In this document: positions 1-64,000 of the stretch, one piece after another
Layout: each line of letters starts with the position of its first letter
Numbering within the stretch: the stretch's first letter is position 1
Assembly (NCBI RefSeq): GCF_000143985.1
Contig: NC_014364.1
Span: 2,294,001-2,358,000, forward strand
Length of the DNA: 64,000 bases
From: Sediminispirochaeta smaragdinae DSM 11293
GTDB taxonomy: Bacteria; Spirochaetota; Spirochaetia; DSM-16054; Sediminispirochaetaceae
Direction of reading: 5' to 3'
Program-made: the position numbers and the translations under genes
Notes under the pieces: generated by a model
Databases searched by the model: none
What the model was told of the DNA's origin: nothing
Seen by the model: only the letters and a program-made list of their open reading frames with translations

Positions 1-1
1 C

Positions 2-157
2 TCTTTGATGCCCGACATCACACCCCGTTTTCGAAAGACCGGCTATTTTTCCACTATGGCAGCTACTGCCGCAGCCATGGTGGACCAAAACGGAATGCCA
101 TCACCCTCCTCTGCCGAAGACGGATGGGCCGTTTTGCGGGCCATATACAGGGTTTGA
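2..157 (+). CDS. C-terminal end of an unidentified protein (partial)
   Basis: An open frame runs from the window edge for 51 codons to TGA at 155-157, six bases before the next start. The visible tail ends in AEDGWAVLRAIYRV. The helix-like ending resembles the C-terminus of Gfo/Idh/MocA oxidoreductases, but this is a guess from a short stretch. The tight spacing to the downstream gene suggests co-transcription. Confidence 0.5.
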   Translation, partial: SLMPDITPRFRKTGYFSTMAATAAAMVDQNGMPSPSSAEDGWAVLRAIYRV

Positions 158-163
158 AAGGGC

Positions 164-1003
164 ATGGAACATAGACTTCTTACAAATATTATCTCTGTTC
201 GGGAATTTGAAAAAGCGCTGCGAAAGGGCTTTTTCGGCCAACTTATCGATCTGTTTCGTTTCGGAACAAGTCACCTGATTCCCATGGATGCAGTAACATC
301 GATGCTCGGCTTTTCCTCTCAACGAGCCATCGGGAGAATGATGGTCCCTGTTAAAAAGATTATCGGTTCGGAGGGCCGGGCCTACCAGTTTTCCCGCAGA
401 TTTCGTCCGAAATCCACGAGCTTGAAATCGAGATGGATTCGAATTCATCAGGCAATGGAGGAGTATCGGCCCCTGCCTCCCGTTCAATTGTACGAAATCG
501 GTGGATATTATTTTGTCAGAGACGGTAACCACCGTGTGTCGGTGGCTGTGGCCGAGGGCATCCCGTCGGTTGAAGCAGAGGTCTACTCCGTGGATTTTCC
601 CGGTTCGCTGGAAGGTGCGAACAACCTGAAGGAAATCGAAGAGCGTATCAGAGTGGTACAGCAAAAGAGTTTTTTCAACGAAACCGGGTTTTCGACACAA
701 AACAACGACATTTTTGAGACGACATTCCTATTGGGTTATGAAAAACTGTACAGGGCCATTAGGGAATCTGGGCTGAGCGCAGAGAGGTGGTATGGGGAAC
801 TCTTTCTACCGGCAATTCGACTTATGCGGGAGAAAGAGATCTGTAAGGCCTTTCCTGGCCGAACTTGTGCCGATATTTTTTTGCTGTTTTACGGGTTTCT
901 GCGGGAAGCGGATGATAAAGATTTGGCAAAACGGGTTTTTATCGAAACGGCAAGAAGACAAAGGAGAAAGCCCCGCTTCTCTCTTTTTATGCCGGGGAAA
1001 TGA
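164..1003 (+). CDS. Hypothetical protein with a ParB-like DGNHR motif
   Basis: A 279-aa soluble protein with no signal peptide or membrane segment. Residues 105-131 read like a ParB/Srx-type core: a short beta pair, then VRDGNHRVSVA, as in ParB-like proteins where the segment binds nucleotide or DNA. The C-terminal 120 residues are basic and helical (RRQRRKPR near the end). AAAGGG lies just before the ATG. It follows a truncated upstream gene by 6 nt and converges on the minus-strand gene at 987, overlapping its tail. The cellular role is unknown; the ParB-like assignment rests on one motif. Confidence 0.72.
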   Translation: MEHRLLTNIISVREFEKALRKGFFGQLIDLFRFGTSHLIPMDAVTSMLGFSSQRAIGRMMVPVKKIIGSEGRAYQFSRRFRPKSTSLKSRWIRIHQAMEEYRPLPPVQLYEIGGYYFVRDGNHRVSVAVAEGIPSVEAEVYSVDFPGSLEGANNLKEIEERIRVVQQKSFFNETGFSTQNNDIFETTFLLGYEKLYRAIRESGLSAERWYGELFLPAIRLMREKEICKAFPGRTCADIFLLFYGFLREADDKDLAKRVFIETARRQRRKPRFSLFMPGK

Positions 1004-1319
1004 GAAGTCTGGGCCGTGGGCTCGAGGGCAGAAGATGCAGCCTGACAGAGCCTGGCGAGCCGATACGTTCGAGAGATCTGCTACTCAACTCAACGGTACC
1101 GAGCCTGCACTCATTTTTTTGGACTACGATTCCTTCAATTGCTACTGCCGATCCATTATGGAGCATATCGATCGAATCGCCGAGAAAGAGACTAACAGGT
1201 GCTTCCGTCATCATGAGGCCAATATCAAAACCATCGTTCGGGTTGATTACAATGTGTTGTTCCGAAATATTAAAATCGGCCAAGACCTTCAAGACACCCG
1301 TCTCACGCATATTGTCCAT
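987..1319 (-). CDS. Small hypothetical protein
   Basis: The frame stays open further upstream, into the LOG gene, but the first ATG (1319) sits next to a strong GGAGGA at 1323-1328; a second ATG at 1310 has more usual spacing. The product of about 110 aa has alternating hydrophobic segments that look like a small beta-rich fold, and no known motif. It is the last gene of a minus-strand run (DHOD-like, LOG, this gene). Its 3' end overlaps the tail of the plus-strand gene by 17 nt. Function unknown; overlapping plus-strand frames lack such a ribosome site. Confidence 0.45.
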   Translation of the reverse strand: MDNMRETGVLKVLADFNISEQHIVINPNDGFDIGLMMTEAPVSLFLGDSIDMLHNGSAVAIEGIVVQKNECRLGTVELSSRSLERIGSPGSVRLHLLPSSPRPRLLISPA

Positions 1320-1374
1320 AACTCCTCCGCTGCAATTGATGGTATGAATTTTCCCTAAAAAAGCAAATTTTTCA

Positions 1375-1944
1375 TCACCATTTTTGCACCTCGGAGGGGC
1401 GGAAATCTTCAAGAAGAGAAAAAACTTCATTACAACTTTGGGAAACAAGAAGTTGCCTACGATGTGCTTCTTTCAGAAACCCTTCGCTTACCGCATGGTC
1501 GAGCATTGCCAAAAGCGGGTCATAAAAGCCGCAGATATTCAAAAGCGCTACCGGTTTTTGATGATAGCCCAGTTGCAGCCAGGTAAATACCTCAAGAATC
1601 TCCTCCCAGGTACCAATCCCCCCGGGAAGAGCGATAAAAGCATCGGCAAGGGCATACATCCTTGCCTTACGAACATGCATATCCGCCACCACTTCGAGGC
1701 GAACCCCCGGCTGAGGGGCAACATGACGGTGTATTGCTTCGGGAATTACACCGATAACCTCGGCAGAACGTGAGAGAGCGGCCCTTGCAACCTGGCCCAT
1801 CAGTCCAACACTGCTTCCCCCATAGACAAGGGCCAGTCCCCGTTCGGCGACGGCATACCCCAGCTTTTCAGCCCACTGCATATAGATAGGCCTATTTCCT
1901 CCGCTGGAGCCGGAAAAGACTGCAACACGCCGCAAGCCATTCAT
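1375..1944 (-). CDS. LOG family protein (nucleoside monophosphate phosphoribohydrolase-like)
   Basis: A 189-aa protein of the LOG/lysine decarboxylase-like Rossmann family. It shows GGSSVGLMG (42-50), the basic VRKARM segment (91-96) and the family signature PGGIGTWEE (107-115). Characterised members cleave ribose 5-phosphate from nucleoside monophosphates such as AMP or cytokinin nucleotides; the older decarboxylase label is wrong. Length matches the family. It starts 13 nt after the DHOD-like gene, so the two are probably co-transcribed. The true substrate in this organism cannot be read from sequence. Confidence 0.88.
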   Translation of the reverse strand: MNGLRRVAVFSGSSGGNRPIYMQWAEKLGYAVAERGLALVYGGSSVGLMGQVARAALSRSAEVIGVIPEAIHRHVAPQPGVRLEVVADMHVRKARMYALADAFIALPGGIGTWEEILEVFTWLQLGYHQKPVALLNICGFYDPLLAMLDHAVSEGFLKEAHRRQLLVSQSCNEVFSLLEDFRPSEVQKW

Positions 1945-1957
1945 CTGTCTGTAGGAT

Positions 1958-2941
1958 TCAAGCGATGCCCACCAGCGCTTTTATATATTGACTCCGCTCG
2001 TAGGCTTCCGGACGATTACTTCGTTCCTGACAAAGCATACCGTTGAAATCGGCAATGGTCCCAAACCCTTTACGGTCCATCCAGTCGCTAAGAAAATCGA
2101 GAATTTCCGTAATAGTTCCGGTTCCGTTTTGGATCAGCGAGGAACAGAGCTGGACGGTTTTTGCACCGGCCAAAAGCTGTTTGACAGCTGCGGCTCCATC
2201 GTAGATTCCCGTAGAAGCCGAAAGATCGCTTTCGACCTCACCACTCATGAGGGCGATCCATTGAAGTACCATACCCATCTCTTCGGGAACGCTCAAAACA
2301 GGGCCCGCAGAAAGCTTCAGCTTCTCGATGTCAAGATCGGGGCGGTAGAATCGATTAAAGAGGGTTATACCGGATGCTCCTGCCTTGGAAAGTTCTGAAA
2401 TGGTCTTTGCCATGCCGCTGAAATAGGGACCGAGCTTGACCGAAAGAGGGATCGAAACCTGTTTTTTCACCTTTTTAAGAATCGAAAAATATTCCTTCTC
2501 AATTTCGCTACCGTCGGTTCCCGCATCGGAAGGGATGATAAAGATATTAAGTTCAAGGGCATCGGCTCCGACTGCCTCAAAACGCTGGGCATATTCCGTC
2601 CAGTTTCCGGCGGAAACACAGTTGACACTGGCGATAACCGGTATGGAAAGCTTCTCTTTCGCTTTTTCCACCAAAGCAAGGTATTCATTTAAGTAATAGT
2701 CTCTGCTGCTATCTCGCAAGAAATCATATGCATCGGCGTGGGCATCAAAATCGAGACCACCAATCATCCTTGAAGCATCATGGGAGATCTGTTCTTCAAA
2801 GAGACTCTTCAGCACAACAGCCCCTGCACCTGCTGCCTCGCATTTCTCCAACCCACGCAGATTGGCGGTCAAGGGAGAACTGGAAACCATTATGGGATTT
2901 TTCATCGGGATATTCATATAGGTGGTCGAAAGATCAGCCAT
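1958..2941 (-). CDS. Dihydroorotate dehydrogenase-like flavoprotein
   Basis: A TIM-barrel flavoprotein of about 327 aa. The N-terminus (YMNIPMKNPIMVSSSPLT) and later SVNC, KLGPY and FNRFY segments fit the DHOD-like branch related to PyrD. It could oxidise dihydroorotate or act on another dihydropyrimidine; no other pyrimidine genes are nearby, so the exact reaction is open. AGGAGG followed 6 nt later by ATG sets the start at 2941, not the ATG six codons upstream. A TATACA-type -10 lies in the 138-nt gap behind gcvPB, so it may have its own promoter. Confidence 0.82.
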   Translation of the reverse strand: MADLSTTYMNIPMKNPIMVSSSPLTANLRGLEKCEAAGAGAVVLKSLFEEQISHDASRMIGGLDFDAHADAYDFLRDSSRDYYLNEYLALVEKAKEKLSIPVIASVNCVSAGNWTEYAQRFEAVGADALELNIFIIPSDAGTDGSEIEKEYFSILKKVKKQVSIPLSVKLGPYFSGMAKTISELSKAGASGITLFNRFYRPDLDIEKLKLSAGPVLSVPEEMGMVLQWIALMSGEVESDLSASTGIYDGAAAVKQLLAGAKTVQLCSSLIQNGTGTITEILDFLSDWMDRKGFGTIADFNGMLCQERSNRPEAYERSQYIKALVGIA

Positions 2942-3079
2942 GTATTCCTCCTCACTCACTCATGTTTTTTAACGTATTTGACGCGTCGATCATTGTATAC
3001 ACTCAGCCCTCTTTGAGCAAGCGACTCTTTTTGTAAGGAGGACAAGATGATACTACTATACATGAAGACAGCGACCGGA

Positions 3080-4540
3080 TTATTCCGGCCGCCAGGCTAC
3101 AATAGGATGTTTTGCCGCCTGTACTTCATCGACTCTCCGTACCGGTGTCTGGTGAGGAGCATCATGGAGCTTTTGAGGATCGACAGCCGCCTGTTTGGCT
3201 ATCGACTCCATGACCTCAACGAAGCGATCCAAGGTCTCTTTTGATTCGCTTTCCGTCGGCTCAATCATCAGTGCTTCAGGAACGATGAGGGGAAAGTAGA
3301 TTGTTGGGGGATGAATTCCCGCATCGAGAAGGGCCTTGGCAACATCCAGGGCGGAAATACCGAACTCTTCCTTTATGTTCTTGGCGCTTAGGACGAATTC
3401 GTGCTTGCAGATCCCCTCGAAGGGAATGGAAAAACTCGTTTTCAGGCGTGAGCGGAGATAATTGGCATTAAGAACAGCCATCTCGCTGGCAGCGGTAAGC
3501 CCATCCGAACCCATGGCAAGCAGAAAAGCGTAGGCCCGTGTCAAGACCCCGATGTTGCCGTAGAAGCCGCTGATTCTTCCTATCGACTCGGGATGAGCAA
3601 AACAGAAATCGTAGGCCTCTCCCTGTTTCTCCACATCTGGAACCGGCAAAAACTTTACCAGGCGCTTTGAGACCAGAACCGGTCCAGCTCCCGGTCCTCC
3701 GCCGCCATGCGGGGTGGAAAAGGTTTTATGGAGATTCATATGGATAACATCGAAGCCCATATCCCCGGGGCGCACCTTCCCCATGATGGCGTTCAGGTTT
3801 GCACCGTCGTAGTAAAGCAGGCCGCCGGCATCATGGACCAACGTTGCAATGGTTTCGATATCTTTTTCGAAAAGCCCAAGGGTATTGGGATTCGTCAGCA
3901 TGATTCCCGCAAGGTTTTCATCAAGGTGCTTTTTCAGGTCTTCGATGGAAACAAGACCTCGGTGATCAGCTTCGATCTCCTGGACCTCAAAGCCGGATAT
4001 ATGGGCGGATGCGGGATTCGTTCCATGAGCACTGGTCGGAACAAGAATTTTTCGACGGTCGTGCTCTCCCCTGCTTTTAAAATAGGCCTTGAAGAGTTTC
4101 ATGCCGGTAAACTCCCCATGTGCACCAGCGAAGGGCTGGAGCGTGCCCCATTGCATTCCGGTAAGCTCGCACAAGCCTTTGGTAAGCTTGTACATGAGTT
4201 CGAGGATACCTTGTACATCTTCGCTCGGCTGGAGGGGATGTAAGGAGGTAAATCCGGAAAGAGCGGCAATATCCTCATTTACCTTGGGATTGTACTTCAT
4301 GGTACAGCTTCCCAGGGGATAGAACCCTGCATCAACACCAAAACTACGGGATGCCAGTTCGGTGAAATGTCGAACGACATCCACTTCACTCACTTCCGGC
4401 AGGCATGTCTCACCATTGCGTCGATAGTTCTCTGGTATGAGATTATCGATAGGCTTTGTTTCCACATCGTTTTCGGGAAAGAGGAAGCCACGCCGTCCGG
4501 CTACCGATCGTTCGAAAATCAACTGTGTTTCCCCGTCCAT
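3080..4540 (-). CDS. gcvPB: Glycine dehydrogenase (decarboxylating), subunit 2
   Basis: A 486-aa beta-type P-protein subunit of the glycine cleavage system. It is PLP-dependent and, with GcvPA, decarboxylates glycine and passes the aminomethyl group to lipoyl-GcvH. The PLP lysine is K272 in [17 protein letters not shown], with the glycine-rich strip right after it. The start ATG overlaps the gcvPA stop (TAATG) and has GGGAGG upstream, implying translational coupling. It is the last gene of the serA-to-gcvPB operon. Length is normal for the split form found in many anaerobes. Confidence 0.96.
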
Positions 4541-5883
4541 TACAACACCTCCCGGGCAATGTCAACATAGCGGTCCATTTCTTGCTTTGTCCGCTTCTCG
4601 GTGACGGCAATGGTCACAAGCCCCTGATACCGTTCATCAAGATTTTCAACCCGGACACCTCCGTAGATTCCTCCCGATCGAAGAGCCTTGATCAGATCGT
4701 CCGTTTTGCTACCAATATTCAAGGTAAATTCGTTGAAAAAGGGCTCGGCAGAGAGGGCTTCGGCTCCAAGCTCTTTTACAAGTCGATCGTGCAGGTAATG
4801 GGCCTTTTGCAGACAGAGATTTCCAGCCTCTTTAAGGCCTTGCTTGCCGATAAGCGACAGGTAGATGGTTGTTCCTAGGGCTGCGAGGGCCTGGTTCGAA
4901 CAAATATTACTTGTCGCCCGTTCCCGTTTTATATGTTGTTCCCGAGCCTGAAGGGTCAGAACAAAGGCCCGCTTTCCCTCCGCGTCCGTCGTCTGTCCGA
5001 CGATTCTACCCGGCAGTTTTCGCATAAGCTTTTCCCGTGTTGCTATATAACCGACGGAAGGGCCTCCGAAATAGGAGGGAAGACCGAAAGGCTGGGTATC
5101 ACCAACGGCTATGTCCGCATTCCATTCTGCTTGGGAACGTGCAATACCGAGGCTCATGGGATTCGAAGAGACGATAAGCTTGCTCTTATTATCGTGTACC
5201 GCATCGGCAAGGCCTGTAAGATCCTCCAGATAGCCGAAAATGTTCGGTGTCTGAACCAGGACCGCTGCCACTTCGGACTTCAGCGCATCCCTGATCGCGG
5301 CAAAATTGCTTCGCCCCTTTTCTGCCGGCACTTCGACGATATTTATGCCAAGATCACCAAAATAGGTTCGAAGGACAGCCTTGGTAGAGGGATGTACCGT
5401 TTCGGATACCAGAATGGTATCGCTGTTTCTGGATGAATTGACCGCCATAGCCGCCGCTTCGACCGCTGCCGTGGCGCCATCGTAAAGTGAGGCATTTGCG
5501 ACATCCATGCCGGTAATCGAACAGATCATCGACTGGAACTCGAAAATTGCCTGCAGGACACCCTGGCTGATTTCGGCTTGATAGGGAGTATAGCTGGTAT
5601 AGAACATGGGAAGGCCCATGATCCGCCCGACAACGGAAGGAATAATATGGTCGTACGAACCACAACCGAGAAAGGATATCGCTGACCGGTTTTTTTCTGC
5701 CAGATGAGAAAGCTCCTGATAGACTTCCCACTCTGTTTTTGTTTTGGGGAGATTAAGCTCTTTCTGGAGTAAAACCGAAGGTGCAATATCAGAAAAGAGA
5801 TCATCGATGCTCGAGACCCCGATGGTTTCGAGCATCGATTTGATCTCATCCTCGGTCTGGGGAAGATAAGGATGTTGGATCAT
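4540..5883 (-). CDS. gcvPA: Glycine dehydrogenase (decarboxylating), subunit 1
   Basis: A 447-aa alpha-type P-protein subunit, partner of GcvPB. The N-terminal [18 protein letters not shown] and the [21 protein letters not shown] and SLYDGATA segments are typical. It has the aminotransferase fold without the catalytic lysine, which lies in GcvPB. GAGGAG precedes the ATG, 7 nt after the gcvH stop. It is the sixth gene of the serine-glycine operon. Nothing looks truncated. Confidence 0.96.
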
Positions 5884-5890
5884 TTTGAGT

Positions 5891-6274
5891 TTATTCCTCC
5901 TCTTTGAGGAATGCCTCGTATGCGGCGGCGTCCATGAGATCGTCGAGCTCAGAAGTGTCGCTCAGCTCAAGGGCGAAAATGAAGGTATCGTAGGGGGCTT
6001 CGTTAATGGTTTCAGGAGCATCCTCAAGTGCATCATTGACCTCTGTTATCTTGCCGGACACCGGAGCATATACAGGGGCTGCAGCCTTTACCGATTCGAT
6101 GTTGACGACTTCGTCACCTTTCGAAACCTCGTCATCAAGCTCGGGGAGTTCCACAAATACGATATCACCGAGTTCTTCCTGGGCATGATCGCTGATTCCC
6201 ACATAAGCAACCTCGCCCTTTACCTTCACCCATTCATGATTTTCAGTATATTTCAGTGATTTGTCTACGCTCAT
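5891..6274 (-). CDS. gcvH: Glycine cleavage system H protein
   Basis: The lipoyl carrier that shuttles the aminomethyl group between GcvP, GcvT and the L protein. The lipoylation lysine is K63 in NIESVKAAAPV. The frame is open for 36 codons upstream, but AGGAGG lies 7 nt before the ATG at 6274, giving the usual size of 127 aa. It lies 22 nt after gcvT and 7 nt before gcvPA. No dihydrolipoamide dehydrogenase gene is in the window, so the L protein must be encoded elsewhere. Confidence 0.96.
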   Translation of the reverse strand: MSVDKSLKYTENHEWVKVKGEVAYVGISDHAQEELGDIVFVELPELDDEVSKGDEVVNIESVKAAAPVYAPVSGKITEVNDALEDAPETINEAPYDTFIFALELSDTSELDDLMDAAAYEAFLKEEE

Positions 6275-6296
6275 TGCCATACCTCCTTTGGCTCTA

Positions 6297-7424
6297 TTAT
6301 TTCTTACCAGTATTCTTATAAAATGGTGTTTTGGCCAGTCTGGCACGCTTCTTTTTCTTGCCGATTTCAATTTCGATTTCATCGCCTATCTCAAGGCCGA
6401 TTCCCCGTTCGATGAGTACAAGGCCGAGGAAAGAGTCGAGCATAGGACTTTTGGTCCCGCTTGTTACATAACCGATCTCACGATCGCCGAGGAAAACCTT
6501 GTATCCTTCTCTGGGGACTCCTTTATCGACCATTTCACAGCCTCTCAGACTGCGGGGAATTCCCTTTTCCTTCTGTTTCAGCAAAGCGGACTTTCCACAA
6601 AAATCTGAATGCTTATCGAATTTTACGAAGAAAGAGAGATTCGCTTCAAGCGGAGAGATAGTATCGGAGAGTTCATGGCCGTACAACGGAAGTTTTGCCT
6701 CGAATCGCAGGGTATCCCTGGCCCCAAGTCCACAGGGAAGAACACCCCGTTCCTTTGTTTTATCCAAAATAAAGGTCCAAATATCCGCTGCATCGTCAGC
6801 ATTACAGTAGATCTCGAAGCCATCCTCACCGGTGTAGCCAGTCCGGCTTATAATACAGGACTTACCGGCGACAGGAATATCGGTTCGAAAACGGAAAAAG
6901 GTAATCTCATCTACGGCCTGACCAAGCAGTTCCCTGAAATAATCATTGGCCTTCGGTCCTTGAAATGCAATTTGGGCATAGCGATCGGACTGGTTACTCA
7001 CCTTAGGCTTATCGCTTTCACGCTGCATCCAGGGATTCGCCGAGCTGATCCAGACAAAGTCTTTTTCTACATTGGCGGCATTCGCGACGATGAGAATTTT
7101 CTCGGCGGAAAGACGGTAGATCATGAGGTCGTCCACGACTCCTCCGTCGGGCCTGCACATGAGAGCATAAAGGCATTTGCCGTCGTTCATCTTCGAAATA
7201 TCATTGGTAACAAGATAATCGACAAATTCGACGGCCCGAGGGCCCTCCACCATGATTTCTCCCATGTGTGATACATCAAAGAGACCTGCATTCTTCCGTA
7301 CAGCCATATGTTCGGCTATGATACCGGTTTCAAACTGAACAGGAAGTTCCCATCCCCCGAAGTCTATCAATTTTACTCCGTCGTACTGTTTATAGACGTC
7401 GTAGAGGGGCGTTCGTTTCAACAT
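6297..7424 (-). CDS. gcvT: Aminomethyltransferase (glycine cleavage T protein)
   Basis: A 375-aa T protein that moves the one-carbon unit from GcvH to tetrahydrofolate and releases ammonia. Family segments include FDVSHMGEIMVEG near residue 50, SRTGYTGEDGFEIY for folate binding, and GLGARDTLRFEAKLPLYGHEL. The C-terminal barrel has GYVTSGTKSP. GGAGG lies 8 nt before the ATG, 11 nt after the Lrp gene. Length is normal. Confidence 0.96.
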   Translation of the reverse strand: MLKRTPLYDVYKQYDGVKLIDFGGWELPVQFETGIIAEHMAVRKNAGLFDVSHMGEIMVEGPRAVEFVDYLVTNDISKMNDGKCLYALMCRPDGGVVDDLMIYRLSAEKILIVANAANVEKDFVWISSANPWMQRESDKPKVSNQSDRYAQIAFQGPKANDYFRELLGQAVDEITFFRFRTDIPVAGKSCIISRTGYTGEDGFEIYCNADDAADIWTFILDKTKERGVLPCGLGARDTLRFEAKLPLYGHELSDTISPLEANLSFFVKFDKHSDFCGKSALLKQKEKGIPRSLRGCEMVDKGVPREGYKVFLGDREIGYVTSGTKSPMLDSFLGLVLIERGIGLEIGDEIEIEIGKKKKRARLAKTPFYKNTGKK

Positions 7425-7435
7425 CCTATAACCTC

Positions 7436-7885
7436 CTATATAATATAGGGAACCCGAAGGTTGTACCCCTGATAGACGACAAAGGTTTCGACCTCTTGAA
7501 TTTCACCGACTTTGGACAACTCCTCGGTGAAAAACTCAAGCAGTCCAAACCCTTCGTTTTCATCCAGCAAGACCTGGACAATAAGATCGTAACGACCGGT
7601 GACAACACTGACGGATACCGATCCTCTCAGATTGCTGAATTCTTTTCCTTTTCTAACCAACTCGGTGGTCGAAAGCTTCACTCCGCAAATGATCAGTCGA
7701 TGACCAGGCAGAGATTCCGGGTCCACAAGACCCGAAATCTCCAGAATTCCTTCCTCAATCAACTTATTGACCCGGGAACGAACCGTATTTTCCGTAATGG
7801 AAAGCTCATCGGCTATCGCTGAAAAACTCTTTCGGCCGTCGCGAAGATGCTTGATGATTGCTATGTTCGTTTCGTCGATCTTCAT
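7436..7885 (-). CDS. Lrp/AsnC family transcriptional regulator
   Basis: A 149-aa regulator with an N-terminal winged helix (residues 1-55, FSAIADELSITENTVRSRVNKL) and a C-terminal RAM/ActR-like ligand-binding domain (about 65-145). The family binds amino acids and forms oligomers on DNA. It lies between serC and gcvT, inside the operon of the pathway it probably controls; glycine or serine is the likely effector, by inference. It begins 6 nt after serC without a clear ribosome site, consistent with coupling. No operator sequence could be assigned. Confidence 0.93.
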   Translation of the reverse strand: MKIDETNIAIIKHLRDGRKSFSAIADELSITENTVRSRVNKLIEEGILEISGLVDPESLPGHRLIICGVKLSTTELVRKGKEFSNLRGSVSVSVVTGRYDLIVQVLLDENEGFGLLEFFTEELSKVGEIQEVETFVVYQGYNLRVPYII

Positions 7886-7891
7886 GACAAC

Positions 7892-8977
7892 TCAGCCGTT
7901 TTTGCGCTGAAACTCCTTCATAAATTGTGCAAGGGTGGAAACCGCATCCTCGGGAAGGCTATTGTAGATTGATGCACGACAACCACCCACACTTCTATGT
8001 CCCTTAAGACCAAGCATTCCAGCCTCTTCACTCTCTTTCAGGAATTTTGCTTCAAGCTCTTCGTTCGGCAGTCTGAAAACCACATTCATTGTCGAGCGAT
8101 ACTTCTCGTCCACTGGGCAGCGGTAGAAGCCATTGCTTTCGGCCATGGTACCGTAAAGCAGTGCCGATTTCTTTTCGGCTCGCTTTGCCATTGCTTCTGC
8201 ACCGCCTGTCTTTTTTATCCACTCAAGCACGAGCTTGATTCCCCAGATACTGAAGACGGGAGGGGTGTTGTAGAGGGCGTTGCTCTTGGTGTGGGTCTTG
8301 TAATTAAGATATGCGGTAAGATGATCACCACATCGCTCAAGCAGGTCATTGCGGATGATCGCAATGGTAGCACCGGCCGGTCCGAGGTTTTTCTGGGCTC
8401 CCGCGTAGATCATGGCAAATTTATCAACAGGTACAGGGCGGCTGAGAATATCACTGGACATATCGGCGATCAGCGGTACATCTCCGGTTTCGGGCCAATG
8501 TTTCCACTCGAGCCCCCCGATGGTCTCATTACTGGTGAGATGAAGATAGGCGGAATTTGCGGAAGGTTTAACAGAGGAGGCCTCGGGAAGGGTGGTATAG
8601 TTCTTATCTTTCCCGTCGAAAACGGCATGTACCTTCCCTATCTTTTCCGCGTCGGTATAGGCCTTTTTCGCCCAGGTACCGGTCAGGGTATAATCCCCGA
8701 CCTTACCGTCGACGAGGAAGTTCATCGGAACCATGCTGAATTGAAGGGTTGCACCGCCTCCGAGAAAGATGACGCTATAGTCGTCGGAAATTCCCATAAG
8801 CTCTTTTATTAAAGCGATGGCCTCGTTGTGGACCTTATCGTAGACCTTCCCGCGATGGGAGGCTTCGATCAATGAGAATCCGTTGCCCTGATAGTCCACA
8901 ATATTTGCCTGTAGCTCTTCAAGCACTTCCACGGGCAACACGGAAGGTCCGGCATAAAAATTAAGTTTTCGGCTCAC
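7892..8977 (-). CDS. serC: Phosphoserine aminotransferase
   Basis: A 361-aa class V PLP aminotransferase that converts 3-phosphohydroxypyruvate and glutamate to phosphoserine. The N-terminus NFYAGPSVLP, the GGGATLQF phosphate-binding loop and lysine K196 in AGAQKNLGPAG are diagnostic. Translation starts at GTG with GGAGG 6 nt upstream and overlaps the serA stop by 4 nt. It is the second gene of the operon and also serves pyridoxine synthesis in many bacteria. No serB is present in the window. Confidence 0.96.
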   Translation of the reverse strand: MSRKLNFYAGPSVLPVEVLEELQANIVDYQGNGFSLIEASHRGKVYDKVHNEAIALIKELMGISDDYSVIFLGGGATLQFSMVPMNFLVDGKVGDYTLTGTWAKKAYTDAEKIGKVHAVFDGKDKNYTTLPEASSVKPSANSAYLHLTSNETIGGLEWKHWPETGDVPLIADMSSDILSRPVPVDKFAMIYAGAQKNLGPAGATIAIIRNDLLERCGDHLTAYLNYKTHTKSNALYNTPPVFSIWGIKLVLEWIKKTGGAEAMAKRAEKKSALLYGTMAESNGFYRCPVDEKYRSTMNVVFRLPNEELEAKFLKESEEAGMLGLKGHRSVGGCRASIYNSLPEDAVSTLAQFMKEFQRKNG

Positions 8978-9861
8978 AGTTTTCCTCCATCAATAAGTTC
9001 CTTGATCGTTGCATACGCCTCGTCTCCGATTCGCAGGAGATTTTCTTTGCTGCTGGCCCCAATGTGAGGCGTAAGCACTACATTCGGCGCCTTCAGTATC
9101 GGATAATCATCTGCAGGCGGATCCGAAGGATAGACATCGGTGGCATAGGCTTTTACCTTGCCCTCCTCCAGGGCCTTTACCATGTCGTCGGCCTTAACGC
9201 AGGGGCCTCGTCCCGTGTTGATAACCACGGGATTCTTGCCACAGACCGCAAAGATTTTGCTGTTCAGCATTCCCTCGGTTTCGGGAGTCAAAGGAAGGTG
9301 AAGAGAGATGTAATCGGCATCCCGTACCGCTTCTTCCAAAGAAGGCTTCATCTCTGCATAGGGGCTGGAAGAAACGAACTTGTCGAAAGCAACTACCTTC
9401 ATGCCGAAAGCAGCGGCGCGTTTTGCAACCTCGGTGGCGATGTTGCCGATACCGACAAGACAGAGGGTCTTTCCAAAAAGCTCTGTACGTTTCAGCTCTT
9501 TTTTCAGCCACTTTCCCTCTTGCATTCCGTTATGTGCCTCAATAATCCTGTTGGGAATCTGGATCATGAGCGCAAAGGCAAGTTCCGCAACAGCAATGGA
9601 GCTGGCTTTGGGAGTATTGCGGACAATGATTCCCTTGCTTTCCGCGTAGGTTTTATCGATGTTATCGATTCCTACGCCACCTCGGATAATGAGCTTTAGT
9701 TTTTTTGCTTGATCGATCCATTCGGCGGTACATTTCGTTTTGCTTCTGACAAGCACGATGTCCGCTTCCGCAAGCCGACTTTTGTCGTCGGTAACCTCTC
9801 CAAAACTCGAAAGTTTTTCTGGGAGGGCCGCGTCAAACGCATCGGAGATTAATATCAGCAT
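8974..9861 (-). CDS. serA: D-3-phosphoglycerate dehydrogenase, short form
   Basis: A 295-aa D-2-hydroxyacid dehydrogenase that oxidises 3-phosphoglycerate at the start of serine synthesis. It shows RGGVGIDNID, the NAD-binding GIGNIATEVAKRAAAFG, the NTGRGP catalytic arginine and the LTPHIGASS histidine. It stops before any ACT or ASB domain, so it is the short form and probably lacks serine feedback inhibition through ACT. AGGAGG precedes the ATG. It is the first gene of the operon, so the promoter should lie in the AT-rich 9862-10004 stretch. The context with serC supports SerA over other hydroxyacid dehydrogenases. Confidence 0.93.
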   Translation of the reverse strand: MLILISDAFDAALPEKLSSFGEVTDDKSRLAEADIVLVRSKTKCTAEWIDQAKKLKLIIRGGVGIDNIDKTYAESKGIIVRNTPKASSIAVAELAFALMIQIPNRIIEAHNGMQEGKWLKKELKRTELFGKTLCLVGIGNIATEVAKRAAAFGMKVVAFDKFVSSSPYAEMKPSLEEAVRDADYISLHLPLTPETEGMLNSKIFAVCGKNPVVINTGRGPCVKADDMVKALEEGKVKAYATDVYPSDPPADDYPILKAPNVVLTPHIGASSKENLLRIGDEAYATIKELIDGGKL

Positions 9862-9958
9862 GGATGCCTCCTGTCACTATTTATACGGAAAAAGACTATC
9901 TTATTTTTAGGTTAATGTCAAATAAATATTACTTATTTTATGTTTTCGGTAATTATTT

Positions 9959-9974
9959 CCCCTAATTTAAGGGG
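9959..9974. promoter_or_regulatory. Short inverted repeat upstream of serA
   Basis: CCCCT and AGGGG arms separated by AATTTA lie about 100 nt upstream of the serA start in an AT-rich region (9862-10004). Lrp-type regulators favour AT-rich, loosely palindromic sites, so this could be an operator or part of a leader. No experimental or comparative support is available. Confidence 0.25.
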
Positions 9975-10004
9975 TGGCTAATTATTATGATATTCAGTGA
10001 CCAT

Positions 10005-10035
10005 AAAAAACGGTCGAATCAACACGATTCGACCG
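10005..10035 (-). terminator. Rho-independent terminator of rpsU
   Basis: A perfect 10-bp stem (CGGTCGAATC, 10011-10020, with GATTCGACCG, 10026-10035) and a 5-nt loop, followed on the minus strand by six T. It lies 8 nt past the rpsU stop and separates that unit from the serA operon. Confidence 0.88.
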
Positions 10036-10043
10036 TCTGCCAA

Positions 10044-10262
10044 TCAATAGTTCTTCATTGACTGAATTTTCCGAAGCTTCTTCATTTGTTTCCGCTCCAG
10101 AGCTTTTTTCTTGCGGTTATTGATGGTAGAAGGTTTCTCGTAGTACTCCCGCTTCTTCCACTCCCGAATAATACCCTCTTTTTCCACCATTCGTTTGAAA
10201 CGTTTGATTGCTTTTTCCAGAGGTTCGCTATCGTCTACTCGAACAAAGGCTATGTGAATCAC
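10044..10262 (-). CDS. rpsU: 30S ribosomal protein S21
   Basis: A small basic ribosomal protein of about 72 aa. The [20 protein letters not shown] stretch followed by [19 protein letters not shown] is the S21 signature. The frame is open to a TTG at 10277, but GTG at 10262 behind AAGAAGGGG gives the normal length; the start is not certain. It follows the M23 peptidase gene by 21 nt on the same strand and ends in a strong terminator, so it may be the last gene of the recO unit or have its own promoter. Confidence 0.93.
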
Positions 10263-10283
10263 CCCCTTCTTTCCCAAATTAAT

Positions 10284-11207
10284 TTATTGTATCGGCGATG
10301 AAGAAGCCATGTCAAGAGGAGTAGCCAGCAGACTAAGGGGATCAATTGGGATGCCTGCGACCCTAATTTCCCAGTGAAGGTGGGGACCGGTGGCAAGACC
10401 TGTCATTCCCACGACGCCAATGTGGGTATCGGCATCGACCGTGCTCCCCTCCTCGATATCGATTCTATCCAAGTGGAAAAAGACGCCGTATACGCCCGGG
10501 CCATATTCGATAACCACCGTATTGCCGGTAACGATTCGTGGGCCTGTAAAGACAACAGTACCCTCGCCCCCTGCGGATATCGGCGTTCCCACGGGAGCGG
10601 CAATATCGACCCCAGAATGTATCGACAGGGCACTGGTGCCGTCGGAGTAGCAATACCTCCTTCGATCTCCGTACCAGGCGGAAAAGCGCCCCCCCGTTAC
10701 CGGTAGGTGCAAGCTAAGCTTCTCGTCAAACGGCCTTCTATGGAATGTGTTATAGATCGCATGGATGGCTATTGCCTCTTCTACCTTTTGGGGATCATCA
10801 TCGCTTCGTAGATCGCTCATCTTCTGGTTTAGGGGTATATCCTCTTTAAGAAAGCTTCCCATCTCAACTGAGAGTTCTTGCTGCCAAAGAAGAGTTTTCC
10901 CGGAATAAAGCATCAGGAGAAAACTACCGCTTTGAAGGGTGGAGGGAAGACCCAGCAATGCAATTTCTTCCCTCATTCCTTCCTTTCGCGAATTTTTAGC
11001 TGGGAAGGTATTGGACGAGATAATATCCTTGCCCGCCATGTCACGAAGAGCAACGGTAAGCCCGTTTTCGCTTTGGGTGTGGATACTCAGGCTTACAAGG
11101 GTCCCTGCGACAGCTTTTTTCGGTGCTTCGACCCAAAGCGTCTGCTCTGCAGCCACCATCGTGATCGGTAACAAAAAGAGGTTGAAAATCATCATGTAGC
11201 GTTTCAT
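10284..11207 (-). CDS. Secreted M23 (LytM-type) metallopeptidase
   Basis: A 307-aa exported protein with a signal peptide (residues 1-20, ending VAA). An Ig-like middle region leads to the M23 domain (about 180-290). Zinc ligands are visible in HSGVDIAAP (H-x3-D) and in the HLHWE box near the end. Such enzymes cut peptidoglycan cross-links or act as non-catalytic activators; the ligands here are intact, so activity is likely. The start overlaps the recJ stop by 4 nt. Substrate specificity is not readable. Confidence 0.92.
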   Translation of the reverse strand: MKRYMMIFNLFLLPITMVAAEQTLWVEAPKKAVAGTLVSLSIHTQSENGLTVALRDMAGKDIISSNTFPAKNSRKEGMREEIALLGLPSTLQSGSFLLMLYSGKTLLWQQELSVEMGSFLKEDIPLNQKMSDLRSDDDPQKVEEAIAIHAIYNTFHRRPFDEKLSLHLPVTGGRFSAWYGDRRRYCYSDGTSALSIHSGVDIAAPVGTPISAGGEGTVVFTGPRIVTGNTVVIEYGPGVYGVFFHLDRIDIEEGSTVDADTHIGVVGMTGLATGPHLHWEIRVAGIPIDPLSLLATPLDMASSSPIQ

Positions 11208-13324
11208 ATGGATGCTTGTCTCACATCGAGAATGGTAAGCTGCGGTTGTTCTCTGTTCTGAAAATAATTCCGGCCTAAACGAAATAGGATATCAACCTGG
11301 TCTCCCTGTTGGAAATCGACACCGACACGATCGGCGGAACGCCAAAAAACGGCAGGCCACTTGAAACTTCCGGAATCAACCAGCAGTTTTAGATGAATGG
11401 GATCCGGCTTTCCTATAAGAGAAATTTCGGCAAGTCTGACCCGTTTTGCCATGAAAACAAGGGGGGGACTCTTTTCTCCATAGGGTTCGAATCGTTCGAC
11501 AATGTCACAAAGCTCCGGTTTCATGTACGAAGGAGGAAGTTCTGCATCAATTTGAATGGCTTCTTCTTCATTTTGGGGAACCTCCATTCTTTCCACCATT
11601 TCGGCAAAGCGTTGCAGAAAGGAGGGAAAGTTTTCGAATGTAAGGCTAAAGCCCGCGGCAAGATCATGCCCGCCAAAATCAAGGAGAAGATCAGAAAAGG
11701 ATTCGAGAAAGGTTTTGGCATTTATTCCCTTCACACTTCTAATAGAACCGACAAGGTGGGTATCAAGGTGGGCGATAACCGCTGAAGGGACGCCAAAGCT
11801 TTGCACAAGTCGTGAAGCAAGGATGCCGGTGATACCGCGGTGGAAGCTTTTGTCTTCCACGAGAATAAAGCGTTCGCCATACTGGGTAAGACTCTTTTTT
11901 GCCAAGGGAACGACTGTCTTCCAGGCACTTTCCCCAAGCTTCTTTCTCTTCCGGTTGAGCGATACCACCTCATCGGCAAGGGCCGCCCGTTTCATGGCAT
12001 CGGTCTCCAGCAGCAGATCCGCCGCTTTTTCCGGTACGCCAAGCCTTCCCGTGGCATTAATGATCGGACTAATCTGCCAACCTACGTCGGTAGTAGAGAG
12101 CCGTTTGCCAAGAAGGTTTTGGCGTACCAGGAGTTCCTGTATCCCCCCTCTTCGGGCTTCCGAAAGGAGTTTCATTCCCCGCTTAACGAGAATCCTATTT
12201 TCATCTTCAAGAGGCATCATATCGGCAAGGGTCCCGAGAGCAACAAGGTCCAAAATCGATTCATAGGCCCCAGAAAGACATTCATACCGCTTCATTACCC
12301 ATGCGTTAAAAATGGAGAGAAAGGTATCTATTTCTCCCTTCCTTTCCCCTTCGTAACGGTTGCTTCTGCTCCTTTCCCGCAGTCGAAGAAGGCTTTCCCC
12401 CTTTGTCTTGGGAAAACTTTTCCATATTTCGGGAGCGACATCGACAACCCCGATATCGACATTCGGACCGAAAAGTTTCTTCATCAGGGCGATCTGACTC
12501 TGTTCGTCGTAGACTAAAATCTGCTTGCCGACCAAAAAATCCGCCAACCTGGTTTGATCGAAGCGTACTATGTTGGGTACCAAGTTTTCCACGATCCTAT
12601 CCTGTTCAACAAGATTTTCCAGTTTCACCGCTTCGAAAATGACCGTTTCGTTGCCCGGTCGAACATTGAGCAGAACAATTTCTTCTTTATAAAAATCGGT
12701 CTTGGCGAATTCGAGAGCCCAGATAACCTTGGAGACCACGCCGACGGCCGCGAGCCCTGAAAAAGGATAACCGCAATCGGCTATTTTGGGGTTGATAATG
12801 GCAAGGGCACAGGGTAACTCATCCGAAGGATTGTGATGGTCAATTATCAGGGTATCTATCCCTTTTTCCCTTGCATATGCAATTTCACGATAGTTAGAGA
12901 TACCACAGTCGACGGTAATAAGCAGAGTTTCTTCATTGCGTTCCATGAGATCAATAAGCTCCATGGTCAGACCGTAGGGATCATCCCCCTTTGGTAAAGA
13001 CCATGAAACCTCCAAGCCCATCCCCTCAAGCTGCTGCTTCATAAGAACGGTGCTGGTGATACCGTCGACATCTCTGTCTCCAAATATCCTTAATTTCTCA
13101 CCTTCGTCGAGGGCGAGAAACAGACGATCGACCACCTCTGTCATCTCATCGAAAAGAAAGGGATTATGGGTAAAAGAAAGTTCTTCCTCGATATGAAACT
13201 TTACATCATCGGGTGAAAGAACCCCTCTCCTGGCCATAATCGAAGCAATCAAAAGATCAATTCCGTATTGCCGGGAAAGATCACGAACCACTTCGGGATC
13301 AATATCACTTTTCTTCCAAATCAT
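11204..13324 (-). CDS. recJ: Single-stranded-DNA-specific exonuclease RecJ
   Basis: A 5'-to-3' ssDNA exonuclease of the RecF and mismatch-repair pathways. It has the DHH phosphoesterase core (FGDRDVDGITS and LIIDHHNPSDELP), a DHHA1 domain with the glycine-rich FGGHDLAAGFS, and a C-terminal OB-like domain. At about 706 aa it is longer than the E. coli enzyme; the extra sequence lies in the middle (around residues 240-380). GGGGAGG 5 nt before ATG sets the start at 13324, overlapping the thpR end by 20 nt. Confidence 0.94.
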   Translation of the reverse strand: MIWKKSDIDPEVVRDLSRQYGIDLLIASIMARRGVLSPDDVKFHIEEELSFTHNPFLFDEMTEVVDRLFLALDEGEKLRIFGDRDVDGITSTVLMKQQLEGMGLEVSWSLPKGDDPYGLTMELIDLMERNEETLLITVDCGISNYREIAYAREKGIDTLIIDHHNPSDELPCALAIINPKIADCGYPFSGLAAVGVVSKVIWALEFAKTDFYKEEIVLLNVRPGNETVIFEAVKLENLVEQDRIVENLVPNIVRFDQTRLADFLVGKQILVYDEQSQIALMKKLFGPNVDIGVVDVAPEIWKSFPKTKGESLLRLRERSRSNRYEGERKGEIDTFLSIFNAWVMKRYECLSGAYESILDLVALGTLADMMPLEDENRILVKRGMKLLSEARRGGIQELLVRQNLLGKRLSTTDVGWQISPIINATGRLGVPEKAADLLLETDAMKRAALADEVVSLNRKRKKLGESAWKTVVPLAKKSLTQYGERFILVEDKSFHRGITGILASRLVQSFGVPSAVIAHLDTHLVGSIRSVKGINAKTFLESFSDLLLDFGGHDLAAGFSLTFENFPSFLQRFAEMVERMEVPQNEEEAIQIDAELPPSYMKPELCDIVERFEPYGEKSPPLVFMAKRVRLAEISLIGKPDPIHLKLLVDSGSFKWPAVFWRSADRVGVDFQQGDQVDILFRLGRNYFQNREQPQLTILDVRQASI

Positions 13325-13880
13325 CCTGCCTCCCCAAAGATAACGAACCAAAATTGCTGTAGCAGGCCCCATTCTGGCGGAGCTGTGAGCGATAAAGGAT
13401 GATACGATCGACAACACTTCCGCCTTGTATCGAGGCCCCCAGCTTACATAACATTTCTCTCTTGATCTGCCTCTCTCCGCTTTTTCCTTTGACCCTTGCC
13501 ACCGTAATATGGGGAAAAAACCGTCCTCCGCGTTTTTCTTTCCAAAGGGTATGGTTGATCACCCCATGTAGACGTCGAACCTCATCGCTCCCCTCTTGTA
13601 CGGGGAGATGGAGTACCCGCGGAGGGCCTCCGCTCGGGAAAGTTCCTATTCCTTTCCAAGTTATAGAAAAAGGATGCGCGGCATGATCTATGCGAAGAAA
13701 ACGCTCCCGTAAGGAATACGCTTCATCATCGCCGCACTCTCCAACAAACATCAAGGTTATGTGGAGATTTTGCGATGGTATCCATTTGAGCGTCGGATAT
13801 TGCCGACGTAACGGAGCAAGCCCTCGCATGATTTCCTCCCGCGCATTATCGGCAAGCGGAAGTGCGAAAAAGAGTCTCAC
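13305..13880 (-). CDS. thpR: RNA 2',3'-cyclic phosphodiesterase (LigT/2H family)
   Basis: A 191-aa 2H phosphoesterase with both catalytic motifs, HITLMF (about residue 41) and HITVAR (about residue 124). It opens 2',3'-cyclic phosphates on RNA ends in vitro. Translation starts at a GTG overlapping the recO stop by 4 nt and its end overlaps recJ, so the three genes are translationally coupled. An RNA-end enzyme between two recombination genes is an arrangement worth noting; its physiological substrate is unclear. Confidence 0.92.
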   Translation of the reverse strand: MRLFFALPLADNAREEIMRGLAPLRRQYPTLKWIPSQNLHITLMFVGECGDDEAYSLRERFLRIDHAAHPFSITWKGIGTFPSGGPPRVLHLPVQEGSDEVRRLHGVINHTLWKEKRGGRFFPHITVARVKGKSGERQIKREMLCKLGASIQGGSVVDRIILYRSQLRQNGACYSNFGSLSLGRQDDLEEK

Positions 13881-14620
13881 AGCAACTCCGCAGTCTTAAG
13901 GGGTTGATCAAGTGCCTCTCCTAAAACCCTACGAAGGATCTTTGTTAACTGACGCTCCGTTTGGAGATCGGTATGGACCTTTACCGCTTTCTCGAAGGGA
14001 AGCGCCTCCGTAAAACGGAGATACCGCACTCCACCCGGTCCAAGAGGCAGATCGGAGGCTCCCTTACAATGGCCACATAAAAACCCTCTGGCAAGGGTAT
14101 CAAGAAAAACCCCTTCGCCTTCCGTCGCAACATGTCCGCAGGATGCACACTCTTCCACTTCACTTCTTACACCGAGGAGTCCAAGAAATCTCCAGCCGAA
14201 CTGAATGAAGACGTGCCATCGATCTTCACTTTGCATGGTATCGAGTCGGGTTAAGGCCTCCAGTAACAGGGGGAACAGCAATGAACTCTCTCCTCCCGCT
14301 CCGAAACTTGCCAGAATGAGTTCGGCCCAATAACAGGCAATGTAAAACCGTGAAAGATCGCCGCGAATTGCTTCAAAGATCGAATAGCTCTCGATATCGT
14401 TAATTTTTGTCCGACCTCTGACCGGATCCCGATAGCAGTAGAAATGCCCCCAGGTAAAGGGATCGGTACTTCCTCCAAGCTTTCCCTTTCCCTTGTAGGC
14501 GCCATAGGCAACTGCATCGACCAAACCACTGTCGGAAGAGAGAAACGTGACTCCTTTATGGATATCTCCAACTCGGAAAGTCCTCAGTACAATGGCGTCG
14601 GTCTGAAAGGTTCGACTCAT
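13877..14620 (-). CDS. recO: DNA repair protein RecO
   Basis: A recombination mediator that loads RecA onto SSB-coated DNA with RecR. The N-terminal OB fold begins TFQTDAIVLRTFRVGD, and a zinc site CASCGH ... CGHC lies near residues 150-180. The ATG at 14620 matches the family start best; another ATG lies 10 codons upstream (14650), and neither has a good ribosome site. First gene of recO-thpR-recJ-M23, divergent from lon. Confidence 0.92.
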   Translation of the reverse strand: MSRTFQTDAIVLRTFRVGDIHKGVTFLSSDSGLVDAVAYGAYKGKGKLGGSTDPFTWGHFYCYRDPVRGRTKINDIESYSIFEAIRGDLSRFYIACYWAELILASFGAGGESSLLFPLLLEALTRLDTMQSEDRWHVFIQFGWRFLGLLGVRSEVEECASCGHVATEGEGVFLDTLARGFLCGHCKGASDLPLGPGGVRYLRFTEALPFEKAVKVHTDLQTERQLTKILRRVLGEALDQPLKTAELL

Positions 14621-14658
14621 CGACTTATCATACGGGATCGAAAGCTTCATGTACAGAC

Positions 14659-14686
14659 TTTACTTGCTATAGCTCTTTTTTATGAT
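14659..14686 (+). promoter_or_regulatory. Possible lon promoter
   Basis: TTTACT (14659-14664) and TATGAT (14681-14686) with a 16-nt spacer lie about 90 nt upstream of lon in the recO-lon divergent gap. No CIRCE element was seen, so heat-shock control through HrcA is not indicated. Weak match. Confidence 0.3.
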
Positions 14687-14773
14687 TACATTTTTACTGC
14701 CCGGACGCCGACTGCGGTGTCTTAACCGGTAGTACACGAATGTAACGAGCAAGCAAGCTATAAGGGGGACAGC

Positions 14774-17116
14774 ATGTCAGACAAGCAAATTATTCCCGCA
14801 GATCAGATACTTCCGAGCAGGCTTCATATCATTCCTCTCCAAGGCAAGCCTATTTTTCCCGGAATTTTTACTCCGCTGATGATTCAGGCGGTCGAAGAGA
14901 TCCACGTTGTTGAAGAGGCTCTTAGTTCAGACAGTATGATCGGGTTGGTCTTGGTGCGTGATGAATCGGAAGAACGACAATTAATGGGAGACGATCTCTA
15001 CCGAGTCGGTACCGTCGCAAAAATTGTAAAAAAAATCAATCTTCCCGACGGCGGTATCAATATCTTTATATCGACCTTAAAGCGATTTCGAATCAAGAAA
15101 TTCCTTAACAACGAGACTCCTTTAAACGGTGCCGTCGATTATCTTGATGATGAAGACGATAGCGGGATTGAAGTAAAGGCCCTAACCCGTTCTCTTATCA
15201 GCGAGATGAAGCAGCTTTCGGAAAACAATCCCCTCTTTTCAGAGGAGATGCGCCTGAATATGGTCAATATCGACCATCCCGGAAAGATCGCGGATTTCAT
15301 CACCAGTATTCTCAATATCGATCGGCAGGAACAGCAGAAGATCCTGGAAACCTTGAATGTACGTGAACGGATGGAACAGGTCCTTATGTTCATCAAGAAG
15401 GAACAGGAGTTGCTGCGTATCCAGAAGAGGATACAGAAGCAGATCAATGAAAAAATCGAGAAGAGTCAGCGGGAGTATTTTCTCAAAGAGGAACTGAAGG
15501 CTATCAAGCAGGAGCTGGGAATCCCTACCGACTCGAAAAGCAGCGAATATAACCGCTTCAAAGAGACAATAGATGCTCTCGATTTTGAGGGAGAGGTGAA
15601 GGAACAGGTAGAACAGGAGCTTGAAAAGTTCAGCATGATGGACCCCAACTCCAGTGAGTTTATTGTGACCAGAAACTACCTTGACACCATCGTTAACCTC
15701 CCCTGGAAACATGAGGTCGCTAAGGAGCTTGATCTCGATGAGGCAAAAAAGATCCTGGATCGGGATCATTACGGTCTTGAAGATGTAAAAAACAGGATTC
15801 TCGAGTTTCTTGCCGTCAGGAAACTGAAAAAGGACAGCAAGGGATCGATTATCTGCCTTGTCGGTGCCCCTGGTGTGGGCAAAACCTCGGTCGGGAAATC
15901 GATTGCCGATGCCCTTGGAAAGAAATTCTTCCGCTTTTCCGTCGGTGGTATGAGGGATGAGGCCGAAATAAAGGGGCATCGGAGGACCTATGTCGGCGCC
16001 ATGCCTGGTAAAATCATTCAAGGATTGAAGATTGTGAAAACCGACAATCCCGTTTTTATGATCGACGAGATTGATAAGTTGGGAGCCAGTTATCAGGGAG
16101 ACCCCTCTTCCGCCCTTCTTGAGGTGCTTGATCCGGAACAGAATGTAAATTTCAGGGATCACTATCTGGACCTGCCCTTCGATATCAGTAACATTTTTTT
16201 TATCGCAACGGCAAATTCTCTTGATACCATTCCACGGCCGCTTTTGGATCGTATGGAGGTCATCCATCTTTCCGGTTACATCAACGAAGAGAAGATGGCA
16301 ATAGCAAAGCAGTACCTTATCCCCAAGAGCCTTGATCGTTCCGGCCTGAAAAAAAGCCAGATTCGTTACAGCAAGAGTACCTTGTCGGCGATTGCCGACC
16401 ACTATGCCAGGGAAGCTGGAGTGCGTAATTTTGAGAAGGCCCTTGACCGCATTCATCGGAAGATCGCTAAGAAGGTTGTCCTGGAAGAGCATGCACTGCC
16501 GATTTCGGTAAAACCCGAAGACCTTGAAGAGTATTTGGGCCCTCCGATTTTCCGGGAGGACGAGGTAAAGAAGGTGACCCGGGCCGGCATGGCCATAGGA
16601 CTTGCCTGGACCAATTTTGGTGGGGATACCCTTATCATCGAGGCTGTCAACAATCCCGGCAAAGAGGGCTTTCGCCTTACCGGGCAAATGGGAAATGTCA
16701 TGCAGGAATCAGCAAATATTGCCTATACCCATGTTCGGCACGTTGCGGAGAACTATGGTGTCGATGCCTCTTTTTTTGAGAAGAACATCATCCATCTCCA
16801 TATTCCCGAAGGTGCTACGCCGAAAGATGGGCCTTCTGCTGGCATCACCATGGCGATAACCCTTCTCAGCCTTGCCACCGGTAAGCAGATAAAAAAGAAC
16901 CTTGCCATGACCGGAGAATTGAGCCTTGTCGGTAAGGTACTTCCCATCGGAGGTTTAAAGGAAAAGACCATTGCCGCCAGACGCAACAAGATTAAGCAGA
17001 TTATCATTCCCAAGGCAAACGAACGGGATCTGAAAGAGATTCCCGATCATGTGAAAAAGGGAATAAGCTTTCACCCCGTGGAAACGATGGCAGAAGTGAT
17101 CGAGTTGGCTCTGTGA
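14774..17116 (+). CDS. lon: ATP-dependent protease Lon
   Basis: A 780-aa cytosolic AAA+ serine protease that degrades misfolded and short-lived regulatory proteins. Domains in order: substrate-binding N domain (15-210), coiled-coil helices (210-250), AAA+ module with Walker A GAPGVGKT (364-371), and the S16 protease domain with catalytic S688 in PKDGPSAG and K731 in GGLKEK. AAGGGGG precedes the ATG. The stop overlaps the downstream U32 start by 4 nt. All key residues are present. Confidence 0.97.
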   Translation: MSDKQIIPADQILPSRLHIIPLQGKPIFPGIFTPLMIQAVEEIHVVEEALSSDSMIGLVLVRDESEERQLMGDDLYRVGTVAKIVKKINLPDGGINIFISTLKRFRIKKFLNNETPLNGAVDYLDDEDDSGIEVKALTRSLISEMKQLSENNPLFSEEMRLNMVNIDHPGKIADFITSILNIDRQEQQKILETLNVRERMEQVLMFIKKEQELLRIQKRIQKQINEKIEKSQREYFLKEELKAIKQELGIPTDSKSSEYNRFKETIDALDFEGEVKEQVEQELEKFSMMDPNSSEFIVTRNYLDTIVNLPWKHEVAKELDLDEAKKILDRDHYGLEDVKNRILEFLAVRKLKKDSKGSIICLVGAPGVGKTSVGKSIADALGKKFFRFSVGGMRDEAEIKGHRRTYVGAMPGKIIQGLKIVKTDNPVFMIDEIDKLGASYQGDPSSALLEVLDPEQNVNFRDHYLDLPFDISNIFFIATANSLDTIPRPLLDRMEVIHLSGYINEEKMAIAKQYLIPKSLDRSGLKKSQIRYSKSTLSAIADHYAREAGVRNFEKALDRIHRKIAKKVVLEEHALPISVKPEDLEEYLGPPIFREDEVKKVTRAGMAIGLAWTNFGGDTLIIEAVNNPGKEGFRLTGQMGNVMQESANIAYTHVRHVAENYGVDASFFEKNIIHLHIPEGATPKDGPSAGITMAITLLSLATGKQIKKNLAMTGELSLVGKVLPIGGLKEKTIAARRNKIKQIIIPKANERDLKEIPDHVKKGISFHPVETMAEVIELAL

Positions 17117-18339
17117 GAAACAGCAAGAAACCGATAGAGCTTCTTGCCCCAGCAGGCAACATAGAAAAACTCCATTATGCCTATCGCTACGGGGCAGATG
17201 CGGTGTATGTCGGTCTGGACAAATTCTCGCTTCGGCAGAAGGCCGATAATTTTTCTGCCGAAGCGTTACAAAAAGCCGGTGAGATCAAAGGAGAGAGAAA
17301 ACTTTACTGCGCCGTCAATGCCCTTTTTCACCAGAAAGAGATATCACGACTCGAAGAGAGCCTCGATGAGATCGGAAGCTTTCCTTTCGATGCTTTTATT
17401 GTCAGCGACCTTGGCGCGGCGCGGCTGCTCAGAAGCCGATTTCCCGAAACCCAGCTTCATCTTTCAACCCAAGCAAGCTGTTTGAATGCGGAGGCCGTAA
17501 AGACATACCAGGAGCTCGGTTTTTCCAGGATTATTCTGGGACGGGAGGTACGGCTCGAGGAGATTGCCGATATAAAAGCGGCGGTTCCCGAAATGGAACT
17601 GGAGTGCTTTGTCCACGGGGCCATGTGCCTGGCCTACTCCGGCAGGTGCTTTCTTTCTGCCTACCTTGCAGATCGAAGCGGCAACGAGGGCTCCTGTGCC
17701 CACTCCTGCAGGTGGAACTGGCGGGTCCTGGAGGAATCGCAACGGCCGGGGGAATATCTTCCAATCGTCGAAGATCCCGATGGAGGGTATACAACCATAC
17801 TTAGTTCCAAGGACCTTTGTATGATCGATCATGTGGCAGAGCTTCGCGATGCGGGCATCGATAGCCTCAAGATCGAAGGAAGGATGAAGAGCCTTTACTA
17901 TACTGCGGTGGTGACCAGAGCATATAGAAAGACCATAGACGCTTTGGAAAAGCCTGGTTCCGTAGATGCAGAAAGCCTTGCGGCCTTTCGCGATGAACTC
18001 TTTCGGGTGAGTCATAGGGAGTATTCTACCGGCTTTTTCTTTTCAAAGCAGGATATCGAAGCCCCGTGTATGGAAAGTTATCAGCGGGAATATCTCTTTC
18101 TGGGTACCGTCGGTGAGGAACTTGAATCCGGACGCTTTCTGTTTCATCCTAAAAACCATATTGAGGCAGGGACGGCAATCGAATTTGTCGGTCCTGAGAT
18201 TCCTTTTTTAGAAGATGAGGCCTTTCGTCTTTATGATGATGATGGTAACGAGCTTGCTTTCGCAGATCATGGCAAGTCGTATCGGATATGTCCCTCGGTA
18301 GAGGTTAAGCCAGGCTATATTGTACGAAGGAAAATATAA
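17113..18339 (+). CDS. Peptidase U32 family protein (TrhP/RlhA-like)
   Basis: A 408-aa U32 protein starting with GTG inside the lon stop. Signatures are ELLAPAGN at residue 8, ADAVYVG, and the cysteine-rich ECFVHGAMCLAYSGRC with CAHSC 20 residues later; the cysteines probably hold an iron-sulfur cluster. Relatives hydroxylate tRNA uridine-34 (TrhP) or 23S rRNA (RlhA) using prephenate. The peptidase name is historical. Which RNA is modified here cannot be told. Confidence 0.9.
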   Translation: MRNSKKPIELLAPAGNIEKLHYAYRYGADAVYVGLDKFSLRQKADNFSAEALQKAGEIKGERKLYCAVNALFHQKEISRLEESLDEIGSFPFDAFIVSDLGAARLLRSRFPETQLHLSTQASCLNAEAVKTYQELGFSRIILGREVRLEEIADIKAAVPEMELECFVHGAMCLAYSGRCFLSAYLADRSGNEGSCAHSCRWNWRVLEESQRPGEYLPIVEDPDGGYTTILSSKDLCMIDHVAELRDAGIDSLKIEGRMKSLYYTAVVTRAYRKTIDALEKPGSVDAESLAAFRDELFRVSHREYSTGFFFSKQDIEAPCMESYQREYLFLGTVGEELESGRFLFHPKNHIEAGTAIEFVGPEIPFLEDEAFRLYDDDGNELAFADHGKSYRICPSVEVKPGYIVRRKI

Positions 18340-18342
18340 GTG

Positions 18343-18367
18343 CAGTGCCCACCGACGGCGGGCACTG
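18343..18367. terminator. Hairpin between convergent U32 and glyA genes
   Basis: An 8-bp perfect stem (CAGTGCCC, 18343-18350; GGGCACTG, 18360-18367) with a 9-nt loop sits 3 nt after the U32 stop in the gap shared with glyA. There is no T-run on either side, so it may be a weak bidirectional terminator or an RNA-stabilising hairpin. Confidence 0.4.
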
Positions 18368-18412
18368 ACTCTTGGATTGCGTTTATTCCAAAGCACCGGA
18401 AAGCCGGATGCA

Positions 18413-19930
18413 TTAGGACAAAAACTCCGAAGCGAGAAAGGTCAGATCAATCTCCGGGTAAACGGGATAGCGCTCGAGGAGTGTATGCACCCTTTTCTTT
18501 GCCTTTTCCACAACCTCTTCTTCGATGCCGTATTTCGCCTTTGAAGGTTTGCCCGCGTTTTTACCACTTTCGATAATCTGTGGTCTGGCTGCAGAAAGCA
18601 CATCTTTGATAATCGAGGCGATCTCTTGCATCTCGGGTTTCCCCATTCCAAGGGTTGTTACCGCCGGGGTTCCGATTCGAAGGCCGCTGGTATACCAAGG
18701 GCCGTTGGGATCGAAGGGAAGTGCATTACGATTCAGGGTGATTCCGCACTCCCTAAGCACACTTTCGGCCTGGCGCCCGTTGATGCCGAAACCGGTCACA
18801 TCGAGGAGAAGCAGATGGTTGTCGGTCCCTCCGGTAGCGACAACCATTCCCTCCGCAATACAGGCTTCTGCAAGGGCCTTTGAATTCTCCACAATCTGTT
18901 TTGCGTAGTTCTGAAATTCAGGCCGATTGGCTTCGGTAAAGGCAACGGCCTTTGCGGCAATGACATGAGGCAGGGGACCACCGATTACAAGGGGACATCC
19001 CTTGTCCACGTTTTCCGCGTATTCCGCCTTTGAGAGAATCAAACCACCACGGGGACCCCGTAGGGTTTTATGGGTGGTGCTGGTAACCACATCGGCGAAA
19101 GCAACGGGGTTGTAATCTCCTGTCATCACCTTACCGGCAACAAGGCCTGCAAAGTGGGCCATATCAACCATGAGGACCGCCCCTACCTTATCGGCAATCT
19201 CACGCATACGGCGAAAATTGATCAGCCTCGGATAGGCGCTGTAGCCGGCCAGCAGAATCAACGGTTTTACCTTTTCCGCCATTTTCTCGATTTCATCGTA
19301 GTCGAGTAAGCCGGTTTCCCTATCGACACTGTAGCTGTAGGCATCAAACATCTGTGCGGAGACGTTGAAACGGTAACCGTGGGTAAGATGGCCGCCGGAA
19401 TAGTAATCGAGACCAAGCAACCTTTGATTGCCAAGTTCGACTCTTATCCTATCCCAATCTTCCCGGGAAAGATGTGCAGGATTGGTCTCTCCCATATCTT
19501 CGAGAATCGGTGCCTGAATCTTTGTTGTCAGTATAGCCCAGTAAGCGATTAAGTTGGCGTCTGCGCCACTGTGTGGTTGGACATAGGCATGTTCGGCTCC
19601 GAAAAGTTTTTTTGCTTCTTCGACAGTGTAGCTTTCGATGGCATCCACATTGTCGCATCCTGCATAAAAACGATGGTATGCAAAGCCTTCGGCATATTTA
19701 TCGGTCAAGAGGTTTCCCATTGCCAGCTGGGTGGATAGGCTTGAGTAATTTTCGCTGGCAATCAGCTTAAGATTACTCCGTTGATCGGCCAATTCCTGTA
19801 CAATTGAGGCGGCGGTCTGGGGGGATACCTCCCCGACCTTTTCCAACGAAGCGACATATGCAAGAAATCCGGCGTCAATGGTTTCCGGATCACGGCCTTT
19901 GAGATATGCACTCAGTGCTTTGTTTCCCAT
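18413..19930 (-). CDS. glyA: Serine hydroxymethyltransferase, long form
   Basis: A PLP enzyme interconverting serine and glycine with tetrahydrofolate. The lysine is K288 in STTHKTLRGPRGG. The protein is 505 aa, longer than the usual 415-430; extra sequence lies around residues 130-170 (after the GADANLIAY segment) and at both ends, a form also known in treponemes. AAGGAG 6 nt before the ATG fixes the start at 19930. It links the serA-serC and gcv branches of the first operon although it is a separate unit. Confidence 0.95.
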   Translation of the reverse strand: MGNKALSAYLKGRDPETIDAGFLAYVASLEKVGEVSPQTAASIVQELADQRSNLKLIASENYSSLSTQLAMGNLLTDKYAEGFAYHRFYAGCDNVDAIESYTVEEAKKLFGAEHAYVQPHSGADANLIAYWAILTTKIQAPILEDMGETNPAHLSREDWDRIRVELGNQRLLGLDYYSGGHLTHGYRFNVSAQMFDAYSYSVDRETGLLDYDEIEKMAEKVKPLILLAGYSAYPRLINFRRMREIADKVGAVLMVDMAHFAGLVAGKVMTGDYNPVAFADVVTSTTHKTLRGPRGGLILSKAEYAENVDKGCPLVIGGPLPHVIAAKAVAFTEANRPEFQNYAKQIVENSKALAEACIAEGMVVATGGTDNHLLLLDVTGFGINGRQAESVLRECGITLNRNALPFDPNGPWYTSGLRIGTPAVTTLGMGKPEMQEIASIIKDVLSAARPQIIESGKNAGKPSKAKYGIEEEVVEKAKKRVHTLLERYPVYPEIDLTFLASEFLS

Positions 19931-20108
19931 CAGAAGCTCCTTGTAAAATTTGGATTTGCGCAATCTTTTGTCAATAAAACAATGTATATGTAAAAAAAAA
20001 CAGCGAACAATTCGCTTTTCGTAAACAGTATATCGGAAAGAAATTTTCTGTTCAAGTCCCTTAGCCCGTACGATCTGCCAAAAGAAAAAATGATTATTAT
20101 ATGCGATT

Positions 20109-20143
20109 AAAAAAGCCGTCGGACAGGGACCGACGGCTTTTTT
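20109..20143 (-). terminator. Bidirectional-type terminator after valS
   Basis: A perfect 10-bp stem (20113-20122 with 20130-20139, AAGCCGTCGG arm) flanked by A-runs and T-runs on both strands. It lies just past the valS stop and about 180 nt upstream of glyA. The rest of 19931-20108 is AT-rich; it holds a TTGACA on the minus strand close to the glyA start but no convincing -10. Confidence 0.88.
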
Positions 20144-20146
20144 ATG

Positions 20147-22792
20147 CTATCCACGCAGATCGTGAAGATAGCTTCTGATCTTTTTCGTACGATCGGAAAA
20201 CTCCTGAAGCTTCATCCTTTCTTTTTCGACAACATCGACAGGCGCATTGGCAAGGAATTTTTCATTGGCAAGCTTCTTTTGGGTCGAAGATTCCAGACCT
20301 TCGAGCTTTGCAAGCTCTTTTTCAAGTTTACCCAACTCTTTTTCTACATCGATAGCACCGCGAAGATCGACAAACACCTCAAAACCAACCCCCGCAACAG
20401 GGATGGCTCCGCCGCTTTTGGGTCGAGCGTCGGAAAATACAAGCGCTCCTGCACCGGTCAGACGGCGAATCAATTCTTCATGCTGGGTAAAGAAATCGGT
20501 AGCGAAGAAATCTTTATCCGTGCGAACATGGACATCGACCTTTTTTTCAGGAGAAACGGTAAATTCGCTGCGAACGGTTCTGGTAAAACGAATAAGCTCT
20601 TGGAGGGCCGAAAAACAGCGCGCCGTCTTTTCATCCCTGCGCGATTCTCTCCAGACGGGATAGGCGGCGGTAATGACATCACCTTTTGTTCCCGGCAGCT
20701 TTTGGTAGATTTCCTCGGTGATAAAACTGAGAAAGGGATGCGCAAGACGCATCGACTCTTCCAGCACCTGCATGAGAAGCGTCACTGCCCGGTTCTTTTC
20801 ATCATCGTCATCACTGTAAAGGCTGAGTTTACTGGCCTCTATATACCAGTCGCAAAAATCGCTCCAGAAAAATTCATATACAGCATTGGCAGCATCGTTA
20901 AACCGGTAACTCTCCATGGCCTTTGCCACGGCGGCTGAGGCCTCATTTAATCGGTGGAAAATCCAACGATCAAGAGGCTTTCGTTCAACACTTTCAGGAT
21001 CTAAAAGTTCCCGTCCTTCCAGGTTCATCAGGAGAAAACGAGTAGCGTTCCATATTTTGTTTGCGAACTTCGATCCAAATTTAAAATCATCCTTGGCGAG
21101 AAGAATATCCTGCCCCTGAGCGGCAAGGAAGGCAAGCGTGAATTTCATGGCGTCGGCACCGAACTCATCGACGATCTCCAAGGGGTCCATGCCGTTACCA
21201 AGGCTCTTGGACATCTTTCGTCCCTGCTTATCCCTCACAAGGCCCGTTATGTAGATGTCGCGGAAAGGCACCTCACCGAGAAACTCAAGACTGGACATGA
21301 TCATCCTTGCGACCCAGAAAAAGATGATGTCGTAGCCCGTTACAAGGCTACTGGTCGGAAAAAATCGTTTCAAATCCTCGCTTTTTTCCGGCCATCCGAG
21401 GGTCGAAAAAGGCCAAAGCCAGCTGGAAAACCAGGTATCCAGTACATCCGGATCCTGCCGAAGCGAAGAGGAACCACAGGCGCTACAGGTCGAAGGATCT
21501 TCACGGCAGACCATCATCTGGCCGCAGTCGTTACAATACCAAACGGGAATACGGTGCCCCCACCAAAGCTGGCGGCTTATACACCAGTCCCGAATGTTTT
21601 TCAGCCAACTTGTATAGGTGTTCTCCCATTTTTTCGGATAAAAGCGAACCTCATCCTTTTCCCACGCTGCCAGTGCCTTATCCGCGAGGCTCTTCATGCG
21701 TACGAACCACTGCTCGCTCATATAGGGTTCGATGACGGTATCGCAACGGTAGCAATGGCCGACCTGATGGAGGTGTTCCTTGTCTCCGATATAAACGCCC
21801 TCGGCCTTCAGTGCCTCGATAACCGCCTTTCTTGCGGTACTCACGTCCATACCGCGAAAAGGCTCGGGAACGGCGTCCGACAGGAGCCCGTCCGGTGTAA
21901 GAATGTTGATTTTTTCAAGGTTGTGGCGTCCTGCAATTTCCCAGTCGTTTGGATCATGGGCCGGTGTGATCTTTACCGCACCACTGCCGAACTCCCGATC
22001 GACATAGGCATCGGCAATAACGGGAATCTCACGGTTCGTAAGAGGAAGCTTCACCATTTTACCGACTACACTGCGGTAACGATCGTCTTCGGGATGAACA
22101 GCCACAGCGGTATCACCAAACATGGTTTCGGGACGGGTTGTTGCGATCTCCAGTTTACCGCTGCCATCGGCAAGGGGGTAATAGTAGCGGTAGAGCCTTC
22201 CCGCAACCTCTTTGTGATCGACCTCATCGTCAGAGAGAGCGGTTCCACAACTGGGGCACCAGTTTACGAGGTAGTTGCCTCGATAGATCAGTCCCCGCTC
22301 GTAGAGGCTAACGAACACCTCTCTGACAGCCTTGCTCAGCCCCTCATCCAGGGTAAAGCGTTCTCTGCTCCAATCGCAGGAAGCCCCAATTTTCTTGAGC
22401 TGGCGGATAATGACTGCATGGTGTTCCTCTTTTACCTTCCAGGTCTCCTCAAGAAACTTTTCCCGTCCCAGTTCTCTACGGCTGGTTCCCTTTGCACGCA
22501 GCCGTTTTTCCACAACATTTTGGGTGGCGATACCTGCATGATCGGTTCCCGGAAGCCAAAGGGTCGGTCTACCGGTCATGCGGTAGTAACGGATCAAAAT
22601 ATCCTGAAGTGAATTATTCAAACCGTGTCCCATATGGAGGACACCGGTAACATTTGGAGGAGGTATGACAATGACAAAGGGTTTTCCTTTTCCATCAGAA
22701 GGCTTAAACGCCCCTTCGTCCATCCAGTGTTGATAAATTCGTTCTTCAAACTCCTTTGGGTCATACGCCTTTGCAAGCTCAATAGCTTTCAT
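20147..22792 (-). CDS. valS: Valyl-tRNA synthetase
   Basis: An 881-aa class I synthetase. HIGH-type motif HMGH in PNVTGVLHMGHGLN (about residue 46), a zinc-like CxxC in the insert (VWYCNDCGQMMVC), KMSKS in GRKMSKSLGNG, and a C-terminal coiled coil (about 820-880) rich in EKELGKLEKELAKLE. AAGGAG precedes tandem ATG codons at 22792 and 22795. It is transcribed alone and divergently from the PCMT-like gene. Confidence 0.96.
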   Translation of the reverse strand: MKAIELAKAYDPKEFEERIYQHWMDEGAFKPSDGKGKPFVIVIPPPNVTGVLHMGHGLNNSLQDILIRYYRMTGRPTLWLPGTDHAGIATQNVVEKRLRAKGTSRRELGREKFLEETWKVKEEHHAVIIRQLKKIGASCDWSRERFTLDEGLSKAVREVFVSLYERGLIYRGNYLVNWCPSCGTALSDDEVDHKEVAGRLYRYYYPLADGSGKLEIATTRPETMFGDTAVAVHPEDDRYRSVVGKMVKLPLTNREIPVIADAYVDREFGSGAVKITPAHDPNDWEIAGRHNLEKINILTPDGLLSDAVPEPFRGMDVSTARKAVIEALKAEGVYIGDKEHLHQVGHCYRCDTVIEPYMSEQWFVRMKSLADKALAAWEKDEVRFYPKKWENTYTSWLKNIRDWCISRQLWWGHRIPVWYCNDCGQMMVCREDPSTCSACGSSSLRQDPDVLDTWFSSWLWPFSTLGWPEKSEDLKRFFPTSSLVTGYDIIFFWVARMIMSSLEFLGEVPFRDIYITGLVRDKQGRKMSKSLGNGMDPLEIVDEFGADAMKFTLAFLAAQGQDILLAKDDFKFGSKFANKIWNATRFLLMNLEGRELLDPESVERKPLDRWIFHRLNEASAAVAKAMESYRFNDAANAVYEFFWSDFCDWYIEASKLSLYSDDDDEKNRAVTLLMQVLEESMRLAHPFLSFITEEIYQKLPGTKGDVITAAYPVWRESRRDEKTARCFSALQELIRFTRTVRSEFTVSPEKKVDVHVRTDKDFFATDFFTQHEELIRRLTGAGALVFSDARPKSGGAIPVAGVGFEVFVDLRGAIDVEKELGKLEKELAKLEGLESSTQKKLANEKFLANAPVDVVEKERMKLQEFSDRTKKIRSYLHDLRG

Positions 22793-22899
22793 CATACCTC
22801 TCCTTATCGGCGAACAGAATGCCAAAAATAGTAGCAGAATCACCGTCTATGGGCAACACGGTTTGCCACGGAGTCTGAGACTGATATATACTTGTCTTC

Positions 22900-23649
22900 A
22901 TGAGTGATCTTCATCGGAAAAGCTTTTCCATATTTTTTTTCATTACGTTATCGGCGTTATCGGTAGTTTCATTGTTTGTCACAGGTGGACTGTGGGCTCA
23001 GCAGCAGACAGAAACGCATTCCCTTGTTGAATCCGTCAGGGAAAATCACTTTATCAGTGAAGCAATGGCTCGCGCCATTGCTGCGGTTCCAAGAGGTCGC
23101 TTTTTCCCCGAAACCCTTGCCGATTTTATCGATGAAGATCGTCCCCTTCCTGATTCAGATGCAGGGATTACTCCGGCCCCCTCTTTTGTTGCTGTGATTT
23201 TGGATCATTTGGAAATAGGCAAGGGAACGAGGCTGCTGATCATCGGAAGAGGAGGAGGATATACGGCCGCCGTTGCAGCGACGCTGGGTGCTGATGTGCT
23301 GTTGATCGAAGAAAGCAAAGGTGCGGCACGTTATCGTGCAATTCTGAATGAACTGGAACTTCCCGTTACCGTTATTGAGGGAAGTTGGAACGACGAAGCC
23401 GTACAAAACCGTCTTAACCGTGAAAAGGGAAAATTCGATGCCCTCTTTGTTCATGCCGGGGTCGATCAGATACCCGAACAGATGTCGTCTCTTCTTGCTC
23501 CAAGGGGGGCGGCAGCCTTTCCTTTTAACGATAATGACGGCATGCAGAATTGCATCATTTACAAAAAAGAGGAGGAGCCAAGCTTCTCTATCGAGCATGT
23601 GCCGCAAACCATTTTTGAGATGCTGGAAAATCCATGGTCGCTTTTATAA
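22900..23649 (+). CDS. Exported or membrane-anchored PCMT-like methyltransferase
   Basis: A 249-aa protein with an N-terminal hydrophobic segment (about residues 9-32), then a domain like protein-L-isoaspartate O-methyltransferase: MARAIAAVPRGRFFP, a SAM-binding strand LLIIGRGGGYTAAVAA, and an acidic ILLIEE-type strand. Classical PCMT is cytosolic and repairs isoaspartate. The leader peptide is odd because SAM is not available outside the membrane, so the domain may face the cytoplasm or have lost catalysis. The SAM loop here is GRGGGY instead of the usual GxGSGY. Confidence 0.78.
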   Translation: MSDLHRKSFSIFFFITLSALSVVSLFVTGGLWAQQQTETHSLVESVRENHFISEAMARAIAAVPRGRFFPETLADFIDEDRPLPDSDAGITPAPSFVAVILDHLEIGKGTRLLIIGRGGGYTAAVAATLGADVLLIEESKGAARYRAILNELELPVTVIEGSWNDEAVQNRLNREKGKFDALFVHAGVDQIPEQMSSLLAPRGAAAFPFNDNDGMQNCIIYKKEEEPSFSIEHVPQTIFEMLENPWSLL

Positions 23650-23655
23650 GCGGGC

Positions 23656-24891
23656 TTAGCGGTTGAGCACGCTCCCGCGCTTTCTTGCCCTGGCGATTTT
23701 TTCCATCTTACGATAGTACTTTGCCTGTTTTTCGATCTCTTCAATGTCGGTAATGTGAATCTTATTATCGATGATTTTCAGCCGCTGGTTGCTGAAAAGT
23801 TGTTTTACAACTTGATTCCCTTCTCCCTTACTGAGCCCGACCATGTTGACAAGTTCTTTGGGTCCAAAATCAAAGGTATATGCCTTGTTGCTGATCGGGA
23901 CCCGAAGTTTTTCCAGCTGGATCGAAAGGGCGTCGTACATCCGCCCCATGGGATCGGAAATCTGGGTATTGGCAAGCTGTTTGTAGATAAACCAAATTCG
24001 TTCGGAAAGAAGTTGCGTCAGGCGGGTAATCAGCTGAGGCTGACTGGCAACCATACGTTTGAAGTTGGCCTTGTTAACGGCAAGAAGAACCGCCTCTTCG
24101 TGAGCGATGGCTGAAGCACTTCGGGGTTTATTTTCCAAAAGGCTCATCTCCCCGAAGATATCTCCCGGCTTCAAAAGGGCAAGCATTACCTCGTTATTGT
24201 TGACAATCTTGGTTATCTTTACGTTTCCCTTCTGAATAATATAGAGCTCTTTCCCTGGCTGCCCTTCAGAAAAAATCATCGTCTCTTTCGGATATGTACG
24301 GTTAAACTCGTCGGTGCTTCCGTCGAGGTATACGGCCTTTGCGTAGGGGTGAATTTTCGCCATTCGTTCCTTCGCAACCCGTATGTTTTCTCCGGTCGGA
24401 CAATACTTTATGTATTGATGATAGGCATAATAGGCCTGATTGTAACTGCTTTGTTTTGCATAATACTCGGCAACCTCAAAAAGGTGTTTTTCGTTAACCA
24501 GGCCGCTGTTCCCTTTAAGCGTAAGGCGTGCAAGAGCTTCGTCGAGATAGCGCATCTTTTTGCTGAATTGCTGGATGATTTTCATCGCCACCGGAGTATT
24601 ACGCTCAATGAGAAGGCCATACTGATCGCGATGTACCTGAATGAGCATAACATCGCTTAAAGCACGTGCCGTCTCTATATGGCTATGGCTGGACATTGTC
24701 GAAACAACGCCGAAGAAATCTCCTGGATGAAGAAGATTCCCCCCTTCCTCTTCGACAACTTCGATTTCTTTACTGATCCGAACGGTTCCGGACCTGATGA
24801 TATAAAAATAGTCGGCCTTTTGTTTGCCTTCGACGATGATATAAGAGTCTTTCTTAAAATTAACCAACGAAAGCTGTAACGGATTATTCAT
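23656..24891 (-). CDS. Double cyclic-nucleotide-binding domain protein
   Basis: A 411-aa protein with two CAP-like domains: residues 8-115 (YIIRSGTVRISK, HPGDFFGVVS) and about 205-320 (LYIIQKGNVKI, KPGDIFGEMSLLENKPRSAS). Between them lies a TPR-like pair of helices (EVAEYYAKQSSYNQAYYAYHQY). The second domain has the GEMSLLENKPRSAS phosphate cassette, so it may bind a cyclic nucleotide; the first is degenerate there. A basic winged-helix-like tail (about 335-411) may bind DNA. Convergent with the PCMT-like gene with a 6-nt gap. Target genes are unknown. Confidence 0.82.
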   Translation of the reverse strand: MNNPLQLSLVNFKKDSYIIVEGKQKADYFYIIRSGTVRISKEIEVVEEEGGNLLHPGDFFGVVSTMSSHSHIETARALSDVMLIQVHRDQYGLLIERNTPVAMKIIQQFSKKMRYLDEALARLTLKGNSGLVNEKHLFEVAEYYAKQSSYNQAYYAYHQYIKYCPTGENIRVAKERMAKIHPYAKAVYLDGSTDEFNRTYPKETMIFSEGQPGKELYIIQKGNVKITKIVNNNEVMLALLKPGDIFGEMSLLENKPRSASAIAHEEAVLLAVNKANFKRMVASQPQLITRLTQLLSERIWFIYKQLANTQISDPMGRMYDALSIQLEKLRVPISNKAYTFDFGPKELVNMVGLSKGEGNQVVKQLFSNQRLKIIDNKIHITDIEEIEKQAKYYRKMEKIARARKRGSVLNR

Positions 24892-24968
24892 ACACTTCCC
24901 GGTTTATCTGGTTAGGGTCAAGTATAGGATTGCGAACGTTCATTTGTCAATGATGGGAGCACCTTTCG

Positions 24969-26630
24969 CTACCACCACCCCACTACTTCCATATCTTTCC
25001 ACACTGCACGGTAACTTTCAATACTCCGGCTGTACTCTTCATGTATCGATTGGAGAGAATAGTTGCGTTCATAGCGAACGACCCGCGCCTGAGGATCTGC
25101 GGGACGTAGTTCGATGATTCCCCTCGAAAGATCGATATGCTGATTATCCAGGTTCCCGAAGTAATAGTCACGAGGATTATCTATCAAGACGACCTCTCCG
25201 CTCTGCATACCATCCCCAAGAGCGGGATCGACAGGAACCCAGCCAAACTTCTCAAGGTAGAATTCGGCCCAATAATGGCGACGGCTCTTTTTGTCCCCAT
25301 AAACAATAAAACCTGCGACAGGTCTTGCTGGGATCCCGGCGGCACGACAAAGGGTCACATAGGCCATGGCGTAGTCATAGGAATCGCCTCTCCCCTGTTC
25401 AACTGCATCGCGTACATTTTTGGCGGGGGCACGAGAGTACGTAAGCTTTTCCAGAAGATAGTCATAAAGGGCCCGGGCCGCTGCCCAGGGCGAAGCCGCC
25501 CTTCTCGCCTGTCTGGATGCCGCTGCGGTAAAAAACTCATCGTCTGCGGGTATTATGACATTCGAAGCGGTGTACCGGCGAAACAGCGAACTTTCTCTAT
25601 CGTATGTTGCGACCGATCGCTCGTGTATATCGGTTTCGATGCTGTAGCGGTCGAACCAATAGGTCTGTTCAAGTCGATACGTAGTCCAGGGGTCAAAATC
25701 GGAGAGGTGATAGCGCATCACCCCTCGATAGTCCCTCCACAACGGTTCCGGTTCATGGATCCCTTCGATTCCCCGTTGGGCACAGGATTTACTGATGGCG
25801 GGCACCCATATCTCCATGGAAGCCTGACCAGATGATCTGACCTGGCTGATTTCAACCCCGTAAGCGACCTGATATCCCTTCATCCTGGGATATCGCTTTG
25901 TTCCTACGGGATTAGTTACCTCAAAGTAAATGCTGTTGCTCTCCCCTCGGTCTGTTGTTACCACAACCCCTCCGGGGGATGCCCCATCTGGTACCCTGAC
26001 CCGGAGTTCCTGATCATTCCAGGAAAGATAATCAAAATCGATGGAAGAGCAGGCAATAGTGGTATCGGTACGTTCCTCTTCCCGCTTCTCATTCTCGGCA
26101 CCGCTAAAAAACTGAAAAAGGACCTCTCCTTCCTGCCTCTCAAAACCGAAATTCATGCCGCGGATGGTAATTTCTGTTCCCACCGGTCCGGTTTCCGGTG
26201 AAATGGAATCGATATAGGGAACTCCAGGTTCTACCGGCCCCTCAAGGACAAGAGGAATATGGCTCTTGTTGGTAAAAAGCAAACCATTACTAGCGCCCTT
26301 ATCATTCTTTACAAAAACTCGTCCCGAACCTACATCTTCCGGAATAATCAGAATGATCTGATTCTCACTCCAGCTTTTGTAGGCAGAACGAGTGGGACGT
26401 ATTCCCGCAATGATCACCTCGCTGTCCCGGTCGAAGTTCCCGAAATGGGATCCTGAAATGGTCAGCAGGGCCCCAGGAAGAGCTGCAGCAGGTTCGATGC
26501 TCTCTATTGCCGGTTTTACGGAGCTATGTAGATAGACCTGAAGAAAAAGGGCTATCAGAGCCAGCAAAAATACAACGGGAAGCAATGCAGAATGAAAAAT
26601 CAAGTGGTGTGCGCTTTTTTTGAAGTTCAT
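24969..26630 (-). CDS. Membrane-anchored IPT/TIG and transglutaminase-like protein
   Basis: A 553-aa protein with one N-terminal membrane segment (residues 13-35), two IPT/TIG Ig-like domains (about 38-115 and 130-235), and a transglutaminase-like cysteine protease core. The core shows the Cys in CRAAGIPARPVAGF, the His in RRHYWAEFYLE and the Asp in VPVDPALGDG, so the triad is intact. It probably acts in the periplasm on proteins or peptidoglycan. Its start overlaps the upstream secreted protein by 4 nt. The upstream sigma/anti-sigma pair suggests induction by envelope stress. Confidence 0.88.
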   Translation of the reverse strand: MNFKKSAHHLIFHSALLPVVFLLALIALFLQVYLHSSVKPAIESIEPAAALPGALLTISGSHFGNFDRDSEVIIAGIRPTRSAYKSWSENQIILIIPEDVGSGRVFVKNDKGASNGLLFTNKSHIPLVLEGPVEPGVPYIDSISPETGPVGTEITIRGMNFGFERQEGEVLFQFFSGAENEKREEERTDTTIACSSIDFDYLSWNDQELRVRVPDGASPGGVVVTTDRGESNSIYFEVTNPVGTKRYPRMKGYQVAYGVEISQVRSSGQASMEIWVPAISKSCAQRGIEGIHEPEPLWRDYRGVMRYHLSDFDPWTTYRLEQTYWFDRYSIETDIHERSVATYDRESSLFRRYTASNVIIPADDEFFTAAASRQARRAASPWAAARALYDYLLEKLTYSRAPAKNVRDAVEQGRGDSYDYAMAYVTLCRAAGIPARPVAGFIVYGDKKSRRHYWAEFYLEKFGWVPVDPALGDGMQSGEVVLIDNPRDYYFGNLDNQHIDLSRGIIELRPADPQARVVRYERNYSLQSIHEEYSRSIESYRAVWKDMEVVGWW

Positions 26631-27133
26631 GGTGTATAAGGTACTACGCTAATCTCCAATTGTATGGTGTATATATTCTGTTTTTGATCCATGGCCCTGC
26701 CCAACGGGAAAAAAATAACCGGTTCTCCGGGTCTTACGGGCAGGCTCTTCATTGTGCTGTAATATCTTACCCCGGATGATGCCTCTGACTGGGCCCAAAC
26801 CTCTCCCTTTGCCACGAGCAAAATGGTCCTGTCCTCGTTCATGTAAGGGATAATATCGGCAAAGATAATAACATTTTCCCCGGTCAGTTTCACCTGTACC
26901 GCCCGACCGCTGATGGTAACCTTTTTACTTTCGGTATGCCACACATTCTTGTTGTTTGGTTCGCTCACGCTGGCGGCAATATAAACGGAAAGGGCATTTT
27001 CCTGGAGGTAATGAAGCAACTCCCCCGGCCCCTCAGGACCGGGAGCCTGATTTTCCTGTGCAAAACCTGGTACAAGGAACGATAGCATCGACAGAATGAC
27101 AAGGTTCAGAGTCGTTACCCTGGCAACCATCAC
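26627..27133 (-). CDS. Secreted hypothetical protein
   Basis: A 168-aa protein with a clear signal peptide (ending PGFAQ at about residue 25). The mature part is rich in beta strands and carries no known motif. It starts at GTG or the next ATG, overlapping the anti-sigma stop, and ends inside the transglutaminase start. Being between an anti-sigma factor and an envelope transglutaminase suggests a periplasmic partner of one of them, by inference only. Confidence 0.7.
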   Translation of the reverse strand: MMVARVTTLNLVILSMLSFLVPGFAQENQAPGPEGPGELLHYLQENALSVYIAASVSEPNNKNVWHTESKKVTISGRAVQVKLTGENVIIFADIIPYMNEDRTILLVAKGEVWAQSEASSGVRYYSTMKSLPVRPGEPVIFFPLGRAMDQKQNIYTIQLEISVVPYTP

Positions 27134-27723
27134 CTTGATTCGCCCCCTCTATAATCAGCAGCCCTCAGCAACTGAGGTTCTCCATGAACGGTAAAATTCG
27201 ATTTCCGAGGAAGTTCTATCCTGACTTCAATAGACCCACCGCTGTTTTCAAGCAAATCGAAGATCTGCTGTACATTTGGGTTTTCAGACATGGAAGACGC
27301 AGACGATGATGTCAATGTTTCAAGTCCCTGAGAATAGCCCTTTTCATCGGCAATTGGCATGCCCACTTCTCCGGTCCCGGAGGGCGTAATCCCCCGAATA
27401 AAAATAAAGCCCGAAAGAAAAACCAGACAAAGCAGGGCCGCCATAGCCATCGGAGCGGGAATAGAAAAGCGCCTGTTCCAGAATCCCCGCTCGGAACCGG
27501 GCAACAGGAGGTGATCCAAACGAGCGGCAACCCTCCTCTCTATCCTATCGATTACCTCGGGGCGAGGCTCGGCGGCAGAAAGATCGGCCGAAAGCTTTTG
27601 AAGGCGAGAAACTCGTAAACGGCACTGCTCACACTGTGCTATATGAGCCTCGACCTTCTCTTTCCAATGGGCGTCAAGCTCACCATCAACATAAGAAGAT
27701 AGAATCTGATCATCAACGCACAT
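27130..27723 (-). CDS. Anti-sigma factor with zinc-finger (zf-HC2) domain
   Basis: A protein of about 197 aa. The N-terminus shows YVDGELDAHW and the ZAS-type zinc site H-x3-C-x2-C in AHIAQCEQCRLRV (about residue 30). One membrane segment follows (about 95-118). The rest is probably periplasmic. The family binds and blocks its cognate ECF sigma factor. The ATG at 27723 has GGGGAAG at good spacing and overlaps the sigma gene end. Confidence 0.87.
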   Translation of the reverse strand: MCVDDQILSSYVDGELDAHWKEKVEAHIAQCEQCRLRVSRLQKLSADLSAAEPRPEVIDRIERRVAARLDHLLLPGSERGFWNRRFSIPAPMAMAALLCLVFLSGFIFIRGITPSGTGEVGMPIADEKGYSQGLETLTSSSASSMSENPNVQQIFDLLENSGGSIEVRIELPRKSNFTVHGEPQLLRAADYRGGESR

Positions 27724-28240
27724 CAACATCTTCCCCCTGAATCAGTGTCTCCAGCTGCAAACGGGCACGATGTACCCGAACCTTTACATTTCCTTCACTT
27801 ATCCGCAGGACCCTTCCGATTTCCTGGTAATTCAGACCCGCATACTCCTTCAAAATCAACACTGACCGGTATTTTTCCGGCAGCTGTTCCAGTGCTTCTT
27901 GTACGATTCGTACCGTTTCCTTTTCAATGAGCAGATCCTCGCCTGAAGCCTCTATCCTCTCCGGTTCTTGTTTGATTTTATCCATGGCCCGATACTCGGT
28001 AACCTTTCGCTTCCGATAATTGAAGGAAAGATTCTTCACCACCCGGATCAGCCAATATAGAGCCTGATCTTCAGAGGGAAACGAGAAAGGTCTGTTATAA
28101 AATCGAATAAATGCTTCCTGACAAATATCCTCCGCCGCATCCATATCGAGCGTGATATGATACGCAACTTTCAGCAGGGTCGAAAAAGACTTCGTATAGA
28201 ATTTTCTGAACGAATCCCCGCCCTTCTCCGGTACGCTCAT
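27713..28240 (-). CDS. ECF-type RNA polymerase sigma factor
   Basis: A 175-aa sigma factor with region 2 (DAAEDICQEAFIRFYNRPF, about 35-55, with ALYWLIRVVKNLSFNYRKR after it) and region 4 helix-turn-helix (LNYQEIGRVLRISEGNVKVRVHRAR near 140-160). It precedes and overlaps its likely anti-sigma gene. It starts 28 nt after cysS, so part of its expression may come from the cysS promoter. No sequence was identified as its target promoter. Confidence 0.93.
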   Translation of the reverse strand: MSVPEKGGDSFRKFYTKSFSTLLKVAYHITLDMDAAEDICQEAFIRFYNRPFSFPSEDQALYWLIRVVKNLSFNYRKRKVTEYRAMDKIKQEPERIEASGEDLLIEKETVRIVQEALEQLPEKYRSVLILKEYAGLNYQEIGRVLRISEGNVKVRVHRARLQLETLIQGEDVDVR

Positions 28241-28268
28241 AGGTTAAACAACTCTGCCGGCCCTGCCG

Positions 28269-29693
28269 TTACAGCGTTCGGCTCCATTTTGTGCCATTTG
28301 GGGTATCTTTTATGCTGATTCCCCTCGCCGAAAGCTTATCACGGATTTCATCGGCGAGGTGAAAATCTTTCCGGCTGCGCGCTGCGTTTCGCTGCTCGAT
28401 AAGCTCTTCTATTTCTCGGTCTTCCGAGCTGTCGGTAGCGTGCTGCGGAAGGGCAAGAAGATTCAGGCCGAGGACCCGATCCATGGCCGACACAACGGAG
28501 AGCTTCTCTCCCGGTTGAAGTTCGGACTTAAGGAGCTGCCATAATTCGGCAAGGGCCTTAGGCATATTCATATCCTGCCCAACGGCCGCCTCAAAGCGTT
28601 CGAGGAACTTCGATCCGGCAGCAGAAGGTGGCAGTGCGATTGCCTCCTTCCAGCAATCGCCAAGCTCCTCTCTTAATACGGCGATTCTTGAAACAAGGCG
28701 CTCTCGTGCACTTTTTGCAGCATCGAGGCTCTCAAAGGAGAATTGCAATTGGCTTCGATAATGGCCCCCAAGGCAAAAATAGCGGTAATCAAGGGGATGA
28801 TAGCCCTTATCGACCAGGGATTGCAGGGTAAGAAAGTTCCCGGCGGACTTTGCCATCTTTCCCTTGTTCATAAGGAGAAATTCACCATGGACCCAGTATT
28901 GCACCCATTGCTTGCCTGTTGCGGCCTCTGCCTGGGCAATTTCATTTGTGTGATGAACGGGTATATGGTCGACACCTCCGCAATGGATGTCGAACTGTTC
29001 TCCAAGATAACGGATACTCATTGCGCTGCATTCGATGTGCCAGCCTGGATAGCCTTTTCCCCAGGGACTGTCCCACAACATTGCATGGTTTTCAAATTTG
29101 GAATTGGTGAACCATAAGACAAAATCATGAGGATTTCGTTTATTGGAATCGACCTCAATCCGTGCGCCGGCCTGTAAGTCCTGCCGGTCGAGAAGTGCCA
29201 AACGGCCGTAATCGGGAAATGTGTCGATGCTGAAGTAGACATTGCCTCCGGCCTGATAGGTGTGGCCCCCCTCTTCAAGTCGTTTGATAAGGGCGATCAT
29301 ATCATCAATATGTTCGGTGGCCCGGGGCGCAACCGTCGGCCTGATAATATTGAGCCGATCGGTGTCGCGAAAAAAGGCATCGGTATAATACTTTGCGATT
29401 TCCCAGACGCTTTTCCCGCTTTCACGGGAACTCTTTTCCATCTTATCTTCGCCCTCATCGGCGTCGTCGGTAAGATGGCCCACATCGGTGATGTTCATAA
29501 CATGTTCGACCTTAAAGCCTGCATATTCGAACACACGGCGGAGAACATCCTCAAATACATAGGTGCGTAGATTCCCGATATGCGCAAAGTTATACACCGT
29601 GGGGCCACAGGTATACATCTTTACAAGCCCATCTTCGATCGGTTTGAATTCCTGAACCTCTCTTCCCATGGTGTTGTAAAGTAAGATCTTCAC
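28269..29693 (-). CDS. cysS: Cysteinyl-tRNA synthetase
   Basis: A 474-aa class I synthetase. TCGPTVYNFAHIGNLR carries the first zinc cysteine and a HIGN version of HIGH; WHIECSAM and GGVDHIPVHHTNE give the other ligands. The KMSKS loop reads KMAKSAGNF. Translation starts at GTG with AAGG upstream. The gene is divergent from murB, sharing the 29694-29749 gap as promoter region. Confidence 0.96.
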   Translation of the reverse strand: MKILLYNTMGREVQEFKPIEDGLVKMYTCGPTVYNFAHIGNLRTYVFEDVLRRVFEYAGFKVEHVMNITDVGHLTDDADEGEDKMEKSSRESGKSVWEIAKYYTDAFFRDTDRLNIIRPTVAPRATEHIDDMIALIKRLEEGGHTYQAGGNVYFSIDTFPDYGRLALLDRQDLQAGARIEVDSNKRNPHDFVLWFTNSKFENHAMLWDSPWGKGYPGWHIECSAMSIRYLGEQFDIHCGGVDHIPVHHTNEIAQAEAATGKQWVQYWVHGEFLLMNKGKMAKSAGNFLTLQSLVDKGYHPLDYRYFCLGGHYRSQLQFSFESLDAAKSARERLVSRIAVLREELGDCWKEAIALPPSAAGSKFLERFEAAVGQDMNMPKALAELWQLLKSELQPGEKLSVVSAMDRVLGLNLLALPQHATDSSEDREIEELIEQRNAARSRKDFHLADEIRDKLSARGISIKDTPNGTKWSRTL

Positions 29694-29749
29694 CCTTGAT
29701 TCCCCCTTCCCAGTAGCGTAAAACCCGCATTCCGAGATATGATGTCTAC

Positions 29750-30709
29750 GTGAAAACTAATGTACGGAATATCCTGAAAAAGATCAACAACAGCAGCTTT
29801 CACGGCATAGCCTCTCTTGACGAGAAGATGTCGAAACATACTACCTTCAAGGTTGGAGGGGCCGCAGATCTTTATCTCAAACCGACGGATGAGTCATCAC
29901 TCCTCCAGGTCGCAACGGTATTGCGGGAACAGAACCTTGCAAGCAGCCATGAGCTTCCCCTTTTTTTTCTTGGCGGCGGGGCGAATATTGTAGTATCGGA
30001 TAAAGGGATCCGGGGGGTCGTTATCGACCTCACCGAACTGAGAGAATATAGGGTTGATGCCGGCAGCATATACACGGGAAGCGGTATGCCGGTGGATCTT
30101 TTTGTGGAAAAGGCTGCGGAAGCGGGACTTTCCGGTGCGGAATTCCTTGCCGGTATGCCGGGAAGTGTGGGAGGGGCGGTCTGGATGAATGCGCGATGCT
30201 ATGGTTCCTCTATTTCCGATATTCTCTGCTCTGTCCGGTACCTCGACCTTTCTTCCACTCCGACGATCTGCGAATATCAGATCGAACAGGAGGATTTCGG
30301 CTATAAACGAAGCCCTTTTCAGAAAAAGAGTGATTACATTATTCTTTCTGCACGTTTCAAACTCCACCCGGAGAACGATCTTACGATTTATCGCAGAATG
30401 GAGGAATACCGGGCAGATCGCAGGCAAAAGGGGCATTACCGGTTTCCGTCTGCCGGTTCGGTATTTAAAAACGATCATGCCTTTGGGGCGCCTACAGGGC
30501 GGCTTTTGGACACATTAGGTCTTCGGGGGAAAAAAGTCGGAGATGCGGCGGTCTCCGATTTTCATGCGAATATTATTGTCAACCTCGGAGCCGCAACCGC
30601 TACGGATATCTATACCTTGACCGAAATGTGCCGCGCCACGGCTAAAAGCGAACTTGGTATTGATCTCGAACCGGAAATCCGTTTTGTCGGAGATTGGAGT
30701 GACACATGA
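29750..30709 (+). CDS. murB: UDP-N-acetylenolpyruvoylglucosamine reductase
   Basis: A 319-aa FAD enzyme that makes UDP-MurNAc for peptidoglycan. It shows KHTTFKVGG, FLGGGANIVVSDKGIRG for FAD binding, AGMPGSVGGAVWMNARCYG, the catalytic serine in RFPSAGSVFKN, and the C-terminal LEPEIRFVG glutamate. It starts with GTG. The stop overlaps the mgtE start (ATGA). Length and motifs are normal. Confidence 0.96.
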   Translation: MKTNVRNILKKINNSSFHGIASLDEKMSKHTTFKVGGAADLYLKPTDESSLLQVATVLREQNLASSHELPLFFLGGGANIVVSDKGIRGVVIDLTELREYRVDAGSIYTGSGMPVDLFVEKAAEAGLSGAEFLAGMPGSVGGAVWMNARCYGSSISDILCSVRYLDLSSTPTICEYQIEQEDFGYKRSPFQKKSDYIILSARFKLHPENDLTIYRRMEEYRADRRQKGHYRFPSAGSVFKNDHAFGAPTGRLLDTLGLRGKKVGDAAVSDFHANIIVNLGAATATDIYTLTEMCRATAKSELGIDLEPEIRFVGDWSDT

Positions 30710-32052
30710 CAGATCCCATTGCATACTACCGGGAATATCGCCCCATGATGGACAACCAGCAGGTAAAGGAGCTCTTTAGCGATTTCTCCTTCGACCAGCT
30801 TTTGGATGTTTGGAGATCCCTCTCCGATGATGAGGCAACGGATATTTTTCTCCATCTATCTCCCGAGGTGAAACTCGATCTTATCACGGAACTGGAGATT
30901 GAAGATCAGGAAAAAATCATCGGCAAGCTTTCCGCTCAGGGAAAACGTAGTCTTTTCCAAGCAATGGAGCCGGACGACCTTGTCGATATTGTTCAGTCGG
31001 TAAGCAAGGAAGTGCGCAGAACCGTTTGGGAGAACCTTGATGACGAGTCCAAGAGGGAGACTCTCTTTCTGCTGCGGTTCGATGAGGACGATGCAGCCGG
31101 TTTGATGACACCCAGGTATCTGGCCGTACGATCCGACATCAATGTAGGGCATGCCTTGGCCTTTATTCGGGCAAACAGCGCCAAGGTCGAACTCCTTTCG
31201 GATATCTATGTTCTTGATGAACTACAGCGCCTTGATGGTGTTGTATCGGTAAAGGATATTCTTTCGGCCTCAGACGAAACCAAGGTTTCGGAAATCATGA
31301 ATCAGCGAGTCATCTCGGTCCTCGACTCCACGGACCAGGAGGAGGTCGCCCGTACACTGGAGACCCATGATCTTGTTTCAATCCCCGTTGTCGACCAGGA
31401 AAACATCCTTCTCGGTGTCATTACATTCGATGACGTGATGGATGTCATCAGGGAAGAGCAGACCGAGGATGTTTACCGAATGGGAGCCATGTCAGGTGAG
31501 GCCGATGCCTACATGAACAGCAGCATATGGCGTCTGGTGAAAAAACGTGTGCCATGGTTGATCATCCTGCTCCTTCTCGGAACCGTAACAACCAACGTTC
31601 TTCATCATTATGAATCGATCATCCTTGGTGCAGCCTTTCTCTTTATGTATATGCCGGTCATTACCCAGACAGGAGGTAATTCGGGGAGTCAAAGTTCGAC
31701 ACTGATGATTCGAGGTTTGGCTACCGGCGAAATCGTATTTAGAGATATCGGAAAGATTCTTTTCAGGGAACTTCTTGTCGGCCTCTTTATGGGCGGCATT
31801 ACCGGCTTGGTTATCCTGCTGCGAAGCTATTTTCTTCCCCCCGGGATCGATATTTATGCAGCCTTCGTCGTCGGCATTTCCCTCGCGTTGGTGGTCTTTA
31901 TCTCGAATTTGATTGGAACCCTTGCCCCCTTGCTGATCCACCGCATGGGCTTTGACCCGACGGTGATGTCGGCACCCTTAATGGCGACACTCATTGATGT
32001 GGCCGGTATCACCATCTATTTCGAAACGGCTAGAAGACTTCTGAGCCTGTAA
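30706..32052 (+). CDS. mgtE: Magnesium transporter MgtE
   Basis: A 448-aa channel-type Mg2+ transporter. N-terminal helical-repeat domain (1-125, LFLLRFDEDDAAGLMTPRY at its end), two CBS domains (about 130-255), then five membrane helices (about 275-448) with the pore signature TQTGGNSGSQSST. The cytoplasmic domains close the pore when internal Mg2+ is high. Coupled to murB by a 4-nt overlap; no Mg2+ riboswitch was seen. Confidence 0.95.
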   Translation: MTDPIAYYREYRPMMDNQQVKELFSDFSFDQLLDVWRSLSDDEATDIFLHLSPEVKLDLITELEIEDQEKIIGKLSAQGKRSLFQAMEPDDLVDIVQSVSKEVRRTVWENLDDESKRETLFLLRFDEDDAAGLMTPRYLAVRSDINVGHALAFIRANSAKVELLSDIYVLDELQRLDGVVSVKDILSASDETKVSEIMNQRVISVLDSTDQEEVARTLETHDLVSIPVVDQENILLGVITFDDVMDVIREEQTEDVYRMGAMSGEADAYMNSSIWRLVKKRVPWLIILLLLGTVTTNVLHHYESIILGAAFLFMYMPVITQTGGNSGSQSSTLMIRGLATGEIVFRDIGKILFRELLVGLFMGGITGLVILLRSYFLPPGIDIYAAFVVGISLALVVFISNLIGTLAPLLIHRMGFDPTVMSAPLMATLIDVAGITIYFETARRLLSL

Positions 32053-32077
32053 GAAAAACGTAATCGGAACGTAAATT

Positions 32078-33442
32078 TTATAGACTGTAGCGCCATTCGA
32101 GTCTCCATGACTTTTTCTCGCCGTCGTCGAATCTGAACGAGACCGTGCCTCCCGCAAGCGGTAGCATGATGGTAAAGCGCCAAAGAAGGGCATCGAAACC
32201 ATCGATGCTCGAATAATGCTGCCGCAATTGTGTGGAAAGTGAGACATCATTCCGGGATACTTCCATTTCAAACATAGCCCGCCCTTCTTCGCTTTTTGCT
32301 ATGCGTTGCTCTTTTGTTTCCCGTATCCAGGTGGCGGAAAGTTCACTACCATATGAAAACGTAAAGCGGTGCAATGCGATCTCTTCGCCGTCCATGGAAG
32401 TTTTAAGTTCGGTATTCTGTTTCCATGCGCCAAAGGAATCGATACTGACGTTTTCGCTAAGGGAGCAGGAAGCTTTGATGGCCTCCCATTGCTTTTTGAG
32501 CCCTACCTCACGTTCTATCTTCATGGGAACGACTTCTCCTCCCTGGCAAGGAGAACGGGCCTGTTCACGACGGAATCGACCTTCGAGGCAAAGTATTCGT
32601 TCCTTACCAAGCGTTGCATCCATTGCAAAAACCGAAAATGCAGGTAGTAGATCTCCTTTTGCATCGATAAACCGGGAGGATCTGTAGCCGAAGAAAGAGG
32701 AACAACTCCATGCCTTTGCCCGTATCCTGCTTCGTCCCCTTCCGTACCAACCTCTTTCGGATGTTGGTGTAGAAGCGTTCCACAGTTCCATTCCCAATTC
32801 GATTGAGGTGGATGATGAGCCGGAGCCTTGCCAACAGCTTACCATCTCTGTTCCGGCTATCTGCCAAAAGCTTCCGGGAAACGGTACGGGCTCAACAAAC
32901 CAAGCGGCTTCTCCCAAAGCAGATTCGGATGCTAAGGAGCGAAGCAGGAAACACTGCGGATGGAATAAGATGTACGCATTACCGGGAGCGTTTACTTTGA
33001 TTCGTTGCTCCAAACCAAGGGTAATACGCTTTTCATCGTTAAAATAGAGAAGCGAAAGGGCTTGGAACGGGAAAAGGGTCGCCCCATAATGGCCTCCAAG
33101 GGAGAGGGAGCTGTCTTGGATCAATGAATATGGTTCGGAAAAGTGATCGGAATCCGCTCCCTGAGCCAAGGGGCTACGAAGCAGCGACAGGGTACCAGCC
33201 GGTTTCATTCTGCCGATAAAAAGCAGGGGGCTTACGAACCACCAGTCAAAATTTATGTCACTTTGCATACCCTCTGATTTTGACAATAGAACTCCTCCCC
33301 TCATCACGCTTGATGAGAAGGAGTTTCGAACGAGAACCTCCTTATCGTTAAGACGTACCACCTGCGATGTCTCTCCCATCAGCGGCAGCCCCGACATCGC
33401 AGCGAAAAGCAAGAGGCTGATACAAGATACTCTCGTTTCCAC
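32078..33442 (-). CDS. Exported hypothetical protein, possible outer-membrane protein
   Basis: A protein of about 454 aa. The frame opens earlier (33547), but GTG at 33442 gives a good signal peptide (SCISLLLFAAMSGLPLMG). The mature part is made of short alternating strands rich in Ser, Trp and Phe with acidic turns, as in beta-barrel or periplasmic beta proteins; the sequence ends in strands (FRLEWRYSL-like). No family was recognised and no ribosome site supports the start. Convergent with mgtE (25-nt gap), divergent from ackA. Confidence 0.65.
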   Translation of the reverse strand: METRVSCISLLLFAAMSGLPLMGETSQVVRLNDKEVLVRNSFSSSVMRGGVLLSKSEGMQSDINFDWWFVSPLLFIGRMKPAGTLSLLRSPLAQGADSDHFSEPYSLIQDSSLSLGGHYGATLFPFQALSLLYFNDEKRITLGLEQRIKVNAPGNAYILFHPQCFLLRSLASESALGEAAWFVEPVPFPGSFWQIAGTEMVSCWQGSGSSSTSIELGMELWNASTPTSERGWYGRGRSRIRAKAWSCSSFFGYRSSRFIDAKGDLLPAFSVFAMDATLGKERILCLEGRFRREQARSPCQGGEVVPMKIEREVGLKKQWEAIKASCSLSENVSIDSFGAWKQNTELKTSMDGEEIALHRFTFSYGSELSATWIRETKEQRIAKSEEGRAMFEMEVSRNDVSLSTQLRQHYSSIDGFDALLWRFTIMLPLAGGTVSFRFDDGEKKSWRLEWRYSL

Positions 33443-33558
33443 ACATACTATTACAAGAAAACTGACCTGAGTAATTTTGCCAATTATTGCAATTTTCTTT
33501 TTTACATGTGAAAATAATAACGACAAATCAATTCTTGTAACAAGCACTGGAGGAAAGT

Positions 33559-34899
33559 GTGGTTATTCTAACACTCAACTGCGGGAGTTCGTCCGCAAAG
33601 TATCAGGTCTATGATTGGGAAAATAAAGAGGTTCTAGGTGTTGGTTTAGTAGAGCGAATCGGACAGGATATGTCGAATCTGGAACATAAAGTCCAGGGGA
33701 AAGAGGAGTATACAGCCGAAAAACATTGCTCAAACCATAAGGAAGCCATCGAATGGGTTATCAGCATTATCCTCGATAAGGAAAAGGGATGCGTATCTGA
33801 TGTCAAGGACATTAAGGCAGTCGGACACAGGGTCCTCCATGGGGGCGAACTAATCAAAAAGTCCGTCATCGTGGATGAGGCAGCCCTTAAGCAGTTTGAG
33901 ACACTCATTCCTCTGGGCCCCTTGCATAACCCGGCAAATATTCAGGGAATCAGAGCCGCCATGCAGGTTTTGCCTTCTGTTCCCCATTGTGCCGTCATGG
34001 ATACAGCCTGGCATCAAACCATGCCGTCGAAGGCATTCATGTATGCGCTGCCCTATGAATGGTACAAGAAGTACAATGTGCGACGTTACGGCTTTCACGG
34101 AACCTCATATGTCTATACATCGAAACGGGCCGCCATACTTCTCGGCAAAAAGCCGTCGGAAACCAATCTTGTCATCGCCCACATTGGAAATGGTGCCTCC
34201 ATGTGTGCCGTAAAAGAGGGCTGTTGTTATGACACCAGCATGGGCTTGACCCCTCTTGAGGGCCTGGTTATGGGGACTCGCTGCGGAGACATCGATCCTG
34301 CAATTCTGCCGTATATGATGGAGCAGGCACATATCTCTCCCAAAGAGATGGATACCATTATCAACAAAAAAAGCGGCGTTCTCGGTGTAACAGAGAAATT
34401 CATCGACCGCCGTGATGTCTATGCCGGCCATCTGAAAGGGGACAAACGCTGTACCTTGGCGCTGGAGATGGAAACCTACCGTATGAAGAAGTATATCGGT
34501 TCGTACATAGCCGCCCTTGGTAAGATCGACGCACTGGTTTTCACTGCCGGTGTCGGGGAGATGAACCCTCTTTACAGGGCCATGGCTGTGGAAGGTCTTG
34601 AGGGGCTCGGCATCAAGCTTGATCCTGAAAAAAACAAGGCAAGTGTCACTCGAAATGCAGAAACCTGCATAAGCGCTGAGGATTCTTCTGTTAAGATTTT
34701 CGTCATTCCTACCGATGAAGAGCTGGTTATGACCGAAGATACCTATGCGCTGATGAACGGCAGCTACGATGTCCATACCAATTATCACTACTCCTTTGAA
34801 GAGCCTTCTTATGAAAACAAGGACAGGGCCCGACGCTTCAAACAGGATGTCCTGAAGCATCCGGAACTTGAAGCCATTAAGGCGATTCCGCAAGGCTGA
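33559..34899 (+). CDS. ackA: Acetate kinase
   Basis: A 446-aa ASKHA kinase that makes ATP from acetyl phosphate in fermentation. LTLNCGSSSAKYQ at the start, RYGFHGTSYVYTSKRA in the middle and FTAGVGE near the end are family marks. GTG start with GGAGG 6 nt upstream. It is some 45 aa longer than usual at the C-terminus, with a tail (YENKDRARRFKQDVLKHPE). No pta gene adjoins. A good terminator follows. Confidence 0.95.
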   Translation: MVILTLNCGSSSAKYQVYDWENKEVLGVGLVERIGQDMSNLEHKVQGKEEYTAEKHCSNHKEAIEWVISIILDKEKGCVSDVKDIKAVGHRVLHGGELIKKSVIVDEAALKQFETLIPLGPLHNPANIQGIRAAMQVLPSVPHCAVMDTAWHQTMPSKAFMYALPYEWYKKYNVRRYGFHGTSYVYTSKRAAILLGKKPSETNLVIAHIGNGASMCAVKEGCCYDTSMGLTPLEGLVMGTRCGDIDPAILPYMMEQAHISPKEMDTIINKKSGVLGVTEKFIDRRDVYAGHLKGDKRCTLALEMETYRMKKYIGSYIAALGKIDALVFTAGVGEMNPLYRAMAVEGLEGLGIKLDPEKNKASVTRNAETCISAEDSSVKIFVIPTDEELVMTEDTYALMNGSYDVHTNYHYSFEEPSYENKDRARRFKQDVLKHPELEAIKAIPQG

Positions 34900-34907
34900 A
34901 TCATCAT

Positions 34908-34946
34908 CCCCGGCTATGGATGCACGTCTCGGCCGGGGAATTTTTT
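34908..34946 (+). terminator. Terminator of ackA
   Basis: CCCCGGC (34908-34914) pairs with GCCGGGG (34932-34938), a 7-bp GC stem with a 17-nt loop, followed by AA and six T. It lies 9 nt after the ackA stop and upstream of the small membrane protein. Confidence 0.85.
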
Positions 34947-34976
34947 GTTGCCACGTTATTGGGTAAAAGGTGTTAT

Positions 34977-35270
34977 ATGCGAAAACGTATTTTGTTCATT
35001 GCTAATATGATTGGCATCATCATGCTCGTGTCGTATATTTTGATCATTCCCCGGGCACTGTCATATATAGTCTCTGCTGTTGCTGGAATTTCGACAGAAT
35101 ACGCAGGTTCTTCTGCTATTGGAATCATTGGTGGTGCGGATGGCCCAACTGCTATTTTTTTGACAAGCCGATCAGGTATAAGCCCAATGGTATGGTTTAT
35201 TGCTCCACCGGTACTTATCATGCTGCTTTTGATCTGCAACAGTATATACATAGCAAGACGACATCGATGA
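34977..35270 (+). CDS. Small membrane protein with an OadB-like motif
   Basis: A 97-aa protein with two membrane segments (about 5-30 and 70-90). Between them SAIGIIGGADGPTAIFLTS copies the conserved ion-site loop of the beta subunit of sodium-translocating decarboxylases (OadB/MmdB/GcdB, about 400 aa with many helices). Everything else of OadB is missing. Similar mini-proteins in other genomes carry the OadB label, but they cannot work as the full pump. AAGGTG precedes the ATG at 34977; an earlier frame start lies in the ackA terminator. Role unknown. Confidence 0.72.
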   Translation: MRKRILFIANMIGIIMLVSYILIIPRALSYIVSAVAGISTEYAGSSAIGIIGGADGPTAIFLTSRSGISPMVWFIAPPVLIMLLLICNSIYIARRHR

Positions 35271-35280
35271 CTCCTTCCTG

Positions 35281-35309
35281 TTGACACAATGATCGCATTT
35301 GAGTATAGT
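35281..35309 (+). promoter_or_regulatory. Promoter of the tRNA genes
   Basis: TTGACA (35281-35286) and TATAGT (35304-35309) with a 17-nt spacer, placing the start site about 8 nt before tRNA-Asp. A near-consensus sigma-70 promoter. Confidence 0.75.
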
Positions 35310-35324
35310 TGCCCCACTTGTTTA

Positions 35325-35398
35325 GGGGGCGTGGCGAAGTTGGTTATCGCGCCGGCCTGTCAAGCCGGAGATCGCGGGTTCAATCCCCGTCGCTCCCG
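35325..35398 (+). tRNA. tRNA-Asp (GTC)
   Basis: A 74-nt cloverleaf: acceptor GGGGGCG with CGCTCCC, anticodon stem CCGGC/GCCGG with loop CTGTCAA (anticodon GTC), T-arm with TTCAATC loop. CCA is not encoded. It sits behind a strong promoter and 77 nt before tRNA-Pro. Confidence 0.96.
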
Positions 35399-35475
35399 TA
35401 AAGATTGTTTTTCCACGTAGCCGGCTTTTCTTATTCGTGGACATCAGTGCTGCGTGAAAAACAATTACCGGAATA

Positions 35476-35548
35476 CGGGCTGTAGCGCAGGGGCTAGCGC
35501 GCTTGGTTCGGGACCAAGAAGTCGGCGGTTCAAATCCGCCCAGCCCGA
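35476..35548 (+). tRNA. tRNA-Pro (CGG)
   Basis: A 73-nt cloverleaf: acceptor CGGGCTG/CAGCCCG, anticodon stem CTTGG/CCAAG with loop TTCGGGA (anticodon CGG), T-loop TTCAAAT, discriminator A. CCA is not encoded. A phage-type integrase gene begins 136 nt downstream, so its 3' half is the likely attachment site. It is complete, so insertion would have kept the tRNA functional. Confidence 0.95.
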
Positions 35549-35550
35549 TT

Positions 35551-35588
35551 GCCTAACTTGTTATCATGTAATGAGTTAGGCGTTTTTA
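35551..35588 (+). terminator. Terminator after tRNA-Pro
   Basis: GCCTAACT (35551-35558) pairs with AGTTAGGC (35574-35581), followed by G and five T. It starts 3 nt after the tRNA. If the attachment site is in the tRNA end, this terminator may have come with the element. Confidence 0.8.
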
Positions 35589-35684
35589 TTGGTAGCTAAG
35601 AAATGCCTGTTTTTAGCCAAACGTTAATAAAACGTCATTAAACGTTAATACCAGCGTTTTGACGTGAATCACGGGAGGCTTTTC

Positions 35685-36950
35685 ATGGCAACTGATTTCT
35701 ACCATCTTTTCAAGCGAAAATATCAAAACAAAGCAGGCAGAGAGTACTTCTACTGGTGGTATTGGTGGTACGACCCCGATACCGGCCGACAGCTCCAGAA
35801 GCCCGCAGGACGGGCCGAATCCGTCAGGAAACATGCTCAGGAATATATCAACAATCTCCCTATCCCAAGCGGTAAAGCGGATACCGTTCGCGCCGTTGCA
35901 GAGGGTATGTTTGAGGCGGGCTCCCCTTACCTACTCCGACGTGAAGCCAAGGGTTCGGGGATGAAAGAAGGTACCCTCAGAGCTTACTCAGGCTTCGTCA
36001 GGAACCACATTGTCAAAGACTGGGGAAATACACCACTTAACCAGATAGAAGGCGCTGACATCGAAGATTGGCTCATGGAGAAGCCTTTTTCAAACTCCAC
36101 ACGGAACAGCATCATCGATTGTTGGAACCTCATCTTCCGGGAGGCAAAGAGGTCTAATCAGGTCCGCCGGATTCCCACAATAGAGCGCTTTGCCCGGAAT
36201 TCAAGGCGGTATGACACCTTCCGGGATGATGAGCTGTTCGCCCTATTCCCTGAGAAGCGCGAAGACCTTATAGCTCTGTACAGTGATCCTGAGAACGACT
36301 ATTACGAAGAGATTGAGTACTACGGGCTCATGTTTGCCGTGATGCTGCTTACGACGGTTTCCGGGGGCCTGCGATCCGGGGAGATACGGGCGCTCTGTAG
36401 GGACCAGGTATTCATCAATCAGTCGGGTATCGTGGTTAGTAAGGCTCTGGACAGCAACAACAAGGTAACGCTTCCGAAGAAAGGGAAAGATGATAATCCG
36501 AAATGGCGGGCTGTACTGTTGCCGGAAAGAGCGATCCAGGCCCTCTCATGGTGGCTTGAAGTGGCCCCACCCTCCGGGATGCTGTTCAAGTACGCTGATA
36601 AGCCGGTTGACCGCAATCTGCTGCTTGATAGGCTCAAGCTGGGCATGGAGCGTGTAGGGCTCAAGCTGGGCATGGAGCGTGTAGGGCTCAAGCTGGGCAT
36701 GGAGCGTGTAGGGCTCAAGCTGGGCATGGAGCGTGTAGGGATCAAGCCGGAGGGGCGGAAGCTGAAGGTCCATTCTCTCAGGTACACGTACAACACGAGA
36801 ATGGAGACTTTACTATCAGAGGAGCGGTTATTGCAGTTCATGGGGCATGAATCGAGGCAGATGACGCTCCACTACTCCCGGCCGTATTGGCAGGAGAGGC
36901 TTGTTGCGTATGGAGGTGACAAGGAGAAAGTCGAGCAGTTCTGGAAGTGA
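35685..36950 (+). CDS. int: Phage-type tyrosine recombinase (integrase)
   Basis: A 421-aa tyrosine recombinase: N-terminal arm domain (1-75), SAM-like core-binding domain (about 78-165), catalytic domain (about 180-415). Catalytic residues are R230 in GGLRSGEI, a lysine near 267, H363-x-x-R366, H388 in MGHESRQ and Y397 in LHYSRP. Residues 317-352 are four copies of LKLGMERVG, encoded by a 27-bp tandem repeat lying between the core strand and the HxxR box. The repeat keeps frame but could disturb the fold. GGGAGG precedes ATG at 35685. Confidence 0.93.
   Translation: MATDFYHLFKRKYQNKAGREYFYWWYWWYDPDTGRQLQKPAGRAESVRKHAQEYINNLPIPSGKADTVRAVAEGMFEAGSPYLLRREAKGSGMKEGTLRAYSGFVRNHIVKDWGNTPLNQIEGADIEDWLMEKPFSNSTRNSIIDCWNLIFREAKRSNQVRRIPTIERFARNSRRYDTFRDDELFALFPEKREDLIALYSDPENDYYEEIEYYGLMFAVMLLTTVSGGLRSGEIRALCRDQVFINQSGIVVSKALDSNNKVTLPKKGKDDNPKWRAVLLPERAIQALSWWLEVAPPSGMLFKYADKPVDRNLLLDRLKLGMERVGLKLGMERVGLKLGMERVGLKLGMERVGIKPEGRKLKVHSLRYTYNTRMETLLSEERLLQFMGHESRQMTLHYSRPYWQERLVAYGGDKEKVEQFWK
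36633..36740. repeat. Four-copy 27-bp tandem repeat inside int
   Basis: Units at 36633-36659, 36660-36686, 36687-36713 and 36714-36740 are identical as read. Each encodes LKLGMERVG. The next codons (ATC AAG) start like a further diverged copy. Identity suggests recent slippage or recombination. Confidence 0.97.
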
Positions 36951-36982
36951 GAGATTTTAACGATAGAATCGCTTTAAGCAAT

Positions 36983-37183
36983 TTACTTTAGTCTTTTGAA
37001 AGCCGAATCGCTCATTTGCTTTTCCATCTTTCTATTACAATTGGGACATAGATACTGTTTTTTCCCATCTATCTTCCATACATAATACTTTCTTTTAAAT
37101 GGAGTTGAACAAATAGCACAACGCCTCGGCTTTCGGAAGACAATAGCCAAAATAATTACAATGACAATTATTACATATTCCAT
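36983..37183 (-). CDS. Small membrane protein with zinc-ribbon-like cysteines
   Basis: A 66-aa frame: one N-terminal membrane helix (residues 2-17), then CAIC (about residue 22) and CPNC (about 48), as in a small zinc ribbon, and a basic tail. No ribosome site is obvious before the ATG. It is convergent with the integrase gene and AT-rich like the cargo block. The 37184-37411 stretch upstream holds no gene that could be recognised. Function unknown. Confidence 0.5.
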   Translation of the reverse strand: MEYVIIVIVIILAIVFRKPRRCAICSTPFKRKYYVWKIDGKKQYLCPNCNRKMEKQMSDSAFKRLK

Positions 37184-37411
37184 ATAATAATGTTAATCCG
37201 GTTTTTAAGTTCTGTAAATAATTTAGTGTATAAAAATAATTGGTAAGTGTTAAGCAACTCTAATCTATTGAGAAGATATTTACCAAATTTTTATATTTTT
37301 AAATATTGCTACTCCTACAGGAGGTGTAATTGAGATATTTGGAGTACAGTATTTATAGACCGTAATAAAAGACGACGACTACTGCACTCAATTAGTTAGT
37401 ATAAAATATTT

Positions 37412-37927
37412 CTAAATCGCAAGCCTTTCTTTTTTTAATTCTTTAATATAAATCTTAGGTCCAATTCCGAAAATCTCCAACTCTAAGTAATCATCAAGTA
37501 TTTTCTTAATCTTAGCAGAAGTAATAAACTTACTATTTTCATCAATATTAATATTCTTAAAATCATTATTCTTTAAGGCTACCATAACGTAATCACCAAT
37601 CTCTAAATCATTCTTTATATCTCCCTTAGTTACTTCTTTTACAAGTTCTGCATTTAGATATAATTTAGTAACTTCGTCATTATTCGTTAATGCCACAAAA
37701 GTATCATTCGTTATATATTTGTCAATTTTTACTTTCAATTTTCTATATCCCATTTCTGGATGCAATAAATAAATTTTCATATACATGCCTTGCTTCTTAA
37801 AAAAAACCTTAATACCATTTTTTACAGTAAATGGTGGGAAATTTATTTCTGAATCTTTATCAATCCATCCAGGATTTCTCTCTACTTTGATCCAAAACGT
37901 AATAGAAAAATTATATTTATTATTCAT
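37412..37927 (-). CDS. Hypothetical protein of the cargo block
   Basis: A 171-aa soluble protein, rich in Lys, Ile and Asn and beta-strand-like, without known motif. Its start overlaps the stop of the membrane protein at 37924 by 4 nt, so the two form a coupled pair. Base composition is much more AT-rich than the host genes. A membrane/soluble pair inside a run of HEPN and Abi genes could be another defence module, but nothing in the sequence proves it. Confidence 0.62.
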   Translation of the reverse strand: MNNKYNFSITFWIKVERNPGWIDKDSEINFPPFTVKNGIKVFFKKQGMYMKIYLLHPEMGYRKLKVKIDKYITNDTFVALTNNDEVTKLYLNAELVKEVTKGDIKNDLEIGDYVMVALKNNDFKNINIDENSKFITSAKIKKILDDYLELEIFGIGPKIYIKELKKERLAI

Positions 37928-38307
37928 TTTTCATCTATTCCTATGTTTATCATTTCGTTCAATTTTTCTTGTGTCAAAATATCACCTGTATATTTCTCAG
38001 CAGAGGCTCCTTTGTTTTCTTGTTTTAACAAATTAGCAATAGCTGTCCAACCAATTAAACCTGAAGCAAAGGCATTGACAGCTGTATTGGGATTGATTAA
38101 TAGCAGCCCTCCAATTGATGAGATCAATACAAATCCAAACCCTTTCCACCAAAATTTTACCTTAGTATCTCCTATGGAATAGAAAATATATTTAAAGAAA
38201 TATGCAGCAAATGCTCCGAAAATTGAAGCAGCAATTTTAAAAAACACCCAAGCGTTTGGATCTTTACCTTCACATAGCCATTCAAAAACTATTTTCATTT
38301 GTTCCAT
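37924..38307 (-). CDS. Hypothetical membrane protein of the cargo block
   Basis: A 127-aa protein with a short N-terminal helix, two or three membrane segments (about 20-45, 55-73 and 80-93) and a polar C-terminal tail with ILTQEKLNEMI. No family was recognised. Translationally coupled to the downstream 171-aa gene. Its job could be to anchor the partner or to form a pore; both are guesses. Confidence 0.62.
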   Translation of the reverse strand: MEQMKIVFEWLCEGKDPNAWVFFKIAASIFGAFAAYFFKYIFYSIGDTKVKFWWKGFGFVLISSIGGLLLINPNTAVNAFASGLIGWTAIANLLKQENKGASAEKYTGDILTQEKLNEMINIGIDEK

Positions 38308-38403
38308 GAATTATTAGCCTTTATTATCACGAAATTATTCTTTTATAAGAATTACTATATCATTTACAAAGATCATGATATTTGCCACTCCTACTACAAA
38401 AAA

Positions 38404-39627
38404 TTAAAGCATTGTAGATATTTTTACCTCTGTATCTATGTTTTGTCGTTTTTGGACAATCGCATTCTCTCCATATTGTTTCTTGAAATATTCTTTAAAT
38501 TCCTCTGTTTTTCTTAGCTCTTTGAATAAGGGCCATTCAATCAGCTCATTTTTACCAATCACTTTTCTCTTATTATTATCCTCTTTTATCATTCGTATGG
38601 CTGTTCTAAAATCTCTTTCTATAACAGCCTTTGCTATTAAATACTCTTCTGTACATAATGACCAATCAATTTCTGATAGTATTTTCTTTGATTCTTCATC
38701 TCGCTCTTGCCATAAATATGTCTGAGATAGATTTATTTTTAACATTGTGTCTAATGCCAATATTCTAATTTTACCAAAACTATTTAATGCAAAATTTAAA
38801 ATATTTTCAGCAATGTTATAGTTTTCCTCTTGTATTTGTTCATATGCAATGGTATTTAAATTTTTCTTTATGCTATCGTCTGGATCAAGTATATTCCATA
38901 CAATATGCCCGAGATATACAACAATTAGAAATATAACATCACATGAATGCTGGAAATATTCAGGTGAAACAGATAATTTAGATCCAACAACTATAGTATC
39001 ACTATTTCTTCCAACTTTTTCTAAATACGACTCATTAACAGAACCATCACAATGGGTAAATAAATTACGCCTTTCAGTGATCTCAATAAACTCCTCTATT
39101 AGTTTTTTATCACTTCTCAGATTTATGTTAAGTTTTTTCTCAAACCACTTAAGATGATCATCATGTGAACATCGAATAACTGAATCAACTTCTTTTTCAA
39201 TTAAATATGTAATAGCCTTCTCTATAGAATCAAATTTTTTAATATCTGCAAATGTTAACTTCCTATCTGAAGTATTTAATATTTCAGGCTGTTTATTCAG
39301 AACATAACGTATCAAGTTACCTATGTAGAAATCAAATTGACTTATAAGAGATATAATATAATTCCGTGGTGCTATATTTAAAGATATTTCTAATTTACTT
39401 ATTTTTTCTTTTATACGTATAAATCTTGTGAATTGGGATTCTGGAATTCTATATCCTTCACCTTTCTCTTTATCAGATATTTTCTCACATTTAGTTTCTA
39501 AGAATCTGTTATATTCAATCAAAAGGTTATTATGTAATTGTTCATACAAAGTAGCAGAAATTGGCAATGTATTCTTGATGGCATCAATCGCACTTACGGT
39601 CTTGTTAAGGATATCAATAATTTCCAT
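38404..39627 (-). CDS. HEPN-type domain protein
   Basis: A 407-aa protein. The N-terminal half is all-helical and carries ERRNLFTHCDGSVN, with R187-x4-H192 matching the RNxxxH catalytic motif of HEPN ribonucleases. The C-terminal half (about 260-380) looks like TPR-like helices. HEPN proteins in such islands act as RNA-cutting toxins or abortive-infection effectors; relatives with a longer C-terminus are also found as unstudied phage-defence genes. It stands alone, 96 nt before the membrane-protein pair. Family assignment rests on the motif and helix content. Confidence 0.7.
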   Translation of the reverse strand: MEIIDILNKTVSAIDAIKNTLPISATLYEQLHNNLLIEYNRFLETKCEKISDKEKGEGYRIPESQFTRFIRIKEKISKLEISLNIAPRNYIISLISQFDFYIGNLIRYVLNKQPEILNTSDRKLTFADIKKFDSIEKAITYLIEKEVDSVIRCSHDDHLKWFEKKLNINLRSDKKLIEEFIEITERRNLFTHCDGSVNESYLEKVGRNSDTIVVGSKLSVSPEYFQHSCDVIFLIVVYLGHIVWNILDPDDSIKKNLNTIAYEQIQEENYNIAENILNFALNSFGKIRILALDTMLKINLSQTYLWQERDEESKKILSEIDWSLCTEEYLIAKAVIERDFRTAIRMIKEDNNKRKVIGKNELIEWPLFKELRKTEEFKEYFKKQYGENAIVQKRQNIDTEVKISTML

Positions 39628-39801
39628 AAACTACCTTTTCTGTGTAATAAAGATTTGATCTTCCGTTCACCTCAAATATTCAAGATATTGACCTGATGCC
39701 AAAGTGTAGGAGAACAACGATTTTACTGCCGTTGTAACGTCTCCGCAGAAAACGTGACAATGGACAAGCCAACTTTAACTAGTTGTTCTATAGAATTATT
39801 T

Positions 39802-40419
39802 TTACATGATATTCTCCAGGAAGCCAAGCAAATCATTACTCCACTTATTGTAAGTTTTTACTCTACTATACAAGGGTGTTGAGAATAAGATATCCGTTGG
39901 CCATTTTATTTTAGCTATAGAATAGTAAGGTATAACTTTTTTGTACATATCATTCATTGTCGCTCTATTTAAATGTATTGTACAATTTCTTGTAATCTGC
40001 AAATGTTTAATACTATTACTATATGATCCTACAAGGGAACTAATCTTTACTTCATGTAATGCAATTGCAATATTTAAAATTGAATCAAAGGATCCCCAAG
40101 TAGGCTCTTGGAACGAAGCACTTATAGCTCCATAAGGATTTTTTCTCTTATTTATTTTATATAAAATATTATAGACTATCTCTTTTTCATTTTTTGTATT
40201 TAATATACTATTTCGATGTTGATAGCTATTATTAACATCGAAATAACCTGTGTATTTTGATATCCAATATGATCTCCAATACGAATTCCATGCCTGCCAG
40301 AAGTAATTAATTATTCCATCTATTTCAAAGCGATTATTACATGATTCATTCTTGTTTAATAAAAAGGTACACTTTTCAAAAGAATTATATAAGGATAGAT
40401 AGTTCTTTCTTAAATTCAT
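39802..40419 (-). CDS. HEPN-like protein paired with a DUF262 protein
   Basis: A 205-aa helical protein with TRNCTIHLN, where R144-x4-H149 fits the HEPN RNxxxH motif. The conserved pattern comes after a long helix (SIKHLQI), as in HEPN folds. Its start overlaps the DUF262 gene stop by 4 nt. The pair has the shape of a two-gene toxin/effector module. The 174-nt gap below it (39628-39801) contains an interrupted hairpin (GGAGA/TCTCC with ACAACG/CGTTGT) and no gene. Confidence 0.62.
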   Translation of the reverse strand: MNLRKNYLSLYNSFEKCTFLLNKNESCNNRFEIDGIINYFWQAWNSYWRSYWISKYTGYFDVNNSYQHRNSILNTKNEKEIVYNILYKINKRKNPYGAISASFQEPTWGSFDSILNIAIALHEVKISSLVGSYSNSIKHLQITRNCTIHLNRATMNDMYKKVIPYYSIAKIKWPTDILFSTPLYSRVKTYNKWSNDLLGFLENIM

Positions 40420-41471
40420 ACTTTCTGTAAAGCTTTAATAAAAAATTTTGTACGATTTATTCTATTGCTTACACTATGAGTTGTCTTTAAGCTTGATTTT
40501 ACAAATTCTGAATATTCACCATCTTCAACTTTTTCATCTACCTCACTTAGCATATTTATTATTTCACTAATTGATTCATTAGTATTATTACAGAATTTCC
40601 CTATAGGTAATAATCCATCGATTATTTCTGAATTAATATTTTTTATGCCCCAATTATTATACAATAATGCTGCAAATAAACTATAAAAATTAAAACCACT
40701 TAAAAGTTCTTTTTCTAAAAGATCTTTTAACTCTGTTTTGATGAAATCTAATGTTAGAAATAATTTACTTTTTATCTCATCTCCATATATGAAATCTTTA
40801 TCATTGATTTTGTAAAGATTATCAAGCTTTGAGACGCTCCTTGTGACAATGCCTTCTATAATCAATTGACATAATTCTGTGAAAAGATCTGCATCTATCA
40901 TCCTAGAAATATCTCTTTGAGATAATATTTTATAATCTTCAAGTATTGGTGTGTATCGTTCAATAACATCTTTAATAAACCATTTAAAATATCCTTGATA
41001 GGTAGCATGTCTTTGTTCCGGTTTATTCAATGGCAAAGTATAAGAATTTATTCTTCTGAAAATTTCAATAACCTCATCTCTTGAAGCACCTACAGCTGTG
41101 TCTACTGAAATCTCATAAGATAAGAAATTTGATTTATCATCATCTGACAATTCTGAAAATATTATATTGGGATATTCAGAACTTATTTTTGATAGTTTAA
41201 ATTTGTTATCTATAAAATCTATAATAGAAGTACATCTTTGTTGTCCATCAATAATTTCCCGTATAGACCTTTTAGTTTTCAAATCTATCTTCTGTAATAA
41301 AGTAATTTTAGGAAAAGGAAATCCTTTTATGATAGTATCAATAAAGAAGGATCTTGAATTATTAGGCCATAAACCTCGTTCCCTTTGATACTCTTTGTTA
41401 ATTATTAATTCCTCGTCTGTATAGTATTTATATAGATCAGCTATATTCATTGTATTTCGTATAATTTTCAT
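40416..41471 (-). CDS. DUF262 (GmrS-like, ParB-fold) protein
   Basis: A 351-aa protein. EYQRERGLW (27-35) and EIIDGQQRCTSI (72-83) are the DUF262 marks; the IKGFPFP stretch lies between them. DUF262 is the NTP-using domain of the type IV enzyme GmrSD and of BrxU, which cut modified phage DNA. The C-terminal 200 residues are helical and lack the HNH of the GmrD/DUF1524 part, so any nuclease function must come from the adjoining HEPN-like protein. Normal length for a stand-alone DUF262 protein. Confidence 0.85.
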   Translation of the reverse strand: MKIIRNTMNIADLYKYYTDEELIINKEYQRERGLWPNNSRSFFIDTIIKGFPFPKITLLQKIDLKTKRSIREIIDGQQRCTSIIDFIDNKFKLSKISSEYPNIIFSELSDDDKSNFLSYEISVDTAVGASRDEVIEIFRRINSYTLPLNKPEQRHATYQGYFKWFIKDVIERYTPILEDYKILSQRDISRMIDADLFTELCQLIIEGIVTRSVSKLDNLYKINDKDFIYGDEIKSKLFLTLDFIKTELKDLLEKELLSGFNFYSLFAALLYNNWGIKNINSEIIDGLLPIGKFCNNTNESISEIINMLSEVDEKVEDGEYSEFVKSSLKTTHSVSNRINRTKFFIKALQKV

Positions 41472-41636
41472 TCTCGCTCCTTATAAAGGACTTCATTTAC
41501 CATGATATTAAAGTATGGTATTAAATCAATTTCTGTATACTGATCACATGAACTGTTTGATGAAGTGTCATAACGTTACCCACACAACACAAAACAGCAA
41601 CGTAGCGATATGCACCCAATCTGCTCAATGTTATTG

Positions 41637-42704
41637 TTAAGTTTTTCCCTTTGATAATGTAAATAGAAAACCGCTCAAGGCACCTCCAATATCATTAAGC
41701 AGCCTAGCATGATCGCCATTTAATTCGTAACTTCCTGGAGCAGCACCATGGGCGGAACCAAAATGTGTTCTTAGGCTGCCAATAGCACTGAAAATGCCCT
41801 TTACATTCCCCAATAGTCTTTTTAGATCATCATTTACTTGCTCATCTGGTGAAAGATTTAATACTTTCATTGTTTCCGCAATTAAACTAGAAATATCTCT
41901 CCTAACAGGTTGTGGCTGCTCTAAATCTGATAGTATCTTTTTACAAACTGCTTCAAGATAACTACATGTTCTTGTGATGGAATCGGCGGGATCAGTTTGA
42001 ATGCAGTTTCGTGCTTTCAACCAACTTCCATACAAATTGTGATCATCAGTCTCTTGAAGTACCTTCGTTGTATGTTTAAATATCAGATTAGATTCACTAT
42101 TAAGCATCTTATCTATAACGGTATAATTATTAGCTGGCAGCTCCATATCATCCAACTGGGATGCGAGATCTTCCAGCAACGAATTTAATGACTCTTCGCT
42201 TGATAATGATTCAAGCCATTCGATAGGCGCGGAAGATAGTTCCTGTATACTATAAGTACGCCAATCAACCGGGATATGTTCGAGTGAATCTTCTATATCC
42301 ATATAAGTAGATCTATAGGCAATGGCAAGTTTTTCAGAATTACAAAATAAGTACCCGTATACCCAATCGTCTGGACCAATCATCCCCAGATGTTTTTCTT
42401 TTGAATGACCAGAGATAGAGACATCCTGCAATGTCTCTTTTATTACAACCCCAAATTCCTGCAGTTTTGGATAGATCTTATCTCTTTTGGATTTTATTGC
42501 TAATACTCTTGATCTAATGTCATCTATCGTAGGCATTTTAATAATCCCCCAAGTAAACTTACCAGCGCATAGATTAAGTTTTTTGAGTAGAAAAGGATCC
42601 ACAGTCTTTTCTGTATATAGACCCAATAAAAAGTTAATAATCTCCTTGTATTTGATAAAAGCATGAACGGGTAGTTTTGGGGCATAAGACCAATCACAAT
42701 TCAT
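41637..42704 (-). CDS. Abortive-infection C-terminal (Abi_C) domain protein
   Basis: A 355-aa protein. The C-terminus (about 240-352) fits the Abi_C domain: SYLEAVCKKIL, then LRTHFGSAHG with R312-x6-H319 and DHARLLNDIGGALSGFL. Abi_C is HEPN-related and typical of phage-defence genes. The N-terminal 230 residues are unassigned. An ATAGAGCAA half-site shared with the repressor operators lies 48 nt upstream (42752-42760). The 165-nt gap after it, up to the DUF262 start, has no gene. Confidence 0.82.
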   Translation of the reverse strand: MNCDWSYAPKLPVHAFIKYKEIINFLLGLYTEKTVDPFLLKKLNLCAGKFTWGIIKMPTIDDIRSRVLAIKSKRDKIYPKLQEFGVVIKETLQDVSISGHSKEKHLGMIGPDDWVYGYLFCNSEKLAIAYRSTYMDIEDSLEHIPVDWRTYSIQELSSAPIEWLESLSSEESLNSLLEDLASQLDDMELPANNYTVIDKMLNSESNLIFKHTTKVLQETDDHNLYGSWLKARNCIQTDPADSITRTCSYLEAVCKKILSDLEQPQPVRRDISSLIAETMKVLNLSPDEQVNDDLKRLLGNVKGIFSAIGSLRTHFGSAHGAAPGSYELNGDHARLLNDIGGALSGFLFTLSKGKT

Positions 42705-42751
42705 ACTTATATCTAAATCTTTATATGAATAATTGTAACCCCACTGTCTTC

Positions 42752-42760
42752 ATAGAGCAA
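42752..42760. promoter_or_regulatory. Repressor-type half-site upstream of the Abi_C gene
   Basis: ATAGAGCAA, identical to the half-sites around the repressor/early promoter (43190-43263), occurs in the short gap between the repressor gene and the Abi_C start. It could place the Abi gene under the prophage repressor. A nine-base match alone is modest evidence. Confidence 0.4.
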
Positions 42761-42828
42761 CAAAAAAACTCAACTTTCTCTAACAGCTTGCTATCGTGAG
42801 AACTTTATAATCTTGCATTCGATAGCCT

Positions 42829-43170
42829 TTACGCCTCTCGCTTAGCTCTTTGAGCAGAACGATCAGCCAGGCTGGAAGTCAGTGCCCTAACTGTTTCCAG
42901 ATCCTTCTCATCCAATGCTTCCAAGTCCTCTACGATATCTGCATAGCGTTTCGGTACTTGCCAGTTGTCCGGATTCTTGCCAGTTACCAGATATTCTACG
43001 GTAGTATCAAGCACCTCAGCTATTTCTACGGCTTGATCCGCATTAGGCATTGTTTTTCTTGACATCCACTTCCGAAAAGTTCCAAAACTCACGCCGGTTT
43101 TATTGGCGACCCATTCTTGAGTTGTCTTTTGCTCTTTAATTAAGGTCTTTAGCCTTTCCCAGAAATCCAT
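42829..43170 (-). CDS. CI-like phage repressor (XRE family)
   Basis: A 113-aa protein with an N-terminal helix-turn-helix (residues 8-62: TQEWVANKTGVSFGTFRKWMSRKTMPNADQAVEIAEVL, split by the turn) and a helical C-terminus. There is no S24 peptidase domain, so it is not RecA-cleaved like lambda CI. It is divergent from the RHH/excisionase genes and faces repeated ATAGAGCAA half-sites. Likely keeps the element silent. Confidence 0.88.
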   Translation of the reverse strand: MDFWERLKTLIKEQKTTQEWVANKTGVSFGTFRKWMSRKTMPNADQAVEIAEVLDTTVEYLVTGKNPDNWQVPKRYADIVEDLEALDEKDLETVRALTSSLADRSAQRAKREA

Positions 43171-43189
43171 ACTTCATTATCGGCTATAA

Positions 43190-43263
43190 ATAGAGCAAAT
43201 TGTCACAAAAAACACTTGACAATGTTCCTTTATTGCTCGATTATGAATGTATGAATAGAGCAA
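43190..43263. promoter_or_regulatory. Candidate operator array of the repressor
   Basis: Three half-sites lie in the divergent gap: ATAGAGCAA at 43190-43198, TTGCTCGAT at 43233-43241 (inverse orientation, one mismatch), and ATAGAGCAA at 43255-43263. The latter two form an inverted repeat over the -10 region of the rightward promoter, a position suited to repression. Confidence 0.6.
43216..43244 (+). promoter_or_regulatory. Rightward early promoter
   Basis: TTGACA (43216-43221), 17-nt spacer, GATTAT (43239-43244). It points toward the RHH and excisionase genes and is overlapped by repressor half-sites. Confidence 0.6.
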
Positions 43264-43481
43264 AAATGGAACATAAGAGTCCGCCAGCTGTGAAAGTTAA
43301 TCTAACTGAGGATGAAATTAAAAGAATTGATAAGGGTCCCTTAAAAGCAACTTCAGGGAGAGGTCGTGCAACTTGGGTTCGTAACCTCATTACCAAGGAA
43401 CTTGACCGTTACGAATCCATCCAGTCCGGCAACACACAACTCGACTCAAAACCATTTAATCAAAACAAGGAGATGAAATGA
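43251..43481 (+). CDS. Small ribbon-helix-helix-like protein
   Basis: About 76 aa. KVNLTEDEIKRIDKGPL followed by GRATWVRNLITKEL fits a strand plus two helices, as in CopG/Arc-type regulators. The ATG at 43251 or the one at 43266 could be the start; neither has a ribosome site, and the transcript may be nearly leaderless given the promoter at 43216-43244. Opposite the CI-like gene it may serve as a Cro-like or antirepressor regulator. It overlaps the excisionase gene by 4 nt. Confidence 0.6.
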   Translation: MNRAKMEHKSPPAVKVNLTEDEIKRIDKGPLKATSGRGRATWVRNLITKELDRYESIQSGNTQLDSKPFNQNKEMK

Positions 43482-43723
43482 CGTACATGAACCAGACCGA
43501 AGCGGCGAAGTACCTTCACGTATCGCCCAGCTATGTGAGCAACCTGACCAGACAAAAAATGATACCTCACAAGCGGATCGGCGGGAAAGTGATCTACACA
43601 AAAGAGCTTCTCGACCGGTGGATACTTGAAGATTCATTACGAAGCGTCGGGATAGACCCGAAGAAAAGCCGCCTGAGCGACACGGTTTTAGGAGAAGAGC
43701 CTTCAACTACGGGGGATGAGTAA
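43478..43723 (+). CDS. Excisionase-type helix-turn-helix protein
   Basis: An 81-aa protein whose first 52 residues are a MerR-like HTH_17 domain: NQTEAAKYLHVSPSYVSNL, then HKRIGGKVIYTKELLDRW. Such proteins act as excisionases or AlpA-like activators. AAGGAG precedes the ATG. It is coupled to the RHH gene. Confidence 0.85.
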   Translation: MTYMNQTEAAKYLHVSPSYVSNLTRQKMIPHKRIGGKVIYTKELLDRWILEDSLRSVGIDPKKSRLSDTVLGEEPSTTGDE

Positions 43724-43799
43724 CGGGCCTACCCGGCCGGAACCTCAGATCGGTGATCTTTGACAGATAAGAGAAGGGATTAAGAGATAAGGATTTAGT

Positions 43800-43893
43800 G
43801 CTGTCCTGTATAGGGAAACCATTTGGAATGCTGAGAAAGCAGCCTCTGACCAGGCCATTACCACTTGTGGGGTTCGAATCCCCGAGGGCAGCA
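43800..43893 (+). ncRNA. tRNA-like element
   Basis: The 3' half is a canonical T-arm (GGGG TTCGAAT CCCC). GCTGTCCT (43800-43807) pairs with AGGGCAGC (43885-43892), an 8-bp acceptor-like stem with one wobble and a following A; a T43799-A43893 pair would make it 9 bp. The D and anticodon parts are not canonical: a GCTG/CAGC hairpin has a 6-nt loop and there is extra sequence like a long variable arm. It may be a degenerate class II tRNA, a tRNA mimic or a processing signal. CCA is not encoded. Confidence 0.45.
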
Positions 43894-43960
43894 AATCATA
43901 ATCTGCTACCGGTCAGTAGACCGGCAATCTACTCCGTGAAAAGCGGGAAAGGAGGAAAGC

Positions 43961-44164
43961 GTGACAGACAAAACGAAGCGCATTATAGCCTATGCGCTGA
44001 CTGCGATAGCCGCCGCAGTTTTGGCGTTTGCCGAGCTGTTTGGCTGGGACCTGCCGGACTGGGGAACAATCATGAACGTAATAGTCATCATTGCATCTCA
44101 GGTCTTCGGCATTGAGTGGATTCCACCCAAGCGGGCAAGCAATGGAACCGGCGGAAACGGTTAA
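43961..44164 (+). CDS. Holin-like small membrane protein
   Basis: A 67-aa protein with two membrane segments (about 8-27 and 35-50) and a charged, Gly-rich tail, the form of a small phage holin. It starts at GTG with AGGAGG 5 nt upstream. Its place in the early region, not next to a lysin gene, is unusual for a holin, so another membrane role is possible. Confidence 0.65.
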   Translation: MTDKTKRIIAYALTAIAAAVLAFAELFGWDLPDWGTIMNVIVIIASQVFGIEWIPPKRASNGTGGNG

Positions 44165-44204
44165 AAATTTCAGATGAGATAACGGCTAAAAACAGGCAAA
44201 CGAG

Positions 44205-44701
44205 ACGCAATCGTTAACTGCGTTGGCGCCCGGGAAAATTAGATAGGGCTGACCGGGGGCAACCAGTGAGACCGCAAGTAGACGGGCATAATTGAGGCGA
44301 AAGCCGAGTGAATGATCAGGATGGCAACCTGATTGAAAAGCGTGTTATGTCGATAGCCTAAGCTCCGGGTCGCGCCGGACACTGGTTATTGTTGATCTTA
44401 CGGTATAGATGTGTTGGCCACCAAGTACCAGCAATGGTGATTTATATCGCACTATCAACTACCGAGCGCCGGGGAATCGTGGCGCTTTAAGTGACCGGAT
44501 GACCAACCATATACCTTTTCGATATGGCGGTAAACAGCACCTCCCCAAGGCGTAACGGTCGTCCGGTTTCTTAACTCCCTCGTATGGGGGAGAAAAACAA
44601 TCCGTGATGCCGGAGAAATAATAGCATCTATATTTTCGCGGCTGTATGCCGGGATTCAAACAGGTTGGATCGGTAAACACCAATTTTCCTACCGGTCCAA
44701 C
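44205..44701 (+). ncRNA. Candidate large structured RNA
   Basis: No convincing gene lies in 44165-44733. Read as plus-strand RNA, nested helices fill it: 44205-44209/44219-44223; 44261-44268/44380-44387 (8 bp perfect) enclosing 44285-44291/44345-44351, a GGC-GAAA-GCC hairpin (44296-44305), 44315-44320/44328-44333 and 44364-44368/44375-44379; 44391-44396/44454-44459; 44465-44470/44481-44486; 44494-44504/44557-44567 (11 bp, one wobble) enclosing 44507-44512/44522-44527; 44575-44579/44588-44592; 44664-44675/44690-44701 (12 bp, one wobble). They do not cross. Strand and ends are inferred. Large phage RNAs near tRNAs (GOLLD, ROOL) are the nearest known idea, without a family match made here. Confidence 0.6.
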
Positions 44702-44733
44702 AACTTTCAACCTTTTTCAAGGAGGACATGGTA

Positions 44734-45270
44734 ATGGAATTGGAAGAAAAAGAAAGCTTGCAAGGTTTCATAGGAGTGAAAAGGATCAAAGCACGACCGA
44801 TGACCAGGCGTGGATACAACGGCTATCGTGGCTGGCAACTTCCTGCGGATGAAAATGGAGATGATGAAGGGATGCTTGTCGAGTATGTCGATGGCGGTAA
44901 ATCCAATCATCCCGCACATGAGGGCTATATCAGCTGGTCACCTATCGATGTTTTCAATCGTGCATATCGGCCATGTGATGCCCTTACGTTTGGCTTTGCA
45001 ATCGAAGCGGCAAAGGCCGGAGAGAAGATTGCCCGAAAAGGCTGGAATGGAAAGGGCATGTTTGTCTTCTACCAGAAGGGCTACCCGGAAGGAATACCGA
45101 TCAACAAAAATACCGCAGAGGCAACAAGATTGCCGGAAGGAACCGTCTGCAAATTCCGGCCGTATCTCATGATGAAGACAGCACAAAACGACTTCGTGCC
45201 ATGGGTTGCATCGCAGACCGACATCTTAGCGGAGGACTGGGAGATTATCGAGCAGGGAGAACAGAAATGA
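44734..45270 (+). CDS. tad2: Tad2 (DUF2829) anti-Thoeris protein with an extra N-terminal domain
   Basis: A 178-aa two-domain protein. Residues 84-172 are DUF2829/Tad2: LTFGFAIEAAKAGEKIARKGWNG, then FRPYLMMKTAQ and VPWVASQTDILAEDW. Tad2 sponges the cyclic ADP-ribose signal made by Thoeris and so blocks that defence. Residues 11-80 (YNGYRGWQLPADENGDDEG, GYISWSP) form a second domain common in phage proteins of unknown role. AGGAGG 8 nt before ATG sets the start at 44734, right after the structured RNA. It leads the recombination operon. Confidence 0.88.
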   Translation: MELEEKESLQGFIGVKRIKARPMTRRGYNGYRGWQLPADENGDDEGMLVEYVDGGKSNHPAHEGYISWSPIDVFNRAYRPCDALTFGFAIEAAKAGEKIARKGWNGKGMFVFYQKGYPEGIPINKNTAEATRLPEGTVCKFRPYLMMKTAQNDFVPWVASQTDILAEDWEIIEQGEQK

Positions 45271-45521
45271 GTATTGAAACAAAAGAAAAGGCCGCTCCAG
45301 GCAAGGATACGGCCACAGAAAACAACCACACCAATACTACCATGATTGGATTCAGGCAGCAAGAACTTCACGAGATCGAGGAAAGCCTTGAGGAGATGGA
45401 CCACAAGATACAGGAGCTTTTCCGTTTCGGAACCGCCCATAACCGGGACATCTTCGCCATGAAGCTATCTGGTGAGGTACGGAGAATCAGAGATCAGTTG
45501 AACGAAGGGAGGCTGATGTGA
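45267..45521 (+). CDS. Small coiled-coil phage protein
   Basis: An 84-aa protein starting at the ATG that overlaps the Tad2 stop; an upstream in-frame start would lie inside Tad2. After a polar N-terminus it is helical (QQELHEIEESLEEMDHKI, then RRIRDQL). Its stop overlaps the ATPase start by 4 nt, so all three genes are coupled. No family recognised. Confidence 0.7.
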   Translation: MSIETKEKAAPGKDTATENNHTNTTMIGFRQQELHEIEESLEEMDHKIQELFRFGTAHNRDIFAMKLSGEVRRIRDQLNEGRLM

Positions 45522-46633
45522 CGATCGAAAAGACAAGCCAGATCAAGGCAGGTGATAACCTTGTGATGGTGATCTACGGCAAAGGCGGTGTGGGAAAGAC
45601 AAGCTTCACCGCCTCAGCTCCGAACGTGATCCTTCTCGACTTTGAGAACGGAACCAAATACCTGGGAGCCCGCGGCTTCAATGTAGATGTGATCAGGCTC
45701 AAGAGCTGGCCGGCAAACGCTGAGAAACAGAAGCTTGCGGCCTTGGTTGCACCCTACCACACCATCGCTCTTGATCCCCTTGGGGAAGCGATGGAGAAGC
45801 TCCTCAATTCACCGGCGTTGAATGGCCGGAAGTTCCGACAGGCAGACGGATCGTTGACCATGGCAGGATGGGGCGAAGCTAAGGCACAGATGCGAAGCTT
45901 CATTAAGTGGCTCCGGGATTCCGGAAAGAACGTGATCATCGTCGCTCACGTTTCGGAAGAGAAAGACGGGGAGATGATCACCAACCGCATACAGGTTGCA
46001 ACAAAGCTCAGGGAAGAGATACCGAACATCGTGGATGTTATCAGCTACATGGGAGTGAAGATGGTCGACGACAAACCTGTTCGCATCCTCTACACACCCC
46101 GGCAGGGAGACCAGTTTGACTCAAAGGATCGAACCGGCCGGATTCCCTTGACTGTACAGGTCAGCGAACATGATGGCTTTAACGACCTGCTCAAGGCTAT
46201 GGAGATCGGGCAGCAGAACATCCCTGAAAACAAGATGCCGGTACCGGAGGCAACACCTACCACATCCCAGGGGCCGCAGGACGAGAAGCATACGGAAACC
46301 ACACCAAAAGACCCGGACGAGGAAGCGCGAACACAACTCAAGTACCAGCTTGACGGTGCCATTGTCGGGGAGCTGGTTACCAAGGCCGAGCGGGATGAGG
46401 TGCTTGCAAACAGCAAGAAGTACAAGGGCCAGGTGCTTGAGGCCTACATCAAGAGGATCAGCGATGAACTCTTCAATCTCCAGCAGAAGGCAGAAAGCGC
46501 AAACAGCACCGTTGCACCTGAGCGGAAAAATCAGCAGGCAGAGAAACCGGAAGAGGTTTTGGAAGAACAGCCGCAGGACGACGAAGAGTATGCGGCAGAA
46601 GAGGCCGGACAAGCAGAGCTCGAAATCTGGTAG
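45518..46633 (+). CDS. Sak4-like phage recombination ATPase
   Basis: A 371-aa protein with a RecA-fold ATPase (residues 15-235): Walker A YGKGGVGKTSF (20-30), FENGTKYL, and the beta strand VIIVAHVSEEK. This matches the AAA_24/Sak4 group of phage single-strand annealing ATPases, which work with a cognate SSB; an ssb gene lies 2 kb on. The C-terminal 130 residues are acidic and Pro/Glu-rich. GTG start. Confidence 0.85.
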   Translation: MTIEKTSQIKAGDNLVMVIYGKGGVGKTSFTASAPNVILLDFENGTKYLGARGFNVDVIRLKSWPANAEKQKLAALVAPYHTIALDPLGEAMEKLLNSPALNGRKFRQADGSLTMAGWGEAKAQMRSFIKWLRDSGKNVIIVAHVSEEKDGEMITNRIQVATKLREEIPNIVDVISYMGVKMVDDKPVRILYTPRQGDQFDSKDRTGRIPLTVQVSEHDGFNDLLKAMEIGQQNIPENKMPVPEATPTTSQGPQDEKHTETTPKDPDEEARTQLKYQLDGAIVGELVTKAERDEVLANSKKYKGQVLEAYIKRISDELFNLQQKAESANSTVAPERKNQQAEKPEEVLEEQPQDDEEYAAEEAGQAELEIW

Positions 46634-46647
46634 GACAGGAGAAGGAC

Positions 46648-47298
46648 ATGAATATTACGGACATAACCGTTGAGGATATCATCGAGGAACAGGAGACGGC
46701 AGAAGAAACGGGACTTGAGAAGCTCAAAGGCGATATTGATGAAGTGATCAGTCGGATGGAAGAGCTTTCCATCCAGAGTGACGAACAGCTTGCAGAAGCA
46801 GGTCAGTGGCTTGTGAAGAACAAGCAGACACAGAAGATCGTCAAGGACCACTTCGAGCCTGAACGCAAAGAGACCTATGCGGCCTACAAGGCTGTGACCG
46901 ATCAGATCAAGAAGTACACCGACATCCTGACCAAGGCTGAAAGAACCGTCAAAAAGAAGATGGGAGCATACCAGGCGGAACAGGAACAGCGACGCATCGA
47001 GGCAGCAGAGAAACAGCGTAAAGAAGCGGAGAAGGAACGGGAGCAGCCAAAGGAAAAGGGAAATTCTGCACCTTCTATTCCCCTTCCCCCTGAGAAGAAA
47101 GAAGAGCCGGTGAAGATTGACGGGGTTTCCTTTTCGGATAACTGGACCTTCATCATTGAAGAGACCGACAAAATCCCGAGGGAATACATGATCCCGGATG
47201 AGAAGAAAATCCGCCAGGTGGTGAAGGCGTTAAAGGCTGATACCAATATTCCCGGTATCAAGGTCTACGCGGAAAAGACCGTCAGTGCCAGGACATGA
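46648..47298 (+). CDS. Coiled-coil phage protein next to the recombination genes
   Basis: A 216-aa protein: helical N-terminal part (residues 20-130, with EQEQRRIEAAEKQRKEAEKE), a Pro-rich hinge (140-153), and a C-terminal domain with VSFSDNWTFIIEETDKIP and EYMIPDEKKIRQVVKALKAD. This C-terminal pattern is common in phage proteins encoded between an annealing ATPase and a nuclease. It may regulate or tether the nuclease. GGAGAAGG precedes the ATG. Confidence 0.78.
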   Translation: MNITDITVEDIIEEQETAEETGLEKLKGDIDEVISRMEELSIQSDEQLAEAGQWLVKNKQTQKIVKDHFEPERKETYAAYKAVTDQIKKYTDILTKAERTVKKKMGAYQAEQEQRRIEAAEKQRKEAEKEREQPKEKGNSAPSIPLPPEKKEEPVKIDGVSFSDNWTFIIEETDKIPREYMIPDEKKIRQVVKALKADTNIPGIKVYAEKTVSART

Positions 47299-47302
47299 GA
47301 CC

Positions 47303-47941
47303 ATGACAATTGAGGCACGAATAAACATTGACTTTGCCCCTGAGGAACACACCTACCGCGTTGACGGCAGGAAAGTTTCCAGTGTGACAAGCATCCTCAA
47401 AAGTGAAGGGTTCATTGATACCCGGTGGTACAAGCCATCGGGTACTTCTCGCGGGGAAATGGTCCACCAGGGAACGGAGGCAATCGACCGGGGCCACCTT
47501 ACCATTGCACAGTTCCCACCATCGGAAATTATTCCCTACCTCAAAGCCTGGCAGGCCTTCAAGGCTGATATCGGGGTGAGCGAGTTTGTGATCATCGAGC
47601 TTCCGATCGGCAGCAAGGTTATGGAATACGGGGGAATCCCGGACCGGGTTGCAGTGATCAACGGGGAGTATTGGCTTCTTGATATCAAGAGCGGAGCACA
47701 TGAGCTATGGCACGGTCACCAGCTGGCCGCCTACAAGATAGCCCTTGAAGAGACCTTCGGACTGCCGATTGCAAAGCGTCGGGTGGTGCACCTGAAGAAA
47801 ACCGGGAAGTACTCAATTTGTGGGGAGGACAAGAAGATCGGTTCCTTTGACCTTCCGGTCTGGGAACAGCAGTGGATTGCGATCGCGACCGCTCGGCTGA
47901 TCAAACAGCGGTACGCAAAGATAAAACCGGAGACTGTATGA
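47303..47941 (+). CDS. PD-(D/E)XK phage exonuclease, RecB/Cas4-like
   Basis: A 212-aa nuclease. Catalytic pattern: H55-x3-E59, GGIPDRVAV with D114, then LLDIKSG with D127 and K129, and HGHQLAAY with Q140 and Y144. This is the RecB-like exonuclease fold, here likely to resect DNA ends for the Sak4-like ATPase. ATG at 47303 follows the previous stop by 4 nt; an in-frame GTG at 47285 is less likely. Confidence 0.88.
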   Translation: MTIEARINIDFAPEEHTYRVDGRKVSSVTSILKSEGFIDTRWYKPSGTSRGEMVHQGTEAIDRGHLTIAQFPPSEIIPYLKAWQAFKADIGVSEFVIIELPIGSKVMEYGGIPDRVAVINGEYWLLDIKSGAHELWHGHQLAAYKIALEETFGLPIAKRRVVHLKKTGKYSICGEDKKIGSFDLPVWEQQWIAIATARLIKQRYAKIKPETV

Positions 47942-48411
47942 GCCAGAGAGCAATTGTCATTCCAGCGGCCGAACGGATGAAGACCGGAGAGCCGGGAGTC
48001 GTTTCCTTCCGCGTCGGTGAGGTATTCCATGAGTACCTTGTACACCTTTTCAGGTACCAGGAGATAGAACGCAAGTCACCATCACCCTATTACTCACTCA
48101 AGATCGACACTCCAAAGCGGCCGAGGACAACAGGAGAGAACAGCCAGAACCATCATATCAACGGTCACTGTCAACAGATAGCCGTTGATACCGGCCAGCC
48201 ATTTGAGGACGTGAAGAAGTACGCGAAACAATTCGCGCTCACCATGGGCTACCCCATCCTTGAGGACGAGAACGGCGAGCCTATACACGACCTATGGGGA
48301 AAACCGCAAGGGATCAGTGAGTCTGATTGCAGTACGGAAGATGCCGCGATCCTGATTGAAGCGATCCACCAGTTAGCGGCGGAAATGGGAATCAACCTCA
48401 TCGAGGACTAA
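47938..48411 (+). CDS. Phage protein, possibly NinB-like recombination factor
   Basis: A 157-aa protein overlapping the nuclease stop by 4 nt. The middle has RPRTTGENSQNHHINGHC and a helix, then QGISESDCSTEDAAILIEAIHQLAAEMGINL. Proteins of this pattern are found in phage replication/recombination regions, sometimes near NinB and NinG. The His-rich stretch suggests a metal or nucleic-acid site. The NinB link is tentative. Confidence 0.65.
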   Translation: MSQRAIVIPAAERMKTGEPGVVSFRVGEVFHEYLVHLFRYQEIERKSPSPYYSLKIDTPKRPRTTGENSQNHHINGHCQQIAVDTGQPFEDVKKYAKQFALTMGYPILEDENGEPIHDLWGKPQGISESDCSTEDAAILIEAIHQLAAEMGINLIED

Positions 48412-48420
48412 GGAAGCACC

Positions 48421-48858
48421 ATGGGAAAAACAACAAAGCAGAGAGCAAAACCGGTACGAAGACAGAAGACACGACGGCAAAAGGCCGTAGATGCGGCAGA
48501 CCGGTGGTTCAGTCTCTACATACGACAACGGGATGGGAACCGTTCAGTGACAAGTAACTGTATAAGGAACCTGACCTGTTCACACCTGTTCTCACGAAGA
48601 TTCTACGCTACCCGCTGGGATGAGATGAATGCCTATTGCCAGACGGCAGGAGAGAACCTTTACCACAACCGGGATGCAGGACCTTTGACCAGTTACTTTC
48701 TCGATGTGCATGGAGAGGAAGCCTACCGGAAGCTGTATGAAAAGGCCCGCTCAGGGGCCAAGTTCAGAACAGACGAGATCGAGGATATCGCTGCTTACTA
48801 CAAGAGCCGGTTTGAACGGCTTACACAGAAGCAGCGCGACTTTTTCAATGTTATTTAG
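48421..48858 (+). CDS. ninG: NinG/Rap-like recombination protein
   Basis: A 145-aa basic protein (KQRAKPVRRQKTRRQKAV at the N-terminus). CSHLFSRRFYATRWDEMN, then YCQTAGENLYHN and a helical tail match NinG/Rap, which binds branched DNA in lambda recombination. The usual first CxxC and the QCxxCN pattern are partly replaced here (YCQTAGEN), so the zinc site is incomplete. Starts 9 nt after the preceding gene. Confidence 0.8.
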   Translation: MGKTTKQRAKPVRRQKTRRQKAVDAADRWFSLYIRQRDGNRSVTSNCIRNLTCSHLFSRRFYATRWDEMNAYCQTAGENLYHNRDAGPLTSYFLDVHGEEAYRKLYEKARSGAKFRTDEIEDIAAYYKSRFERLTQKQRDFFNVI

Positions 48859-48867
48859 GGAGGGACT

Positions 48868-49407
48868 ATGGCAAACGATATTACCAGTTTCACGGCAGTA
48901 GGACGAGTGACCCGTGATGCGGAATTCCGATACACGAACGGTGGAACACAACTGTGCAAGTTCAGCATTGCGTCGAATTACAGCAGGAAGGTACGGGATA
49001 ACTGGCAGGATGAAGTCAGCTATTTCGATTTCACCCTATTCGGGAAACGGGCAGAAGCACTTGCTCAGTATCTCACCAAAGGTCAGCAGGTGGTGGTTTC
49101 AGGACAGCTCAGACAAGACCGGTGGGAGGACAATGGGGAGAAGCGAAGCAGGGTTGCGTTCTTCGCCCAGGATGTACAGCTGATCGGGGGAAAGCCCGCC
49201 GGTCAGAGTAACGGGCAGTATGGAGAGGCCCCTTACCAGGGTCCGCCGCAGAACCGGCAGCAAGGCTACCAGCAGGGGCCTCCGCCTAACAGCGGCTACC
49301 AGAAGCCGACAAGCGGCTATGACCAGTGGGGACACCCCATAAACCCCGGACCTAATAATCAGGGCCCGGAACAGGAAATGAACTTCGACGACGACATACC
49401 GTTTTAA
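48868..49407 (+). CDS. ssb: Single-stranded DNA-binding protein
   Basis: A 179-aa SSB: OB fold in residues 1-110 (VGRVTRDAEFRYTNGG, VSYFDFTLFGKRAEAL, VVVSGQLRQDRWEDN), a Gly/Gln/Pro-rich linker, and the acidic tip FDDDIPF that recruits partner proteins. GGAGGG precedes the ATG. It probably works with the element's own ATPase. Confidence 0.96.
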   Translation: MANDITSFTAVGRVTRDAEFRYTNGGTQLCKFSIASNYSRKVRDNWQDEVSYFDFTLFGKRAEALAQYLTKGQQVVVSGQLRQDRWEDNGEKRSRVAFFAQDVQLIGGKPAGQSNGQYGEAPYQGPPQNRQQGYQQGPPPNSGYQKPTSGYDQWGHPINPGPNNQGPEQEMNFDDDIPF

Positions 49408-49419
49408 GGACGAATTACC

Positions 49420-50475
49420 ATGGCACGACGCAGAATGATCGACCCGTCAATTTGGAGCAATGAACAAGCGCAGTGTTTATCAACATCGGCGTTCAAGGTG
49501 TATGTGTTTCTCATTTCACAGTCCGATGATGAGGGGTACCTGAAGGTATCCCTCGTCATGTGGCCCTCATTGATTAACCCGGTTGACAGGAGCTACACGA
49601 AAGAACAGCTGGTAAATGACCTCAATGAGATTCTTGCCGCGGGGCTGGTGGAAGCCTACAAGTCGGGTGATGAGGTCTATGTGAAACATCCTCATTGGAC
49701 ACTGTACCAGACCATACAGAAGCCTTCAGGAAGCAAATACCCGAAAGATGGCGAAAGAATCTACCGCATAGAGGAATATCGTAATGATATCGGTACGGTA
49801 CCACATGAATATGATACCGATACAATACCGGTAAACGACCACTCTCATTTCGTACCGCCTAAGTTAAGTAAAGAGAAGTTAAGTAAAGATAATACTAAGA
49901 TACCTTCGGTAGCATCGGCAGAGCCTCAGCCTGAGCAGGGAGAAGCGACTAAACCGGCAGAAGAGCCGGAGCCGGAAAGCTCTCCACTTCCCCCACCCGA
50001 TTCGCAACCCGATCCAGAACCTGACATCGAACCGGTTCTTGAGCTTGAATGCCAGGCACCGAAGAAGCGCAAAGCCAGCAAGGGGAAAGCACCTACCGCC
50101 GGGAAAGAACCGGCAGACCCGCTGTACCACTCGATCAAGGATTCCTTCCTCGCTGTGGCCGGAGACTTCACGAACTGGGGCAAGGAAGGCAAGGCGATCC
50201 ACGGGATCATCGAGAAATGCTCACGCGCCTCACCGGAAGACCCTGCCGGGTGTGCCGAGCGGATGATCGGGGAGTTATGGCGGCTAAAAAATTCCCGAGA
50301 TCGGTTCTACCGAGATCAGCCCTTTCTCCCCTCCACCCTCAACGCTTCGGGAATCTGGGACCGGGTGGCGGAGCAGCTGAAGATCACGGCGGACGAGCTG
50401 GAAGGTGCGAGGATGTGGGAAGCGCTTGACCCCTACGGGGTGAGAGGTAAGGCAAAGCAGGCGGTGGGAGGCTAA
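49420..50475 (+). CDS. Phage replication initiator, O-like
   Basis: A 351-aa protein. Residues 1-110 resemble phage replication winged-helix domains: MIDPSIWSNEQAQCLSTSAF, then ISQSDDEGYLKVS and LVNDLNEILAAGLVEAY. A long Pro/Glu-rich linker (165-230) leads to a helical C-terminal domain (235-350). The origin may lie inside its own gene, as in lambda O; the AAGTTAAGTAAAG repeats at about 49861-49885 are candidates. No helicase gene was recognised. Confidence 0.75.
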   Translation: MARRRMIDPSIWSNEQAQCLSTSAFKVYVFLISQSDDEGYLKVSLVMWPSLINPVDRSYTKEQLVNDLNEILAAGLVEAYKSGDEVYVKHPHWTLYQTIQKPSGSKYPKDGERIYRIEEYRNDIGTVPHEYDTDTIPVNDHSHFVPPKLSKEKLSKDNTKIPSVASAEPQPEQGEATKPAEEPEPESSPLPPPDSQPDPEPDIEPVLELECQAPKKRKASKGKAPTAGKEPADPLYHSIKDSFLAVAGDFTNWGKEGKAIHGIIEKCSRASPEDPAGCAERMIGELWRLKNSRDRFYRDQPFLPSTLNASGIWDRVAEQLKITADELEGARMWEALDPYGVRGKAKQAVGG

Positions 50476-50480
50476 CAGGT

Positions 50481-50894
50481 ATGCAGTGGAACAGCAACTG
50501 GAACACGAAAACGTTCATGGCGATGTTGCAGCAGTACTACGGCAAGCTTTCGCCGATCCACGCGGGAGCGCTTGTCGACTGGCTCGATAGCAAGCAGTTT
50601 TCGGGGGAGTATCTCAAGAGGCTGTACCAGGAGATAACCGAGAGCTACTCAACGAAGTTCGGCCGTCCCTGTGATCTTGCGATCGTGAAGGAAGCTGACG
50701 AGCGGCTGTACCCGCATTACTTTCCACCGGCGAACCTGCTTGAGGGGGACGGGAAGATGATTGAGGAGCGGGTGGCCGAGCGGGAAGAGGCGGCACAGTT
50801 TATGCATAACCTGATCGAGAACCTTGTGAAGAAAAAGCGGCGGGTGAAGCCAGTGAAGAAGCCGAGGAGAGTGCGGAATGACATTCACAGATAA
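50481..50894 (+). CDS. Hypothetical phage protein, possible helicase-loader position
   Basis: A 137-aa helical protein starting 5 nt after the initiator gene, with a strongly basic C-terminus (KKKRRVKPVKKPRRVRN). Its place right after an O-like initiator is where helicase loaders often sit, but it lacks an ATPase motif. It could bind DNA by the basic tail. Overlaps the next gene by 17 nt. Confidence 0.68.
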   Translation: MQWNSNWNTKTFMAMLQQYYGKLSPIHAGALVDWLDSKQFSGEYLKRLYQEITESYSTKFGRPCDLAIVKEADERLYPHYFPPANLLEGDGKMIEERVAEREEAAQFMHNLIENLVKKKRRVKPVKKPRRVRNDIHR

Positions 50895-51096
50895 GTACCT
50901 GAAAGAAAGGATTCCGGCGTTAAAGACCGTTTTCAAAGGCGATGATCCTATTGAAAAGGAAATGGTACTTGAGATAACGGACTATGACCGAGGGATCATT
51001 GAAATGAAAGCTGGTAATGAGTACTACCGGTTCCGGCATGTTGATCTTGAGCGAGCCGTTACATCGATACAGGTGCGGCAAGAGGTAAATGCATGA
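50878..51096 (+). CDS. Small hypothetical phage protein
   Basis: A 72-aa protein of strands and short helices (KEMVLEITDYDRGIIEMKAG) with no known motif. It lies within overlapping small genes (17 nt with the previous, 4 nt with the next), typical of a phage early operon. GGAG occurs upstream of the ATG. Confidence 0.62.
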   Translation: MTFTDKYLKERIPALKTVFKGDDPIEKEMVLEITDYDRGIIEMKAGNEYYRFRHVDLERAVTSIQVRQEVNA

Positions 51097-51284
51097 GCGA
51101 GTATGGTGTAAGAAAAGTTTGTGGGAATTGTAGATCCTTCGAAAAGTGCTTTGCCGAATCAGAGGAGCTTATCGGAATCTTTTCCTCCGGTTGTCTTGCG
51201 GCTGATAAGGAGGAGACGCGGCAGATGCCTGCGTGTGGAGACTTTGAGCCGATGATGAAGCCGGTACCGCTGTCCGGGGAATAA
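51093..51284 (+). CDS. Small cysteine-rich phage protein
   Basis: A 63-aa protein with four or five Cys (CGNCRSFEKC, GCLAAD, PACGDF). The CxxC and spaced Cys suggest a small zinc- or disulfide-stabilised fold, like other phage-encoded mini zinc proteins. Start overlaps the previous stop. Confidence 0.6.
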   Translation: MSEYGVRKVCGNCRSFEKCFAESEELIGIFSSGCLAADKEETRQMPACGDFEPMMKPVPLSGE

Positions 51285-51307
51285 AGGTGCTGGTGTTGGG
51301 AGGGGCA

Positions 51308-51487
51308 ATGAGCACGATGATATCGGCGGACTGTAAGGATCAGCGGGTGGCTGACTCTATCCGCTGGCTTTTGTATGAGCTTGAGAAGGCAAAAGACGGC
51401 GAGGTGGTGGTGTCGTTCTATGTGAAGGGCGGGAAGGTTCGGGGAGTGGAGAAAGTGGTCAGGGATAAGAGTATTAAGCCGACATAG
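51308..51487 (+). CDS. Small hypothetical phage protein
   Basis: A 59-aa protein; GGGAGG at good spacing supports the ATG at 51308, not the in-frame GTG at 51287. Helix (VADSIRWLLYELEKAKD) followed by strands. Its last 21 codons are repeated 1.57 kb downstream as part of the lipoprotein-gene duplication. Confidence 0.6.
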   Translation: MSTMISADCKDQRVADSIRWLLYELEKAKDGEVVVSFYVKGGKVRGVEKVVRDKSIKPT

Positions 51488-51551
51488 GACATACACGGAA
51501 CATGTTGTGTGAGAATTGGAAAAAAAACTGGCTGTATATTGTTTTTATAAG

Positions 51552-51581
51552 TTTACGGTATATACATTATGGTGGTATAAC
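51552..51581 (+). promoter_or_regulatory. Promoter of lipoprotein gene A
   Basis: TTTACG (51552-51557) and TATAAC (51576-51581), 18-nt spacer, about 48 nt before the start codon. The equivalent place in copy B has TTTACG and TATAAT. Confidence 0.5.
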
Positions 51582-51628
51582 GTGTATAAATTGTTTTTAA
51601 AAAACCAAACTAAAAGAAAGGATGGAAG

Positions 51629-52916
51629 GATGAAGAAAATCTGGATTATTCCGGTGTTGCTCCTGTCGATAGGCCTCGCCGGTTGTAGTATGTTTGGAAA
51701 CGACGGGGATGACGACGATGATAACAATACCTCCGCTCCCTTTACTATTGTTGGTTCCTGGGTTAGGGAGTCGCCCTCTTATTCCGATACTGATGTCTAT
51801 CTATTTGCCTCAGATGGTACGATGACTCTCTATAGCGATTATGCAATGACAACCGTAGCTTCAGTATGGACCTGGGCATTATCTGGCGATACATTAGCCT
51901 TTGATGGTGACACACCCTTGCAAATGACAAATATCAGTGAAAATGAGTTTATCATGGGTTCTTCTACCTATTATCGTAAGGGGTTCGAGCCTGATGGACA
52001 TTCTGAATCATTGCCTGTTGGTTTCTGGGTTATGGCGTCTCCCTCTTATTCCGATAGTGAAGTCACTCTATTTGCCTCAGATGGGACTTATACTCTTTAT
52101 AAAGACTATGCAGTGGCAAATGTAAGTGAAAAAGGGACCTGGTCATTATCAGATGACAGTTTAACCGTCGACGCTTCTTTAACTAACGCAACAGAAACAA
52201 TAACGGTTGTTAGTGAAAATGAATTTACATGGAATGGATGGACCTTCTATCGCAAAGGCACCGAGCCTGATGGACATAATGATCTAATAGGTACGTGGGT
52301 TCCATCTTTTTACTCTATACCTGATACCGAAGTACATCAGTATAAAGCTGATGGAACCTTCACATACTATAGTGATTACGCGATGCAGAAGATCTATCGT
52401 GAAGGTACCTGGACGTGGAACTCTGATCATACAGTCCTTACAATAGTCTTCACACGCTACGCCAATGGTTCTCAAGACTCTCAAGTTAAGTTTCTCAGTG
52501 GTAATAAAATCCAGTATGGTGCTGAGTACTTATATCGGAAAGGATCTGAACCCTGTGGGAATGTCTTGTCCGGTTCTGCTACAACGCTGGCTGTCGATAC
52601 AGCGTATACAGGTGAATTTACTGATCTAAGTGCTAAACTTTTTTGTGTAACGGTAGAGGATGGGGCAAGCTATGAGATTTCCTGGGATGATTCTGATGAG
52701 GGTAGCGGTTCCTATACTGGAGATATATCAGTCTCCGCATATAAAGCGGATAAGGCAAGCAAGTATTTTGCAGAAGAAGATCGTGGATATTCTGTTCCCC
52801 AGAGTCTTTCCGCTAATGGCACTGTCATGTATATCGTTGTGGTTCCTTACCTTGAGTTTTATTTTAGTGACTCCCTTGGTACCTACAGCCTAACCGTAAC
52901 AAAGGTGACACCATAG
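51629..52916 (+). CDS. Lipoprotein with three lipocalin-like repeats, copy A
   Basis: A 428-aa lipoprotein. Signal peptide with lipobox LAGC (Cys19), then an acidic tract (DGDDDDDNN). Three repeats of about 90 aa each begin with GSW/GFW/GTW, contain ASDGT or KADGT and end in YYRKG-x-EPDGH-like motifs, as in lipocalin-like domains. The last 110 aa resemble a pre-peptidase C-terminal (PPC) beta domain. Phage-carried lipoproteins can alter the host surface or block superinfection; that is inference. AAAGGA precedes ATG 51629; the longer frame is unlikely. Confidence 0.85.
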
Positions 52917-52957
52917 TAGGCATATTTCCTAAGGCTCTGTGACAAAGAGTAGATATC

Positions 52958-52988
52958 GGGCATAGATTTCTCTATGCCCATTTTTTTT
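52958..52988 (+). terminator. Terminator of lipoprotein gene A
   Basis: GGGCATAG (52958-52965) with CTATGCCC (52972-52979), loop ATTTCT, then A and eight T. The same hairpin follows gene B. Confidence 0.92.
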
Positions 52989-52994
52989 GTCTTC

Positions 52995-53060
52995 GTGAAG
53001 GGCGGGAAGGTTCGGGGTGTGGAGAAAGTGGTCAGGGATAAGAGTATTAAGCCAGCGTAG
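52995..53060 (+). pseudogene. Duplicated tail of the 59-aa gene
   Basis: The frame VKGGKVRGVEKVVRDKSIKP followed by a final residue and TAG repeats the C-terminal end of the gene at 51308-51487 with few changes and no start region. It marks the left edge of the duplication. Confidence 0.8.
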
Positions 53061-53125
53061 GACATACACGGAATATGTTGTGTGAGAATCCTGAAAAAGA
53101 GCTACCTGTATATTGTTTTTATTGG

Positions 53126-53153
53126 TTTACGATGTATACATAACAAGTATAAT
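53126..53153 (+). promoter_or_regulatory. Promoter of lipoprotein gene B
   Basis: TTTACG (53126-53131), 16-nt spacer, consensus TATAAT (53148-53153), 46 nt before the ATG. Confidence 0.6.
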
Positions 53154-53199
53154 GTGTATAGTGTAAACTATAAAACAAACCAAAAGGAAGGATGGAAGA

Positions 53200-54180
53200 A
53201 TGAAAAAAATCTGGATTATTCCGGTGTTGCTCCTGTCGATAGGCCTCGCTGGTTGTAGTATGTTTGGAAACGACGGGGATGACGACGACGATGATACCGC
53301 TGCTCCCTTTACTATTGTTGGTTCCTGGGTTAAGGAGTCGCCCTCTTACCCTACTACTCATGTCTATGAATTTGCCTCAGACGGATCTTGTAATATTTAT
53401 GACAACTATGCAATGACAGGCGTACCGTATAAAACAACCTGGTCATTATCTGGTGATACTTGGAGCCTTGATGACGACTACTCAGCTACAATAACAATTA
53501 TCAGTGAGAATGAGTTTACCGTGAACGACAGCACTACCACCTATTATCGTAAGGGCTACGAGCCTGGTGGGCATGTTGATGAAACATTGCCTATTGGCTC
53601 CTGGGTTATCGACCGTTGCTCTTTCCCTAATACTAATGTCTATCTATTTGCCTCAGATGGGACTGTTATTCTTTATGCAGACTATGCAATGACAACCGAA
53701 GATGCTGCAAGTACCTGGTCATTATCTGGTGATACTTTGACCCTTGATGGCGACTCAGCTACAATAACAATTATCAGTGGGAATGAGTTTACATGGGATG
53801 GATATAGCTACTACCGCAAAGGCTACGAGCCTGATGGGTTTGCATTGGATGGACCTGCTGCCTCTCTGAGTTTAGGAACCGCCTATGACGGGAACTTTAC
53901 CGATGGAGCTGATTTCGATGTGTTTACTGTGGCGGTAGAAGATGGGGCAAACTATGATATTACCTGGGATGACTCTTTTGACGGTAGTCACCACTATAGT
54001 GGAGACATAAAGGTTATTGCATATGCGGCAGATAGAGCAACCGCTTATTTTTTTGACAAAGATAATGGATATACTCACCCTGAGACTATAACCGCTAGTG
54101 GAACAATCATCTATATCATTGCCCGTCCGTATGATTCAGACTCGGTAGGGACCTACAGCCTGACGGTGACAAAGCAGTAG
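53200..54180 (+). CDS. Lipoprotein with two lipocalin-like repeats, copy B
   Basis: A 326-aa paralogue of the gene at 51629. The first 35 residues (lipobox LAGC, acidic tract) are almost the same. It has two, not three, of the roughly 90-aa repeats (GSWVKESPSYPTTHVYEFA..., GSWVIDRCSFPNTNVYLFA...) and the same PPC-like C-terminus. Loss or gain of one repeat after duplication explains the length difference. AAGGATGG precedes the ATG. Confidence 0.85.
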   Translation: MKKIWIIPVLLLSIGLAGCSMFGNDGDDDDDDTAAPFTIVGSWVKESPSYPTTHVYEFASDGSCNIYDNYAMTGVPYKTTWSLSGDTWSLDDDYSATITIISENEFTVNDSTTTYYRKGYEPGGHVDETLPIGSWVIDRCSFPNTNVYLFASDGTVILYADYAMTTEDAASTWSLSGDTLTLDGDSATITIISGNEFTWDGYSYYRKGYEPDGFALDGPAASLSLGTAYDGNFTDGADFDVFTVAVEDGANYDITWDDSFDGSHHYSGDIKVIAYAADRATAYFFDKDNGYTHPETITASGTIIYIIARPYDSDSVGTYSLTVTKQ

Positions 54181-54216
54181 CATATTGTTGTTATCACCAT
54201 GAACTAAAACACATGA

Positions 54217-54247
54217 CGGGCATAGATTCCTCTATGCCCGTTTTTTT
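54217..54247 (+). terminator. Terminator of lipoprotein gene B
   Basis: CGGGCATAG (54217-54225) with CTATGCCCG (54232-54240), 6-nt loop, seven T. Confidence 0.93.
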
Positions 54248-54375
54248 ATGGTTTCCCCCTTGATGCAAAAATTCTTCCGTGATAGAATTTTTCTTGTTAG
54301 ATAACCCAAGGTAAGCATACTTACCCTGGCCGTTCCGGACGGATTCCGGTCGCTCTAATGGTGCAAGAAGCAATC

Positions 54376-54445
54376 AGGCGGCGAAGTACCTTACGTTAAA
54401 CACTGTAACAGGTGTCTTTCGTGAGCTACTTCGCCGCCTTTTTTT
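54376..54445 (+). terminator. Long hairpin with T-run before the packaging genes
   Basis: A perfect 13-bp stem (54376-54388 with 54427-54439, arm AGGCGGCGAAGTA) encloses 38 nt with a small inner hairpin and is followed by seven T. Upstream (about 54290-54360) are smaller hairpins (GGTAAG/CTTACC, CCGGA/TCCGG) but no clear gene. The hairpin could end a small RNA. The place before HNH and terminase genes is also where cos sites lie in related phages. GCGGCGAAGTACCTT is also found in the excisionase gene (43502-43516). Confidence 0.6.
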
Positions 54446-54483
54446 GTGCCCTTTGGCTTTGACAGAGGAGAGGACGAGAGACT

Positions 54484-54792
54484 ATGGGAAGGCAGGATAG
54501 ACGAAAGAGTTCGACACAGCGCGGGTATGGAGCAGCCTGGCGGAAGATACGCATCGAGGTCCTCCAGGCCTGGGGCATCCCGAGGCTCCATGCAGATCAC
54601 AGCAGAAAAACTGCGAAGTTTGACAACGGCTTTGGTAACCAGAAGAGGAAGGAACCTCGTCCCGTTTCCCCTATCATCAATCAGGGCACAGCCCGCCTTA
54701 CGGAGGGGGGATGTAAATCTCTGGGGGAAAAATGCCCAAACCACGCGCCTATACAAACAAACACTCTGTCAGCAAAGGCAAAGGGGGTATAG
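54484..54792 (+). CDS. HNH endonuclease, catalytic centre deleted
   Basis: A 102-aa frame. The start (RRKSSTQRGYGAAWRKIR) and a later part (HADHSRKTAKFDNGFGN, residues 36-52) match the two ends of phage HNH endonucleases encoded before terS. The section between them, which holds the CxxC, the VDHI-type His and the second zinc pair, is absent: residues 28-35 join the ends directly. It is therefore very probably inactive. These proteins help HK97-type terminases cut DNA. Confidence 0.72.
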   Translation: MGRQDRRKSSTQRGYGAAWRKIRIEVLQAWGIPRLHADHSRKTAKFDNGFGNQKRKEPRPVSPIINQGTARLTEGGCKSLGEKCPNHAPIQTNTLSAKAKGV

Positions 54793-54795
54793 GCC

Positions 54796-55302
54796 ATGAG
54801 TCGCGGCGGACACAACAAAAAGCCGACTATTTTAAAGCTTACCCATGGCACCTTCAGAGAGGACCGGGCCAATGAGAAGGAGCCGGAAGTCAAGGCACTT
54901 GATGAGGCGCCCAAGGCACCGAGCCACCTCAACACTTTTGCAAAGAACAAGTGGAAGGAACTTGCCCCGGTGCTTGCACAGACCCGTGTACTCTCTGCGA
55001 CTGATCTCACCATGCTGGAAGCCTTGTGCGAGGCATACGGACAGTACCGGGAAGCGCAGTATGCGGTCTACCACTACACAGATGATGACGGGAAGAAGAG
55101 GAAACGAAACCTTGCCCAGTACATGAGTGGGAAAAACTCTCAAACCATGCCTGAGTACACGGCCATGCGGCAGGCGTTGTCCATGGTCAAAACCATATCC
55201 GCAGAGTTCGGGCTCTCGCCTGCAACCCGCTCCCGCGTGAGTGCAATCGACACACCTGAAGCAAAGGACCCTATGGAAGCGCTTTTAGAAGGGGCCGGAT
55301 GA
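54796..55302 (+). CDS. terS: Phage terminase small subunit, P27 family
   Basis: A 168-aa protein with the P27 pattern: GGHNKKPTILKLTHGTFR near the start, APSHLNTFAKNKWKEL, TDLTMLEALCEAYGQYREA and the end FGLSPATRSRVSA. It recognises packaging sites and feeds DNA to the large subunit. It follows the damaged HNH gene by 3 nt and overlaps the large-subunit gene by 4 nt. It looks intact, unlike its neighbours. Confidence 0.92.
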   Translation: MSRGGHNKKPTILKLTHGTFREDRANEKEPEVKALDEAPKAPSHLNTFAKNKWKELAPVLAQTRVLSATDLTMLEALCEAYGQYREAQYAVYHYTDDDGKKRKRNLAQYMSGKNSQTMPEYTAMRQALSMVKTISAEFGLSPATRSRVSAIDTPEAKDPMEALLEGAG

Positions 55303-56621
55303 TGTGGAAGCGACTCGTACTTGTGGGGCTTTTGATGAGTAGCCTGTTTACCTACCGCCAGTATGCCCAGGATGTTGCAAGCGGGAAGGTTGTCACCTGC
55401 AGGTGGGTGAAGCTTGCTGTAGCCAGGTGGGAAAATGACCTCTTACGGCAGAATACTCCGGATTTCCCCTACTACTTTGATGAGAAATGCGCCAACAGGT
55501 ATATCAGCTTTGCTCAGCAGCTTGAGCACACGCAAGGCTTCAGCGGGAAGATCGTGCTTGAACCCTGGCAGCAGTTTGCCTGGGCGAATATCTTCGGGTG
55601 GAAAAGTACGGCCACGGGCCTGAGGCGGTTTCGAAAGGCATACCGGGAGGTTGCAAGGAAGAACGGGAAGACGGTCGAAGGGGCAGCAATGATGAACGCC
55701 TGCTTTCACCTCGATAAAGAGATCGGGGCCGAAGAGTTCTTTCTGGCGGTGGACCGGAACCAGGCGAAGAAAGGCTATGACGAGGCGGTACGCCAGAACC
55801 TTCGTAACCCTACATTATCGCGGCTTACCAAGGAGTACCGATCCTCAAAACGCCTTGTAAAGGTCAATGACCCTGCGGCCTTCATGACCCCGGTCTCAAG
55901 AGATCACAAGAGTCAGGACTCCTGGAACCCGCATGCGATCTTAGTGGATGAGTACCATGCCCACGCGACCAATGAGCTGATCAACGTGTATGAGTCGGGC
56001 ATGGGAGCACGGAAGCAGCCCTTAACGATCATCATCACCACGGCCGGGACGAACATCAACGGGCCTGCCTATCAGGAAGAGCGCACGCTCGTTACCAAGA
56101 TCCTTGAGGGAAGCATCGAGCCGGTTCCGGAACACATCTGGGGGATCATCTACACCCTTGATGAGGGGGACAGGTGGGAAGATCCTGCGGTGTGGATCAA
56201 AAGCAACCCTAATATGGGAGTGAGCTTTTACCGCGACTATCTTGAAAAGCGTATTGCAGAGGCCAAGGGCTCGCCCCGGAAAGCCAGCGATGTTTTGACG
56301 AAGAACTTCAACATATGGCTTTCCTCTCCCACCCGGTGGATGGATCACTCGGTGTGGATGCGGGGAAGCGCTCTGGTCATTGAAGAAGAGCTTGTCGGAC
56401 GAGGGGCCCGTGGCGGGCTTGATCTATCGATGACAACCGATATCACGGCCCTGTGCTGGGCATTCGGTGAGAAGGACGGGCTGAGGAGGGACTATCAAGA
56501 GCTCTTGATCAGATACGAAGGCTTAGAGAGGCAGAACCGGCAGCAGCAAACGGCCCTTAAAGCCGGGGGCTCTGTCCTGGCCGCCTCTATCATTGTGAAT
56601 GTGCTGCAAGCTGTGTTTTGA
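55299..56621 (+). CDS. terL: Phage terminase large subunit, truncated and fused to a foreign C-terminus
   Basis: A 440-aa protein. Residues 15-392 are a large terminase: RWVKLAVARW, Walker A-like ARKNGKT (K124), Walker B HAILVDEYHAH (D217, E218) and the start of the nuclease domain GGLDLSMTTDITAL (D375). At about residue 392 (near 56475) it changes to a short coiled coil (RRDYQELLIRYEGLERQNRQ) plus a membrane-like helix (SVLAASIIVNVLQAVF). The nuclease acidic residues beyond D375 are gone. Usual length is 540-570. A deletion joining terL to a gene at the far end of the late region explains this best. Confidence 0.85.
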   Translation: MMWKRLVLVGLLMSSLFTYRQYAQDVASGKVVTCRWVKLAVARWENDLLRQNTPDFPYYFDEKCANRYISFAQQLEHTQGFSGKIVLEPWQQFAWANIFGWKSTATGLRRFRKAYREVARKNGKTVEGAAMMNACFHLDKEIGAEEFFLAVDRNQAKKGYDEAVRQNLRNPTLSRLTKEYRSSKRLVKVNDPAAFMTPVSRDHKSQDSWNPHAILVDEYHAHATNELINVYESGMGARKQPLTIIITTAGTNINGPAYQEERTLVTKILEGSIEPVPEHIWGIIYTLDEGDRWEDPAVWIKSNPNMGVSFYRDYLEKRIAEAKGSPRKASDVLTKNFNIWLSSPTRWMDHSVWMRGSALVIEEELVGRGARGGLDLSMTTDITALCWAFGEKDGLRRDYQELLIRYEGLERQNRQQQTALKAGGSVLAASIIVNVLQAVF

Positions 56622-56643
56622 TCGGTTTAGGAATGTAAAAAAG

Positions 56644-56673
56644 TTGTACCCTTCTTCCTATCCGGATTATAAT
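56644..56673 (+). promoter_or_regulatory. Promoter of the DinB-like gene
   Basis: TTGTAC (56644-56649), 18-nt spacer, consensus TATAAT (56668-56673), about 32 nt before the TTG start. Confidence 0.65.
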
Positions 56674-56704
56674 ACTTATAGGGTAGCTTTTTACGGAGGA
56701 TGCG

Positions 56705-57235
56705 TTGGACCAGAACAGCATTATCAAACAGCTTGAACGAAACGGCAGAGTCTATCAGGAACTTTTAGTTGGCTTCACTCAGCAGCAAGCAATCTGGAAA
56801 CCCTCACCGGAACGTTGGTCTATTTTAGAAACAGTTTGCCATCTCATTGATATTGAGATAGAAGATTTTCGTTATGATTTAGAAATTACGCTTTTTCATC
56901 CGGAGCAATCATGGCCTTCATTTAGCATTGAAGATTGGGTAGTAGATCGAAAATACAATGAGAGAAATCTAAGGATCTCAGTAGAAAAGCTCCATGAAGA
57001 GAGAAACAAATCGGTTGACTGGCTCTCCGGCTTGGGAGGATTTGATTTACGGGCAACACATTCTGGAAAGGGGTTTCGCCGAGAGCCAATGAGAGCCGGA
57101 GATATTCTCGTTTCATGGCTTGCCCACGATCATTCTCATATTCGCCAGATCGCCCGTTTGAGTTGGGAACTTCTTAAGAAAGAAGCCGTACCATATTCAT
57201 CAGAGTATTCCGGCTACGACTATGATGGCGAGTAA
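56705..57235 (+). CDS. DinB superfamily protein
   Basis: A 176-aa four-helix-bundle protein: PERWSILETVCHLIDIE (His of the metal site), then LVSWLAHDHSHIRQIARL (two more His). This is the DinB/YfiT-like metal-binding fold; relatives include thiol transferases, but most have no known job. Starts at TTG with GGAGG 5 nt upstream. It is the first gene after the truncated terminase and has its own promoter, so it is cargo or flanking DNA. Confidence 0.85.
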   Translation: MDQNSIIKQLERNGRVYQELLVGFTQQQAIWKPSPERWSILETVCHLIDIEIEDFRYDLEITLFHPEQSWPSFSIEDWVVDRKYNERNLRISVEKLHEERNKSVDWLSGLGGFDLRATHSGKGFRREPMRAGDILVSWLAHDHSHIRQIARLSWELLKKEAVPYSSEYSGYDYDGE

Positions 57236-57319
57236 TTATCAGGCTACTGGTTTCTGTTGAAGAGAAATCTCACTGCTTGAAGGATCAGATGATAAGTATA
57301 GGAAGCACTTCGGTGCTTT

Positions 57320-57537
57320 CTATGAGGCGGCTTGAGTAGTTTTTGCCAACATTGTCTTAATCATTCTCGGAAAGAAAACGAGGTAGTAAATATAAGCTTT
57401 GTCTGTCGAGTACCCAAGACTGCTTAACAGCGAATATGCGTTTTCGCCTGCGGCTTCATCTAAATAGCCTTTGGCCGCAAGCTCCCGATGACAGGTCGGT
57501 GTATTTACGGAACGTTTGATGGAATATCAAATTTGAA
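57320..57537 (-). pseudogene. Possible degenerate coding remnant
   Basis: On the minus strand an open stretch without start encodes HRELAAKGYLDEAAGENAYS and goes on SLLSSLGYSTDKAYIYYLVF before TAG at 57320-57322. The amphipathic look suggests a former protein end. Family not recognised. The rest of 57236-57597 has only a UUCG-loop hairpin (57303-57318) after the DinB gene. Confidence 0.35.
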
Positions 57538-57597
57538 GGCAACGTTTTTAGGCTGTTGTAGCTAAAAAGAAAGCAAATTATTTTTGTTGAGGTCTTG

Positions 57598-57627
57598 CTT
57601 AAAGTTATCATAAATGATAACTTTAAG
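57598..57627. promoter_or_regulatory. Operator palindrome of the HigBA-like module
   Basis: A perfect 13-bp inverted repeat (arm CTTAAAGTTATCA, spacer TAAA) ends 3 nt before the toxin ATG at 57631. It fits the site where the antitoxin helix-turn-helix represses its own operon. Confidence 0.75.
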
Positions 57628-57630
57628 TCT

Positions 57631-57951
57631 ATGAAATGGGAAATTGTATTTTTTAGTGAAAAGGTCTCAAAAGAGACAATGAAATTTCCCAAAGGAATAT
57701 TGGCAGACTTCTTACATATAGCTGAAATGATTGAAAGCTTTGGTTCGTCTCTTGGGATGCCATATACAAGAGCCATGGGAGGGGGGCTATTTGAAATCCG
57801 AACCAAAGGGAAAGAAGGCATCGGACGGTCCTTATTTTGTACTGTTAAGGATCAAAAAGTGATAATTTTGCATTCGTTTGTAAAGAAAACGAATAAAACG
57901 CCAAAGCAAGATTTAGAAATTGCTCGGAAACGACTGAAGGAGGTTCAATGA
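57631..57951 (+). CDS. HigB/RelE-type toxin (phage Gp49-like)
   Basis: A 106-aa protein: KWEIVFFSEKVSKETMKFP, then RAMGGGLFEIRTKGKEG and KVIILHSFVKKTNKTPKQDLEIARKR (split here at the turn), as in the Gp49/HigB family of ribosome-dependent mRNA interferases. Start ATG at 57631, just after the palindrome; an earlier in-frame TTG-type start lies inside it. Toxin-first order with antitoxin after is the HigBA arrangement. Confidence 0.85.
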   Translation: MKWEIVFFSEKVSKETMKFPKGILADFLHIAEMIESFGSSLGMPYTRAMGGGLFEIRTKGKEGIGRSLFCTVKDQKVIILHSFVKKTNKTPKQDLEIARKRLKEVQ

Positions 57952-58244
57952 TGGAAACAGTTTCTTTTAATGATTTCAAGAAAGAGGCGTTAAATGATCC
58001 TGAAGTTCGAAAAGAATATGAGACACTCAAGCCAGACTATGAACTCCGGAAGAGATTAATTGAATTACGACTTCAGGCAGGCTTAACCCAGGAAGAATTA
58101 GCGAAGAGATTACATACTCAGAAAAGCAATATTTCCAGGATAGAGAATGTGAATACAAAGAACTCGCCGCGTCTTTCTACGATAGAAGATTATGCGCGTG
58201 CAGTTGGATATAATATAAAAATAGATTTTATCCCGACGTCATAA
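57951..58244 (+). CDS. HigA-type XRE antitoxin
   Basis: A 97-aa antitoxin with a helix-turn-helix at residues 38-90 (LRLQAGLTQEELAKRLHTQK, then SNISRIEN). Tandem ATGs at 57948 and 57951 follow AGGAGG; the gene overlaps the toxin stop. It neutralises HigB and likely binds the palindrome upstream. Confidence 0.88.
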   Translation: METVSFNDFKKEALNDPEVRKEYETLKPDYELRKRLIELRLQAGLTQEELAKRLHTQKSNISRIENVNTKNSPRLSTIEDYARAVGYNIKIDFIPTS

Positions 58245-58257
58245 TGCCGAGGAGTTT

Positions 58258-58521
58258 ATGTATTTGGGTGTTAAAGACGTAAAACCTCTTCAAGATTACA
58301 AATTGTTACTCACTTTCGAGAATGATGAAGTACGTTATTTTGATATGTATCCCTATCTTGATTTAGGAATCTTTTCGGAGTTGCGGGATATCGCAAAATT
58401 CAATGCGCTATCGGTTAAATTTGATACTATCGAATGGCCAAACGGGGCAGACTTAGATCCTGAAGTTCTTTATAGCGAAAGTTCTGTTGAGGCACTCCCC
58501 TTTACCTACGACCAACTTTAG
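58258..58521 (+). CDS. DUF2442 protein
   Basis: An 87-aa protein: VKDVKPLQDYKLLLTFENDE, YFDMYPYLDLGIF and IEWPNGADLDPEVLY are the DUF2442 pattern. Members commonly lie near toxin-antitoxin genes and a DUF4160 partner, which is absent here. Starts 13 nt after the HigA-like gene with GAGGAG upstream. Confidence 0.85.
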   Translation: MYLGVKDVKPLQDYKLLLTFENDEVRYFDMYPYLDLGIFSELRDIAKFNALSVKFDTIEWPNGADLDPEVLYSESSVEALPFTYDQL

Positions 58522-58590
58522 CTATTTGTAAAGCTTTGTTGAAATTCAAAATGGCTTAATTTATACTTATATCATAATTATAATATAATT

Positions 58591-58845
58591 ATGATACCCT
58601 TTAAATGGGATAAGGCAAAAAATGCGATCAATATTCAAAAGCATGGCGTTTCATTTGAAGAAGCACAATCCGTGTTTTATGATGAATCGCACTCTGATTT
58701 AGAAGATAGATTCATCATGCTGGGATTTAGTAGCCACTTACGCTTATTAGTTGTTTGCCACTGTATACGAAAGAAAAAATCCGTAATCCGAATTATCTCA
58801 GCTCGTAAAGCTACTACTAACGAATCAAAATACTATGGAGGGTGA
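58591..58845 (+). CDS. brnT: BrnT-type toxin
   Basis: An 84-aa toxin: FKWDKAKNAINIQKHGVSFE, AQSVFYDE and RIISARKATTNESKYY are family hallmarks of the RelE-like BrnT ribonuclease. A short AT-rich promoter region with TATAAT-like sequences lies just upstream (58570-58590). The gene ends inside the BrnA ribosome site. Confidence 0.92.
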   Translation: MIPFKWDKAKNAINIQKHGVSFEEAQSVFYDESHSDLEDRFIMLGFSSHLRLLVVCHCIRKKKSVIRIISARKATTNESKYYGG

Positions 58846-58849
58846 TATT

Positions 58850-59065
58850 ATGAGAGACGAATATGATTTTTCTAAAATGAAATCTCGTAAGAATCCATAT
58901 GCGAAAAAGCTCAAGAAGCAAATTACTATAAGGCTTGCAGTAGAGACTATAGATTATTTTAAGGGCTTAGCGGAAGAATCGGGCTTACCATATCAAACCC
59001 TTATAGATTTATATTTAGATGATTGCGCTAGAAATAACAAGAAAATGGAACTTAAATGGGACTAA
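58850..59065 (+). CDS. brnA: BrnA-type ribbon-helix-helix antitoxin
   Basis: A 71-aa antitoxin: YDFSKMKSRKNPYAKKLK, then KQITIRLAVETIDYFKGLAE and LPYQTLIDLYLDDC form the RHH domain. ATG at 58850 has GGAGGG at good spacing; the earlier frame start overlaps the toxin stop. It pairs with BrnT. Confidence 0.9.
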   Translation: MRDEYDFSKMKSRKNPYAKKLKKQITIRLAVETIDYFKGLAEESGLPYQTLIDLYLDDCARNNKKMELKWD

Positions 59066-59105
59066 GAGGCATTTTTGATTTTCGAGAATAGAGGAAAGCG
59101 GCGGT

Positions 59106-59357
59106 ATGAAGAACGAGGTTACATACGAAAAGGCTCCGGAAGACATACGACAAGGATTGTTAGCGGCTAAAGAGGTGGAAGATGTACTCCCCCCTCCAGA
59201 GTTGTTAATACCAAGAGAAGAGACAAAAAAAATTACGATCACACTTTCTAAAAAGAGCATTGACTTCTTCAAGCAAATCTCGGAGGAAACAAATACTCCA
59301 TATCAACAAATGATTCGTAAGGTTTTAGATACCTATACAGATCATTATGCAAAATGA
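59106..59357 (+). CDS. Orphan BrnA-like antitoxin
   Basis: An 83-aa protein with KKITITLSKKSIDFFKQISEE and PYQQMIRKVLDTYTDHYA, a second BrnA/CopG-type domain. No BrnT gene precedes it, so it is an orphan, perhaps able to cross-neutralise or left from a lost module. It begins 40 nt after brnA with GAGGAAAG upstream. Confidence 0.78.
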   Translation: MKNEVTYEKAPEDIRQGLLAAKEVEDVLPPPELLIPREETKKITITLSKKSIDFFKQISEETNTPYQQMIRKVLDTYTDHYAK

Positions 59358-59412
59358 GAAAAATGGACGCGCTGATATGCGGTTCCATCATCATTATAGT
59401 GTAATGTAAACC

Positions 59413-59565
59413 ATGTTAGAGACGACTTTTAGCAAATTCATGAAAGATGAAGAGCAAATGAAGAAGTTCAATGAAGAATATAATCAATTTCTGTTGTCAG
59501 AATTTCTATTAGAAGCGATGGAGAAAGAACATTATTCAGTAAGGAAACTCTCTGAAAAATCTTGA
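59413..59565 (+). pseudogene. Frameshifted fragment of an XRE-type antitoxin
   Basis: A 50-aa frame (FMKDEEQMKKFNEEYNQFLL, then EKEHYSVRKLSEKS) ends in TGA exactly where related antitoxins go on with GIS-x-S-type helix-turn-helix residues. Reading ATATCAACCAGTATCATT in another frame gives ISTSII, so a one- or two-base indel near 59563 broke the gene. No toxin adjoins. Confidence 0.6.
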
Positions 59566-59676
59566 TATCAACCAGTATCATTTATTAAAATTCTCCTTCG
59601 GCCAACTTCGCATATTCGCTTGACAATATGTGAAAATTACTCTGGACTTCTCCTGATAATAGATATATATTCATAA

Positions 59677-59694
59677 CGTACGTCAATACGTACG
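59677..59694. promoter_or_regulatory. Operator palindrome of the YefM-YoeB module
   Basis: CGTACGT and ACGTACG flank CAAT as a perfect inverted repeat that abuts the GGAGG ribosome site of the antitoxin gene. Likely the autoregulatory site. Confidence 0.75.
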
Positions 59695-59704
59695 GAGGTA
59701 TGCT

Positions 59705-59947
59705 ATGAGTAGTATTAATGTTACAAATGCAAGAAAAGACCTGTATAATTTAGTACAAAGAGTTAATTCGACTCATGAACCTGTAGAAATAACTGGAAAA
59801 GAATCAAATGCTATTTTGATAGGAGAAGAAGATTGGCGGAGTATTCAAGAAACACTTTTTCTATCATCAATTCCTGGTATGCGAGAATCCATAATTGAAG
59901 GTATGAATACGTCTGTCGATGATTTATCAGATGAATTGGATTGGTAA
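59705..59947 (+). CDS. yefM: YefM/Phd-type antitoxin
   Basis: An 80-aa antitoxin: NVTNARKDLYNLVQRVN, PVEITGKESNAILIGEEDWR and the acidic end match YefM. The C-terminal part wraps the toxin. It overlaps the toxin start by one base (TAATG). Confidence 0.93.
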   Translation: MSSINVTNARKDLYNLVQRVNSTHEPVEITGKESNAILIGEEDWRSIQETLFLSSIPGMRESIIEGMNTSVDDLSDELDW

Positions 59948-60207
59948 TGTATACATTACTATTTACAAAACAGGCTCAAAAAGATGCAAAGAAATTAAAA
60001 TCATCAAATTTAAAGGCGAAAGCAGAACAAGTATTAGAGATCCTTAAAGCTGACCCATTTTGTGATTACCCACCTTATGAGAAATTGCTTGGTGATTTAA
60101 CAGGTTCATTTTCGCGTAGAATCAATATCCAATATCGAATAGTTTATCAGGTCTTAGAAGATGAAAAAATTGTGAAAGTGTTAAGAATGTGGACTCATTA
60201 TGAATGA
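59947..60207 (+). CDS. yoeB: YoeB/Txe-type toxin
   Basis: An 86-aa ribosome-dependent mRNA interferase: TKQAQKDAKKLKSSNLKAKA, NPFxxPPYEKL-type motif (FCDYPPYEKLLGDLTG), SRRINIQYRIVYQV and the end RMWTHYE. The E, R, R and H/Y residues of the active site are present. Coupled to yefM. Downstream 60208-60435 has a GTAGTATATACTAC palindrome (60213-60226) and no gene. Confidence 0.92.
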   Translation: MYTLLFTKQAQKDAKKLKSSNLKAKAEQVLEILKADPFCDYPPYEKLLGDLTGSFSRRINIQYRIVYQVLEDEKIVKVLRMWTHYE

Positions 60208-60435
60208 CCAGAGTAGTATATACTACCGATAGTAAGAGTATAAAGTTCTGTTATCTTTGAGGAAGAAACAAGAATAGAAACCGGAATAAAGATGTCAAAA
60301 AGGTGCCGGGACAGGGCTCAAAAATCATGATATTATGTTTAAAAATAACCGAATAGATGGTGTTACTGTACTTCGGGACCGGTGGGTGTCAATAATCTTG
60401 CGCAAATTGCTTGTCCATCAATCTGAAGAATTTAC

Positions 60436-60597
60436 TTATGAGACCTGATCCTCCCGATCGTAATCAATCAGCGGGTCCATATTCAGATACTTCCGTTCAC
60501 TCCATGTAGAACCTGAGATATGACGTAGCCGGGCCGAGACCAGCATCAGGGCAGATTCTATGCTGAGCCCGTTTGTCAAACAGTTTTGCAAACTATT
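60436..60597 (-). pseudogene. C-terminal remnant of a transposase
   Basis: The minus strand is open for about 54 codons: LTNGLSIESALMLVSARLRH, then ISGSTWSERKYLNMDPLIDY and a short tail ending in TAA at 60436-60438. It has no start and runs into the IS3 end. It resembles the tail of a transposase, but the family could not be fixed. The IS3 element appears to have cut or replaced the rest. Confidence 0.5.
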
Positions 60598-60625
60598 TAA
60601 GGTGGAACCTACCGGTATAATCTGA

Positions 60626-61506
60626 CTATGCAGCAGCTTTAAGCTCCTTTTCCTGGAATGATATATACATCTCTTCCGGAGTCCTATAATCCAGGCCCTG
60701 ATGAAATCTTCGGCTGTTGTAGAACCTGAAGTACCGGGTAAGTCCGGTTTTCAGTTCTCGCACTGGTTCATAGGACTTCAAGTAAATATCTTCATACTTG
60801 AGAGTTCGCCAGAACCGTTCAACATAGATATTATCCCGCCAACGGCCCTGACCATCCATACTGATTTCTACACCTTCATCTTTCAGGATTTGAAGAAAGC
60901 CATAGGAGGTAAACTGACTTCCCTGGTCTGTATTGAAGATCGCAGGCGTGCCATAGTTTCTCAGGGCGTCCTTTAACGCTTCACAGCAGAACTCTGCATC
61001 CATAGTGAGTGAAATCCTCCAGCTTAAAACTTTACGGCTATAGAGATCCATAATGGCAACCAGATAAACATATCCTGTTTCAAGCTTCAGATAGGTAATA
61101 TCGGTCGCCCAGACCTGATTGGGATATCTGATCCTCTTTCCTTTCAGCAGATATGGATAAACCGGATGCTCCTTCTTCGGGATGGATGTCAATTTCTTCG
61201 GTGACAGCGCTTTAAGGCCCAATTCTTTCATGAAACGGCGGACCCGTTTTACCGTAGAGACAATAGATTCATTGCCCAGTTCAAGCATCTGTTTACGGTA
61301 ACCATAAACGGATACTTTATAAACAACTCTTTCAGCTTGATCATTTCTTCTATATCAGCCCGTTGTGGGGCACGTTTTTTGTAGTAGTGGTGAGAACGAC
61401 TTACACCAACCAGTTCGCTTTGCCGAGCAATAGAGAGATGACGGTCAGAAGGATCAATCATTCGTAATCCTTTCCGTACAGTTGCTTGTACTTTTTTTTT
61501 AACCAT
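60626..61506 (-). pseudogene. IS3 transposase OrfB, frameshifted
   Basis: OrfB is split into two frames: 61506 to about 61305 (DRHLSIARQSELVGVSRSHH...KYPF) and 61288 to 60626. At about 61305-61308 one T is missing, so KYPF-YGYRKQMLELG is read out of frame. The rve domain is otherwise whole: DDE residues in VWATDITYL, FNTDQGSQF and YVERFWRTLKYED. A one-base repair would restore it. Confidence 0.9.
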
Positions 61507-61802
61507 TCATTCTCGTATTTTGCTTGGCCAAGTTGTTTATAGAGTTCCTGTTCACGCTTTTTCACCTGGTCAAGTTCCTGGTTCTTTTTGTTCTTACGCT
61601 CAAAAAGGGAACTCGCATTCTGTAGAAGTTGTTTCTTCCAGGCACTGATCTGGTTGGGATGGTCTTCATACTCCTCTGCCAGCTCCTGCAGTGTTTTTTC
61701 TTCCTTCAGCGCTTCAAGAGCTACCTTGGCCTTGAACTCTTCATCAAACTTTCGTCTCACGTTCTTCTCCTTGTATATGGTATCATACATCGGAGATTCC
61801 AC
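61458..61802 (-). CDS. IS3 transposase OrfA
   Basis: A 114-aa protein with a helix-turn-helix ([19 protein letters not shown], then [20 protein letters not shown]) and a leucine-zipper-like coiled coil (about 70-105). Near its end the minus strand has nine A then G (61492-61500), coding LKKK, a typical slippery site for -1 frameshifting into OrfB. OrfA appears intact. Confidence 0.92.
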
Positions 61803-61813
61803 CTTACTCCTTG

Positions 61814-61933
61814 TTAAAAACTGTTCGGAAATCTGGGCTCAGCATAGTTTTCTACCATGATGTCCCGTTTGTTGTATGTGCCGTCGAAGACATTCATCAA
61901 AGAGGCACCCCGAACGGCATAGCGTTTTATCAT
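61814..61933 (-). CDS. Small unidentified ORF beside IS3
   Basis: A 39-aa frame ([18 protein letters not shown], then [20 protein letters not shown]) with a strong AGGAGG 6 nt before its ATG. It ends 8 nt before the IS3 border. It may be the start of a gene cut by the IS; the downstream remnant at 60436-60597 could be from the same gene, but joining them gives no continuous frame. Low certainty. Confidence 0.35.
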
Positions 61934-62144
61934 GCAAAACCTCCTTTATTAGCATTGCACTTGGTGCCTGTTTCTAGAAACAGTGTTTGTGACGATTGAG
62001 AAAATTGCGCAAAGAAATGTAATTACGTAGCCATTGTACCAACGGTGTTGATGGAAGTAAAATAAGAAAATGTTGGATGGGTACAAGTACCGGCAAACGT
62101 AAGATTCTCATAACAAAATCGGCTGAGCTGACCATTCATGGCTG

Positions 62145-62276
62145 TTCTTCCGTATGAACGGTTTACATGAGTGTCGCAAGTATGGAATCTCAACAAAAAA
62201 CGGTTACAAATGGAAGACTCGATTCATCCAAGAGGGCTTTACAATAATTCTACAACTTCGTGTTGACAAAGCATGA
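62145..62276 (+). pseudogene. Remnant of an IS481-like transposase N-terminus
   Basis: The frame ECRKYGISTKNGYKWKTRFI followed by QEGF matches the first helix-turn-helix of IS481-type transposases (CxxFGISRKTGYKW). It has no clear start and ends at TGA 62274-62276. The rest of 61934-62338 has no gene. Confidence 0.6.
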
Positions 62277-62291
62277 GTAATAATGGATATT
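62263..62291 (+). promoter_or_regulatory. Candidate promoter of the beta-lactamase gene
   Basis: TTGACA (62263-62268), 17-nt spacer, GATATT (62286-62291), 48 nt before the ATG. The -35 lies within the IS481-like remnant, so insertion may have supplied it. GAAAGG lies 8 nt before the start codon. Confidence 0.5.
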
Positions 62292-62338
62292 TTTCCTCGA
62301 ATATTTGATTTTATTATACTACATGAAAGGTATCAACT

Positions 62339-63256
62339 ATGAAGAGAATGTTCTCCTTAAGTTATATGTTGCTTGTTTTCGTTTCTTTTTCTTTTGGTGA
62401 AACCAATGCACCCAAAACAATAAATAATCTCAGGCAGGATATTGAGCAATTTCTCGTTGAAAAGAAAGCACTTGTGGGAGTTTCTGTTCTTGGCATTGAA
62501 GATAATGAATCATTAAGCATCAACAATGATAAACACTTTTCTATGCAAAGTGTTTATAAATTCCACATTGCATTATCAGCTTTACATGAAGTTGATACTG
62601 GTAACCTTTCTTTGGAAGACAGTATAATGCTAAAAGAGAGTGATTTATTACCGAATACGTGGAGCCCTTTGCGTGAAACATACCTTGCAGGAAAAAAAGA
62701 AATTACCTTAGCTGAATTAATTAATTACACTGTTGCATTAAGCGACAATAATGGTTCTGATATTTTATTACGCTTAATAGGTGGTACTGAAAAAGTAAAC
62801 GAGTATATTCATGGTCTTGGCATCATTGATGTTCAGATTACAACCGATGAAGAGAATATGCACAAAGAATCTGATCTTCAATTTGAGAATTGGACAACGC
62901 CAGAAGCCGCCACAGAATTACTTACATTATTTTATGATGGAAAGGTCTTGTCAAAACAATCAACTGATTTTTTATGGAAAGTTATGGCAGGAACGGAAAC
63001 AGGTGGAGGTAGGATTAAGGGCAAATTGCCATCTGGAACTTTAGTAGCGCATAAGACTGGAACTTCTGCACCGCCAGATGAATCCGGGGTAACTGTAGCA
63101 ATTAATGATATAGGAATTGTAACATTGCCTAACAATAACCATTTTGTGATGAGTGTCTTTGTAGCTAACTCGAAAGAGAGTTATGAAACGAATGAAAAGA
63201 TTATAGCTGATATCACAAAGCTTGTATGGAATTATTTTACCCACAAAGCAAATTGA
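62339..63256 (+). CDS. Class A beta-lactamase, subclass A2-like
   Basis: A 305-aa secreted enzyme (signal peptide 1-20). Active-site motifs: S71-V-Y-K74, S135-D-N137, E171 in DEENMH and K239-T-G241 in AHKTGTS. SDLLPNTWSPLR, the long insert after it, and His at the position after E-E-N-M (N170H-type) point to subclass A2 (CfxA, CepA, PER-like), known mostly from Bacteroidota. All catalytic residues are present, so hydrolysis of penicillins or cephalosporins is likely, but the spectrum cannot be told. It lies between transposase remnants and an IS256 element. Confidence 0.93.
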   Translation: MKRMFSLSYMLLVFVSFSFGETNAPKTINNLRQDIEQFLVEKKALVGVSVLGIEDNESLSINNDKHFSMQSVYKFHIALSALHEVDTGNLSLEDSIMLKESDLLPNTWSPLRETYLAGKKEITLAELINYTVALSDNNGSDILLRLIGGTEKVNEYIHGLGIIDVQITTDEENMHKESDLQFENWTTPEAATELLTLFYDGKVLSKQSTDFLWKVMAGTETGGGRIKGKLPSGTLVAHKTGTSAPPDESGVTVAINDIGIVTLPNNNHFVMSVFVANSKESYETNEKIIADITKLVWNYFTHKAN

Positions 63257-64000
63257 GCCTGTAAATAAATCTGTGTAAAGCTTCAAATCTTTGATATAAC
63301 AAGAGAGGAGCTTCTATTTTGCACAGTAAAGAATTTGATGAATTGGCGGACAAACTGGCCAGGAGCCTGAAGAGTCCGAAAGATGTATCAGCAATGACCA
63401 AGATGCTTGCCAAGGTGGCTATGGAACGAGCCCTGGAAATTGAGATGGAGGAGCATCTTGGTGAGAAAACGAATGGACAACGACCGTCCGATAACACTCG
63501 GAATGGCTACACGCAGAAAACACTGAAAACTGATACCTCAGAAATAGAGTTGGATATTCCCCGCGACAGGGATGCGACATTTGAACCTCAGCTGGTAAAG
63601 AAAAACCAGCGCCGGAGTGAAGATTTAGACAGTAAGATTTTAACACTCTATGCAAAGGGAATGACGACTCGGGATATCGCGGCAACATTCAAGGAAATGT
63701 ATGATGTCGATGTATCTCATGCTTTGATTTCCAAGATAACAGAAGGCGTCATGGAGGAAGTCGTCGCCTGGCAGAATCGCCCATTAGATTCTGTTTATCC
63801 TGTCTTATATCTGGATTGTATAGTCGTTAAAGTCCGTGAAAACAAGAGAGTTATTAACAAAAGTATCTTTCTTGCCCTCGCAATTAACTCTGAGGGTATA
63901 AAAGAGCTTCTTGGCATATGGATTGCGGACAATGAAGGTGCCAAGTTCTGGATGAATGTCCTTACAGAACTTCAGAACCGTGGAGTAAAGGATATTTTTA
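63257..64000 (+). mobile_element. IS256-family insertion sequence, left part
   Basis: Carries the start of a mutator-type transposase, cut by the window end. The sequence just after the bla stop (GCCTGTAAATAAATCTGTG) is AT-rich and resembles IS256-type ends, so the left border is put here; the right end is outside the window. Confidence 0.75.
63319..64000 (+). CDS. IS256-family (mutator) transposase, N-terminal part
   Basis: The partial protein starts at TTG with GAGGAG 8 nt upstream and stays open to the window end (227 codons). Family features: MERALEIEMEEHLGE, the NTRNGYTQKTLKT and IPRDRDATFEPQLVKK segments, the helix-turn-helix GMTTRDIAATFKEMYDVDVS, and the first catalytic Asp in LYLDCIVVKVRE. 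The remaining catalytic residues lie outside. Confidence 0.93.
   Translation, partial: MHSKEFDELADKLARSLKSPKDVSAMTKMLAKVAMERALEIEMEEHLGEKTNGQRPSDNTRNGYTQKTLKTDTSEIELDIPRDRDATFEPQLVKKNQRRSEDLDSKILTLYAKGMTTRDIAATFKEMYDVDVSHALISKITEGVMEEVVAWQNRPLDSVYPVLYLDCIVVKVRENKRVINKSIFLALAINSEGIKELLGIWIADNEGAKFWMNVLTELQNRGVKDIF

Follow-up and report, generated by a model that had tools for sequence, protein, structure and literature searches.

The window, the whole 64,000-nucleotide stretch of DNA that was analysed, covers positions 2294001-2358000 of the 4,653,970-base chromosome of Sediminispirochaeta smaragdinae DSM 11293 and represents a prophage of this organism, to which an IMG/VR contig (L013; IMG genome number 648028052) is identical. 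The copy in the window is referred to as W, and other loci compared with it carry L-numbers. Within the rightward early region of the prophage, a block at 44165-44733 is flanked by the gene for a putative membrane protein of 67 aa and by a Tad2-like gene, the latter being preceded by a good ribosome-binding site and followed by a gene for a Sak4-like ssDNA-annealing protein. Left of the block, on the opposite strand, are the genes for a CI-like repressor and, adjoining it at 41637-42704 (-), a protein of 355 aa that carries an Abi_C (abortive infection C-terminal) domain. The window also contains two ordinary cloverleaf genes, tRNA-Asp (gtc) at 35325-35398 and tRNA-Pro (cgg) at 35476-35548. 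The features of the region are as follows.

43216..43244, + strand: sigma-70-like promoter match, TTGACA-17-GATTAT, 10 of 12 consensus matches, where the rightward early operon begins
43800..43893, + strand: tRNA-like element with an 8-bp acceptor-like helix (43800-43807/43885-43892), a T-arm (43868-43884) and no recognisable anticodon arm
43961..44164, + strand: gene for the 67-aa product, a small and putative membrane protein ('holin-like') without a family match
44226..44260, + strand: hairpin P0, in which 44226-44233 pairs with 44253-44260 with one mismatch, immediately 5' of P1
44261..44387, + strand: domain A, closed by helix P1 (44261-44268/44380-44387)
44271..44362, + strand: exchangeable segment A, 99% identical to L010 and 51% to L018
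44363..44379, + strand: hairpin P3 (44364-44368/44375-44379, UCCGG/CCGGA), invariant in 8 sequences
44388..44459, + strand: exchangeable segment B with closing helix 44391-44396/44454-44459, 100% identical to L018 and 42% to L010
44460..44485, + strand: hairpin C, stem 44466-44470/44481-44485, with a conserved UACCGRGC, a loop starting GGGGAAUC and covarying pairs
44486..44727, + strand: 3' structured part, with helix 44489-44504/44557-44572, hairpin 44575-44581/44586-44592 and helix 44664-44675/44690-44701
44728..45270, + strand: gene 3' of the block for a Tad2-like protein (Thoeris anti-defence 2-like domain; PF11195, E 2e-27)

Since a consensus scan returned no more promoter matches in the region than expected by chance, it is the position of the match at 43216..43244 that speaks for it, and the block is probably co-transcribed from there as part of the early operon. 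An earlier note on this DNA had described the block as free of genes, and this description holds: no ORF within it exceeds 83 aa, a PHROG search with those tested and a phage tblastn search with the longest both gave no match, and none of the frames stays open consistently across 8 relatives. On these grounds a protein-coding block was rejected. The three helices named in that note are exact, the one at 44664-44675/44690-44701 (12 bp) including a G-U pair beyond the earlier description. P1 (AACCAGUG/CACUGGUU) is Watson-Crick paired at 8 of 8 positions and encloses hairpin P2 (CCG/CGG, 44272-44274/44283-44285), with which segment A starts, followed by a variable interior and P3, while the 11-bp helix 44494-44504/44557-44567, with one G-U, extends to 16 positions with one mismatch (44489-44504/44557-44572). 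A GAAA tetraloop, likewise mentioned before, is present in W as GGCGAAAGCC, with GGAA at the same place in the paralogue L010.

The whole block has a minimum folding energy of -188.5 on the + strand, compared with -168.0 +/- 7.7 for 100 dinucleotide shuffles (z -2.64; one shuffle in 100 equally good), and the antisense strand reaches z -0.53. The + strand thus folds better than 99 of 100 shuffles of the same composition; folded separately, the 5' half is unremarkable (z -1.6) and the 3' half is strong (z -5.4). Since control stretches vary widely, some of them reaching z -2 to -5, and the 5' half falls within their range, folding energy is weak evidence on its own and would not settle the matter, so that the argument for a structured RNA is carried by relatives with covarying pairs.

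The frame consisting of these helices is common, in whole or in part, to three further prophages of S. smaragdinae, about nine IMG/VR contigs and one MAG. In the same genome L010 is a near-identical second copy, and L011 and L012 are diverged ones; the MAG member, L046, is labelled Candidatus Aegiribacteria. A pattern scan of IMG/VR yielded L014, L018, L019, L021, L030, L060, L062 (with the near-duplicate L068), L065 and L067, of which L021 and L030 are incomplete, the sequence ending within them, and L060, L062 and L067 have hairpin C and no recognisable domain A. The frame of domain A, closed by P1, is common to 9 sequences, among which pair 2 shows a single double change, and P0 stands immediately 5' of P1 in most members, the hairpin itself differing between them. 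Inserts between the fixed helices vary greatly in length, and the frame common to members measures about 220-270 nt, which in W corresponds to approximately 44226-44485. When the window was shuffled 100 times, the hairpin C pattern never matched by chance; it was found in 11 loci. Among 393 genomes of Spirochaetota, this pattern returned only the four own copies and two matches within apparently coding DNA, and the P3/P1 pattern gave a single true match (L046) in the GTDB representative collection, from which the records of the window's own genome were possibly excluded. Judged by these searches, the RNA family is rare. Named phages and plasmids contained no relative of the block or of the L014 and L046 forms apart from tRNA-Leu-like stretches. 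Further pattern matches were dropped as chance after inspection of their surroundings (L032-L044, L045, L047-L050, most of L051-L066, L069, L071, L075 and L076).

The genomic contexts of the members differ, comprising the early region in W, a terminase-portal region in L014 and, in L046 and L060, a site following an SbcC-like gene, and a tad2 neighbour is known only for W and L010. Several of these loci hold other unusual features. In L012 (about 1950-2370) the gene for the small membrane protein, directly upstream of the RNA, has a DNA methylase-like frame leading into its 3' end, a junction that looks like a recombination join. The terminase-like gene of L014 (3022-5109; 695 codons) has an apparent intein-like insert with an antisense HNH-like frame, and the viral contig of L021 carries a Type-P5 twister ribozyme at 10780-10860 in addition to the family member.

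Comparison of the relatives revealed compensatory changes in four of the helices. Pair 2 of P1 changes from A-U to G-C, pairs 1 and 3 of P2 from G-C and C-G to U-A, and pair 4 of hairpin C from A-U to G-C. The helix closing segment B is present in members where it can be placed and is a different helix in L010, all of its pairs being re-paired in L010 and in L065. P1 and P3 are nearly invariant and thus otherwise uninformative, and P2 is short in W and L010 (three pairs in W, two non-pairs). Among the relatives, helix cells contain 7 G-U compared with 2 A-C combinations, which fits an RNA read from the + strand. These are plain counts from hand-aligned helices in few independent sequences. Homologues, changes on both sides of pairs and the asymmetry between strands nevertheless all support the large structured RNA that had been suggested from the window alone. 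The proposal that the 570 nt form one RNA fared less well, the evidence pointing instead to a modular array that comprises the tRNA-like element upstream, the conserved frame (about 44226-44485) and a separately structured 3' part (44486-44727). The evidence for the 3' half (44486-44733) consists of folding energy and one near-identical paralogue, L010, in which the 3' part is 97% identical and beside which no other relative was found.

The pairwise identities of the segments show that the frame holds exchangeable parts. Between W and L010 the interior of A is 99% identical, hairpin C 96% and the 250 nt 3' of C 97%, in contrast to 42% for B, while between W and L018 the P0 side (96%), B (100%) and C (96%) agree and the interior of A does not (51%). 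Likewise, L011 and L012 share A, B and C at 99-100%, whereas the interior of their downstream tRNA-like element is only 47% identical between flanks of 88% and 96%; this interior is 99% identical in L011 and L018, which differ in A and B (48-50%). L014 matches L011 in A (98%) despite its different phage region, and its B and tRNA-like interior are unrelated to those of L011. Segments regarded as unrelated gave about 42-55% identity in the same alignment; segments A and B and the tRNA-like interior were each either 98-100% identical or unrelated in a given pair of loci, in independent combinations. Each segment is thus either the same or unrelated, with borders at structural helices, and we consider it very probable, on these sequence comparisons, that the block belongs to a genuine family of structured RNAs whose cassettes are exchangeable.

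tRNA-like elements adjoin the RNA in W, L010, L011, L012, L014, L018 and L030 and are mostly without a normal anticodon arm. In L011, L012 and L014 the element begins 3 nt 3' of hairpin C, with the hairpin delimited as in the segment comparison, and scores 38, 42 and 35 bits, respectively, with the Rfam tRNA model; L018 has two tandem elements after hairpin C, the second scoring 40 bits, and at the same place L060 has a normal-looking tRNA and L065 a tRNA-like stretch. W contains no such element 3' of hairpin C, the structured part 44486-44727 standing there instead. Its own tRNA-like element, which the earlier note had placed about 270 nt upstream of the block, is real (43800-43893), is separated from the RNA by a protein gene and has a single U-G pair that is U-A in L010. 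It gave no ARAGORN or Rfam tRNA match and, lacking a cloverleaf with an anticodon arm, does not qualify as a tRNA. An attP site at a tRNA gene was also considered and rejected, as there was no identity to a host tRNA and an own-genome search over the element found only the paralogous prophage.

We propose that the + strand of the block encodes a structured phage RNA belonging to a new family, arranged in a small array with the tRNA-like element and probably transcribed within the early operon. The fixed helices P1, P2 and P3 and hairpin C would form a scaffold and segments A and B its cassettes. In relatives hairpin C is followed, at a distance of a few nt, by a tRNA or by an element resembling one, so that RNase P cutting at the tRNA-like 5' end would free an RNA that terminates shortly after hairpin C; from the arrangement of these sequences we regard such tRNA-type processing as evenly balanced. 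The released RNA would act in trans, and its cassettes would be diversified under an arms race by recombination at the short conserved arms. Its most plausible role might be that of an RNA counter-defence or decoy acting on tRNA and the translation machinery, and it may be directed against tRNA-targeting defences. Counter-defence seemed the most natural function, since an anti-Thoeris gene adjoins a frame that stays fixed while its parts are exchanged and since phage tRNAs offer a precedent: phage tRNAs defeat tRNA-directed defences (PMC11555353), and the tRNA variable loop is cleaved by Septu in a study that also sets phage tRNAs against defence (PMC13096335). Those RNAs resemble the present ones as phage-borne, tRNA-type molecules in an arms race, although they are working tRNAs, whereas most of the elements described here have no normal anticodon arm and are tied to an RNA that is not a tRNA. 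Counter-defence is a tentative suggestion that, taken singly, we hold to be unlikely to prove correct, and the proposal as a whole, a trans-acting phage RNA of a new family with tRNA-type release, arms-race cassettes and a counter-defence or decoy role, stands somewhat short of an even chance. Since the frame is kept and the inner segments are swapped, the varying part is probably what meets the host, and this offers a direct handle on function.

The strongest alternative is a cis-acting leader or intergenic RNA that gives rise to no product of its own and whose helices control the early genes downstream of it, through transcription antitermination, mRNA processing or translation. Its position in the early operon soon after the repressor and the good ribosome-binding site of the next gene would agree with this, as would an array in E. 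coli (L197, see below) that occupies an equivalent early place and adjoins a repressor-type gene. However, the relatives in other operons (the terminase-portal region in L014, and after the SbcC-like gene in L046 and L060) do not fit a service to early genes, and neither the tRNA-like neighbours nor the exchange of cassettes has an obvious role in cis, so that we see a cis-acting RNA as a serious but minority possibility.

A second alternative is an architectural RNA resembling ROOL, which is characterised by an RNA nanocage, or GOLLD, which is characterised by a 14-mer RNA cage; it would assemble into a multimer or cage, the cassettes corresponding to variable inner or linker parts. GOLLD is a large structured RNA of phages and prophages that occurs near tRNAs and combines a conserved part with a variable part able to hold tRNAs, and ROOL is a large phage RNA found near tRNA islands, the functions of both being unknown (PMC12286853). 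The present RNA is similarly phage-borne, hundreds of nt long, near tRNA-type elements and composed of a conserved frame and variable parts. Yet the identity with GOLLD or ROOL that the earlier note had considered was not borne out: cmscan against Rfam at gathering scores matched neither in the window or in ten loci including relatives, nor did a scan of 43700-44900 up to E=5, and in the window HEARO and group I and group II introns were likewise without a match. The common frame, only about 220-270 nt, is roughly half the length of ROOL (659 nt in a solved example) and far shorter than GOLLD (often >800 nt), and in contrast to GOLLD at least two separate segments are exchanged wholesale. An architectural RNA of this kind therefore appears distinctly unlikely. 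The note's other suggestion, a new class, fits the result that no Rfam family was matched. The block RNA belongs with the large phage RNAs near tRNAs and may work like GOLLD or ROOL while standing outside both by covariance model; if cassette exchange proves to be its working principle, it would be categorically new.

According to a third alternative, the locus is a DNA-level recombination region whose arms are kept for phage recombinases exchanging cargo, RNA structure being a by-product. The exchange borders do fall on conserved short segments and a Sak4-like protein is encoded downstream, but P2 and hairpin C covary beyond what identical arms would need, and the cargo does not consist of genes. 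Compensatory and G-U-tolerant changes indicate selection on RNA pairing on one strand, which makes this explanation improbable. That the block has no function and folds as expected of GC-rich intergenic DNA, as the ordinary energy of the 5' half might suggest, is hardly credible given a frame kept in unrelated phages, compensatory changes and a hairpin C pattern that shuffled sequence did not match.

Among smaller RNAs, the immunity RNAs of P4 and P1/P7 (CI RNA and C4 RNA) are small, structured and RNase P-processed, and derive from the early-operon transcript of temperate phages. The block RNA shares with them its structure and its early-operon setting in a temperate phage, and differs in being much larger and modular and in having neither an Rfam sequence match nor an antisense target here; as an antisense guide it was rejected, an own-genome search giving only short matches besides the paralogues. 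Several of 19 P3/P1 pattern matches were of the HEARO/IscB omega RNA type, one subgroup of which has CUCCGGG..CCGGACACUGG like P3-P1 here. The consensus differs and pairs differently there and the surroundings of the block showed no nuclease gene, so we regard this resemblance as due to chance.

The relatives also point to a wider pattern. The P0 hairpin of L014, UGACAGCCGGAAAGACGGCA (5313-5332), here called hairpin D, has a core UGACAG-N-GAAAGA-N-CA with a GAAAGA loop; it takes the place of P0 in L046 as well (about 5278-5299) and lies upstream of the RNA in L065. W's own genome contains no hairpin D of the L014 type, and hairpin D is thus linked to W only through these relatives. It occurs in at least 120 IMG/VR stretches (L077-L196), compared with about 7 expected by our own estimate from the size of the collection, and stem variants with compensating changes occur. 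In 78 non-redundant occurrences, including L014 and L046, a T-arm with acceptor follows hairpin D in 13% of cases (0.4% at random positions) and an 8-bp closing helix in 15% (2% at random positions). In the sequences surveyed, hairpin D is thus widespread in phages, and it precedes tRNAs, tRNA-like elements or closed structured domains far more often than random positions do. A second, proteobacterial-type set of loci (L091, L098, L124, L141, L157 and L160) repeats the pattern of W: identity between the fixed flanks reaches 93-97%, and the closed insert after hairpin D is unrelated. L094 and L113 contain serial copies of hairpin D together with long closed RNA domains, among them a tRNA-like element whose acceptor-like stem is very long. 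In a literature search, mainly outside subscription papers and bioRxiv, neither the hairpin D core nor arrays of this kind were found described.

It is possible, if rather doubtful, that phages infecting many different hosts possess RNA loci of a combinatorial kind, in which fixed frames and tRNA-like shells, often after a hairpin D, enclose cassette interiors and provide diversified, RNA-only counter-defence or host takeover, the block representing one family. If the pattern is general, as the second set of loci suggests, phages may exchange RNA parts in the way they exchange tail fibres or anti-defence genes. An array of about 800 nt with D-type hairpins and a tRNA-like element, containing no annotated genes, is present in a prophage of E. 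coli SK1144 (L197, 3990-4800; NZ_AP018784.2), where it adjoins a repressor-type gene of a YdaT-bearing prophage. Arrays of this type were found in 446 of 5426 complete E. coli genomes, unannotated in nearly all among the matches listed, so that a host convenient for experiments is available for testing the wider question. Annotated CRISPR arrays of E. coli SMS-3-5, HS4 and 2020CK-00188 match the L197 array over 44 and 33 nt at 95-100% identity, and the array therefore looks spacer-targeted.
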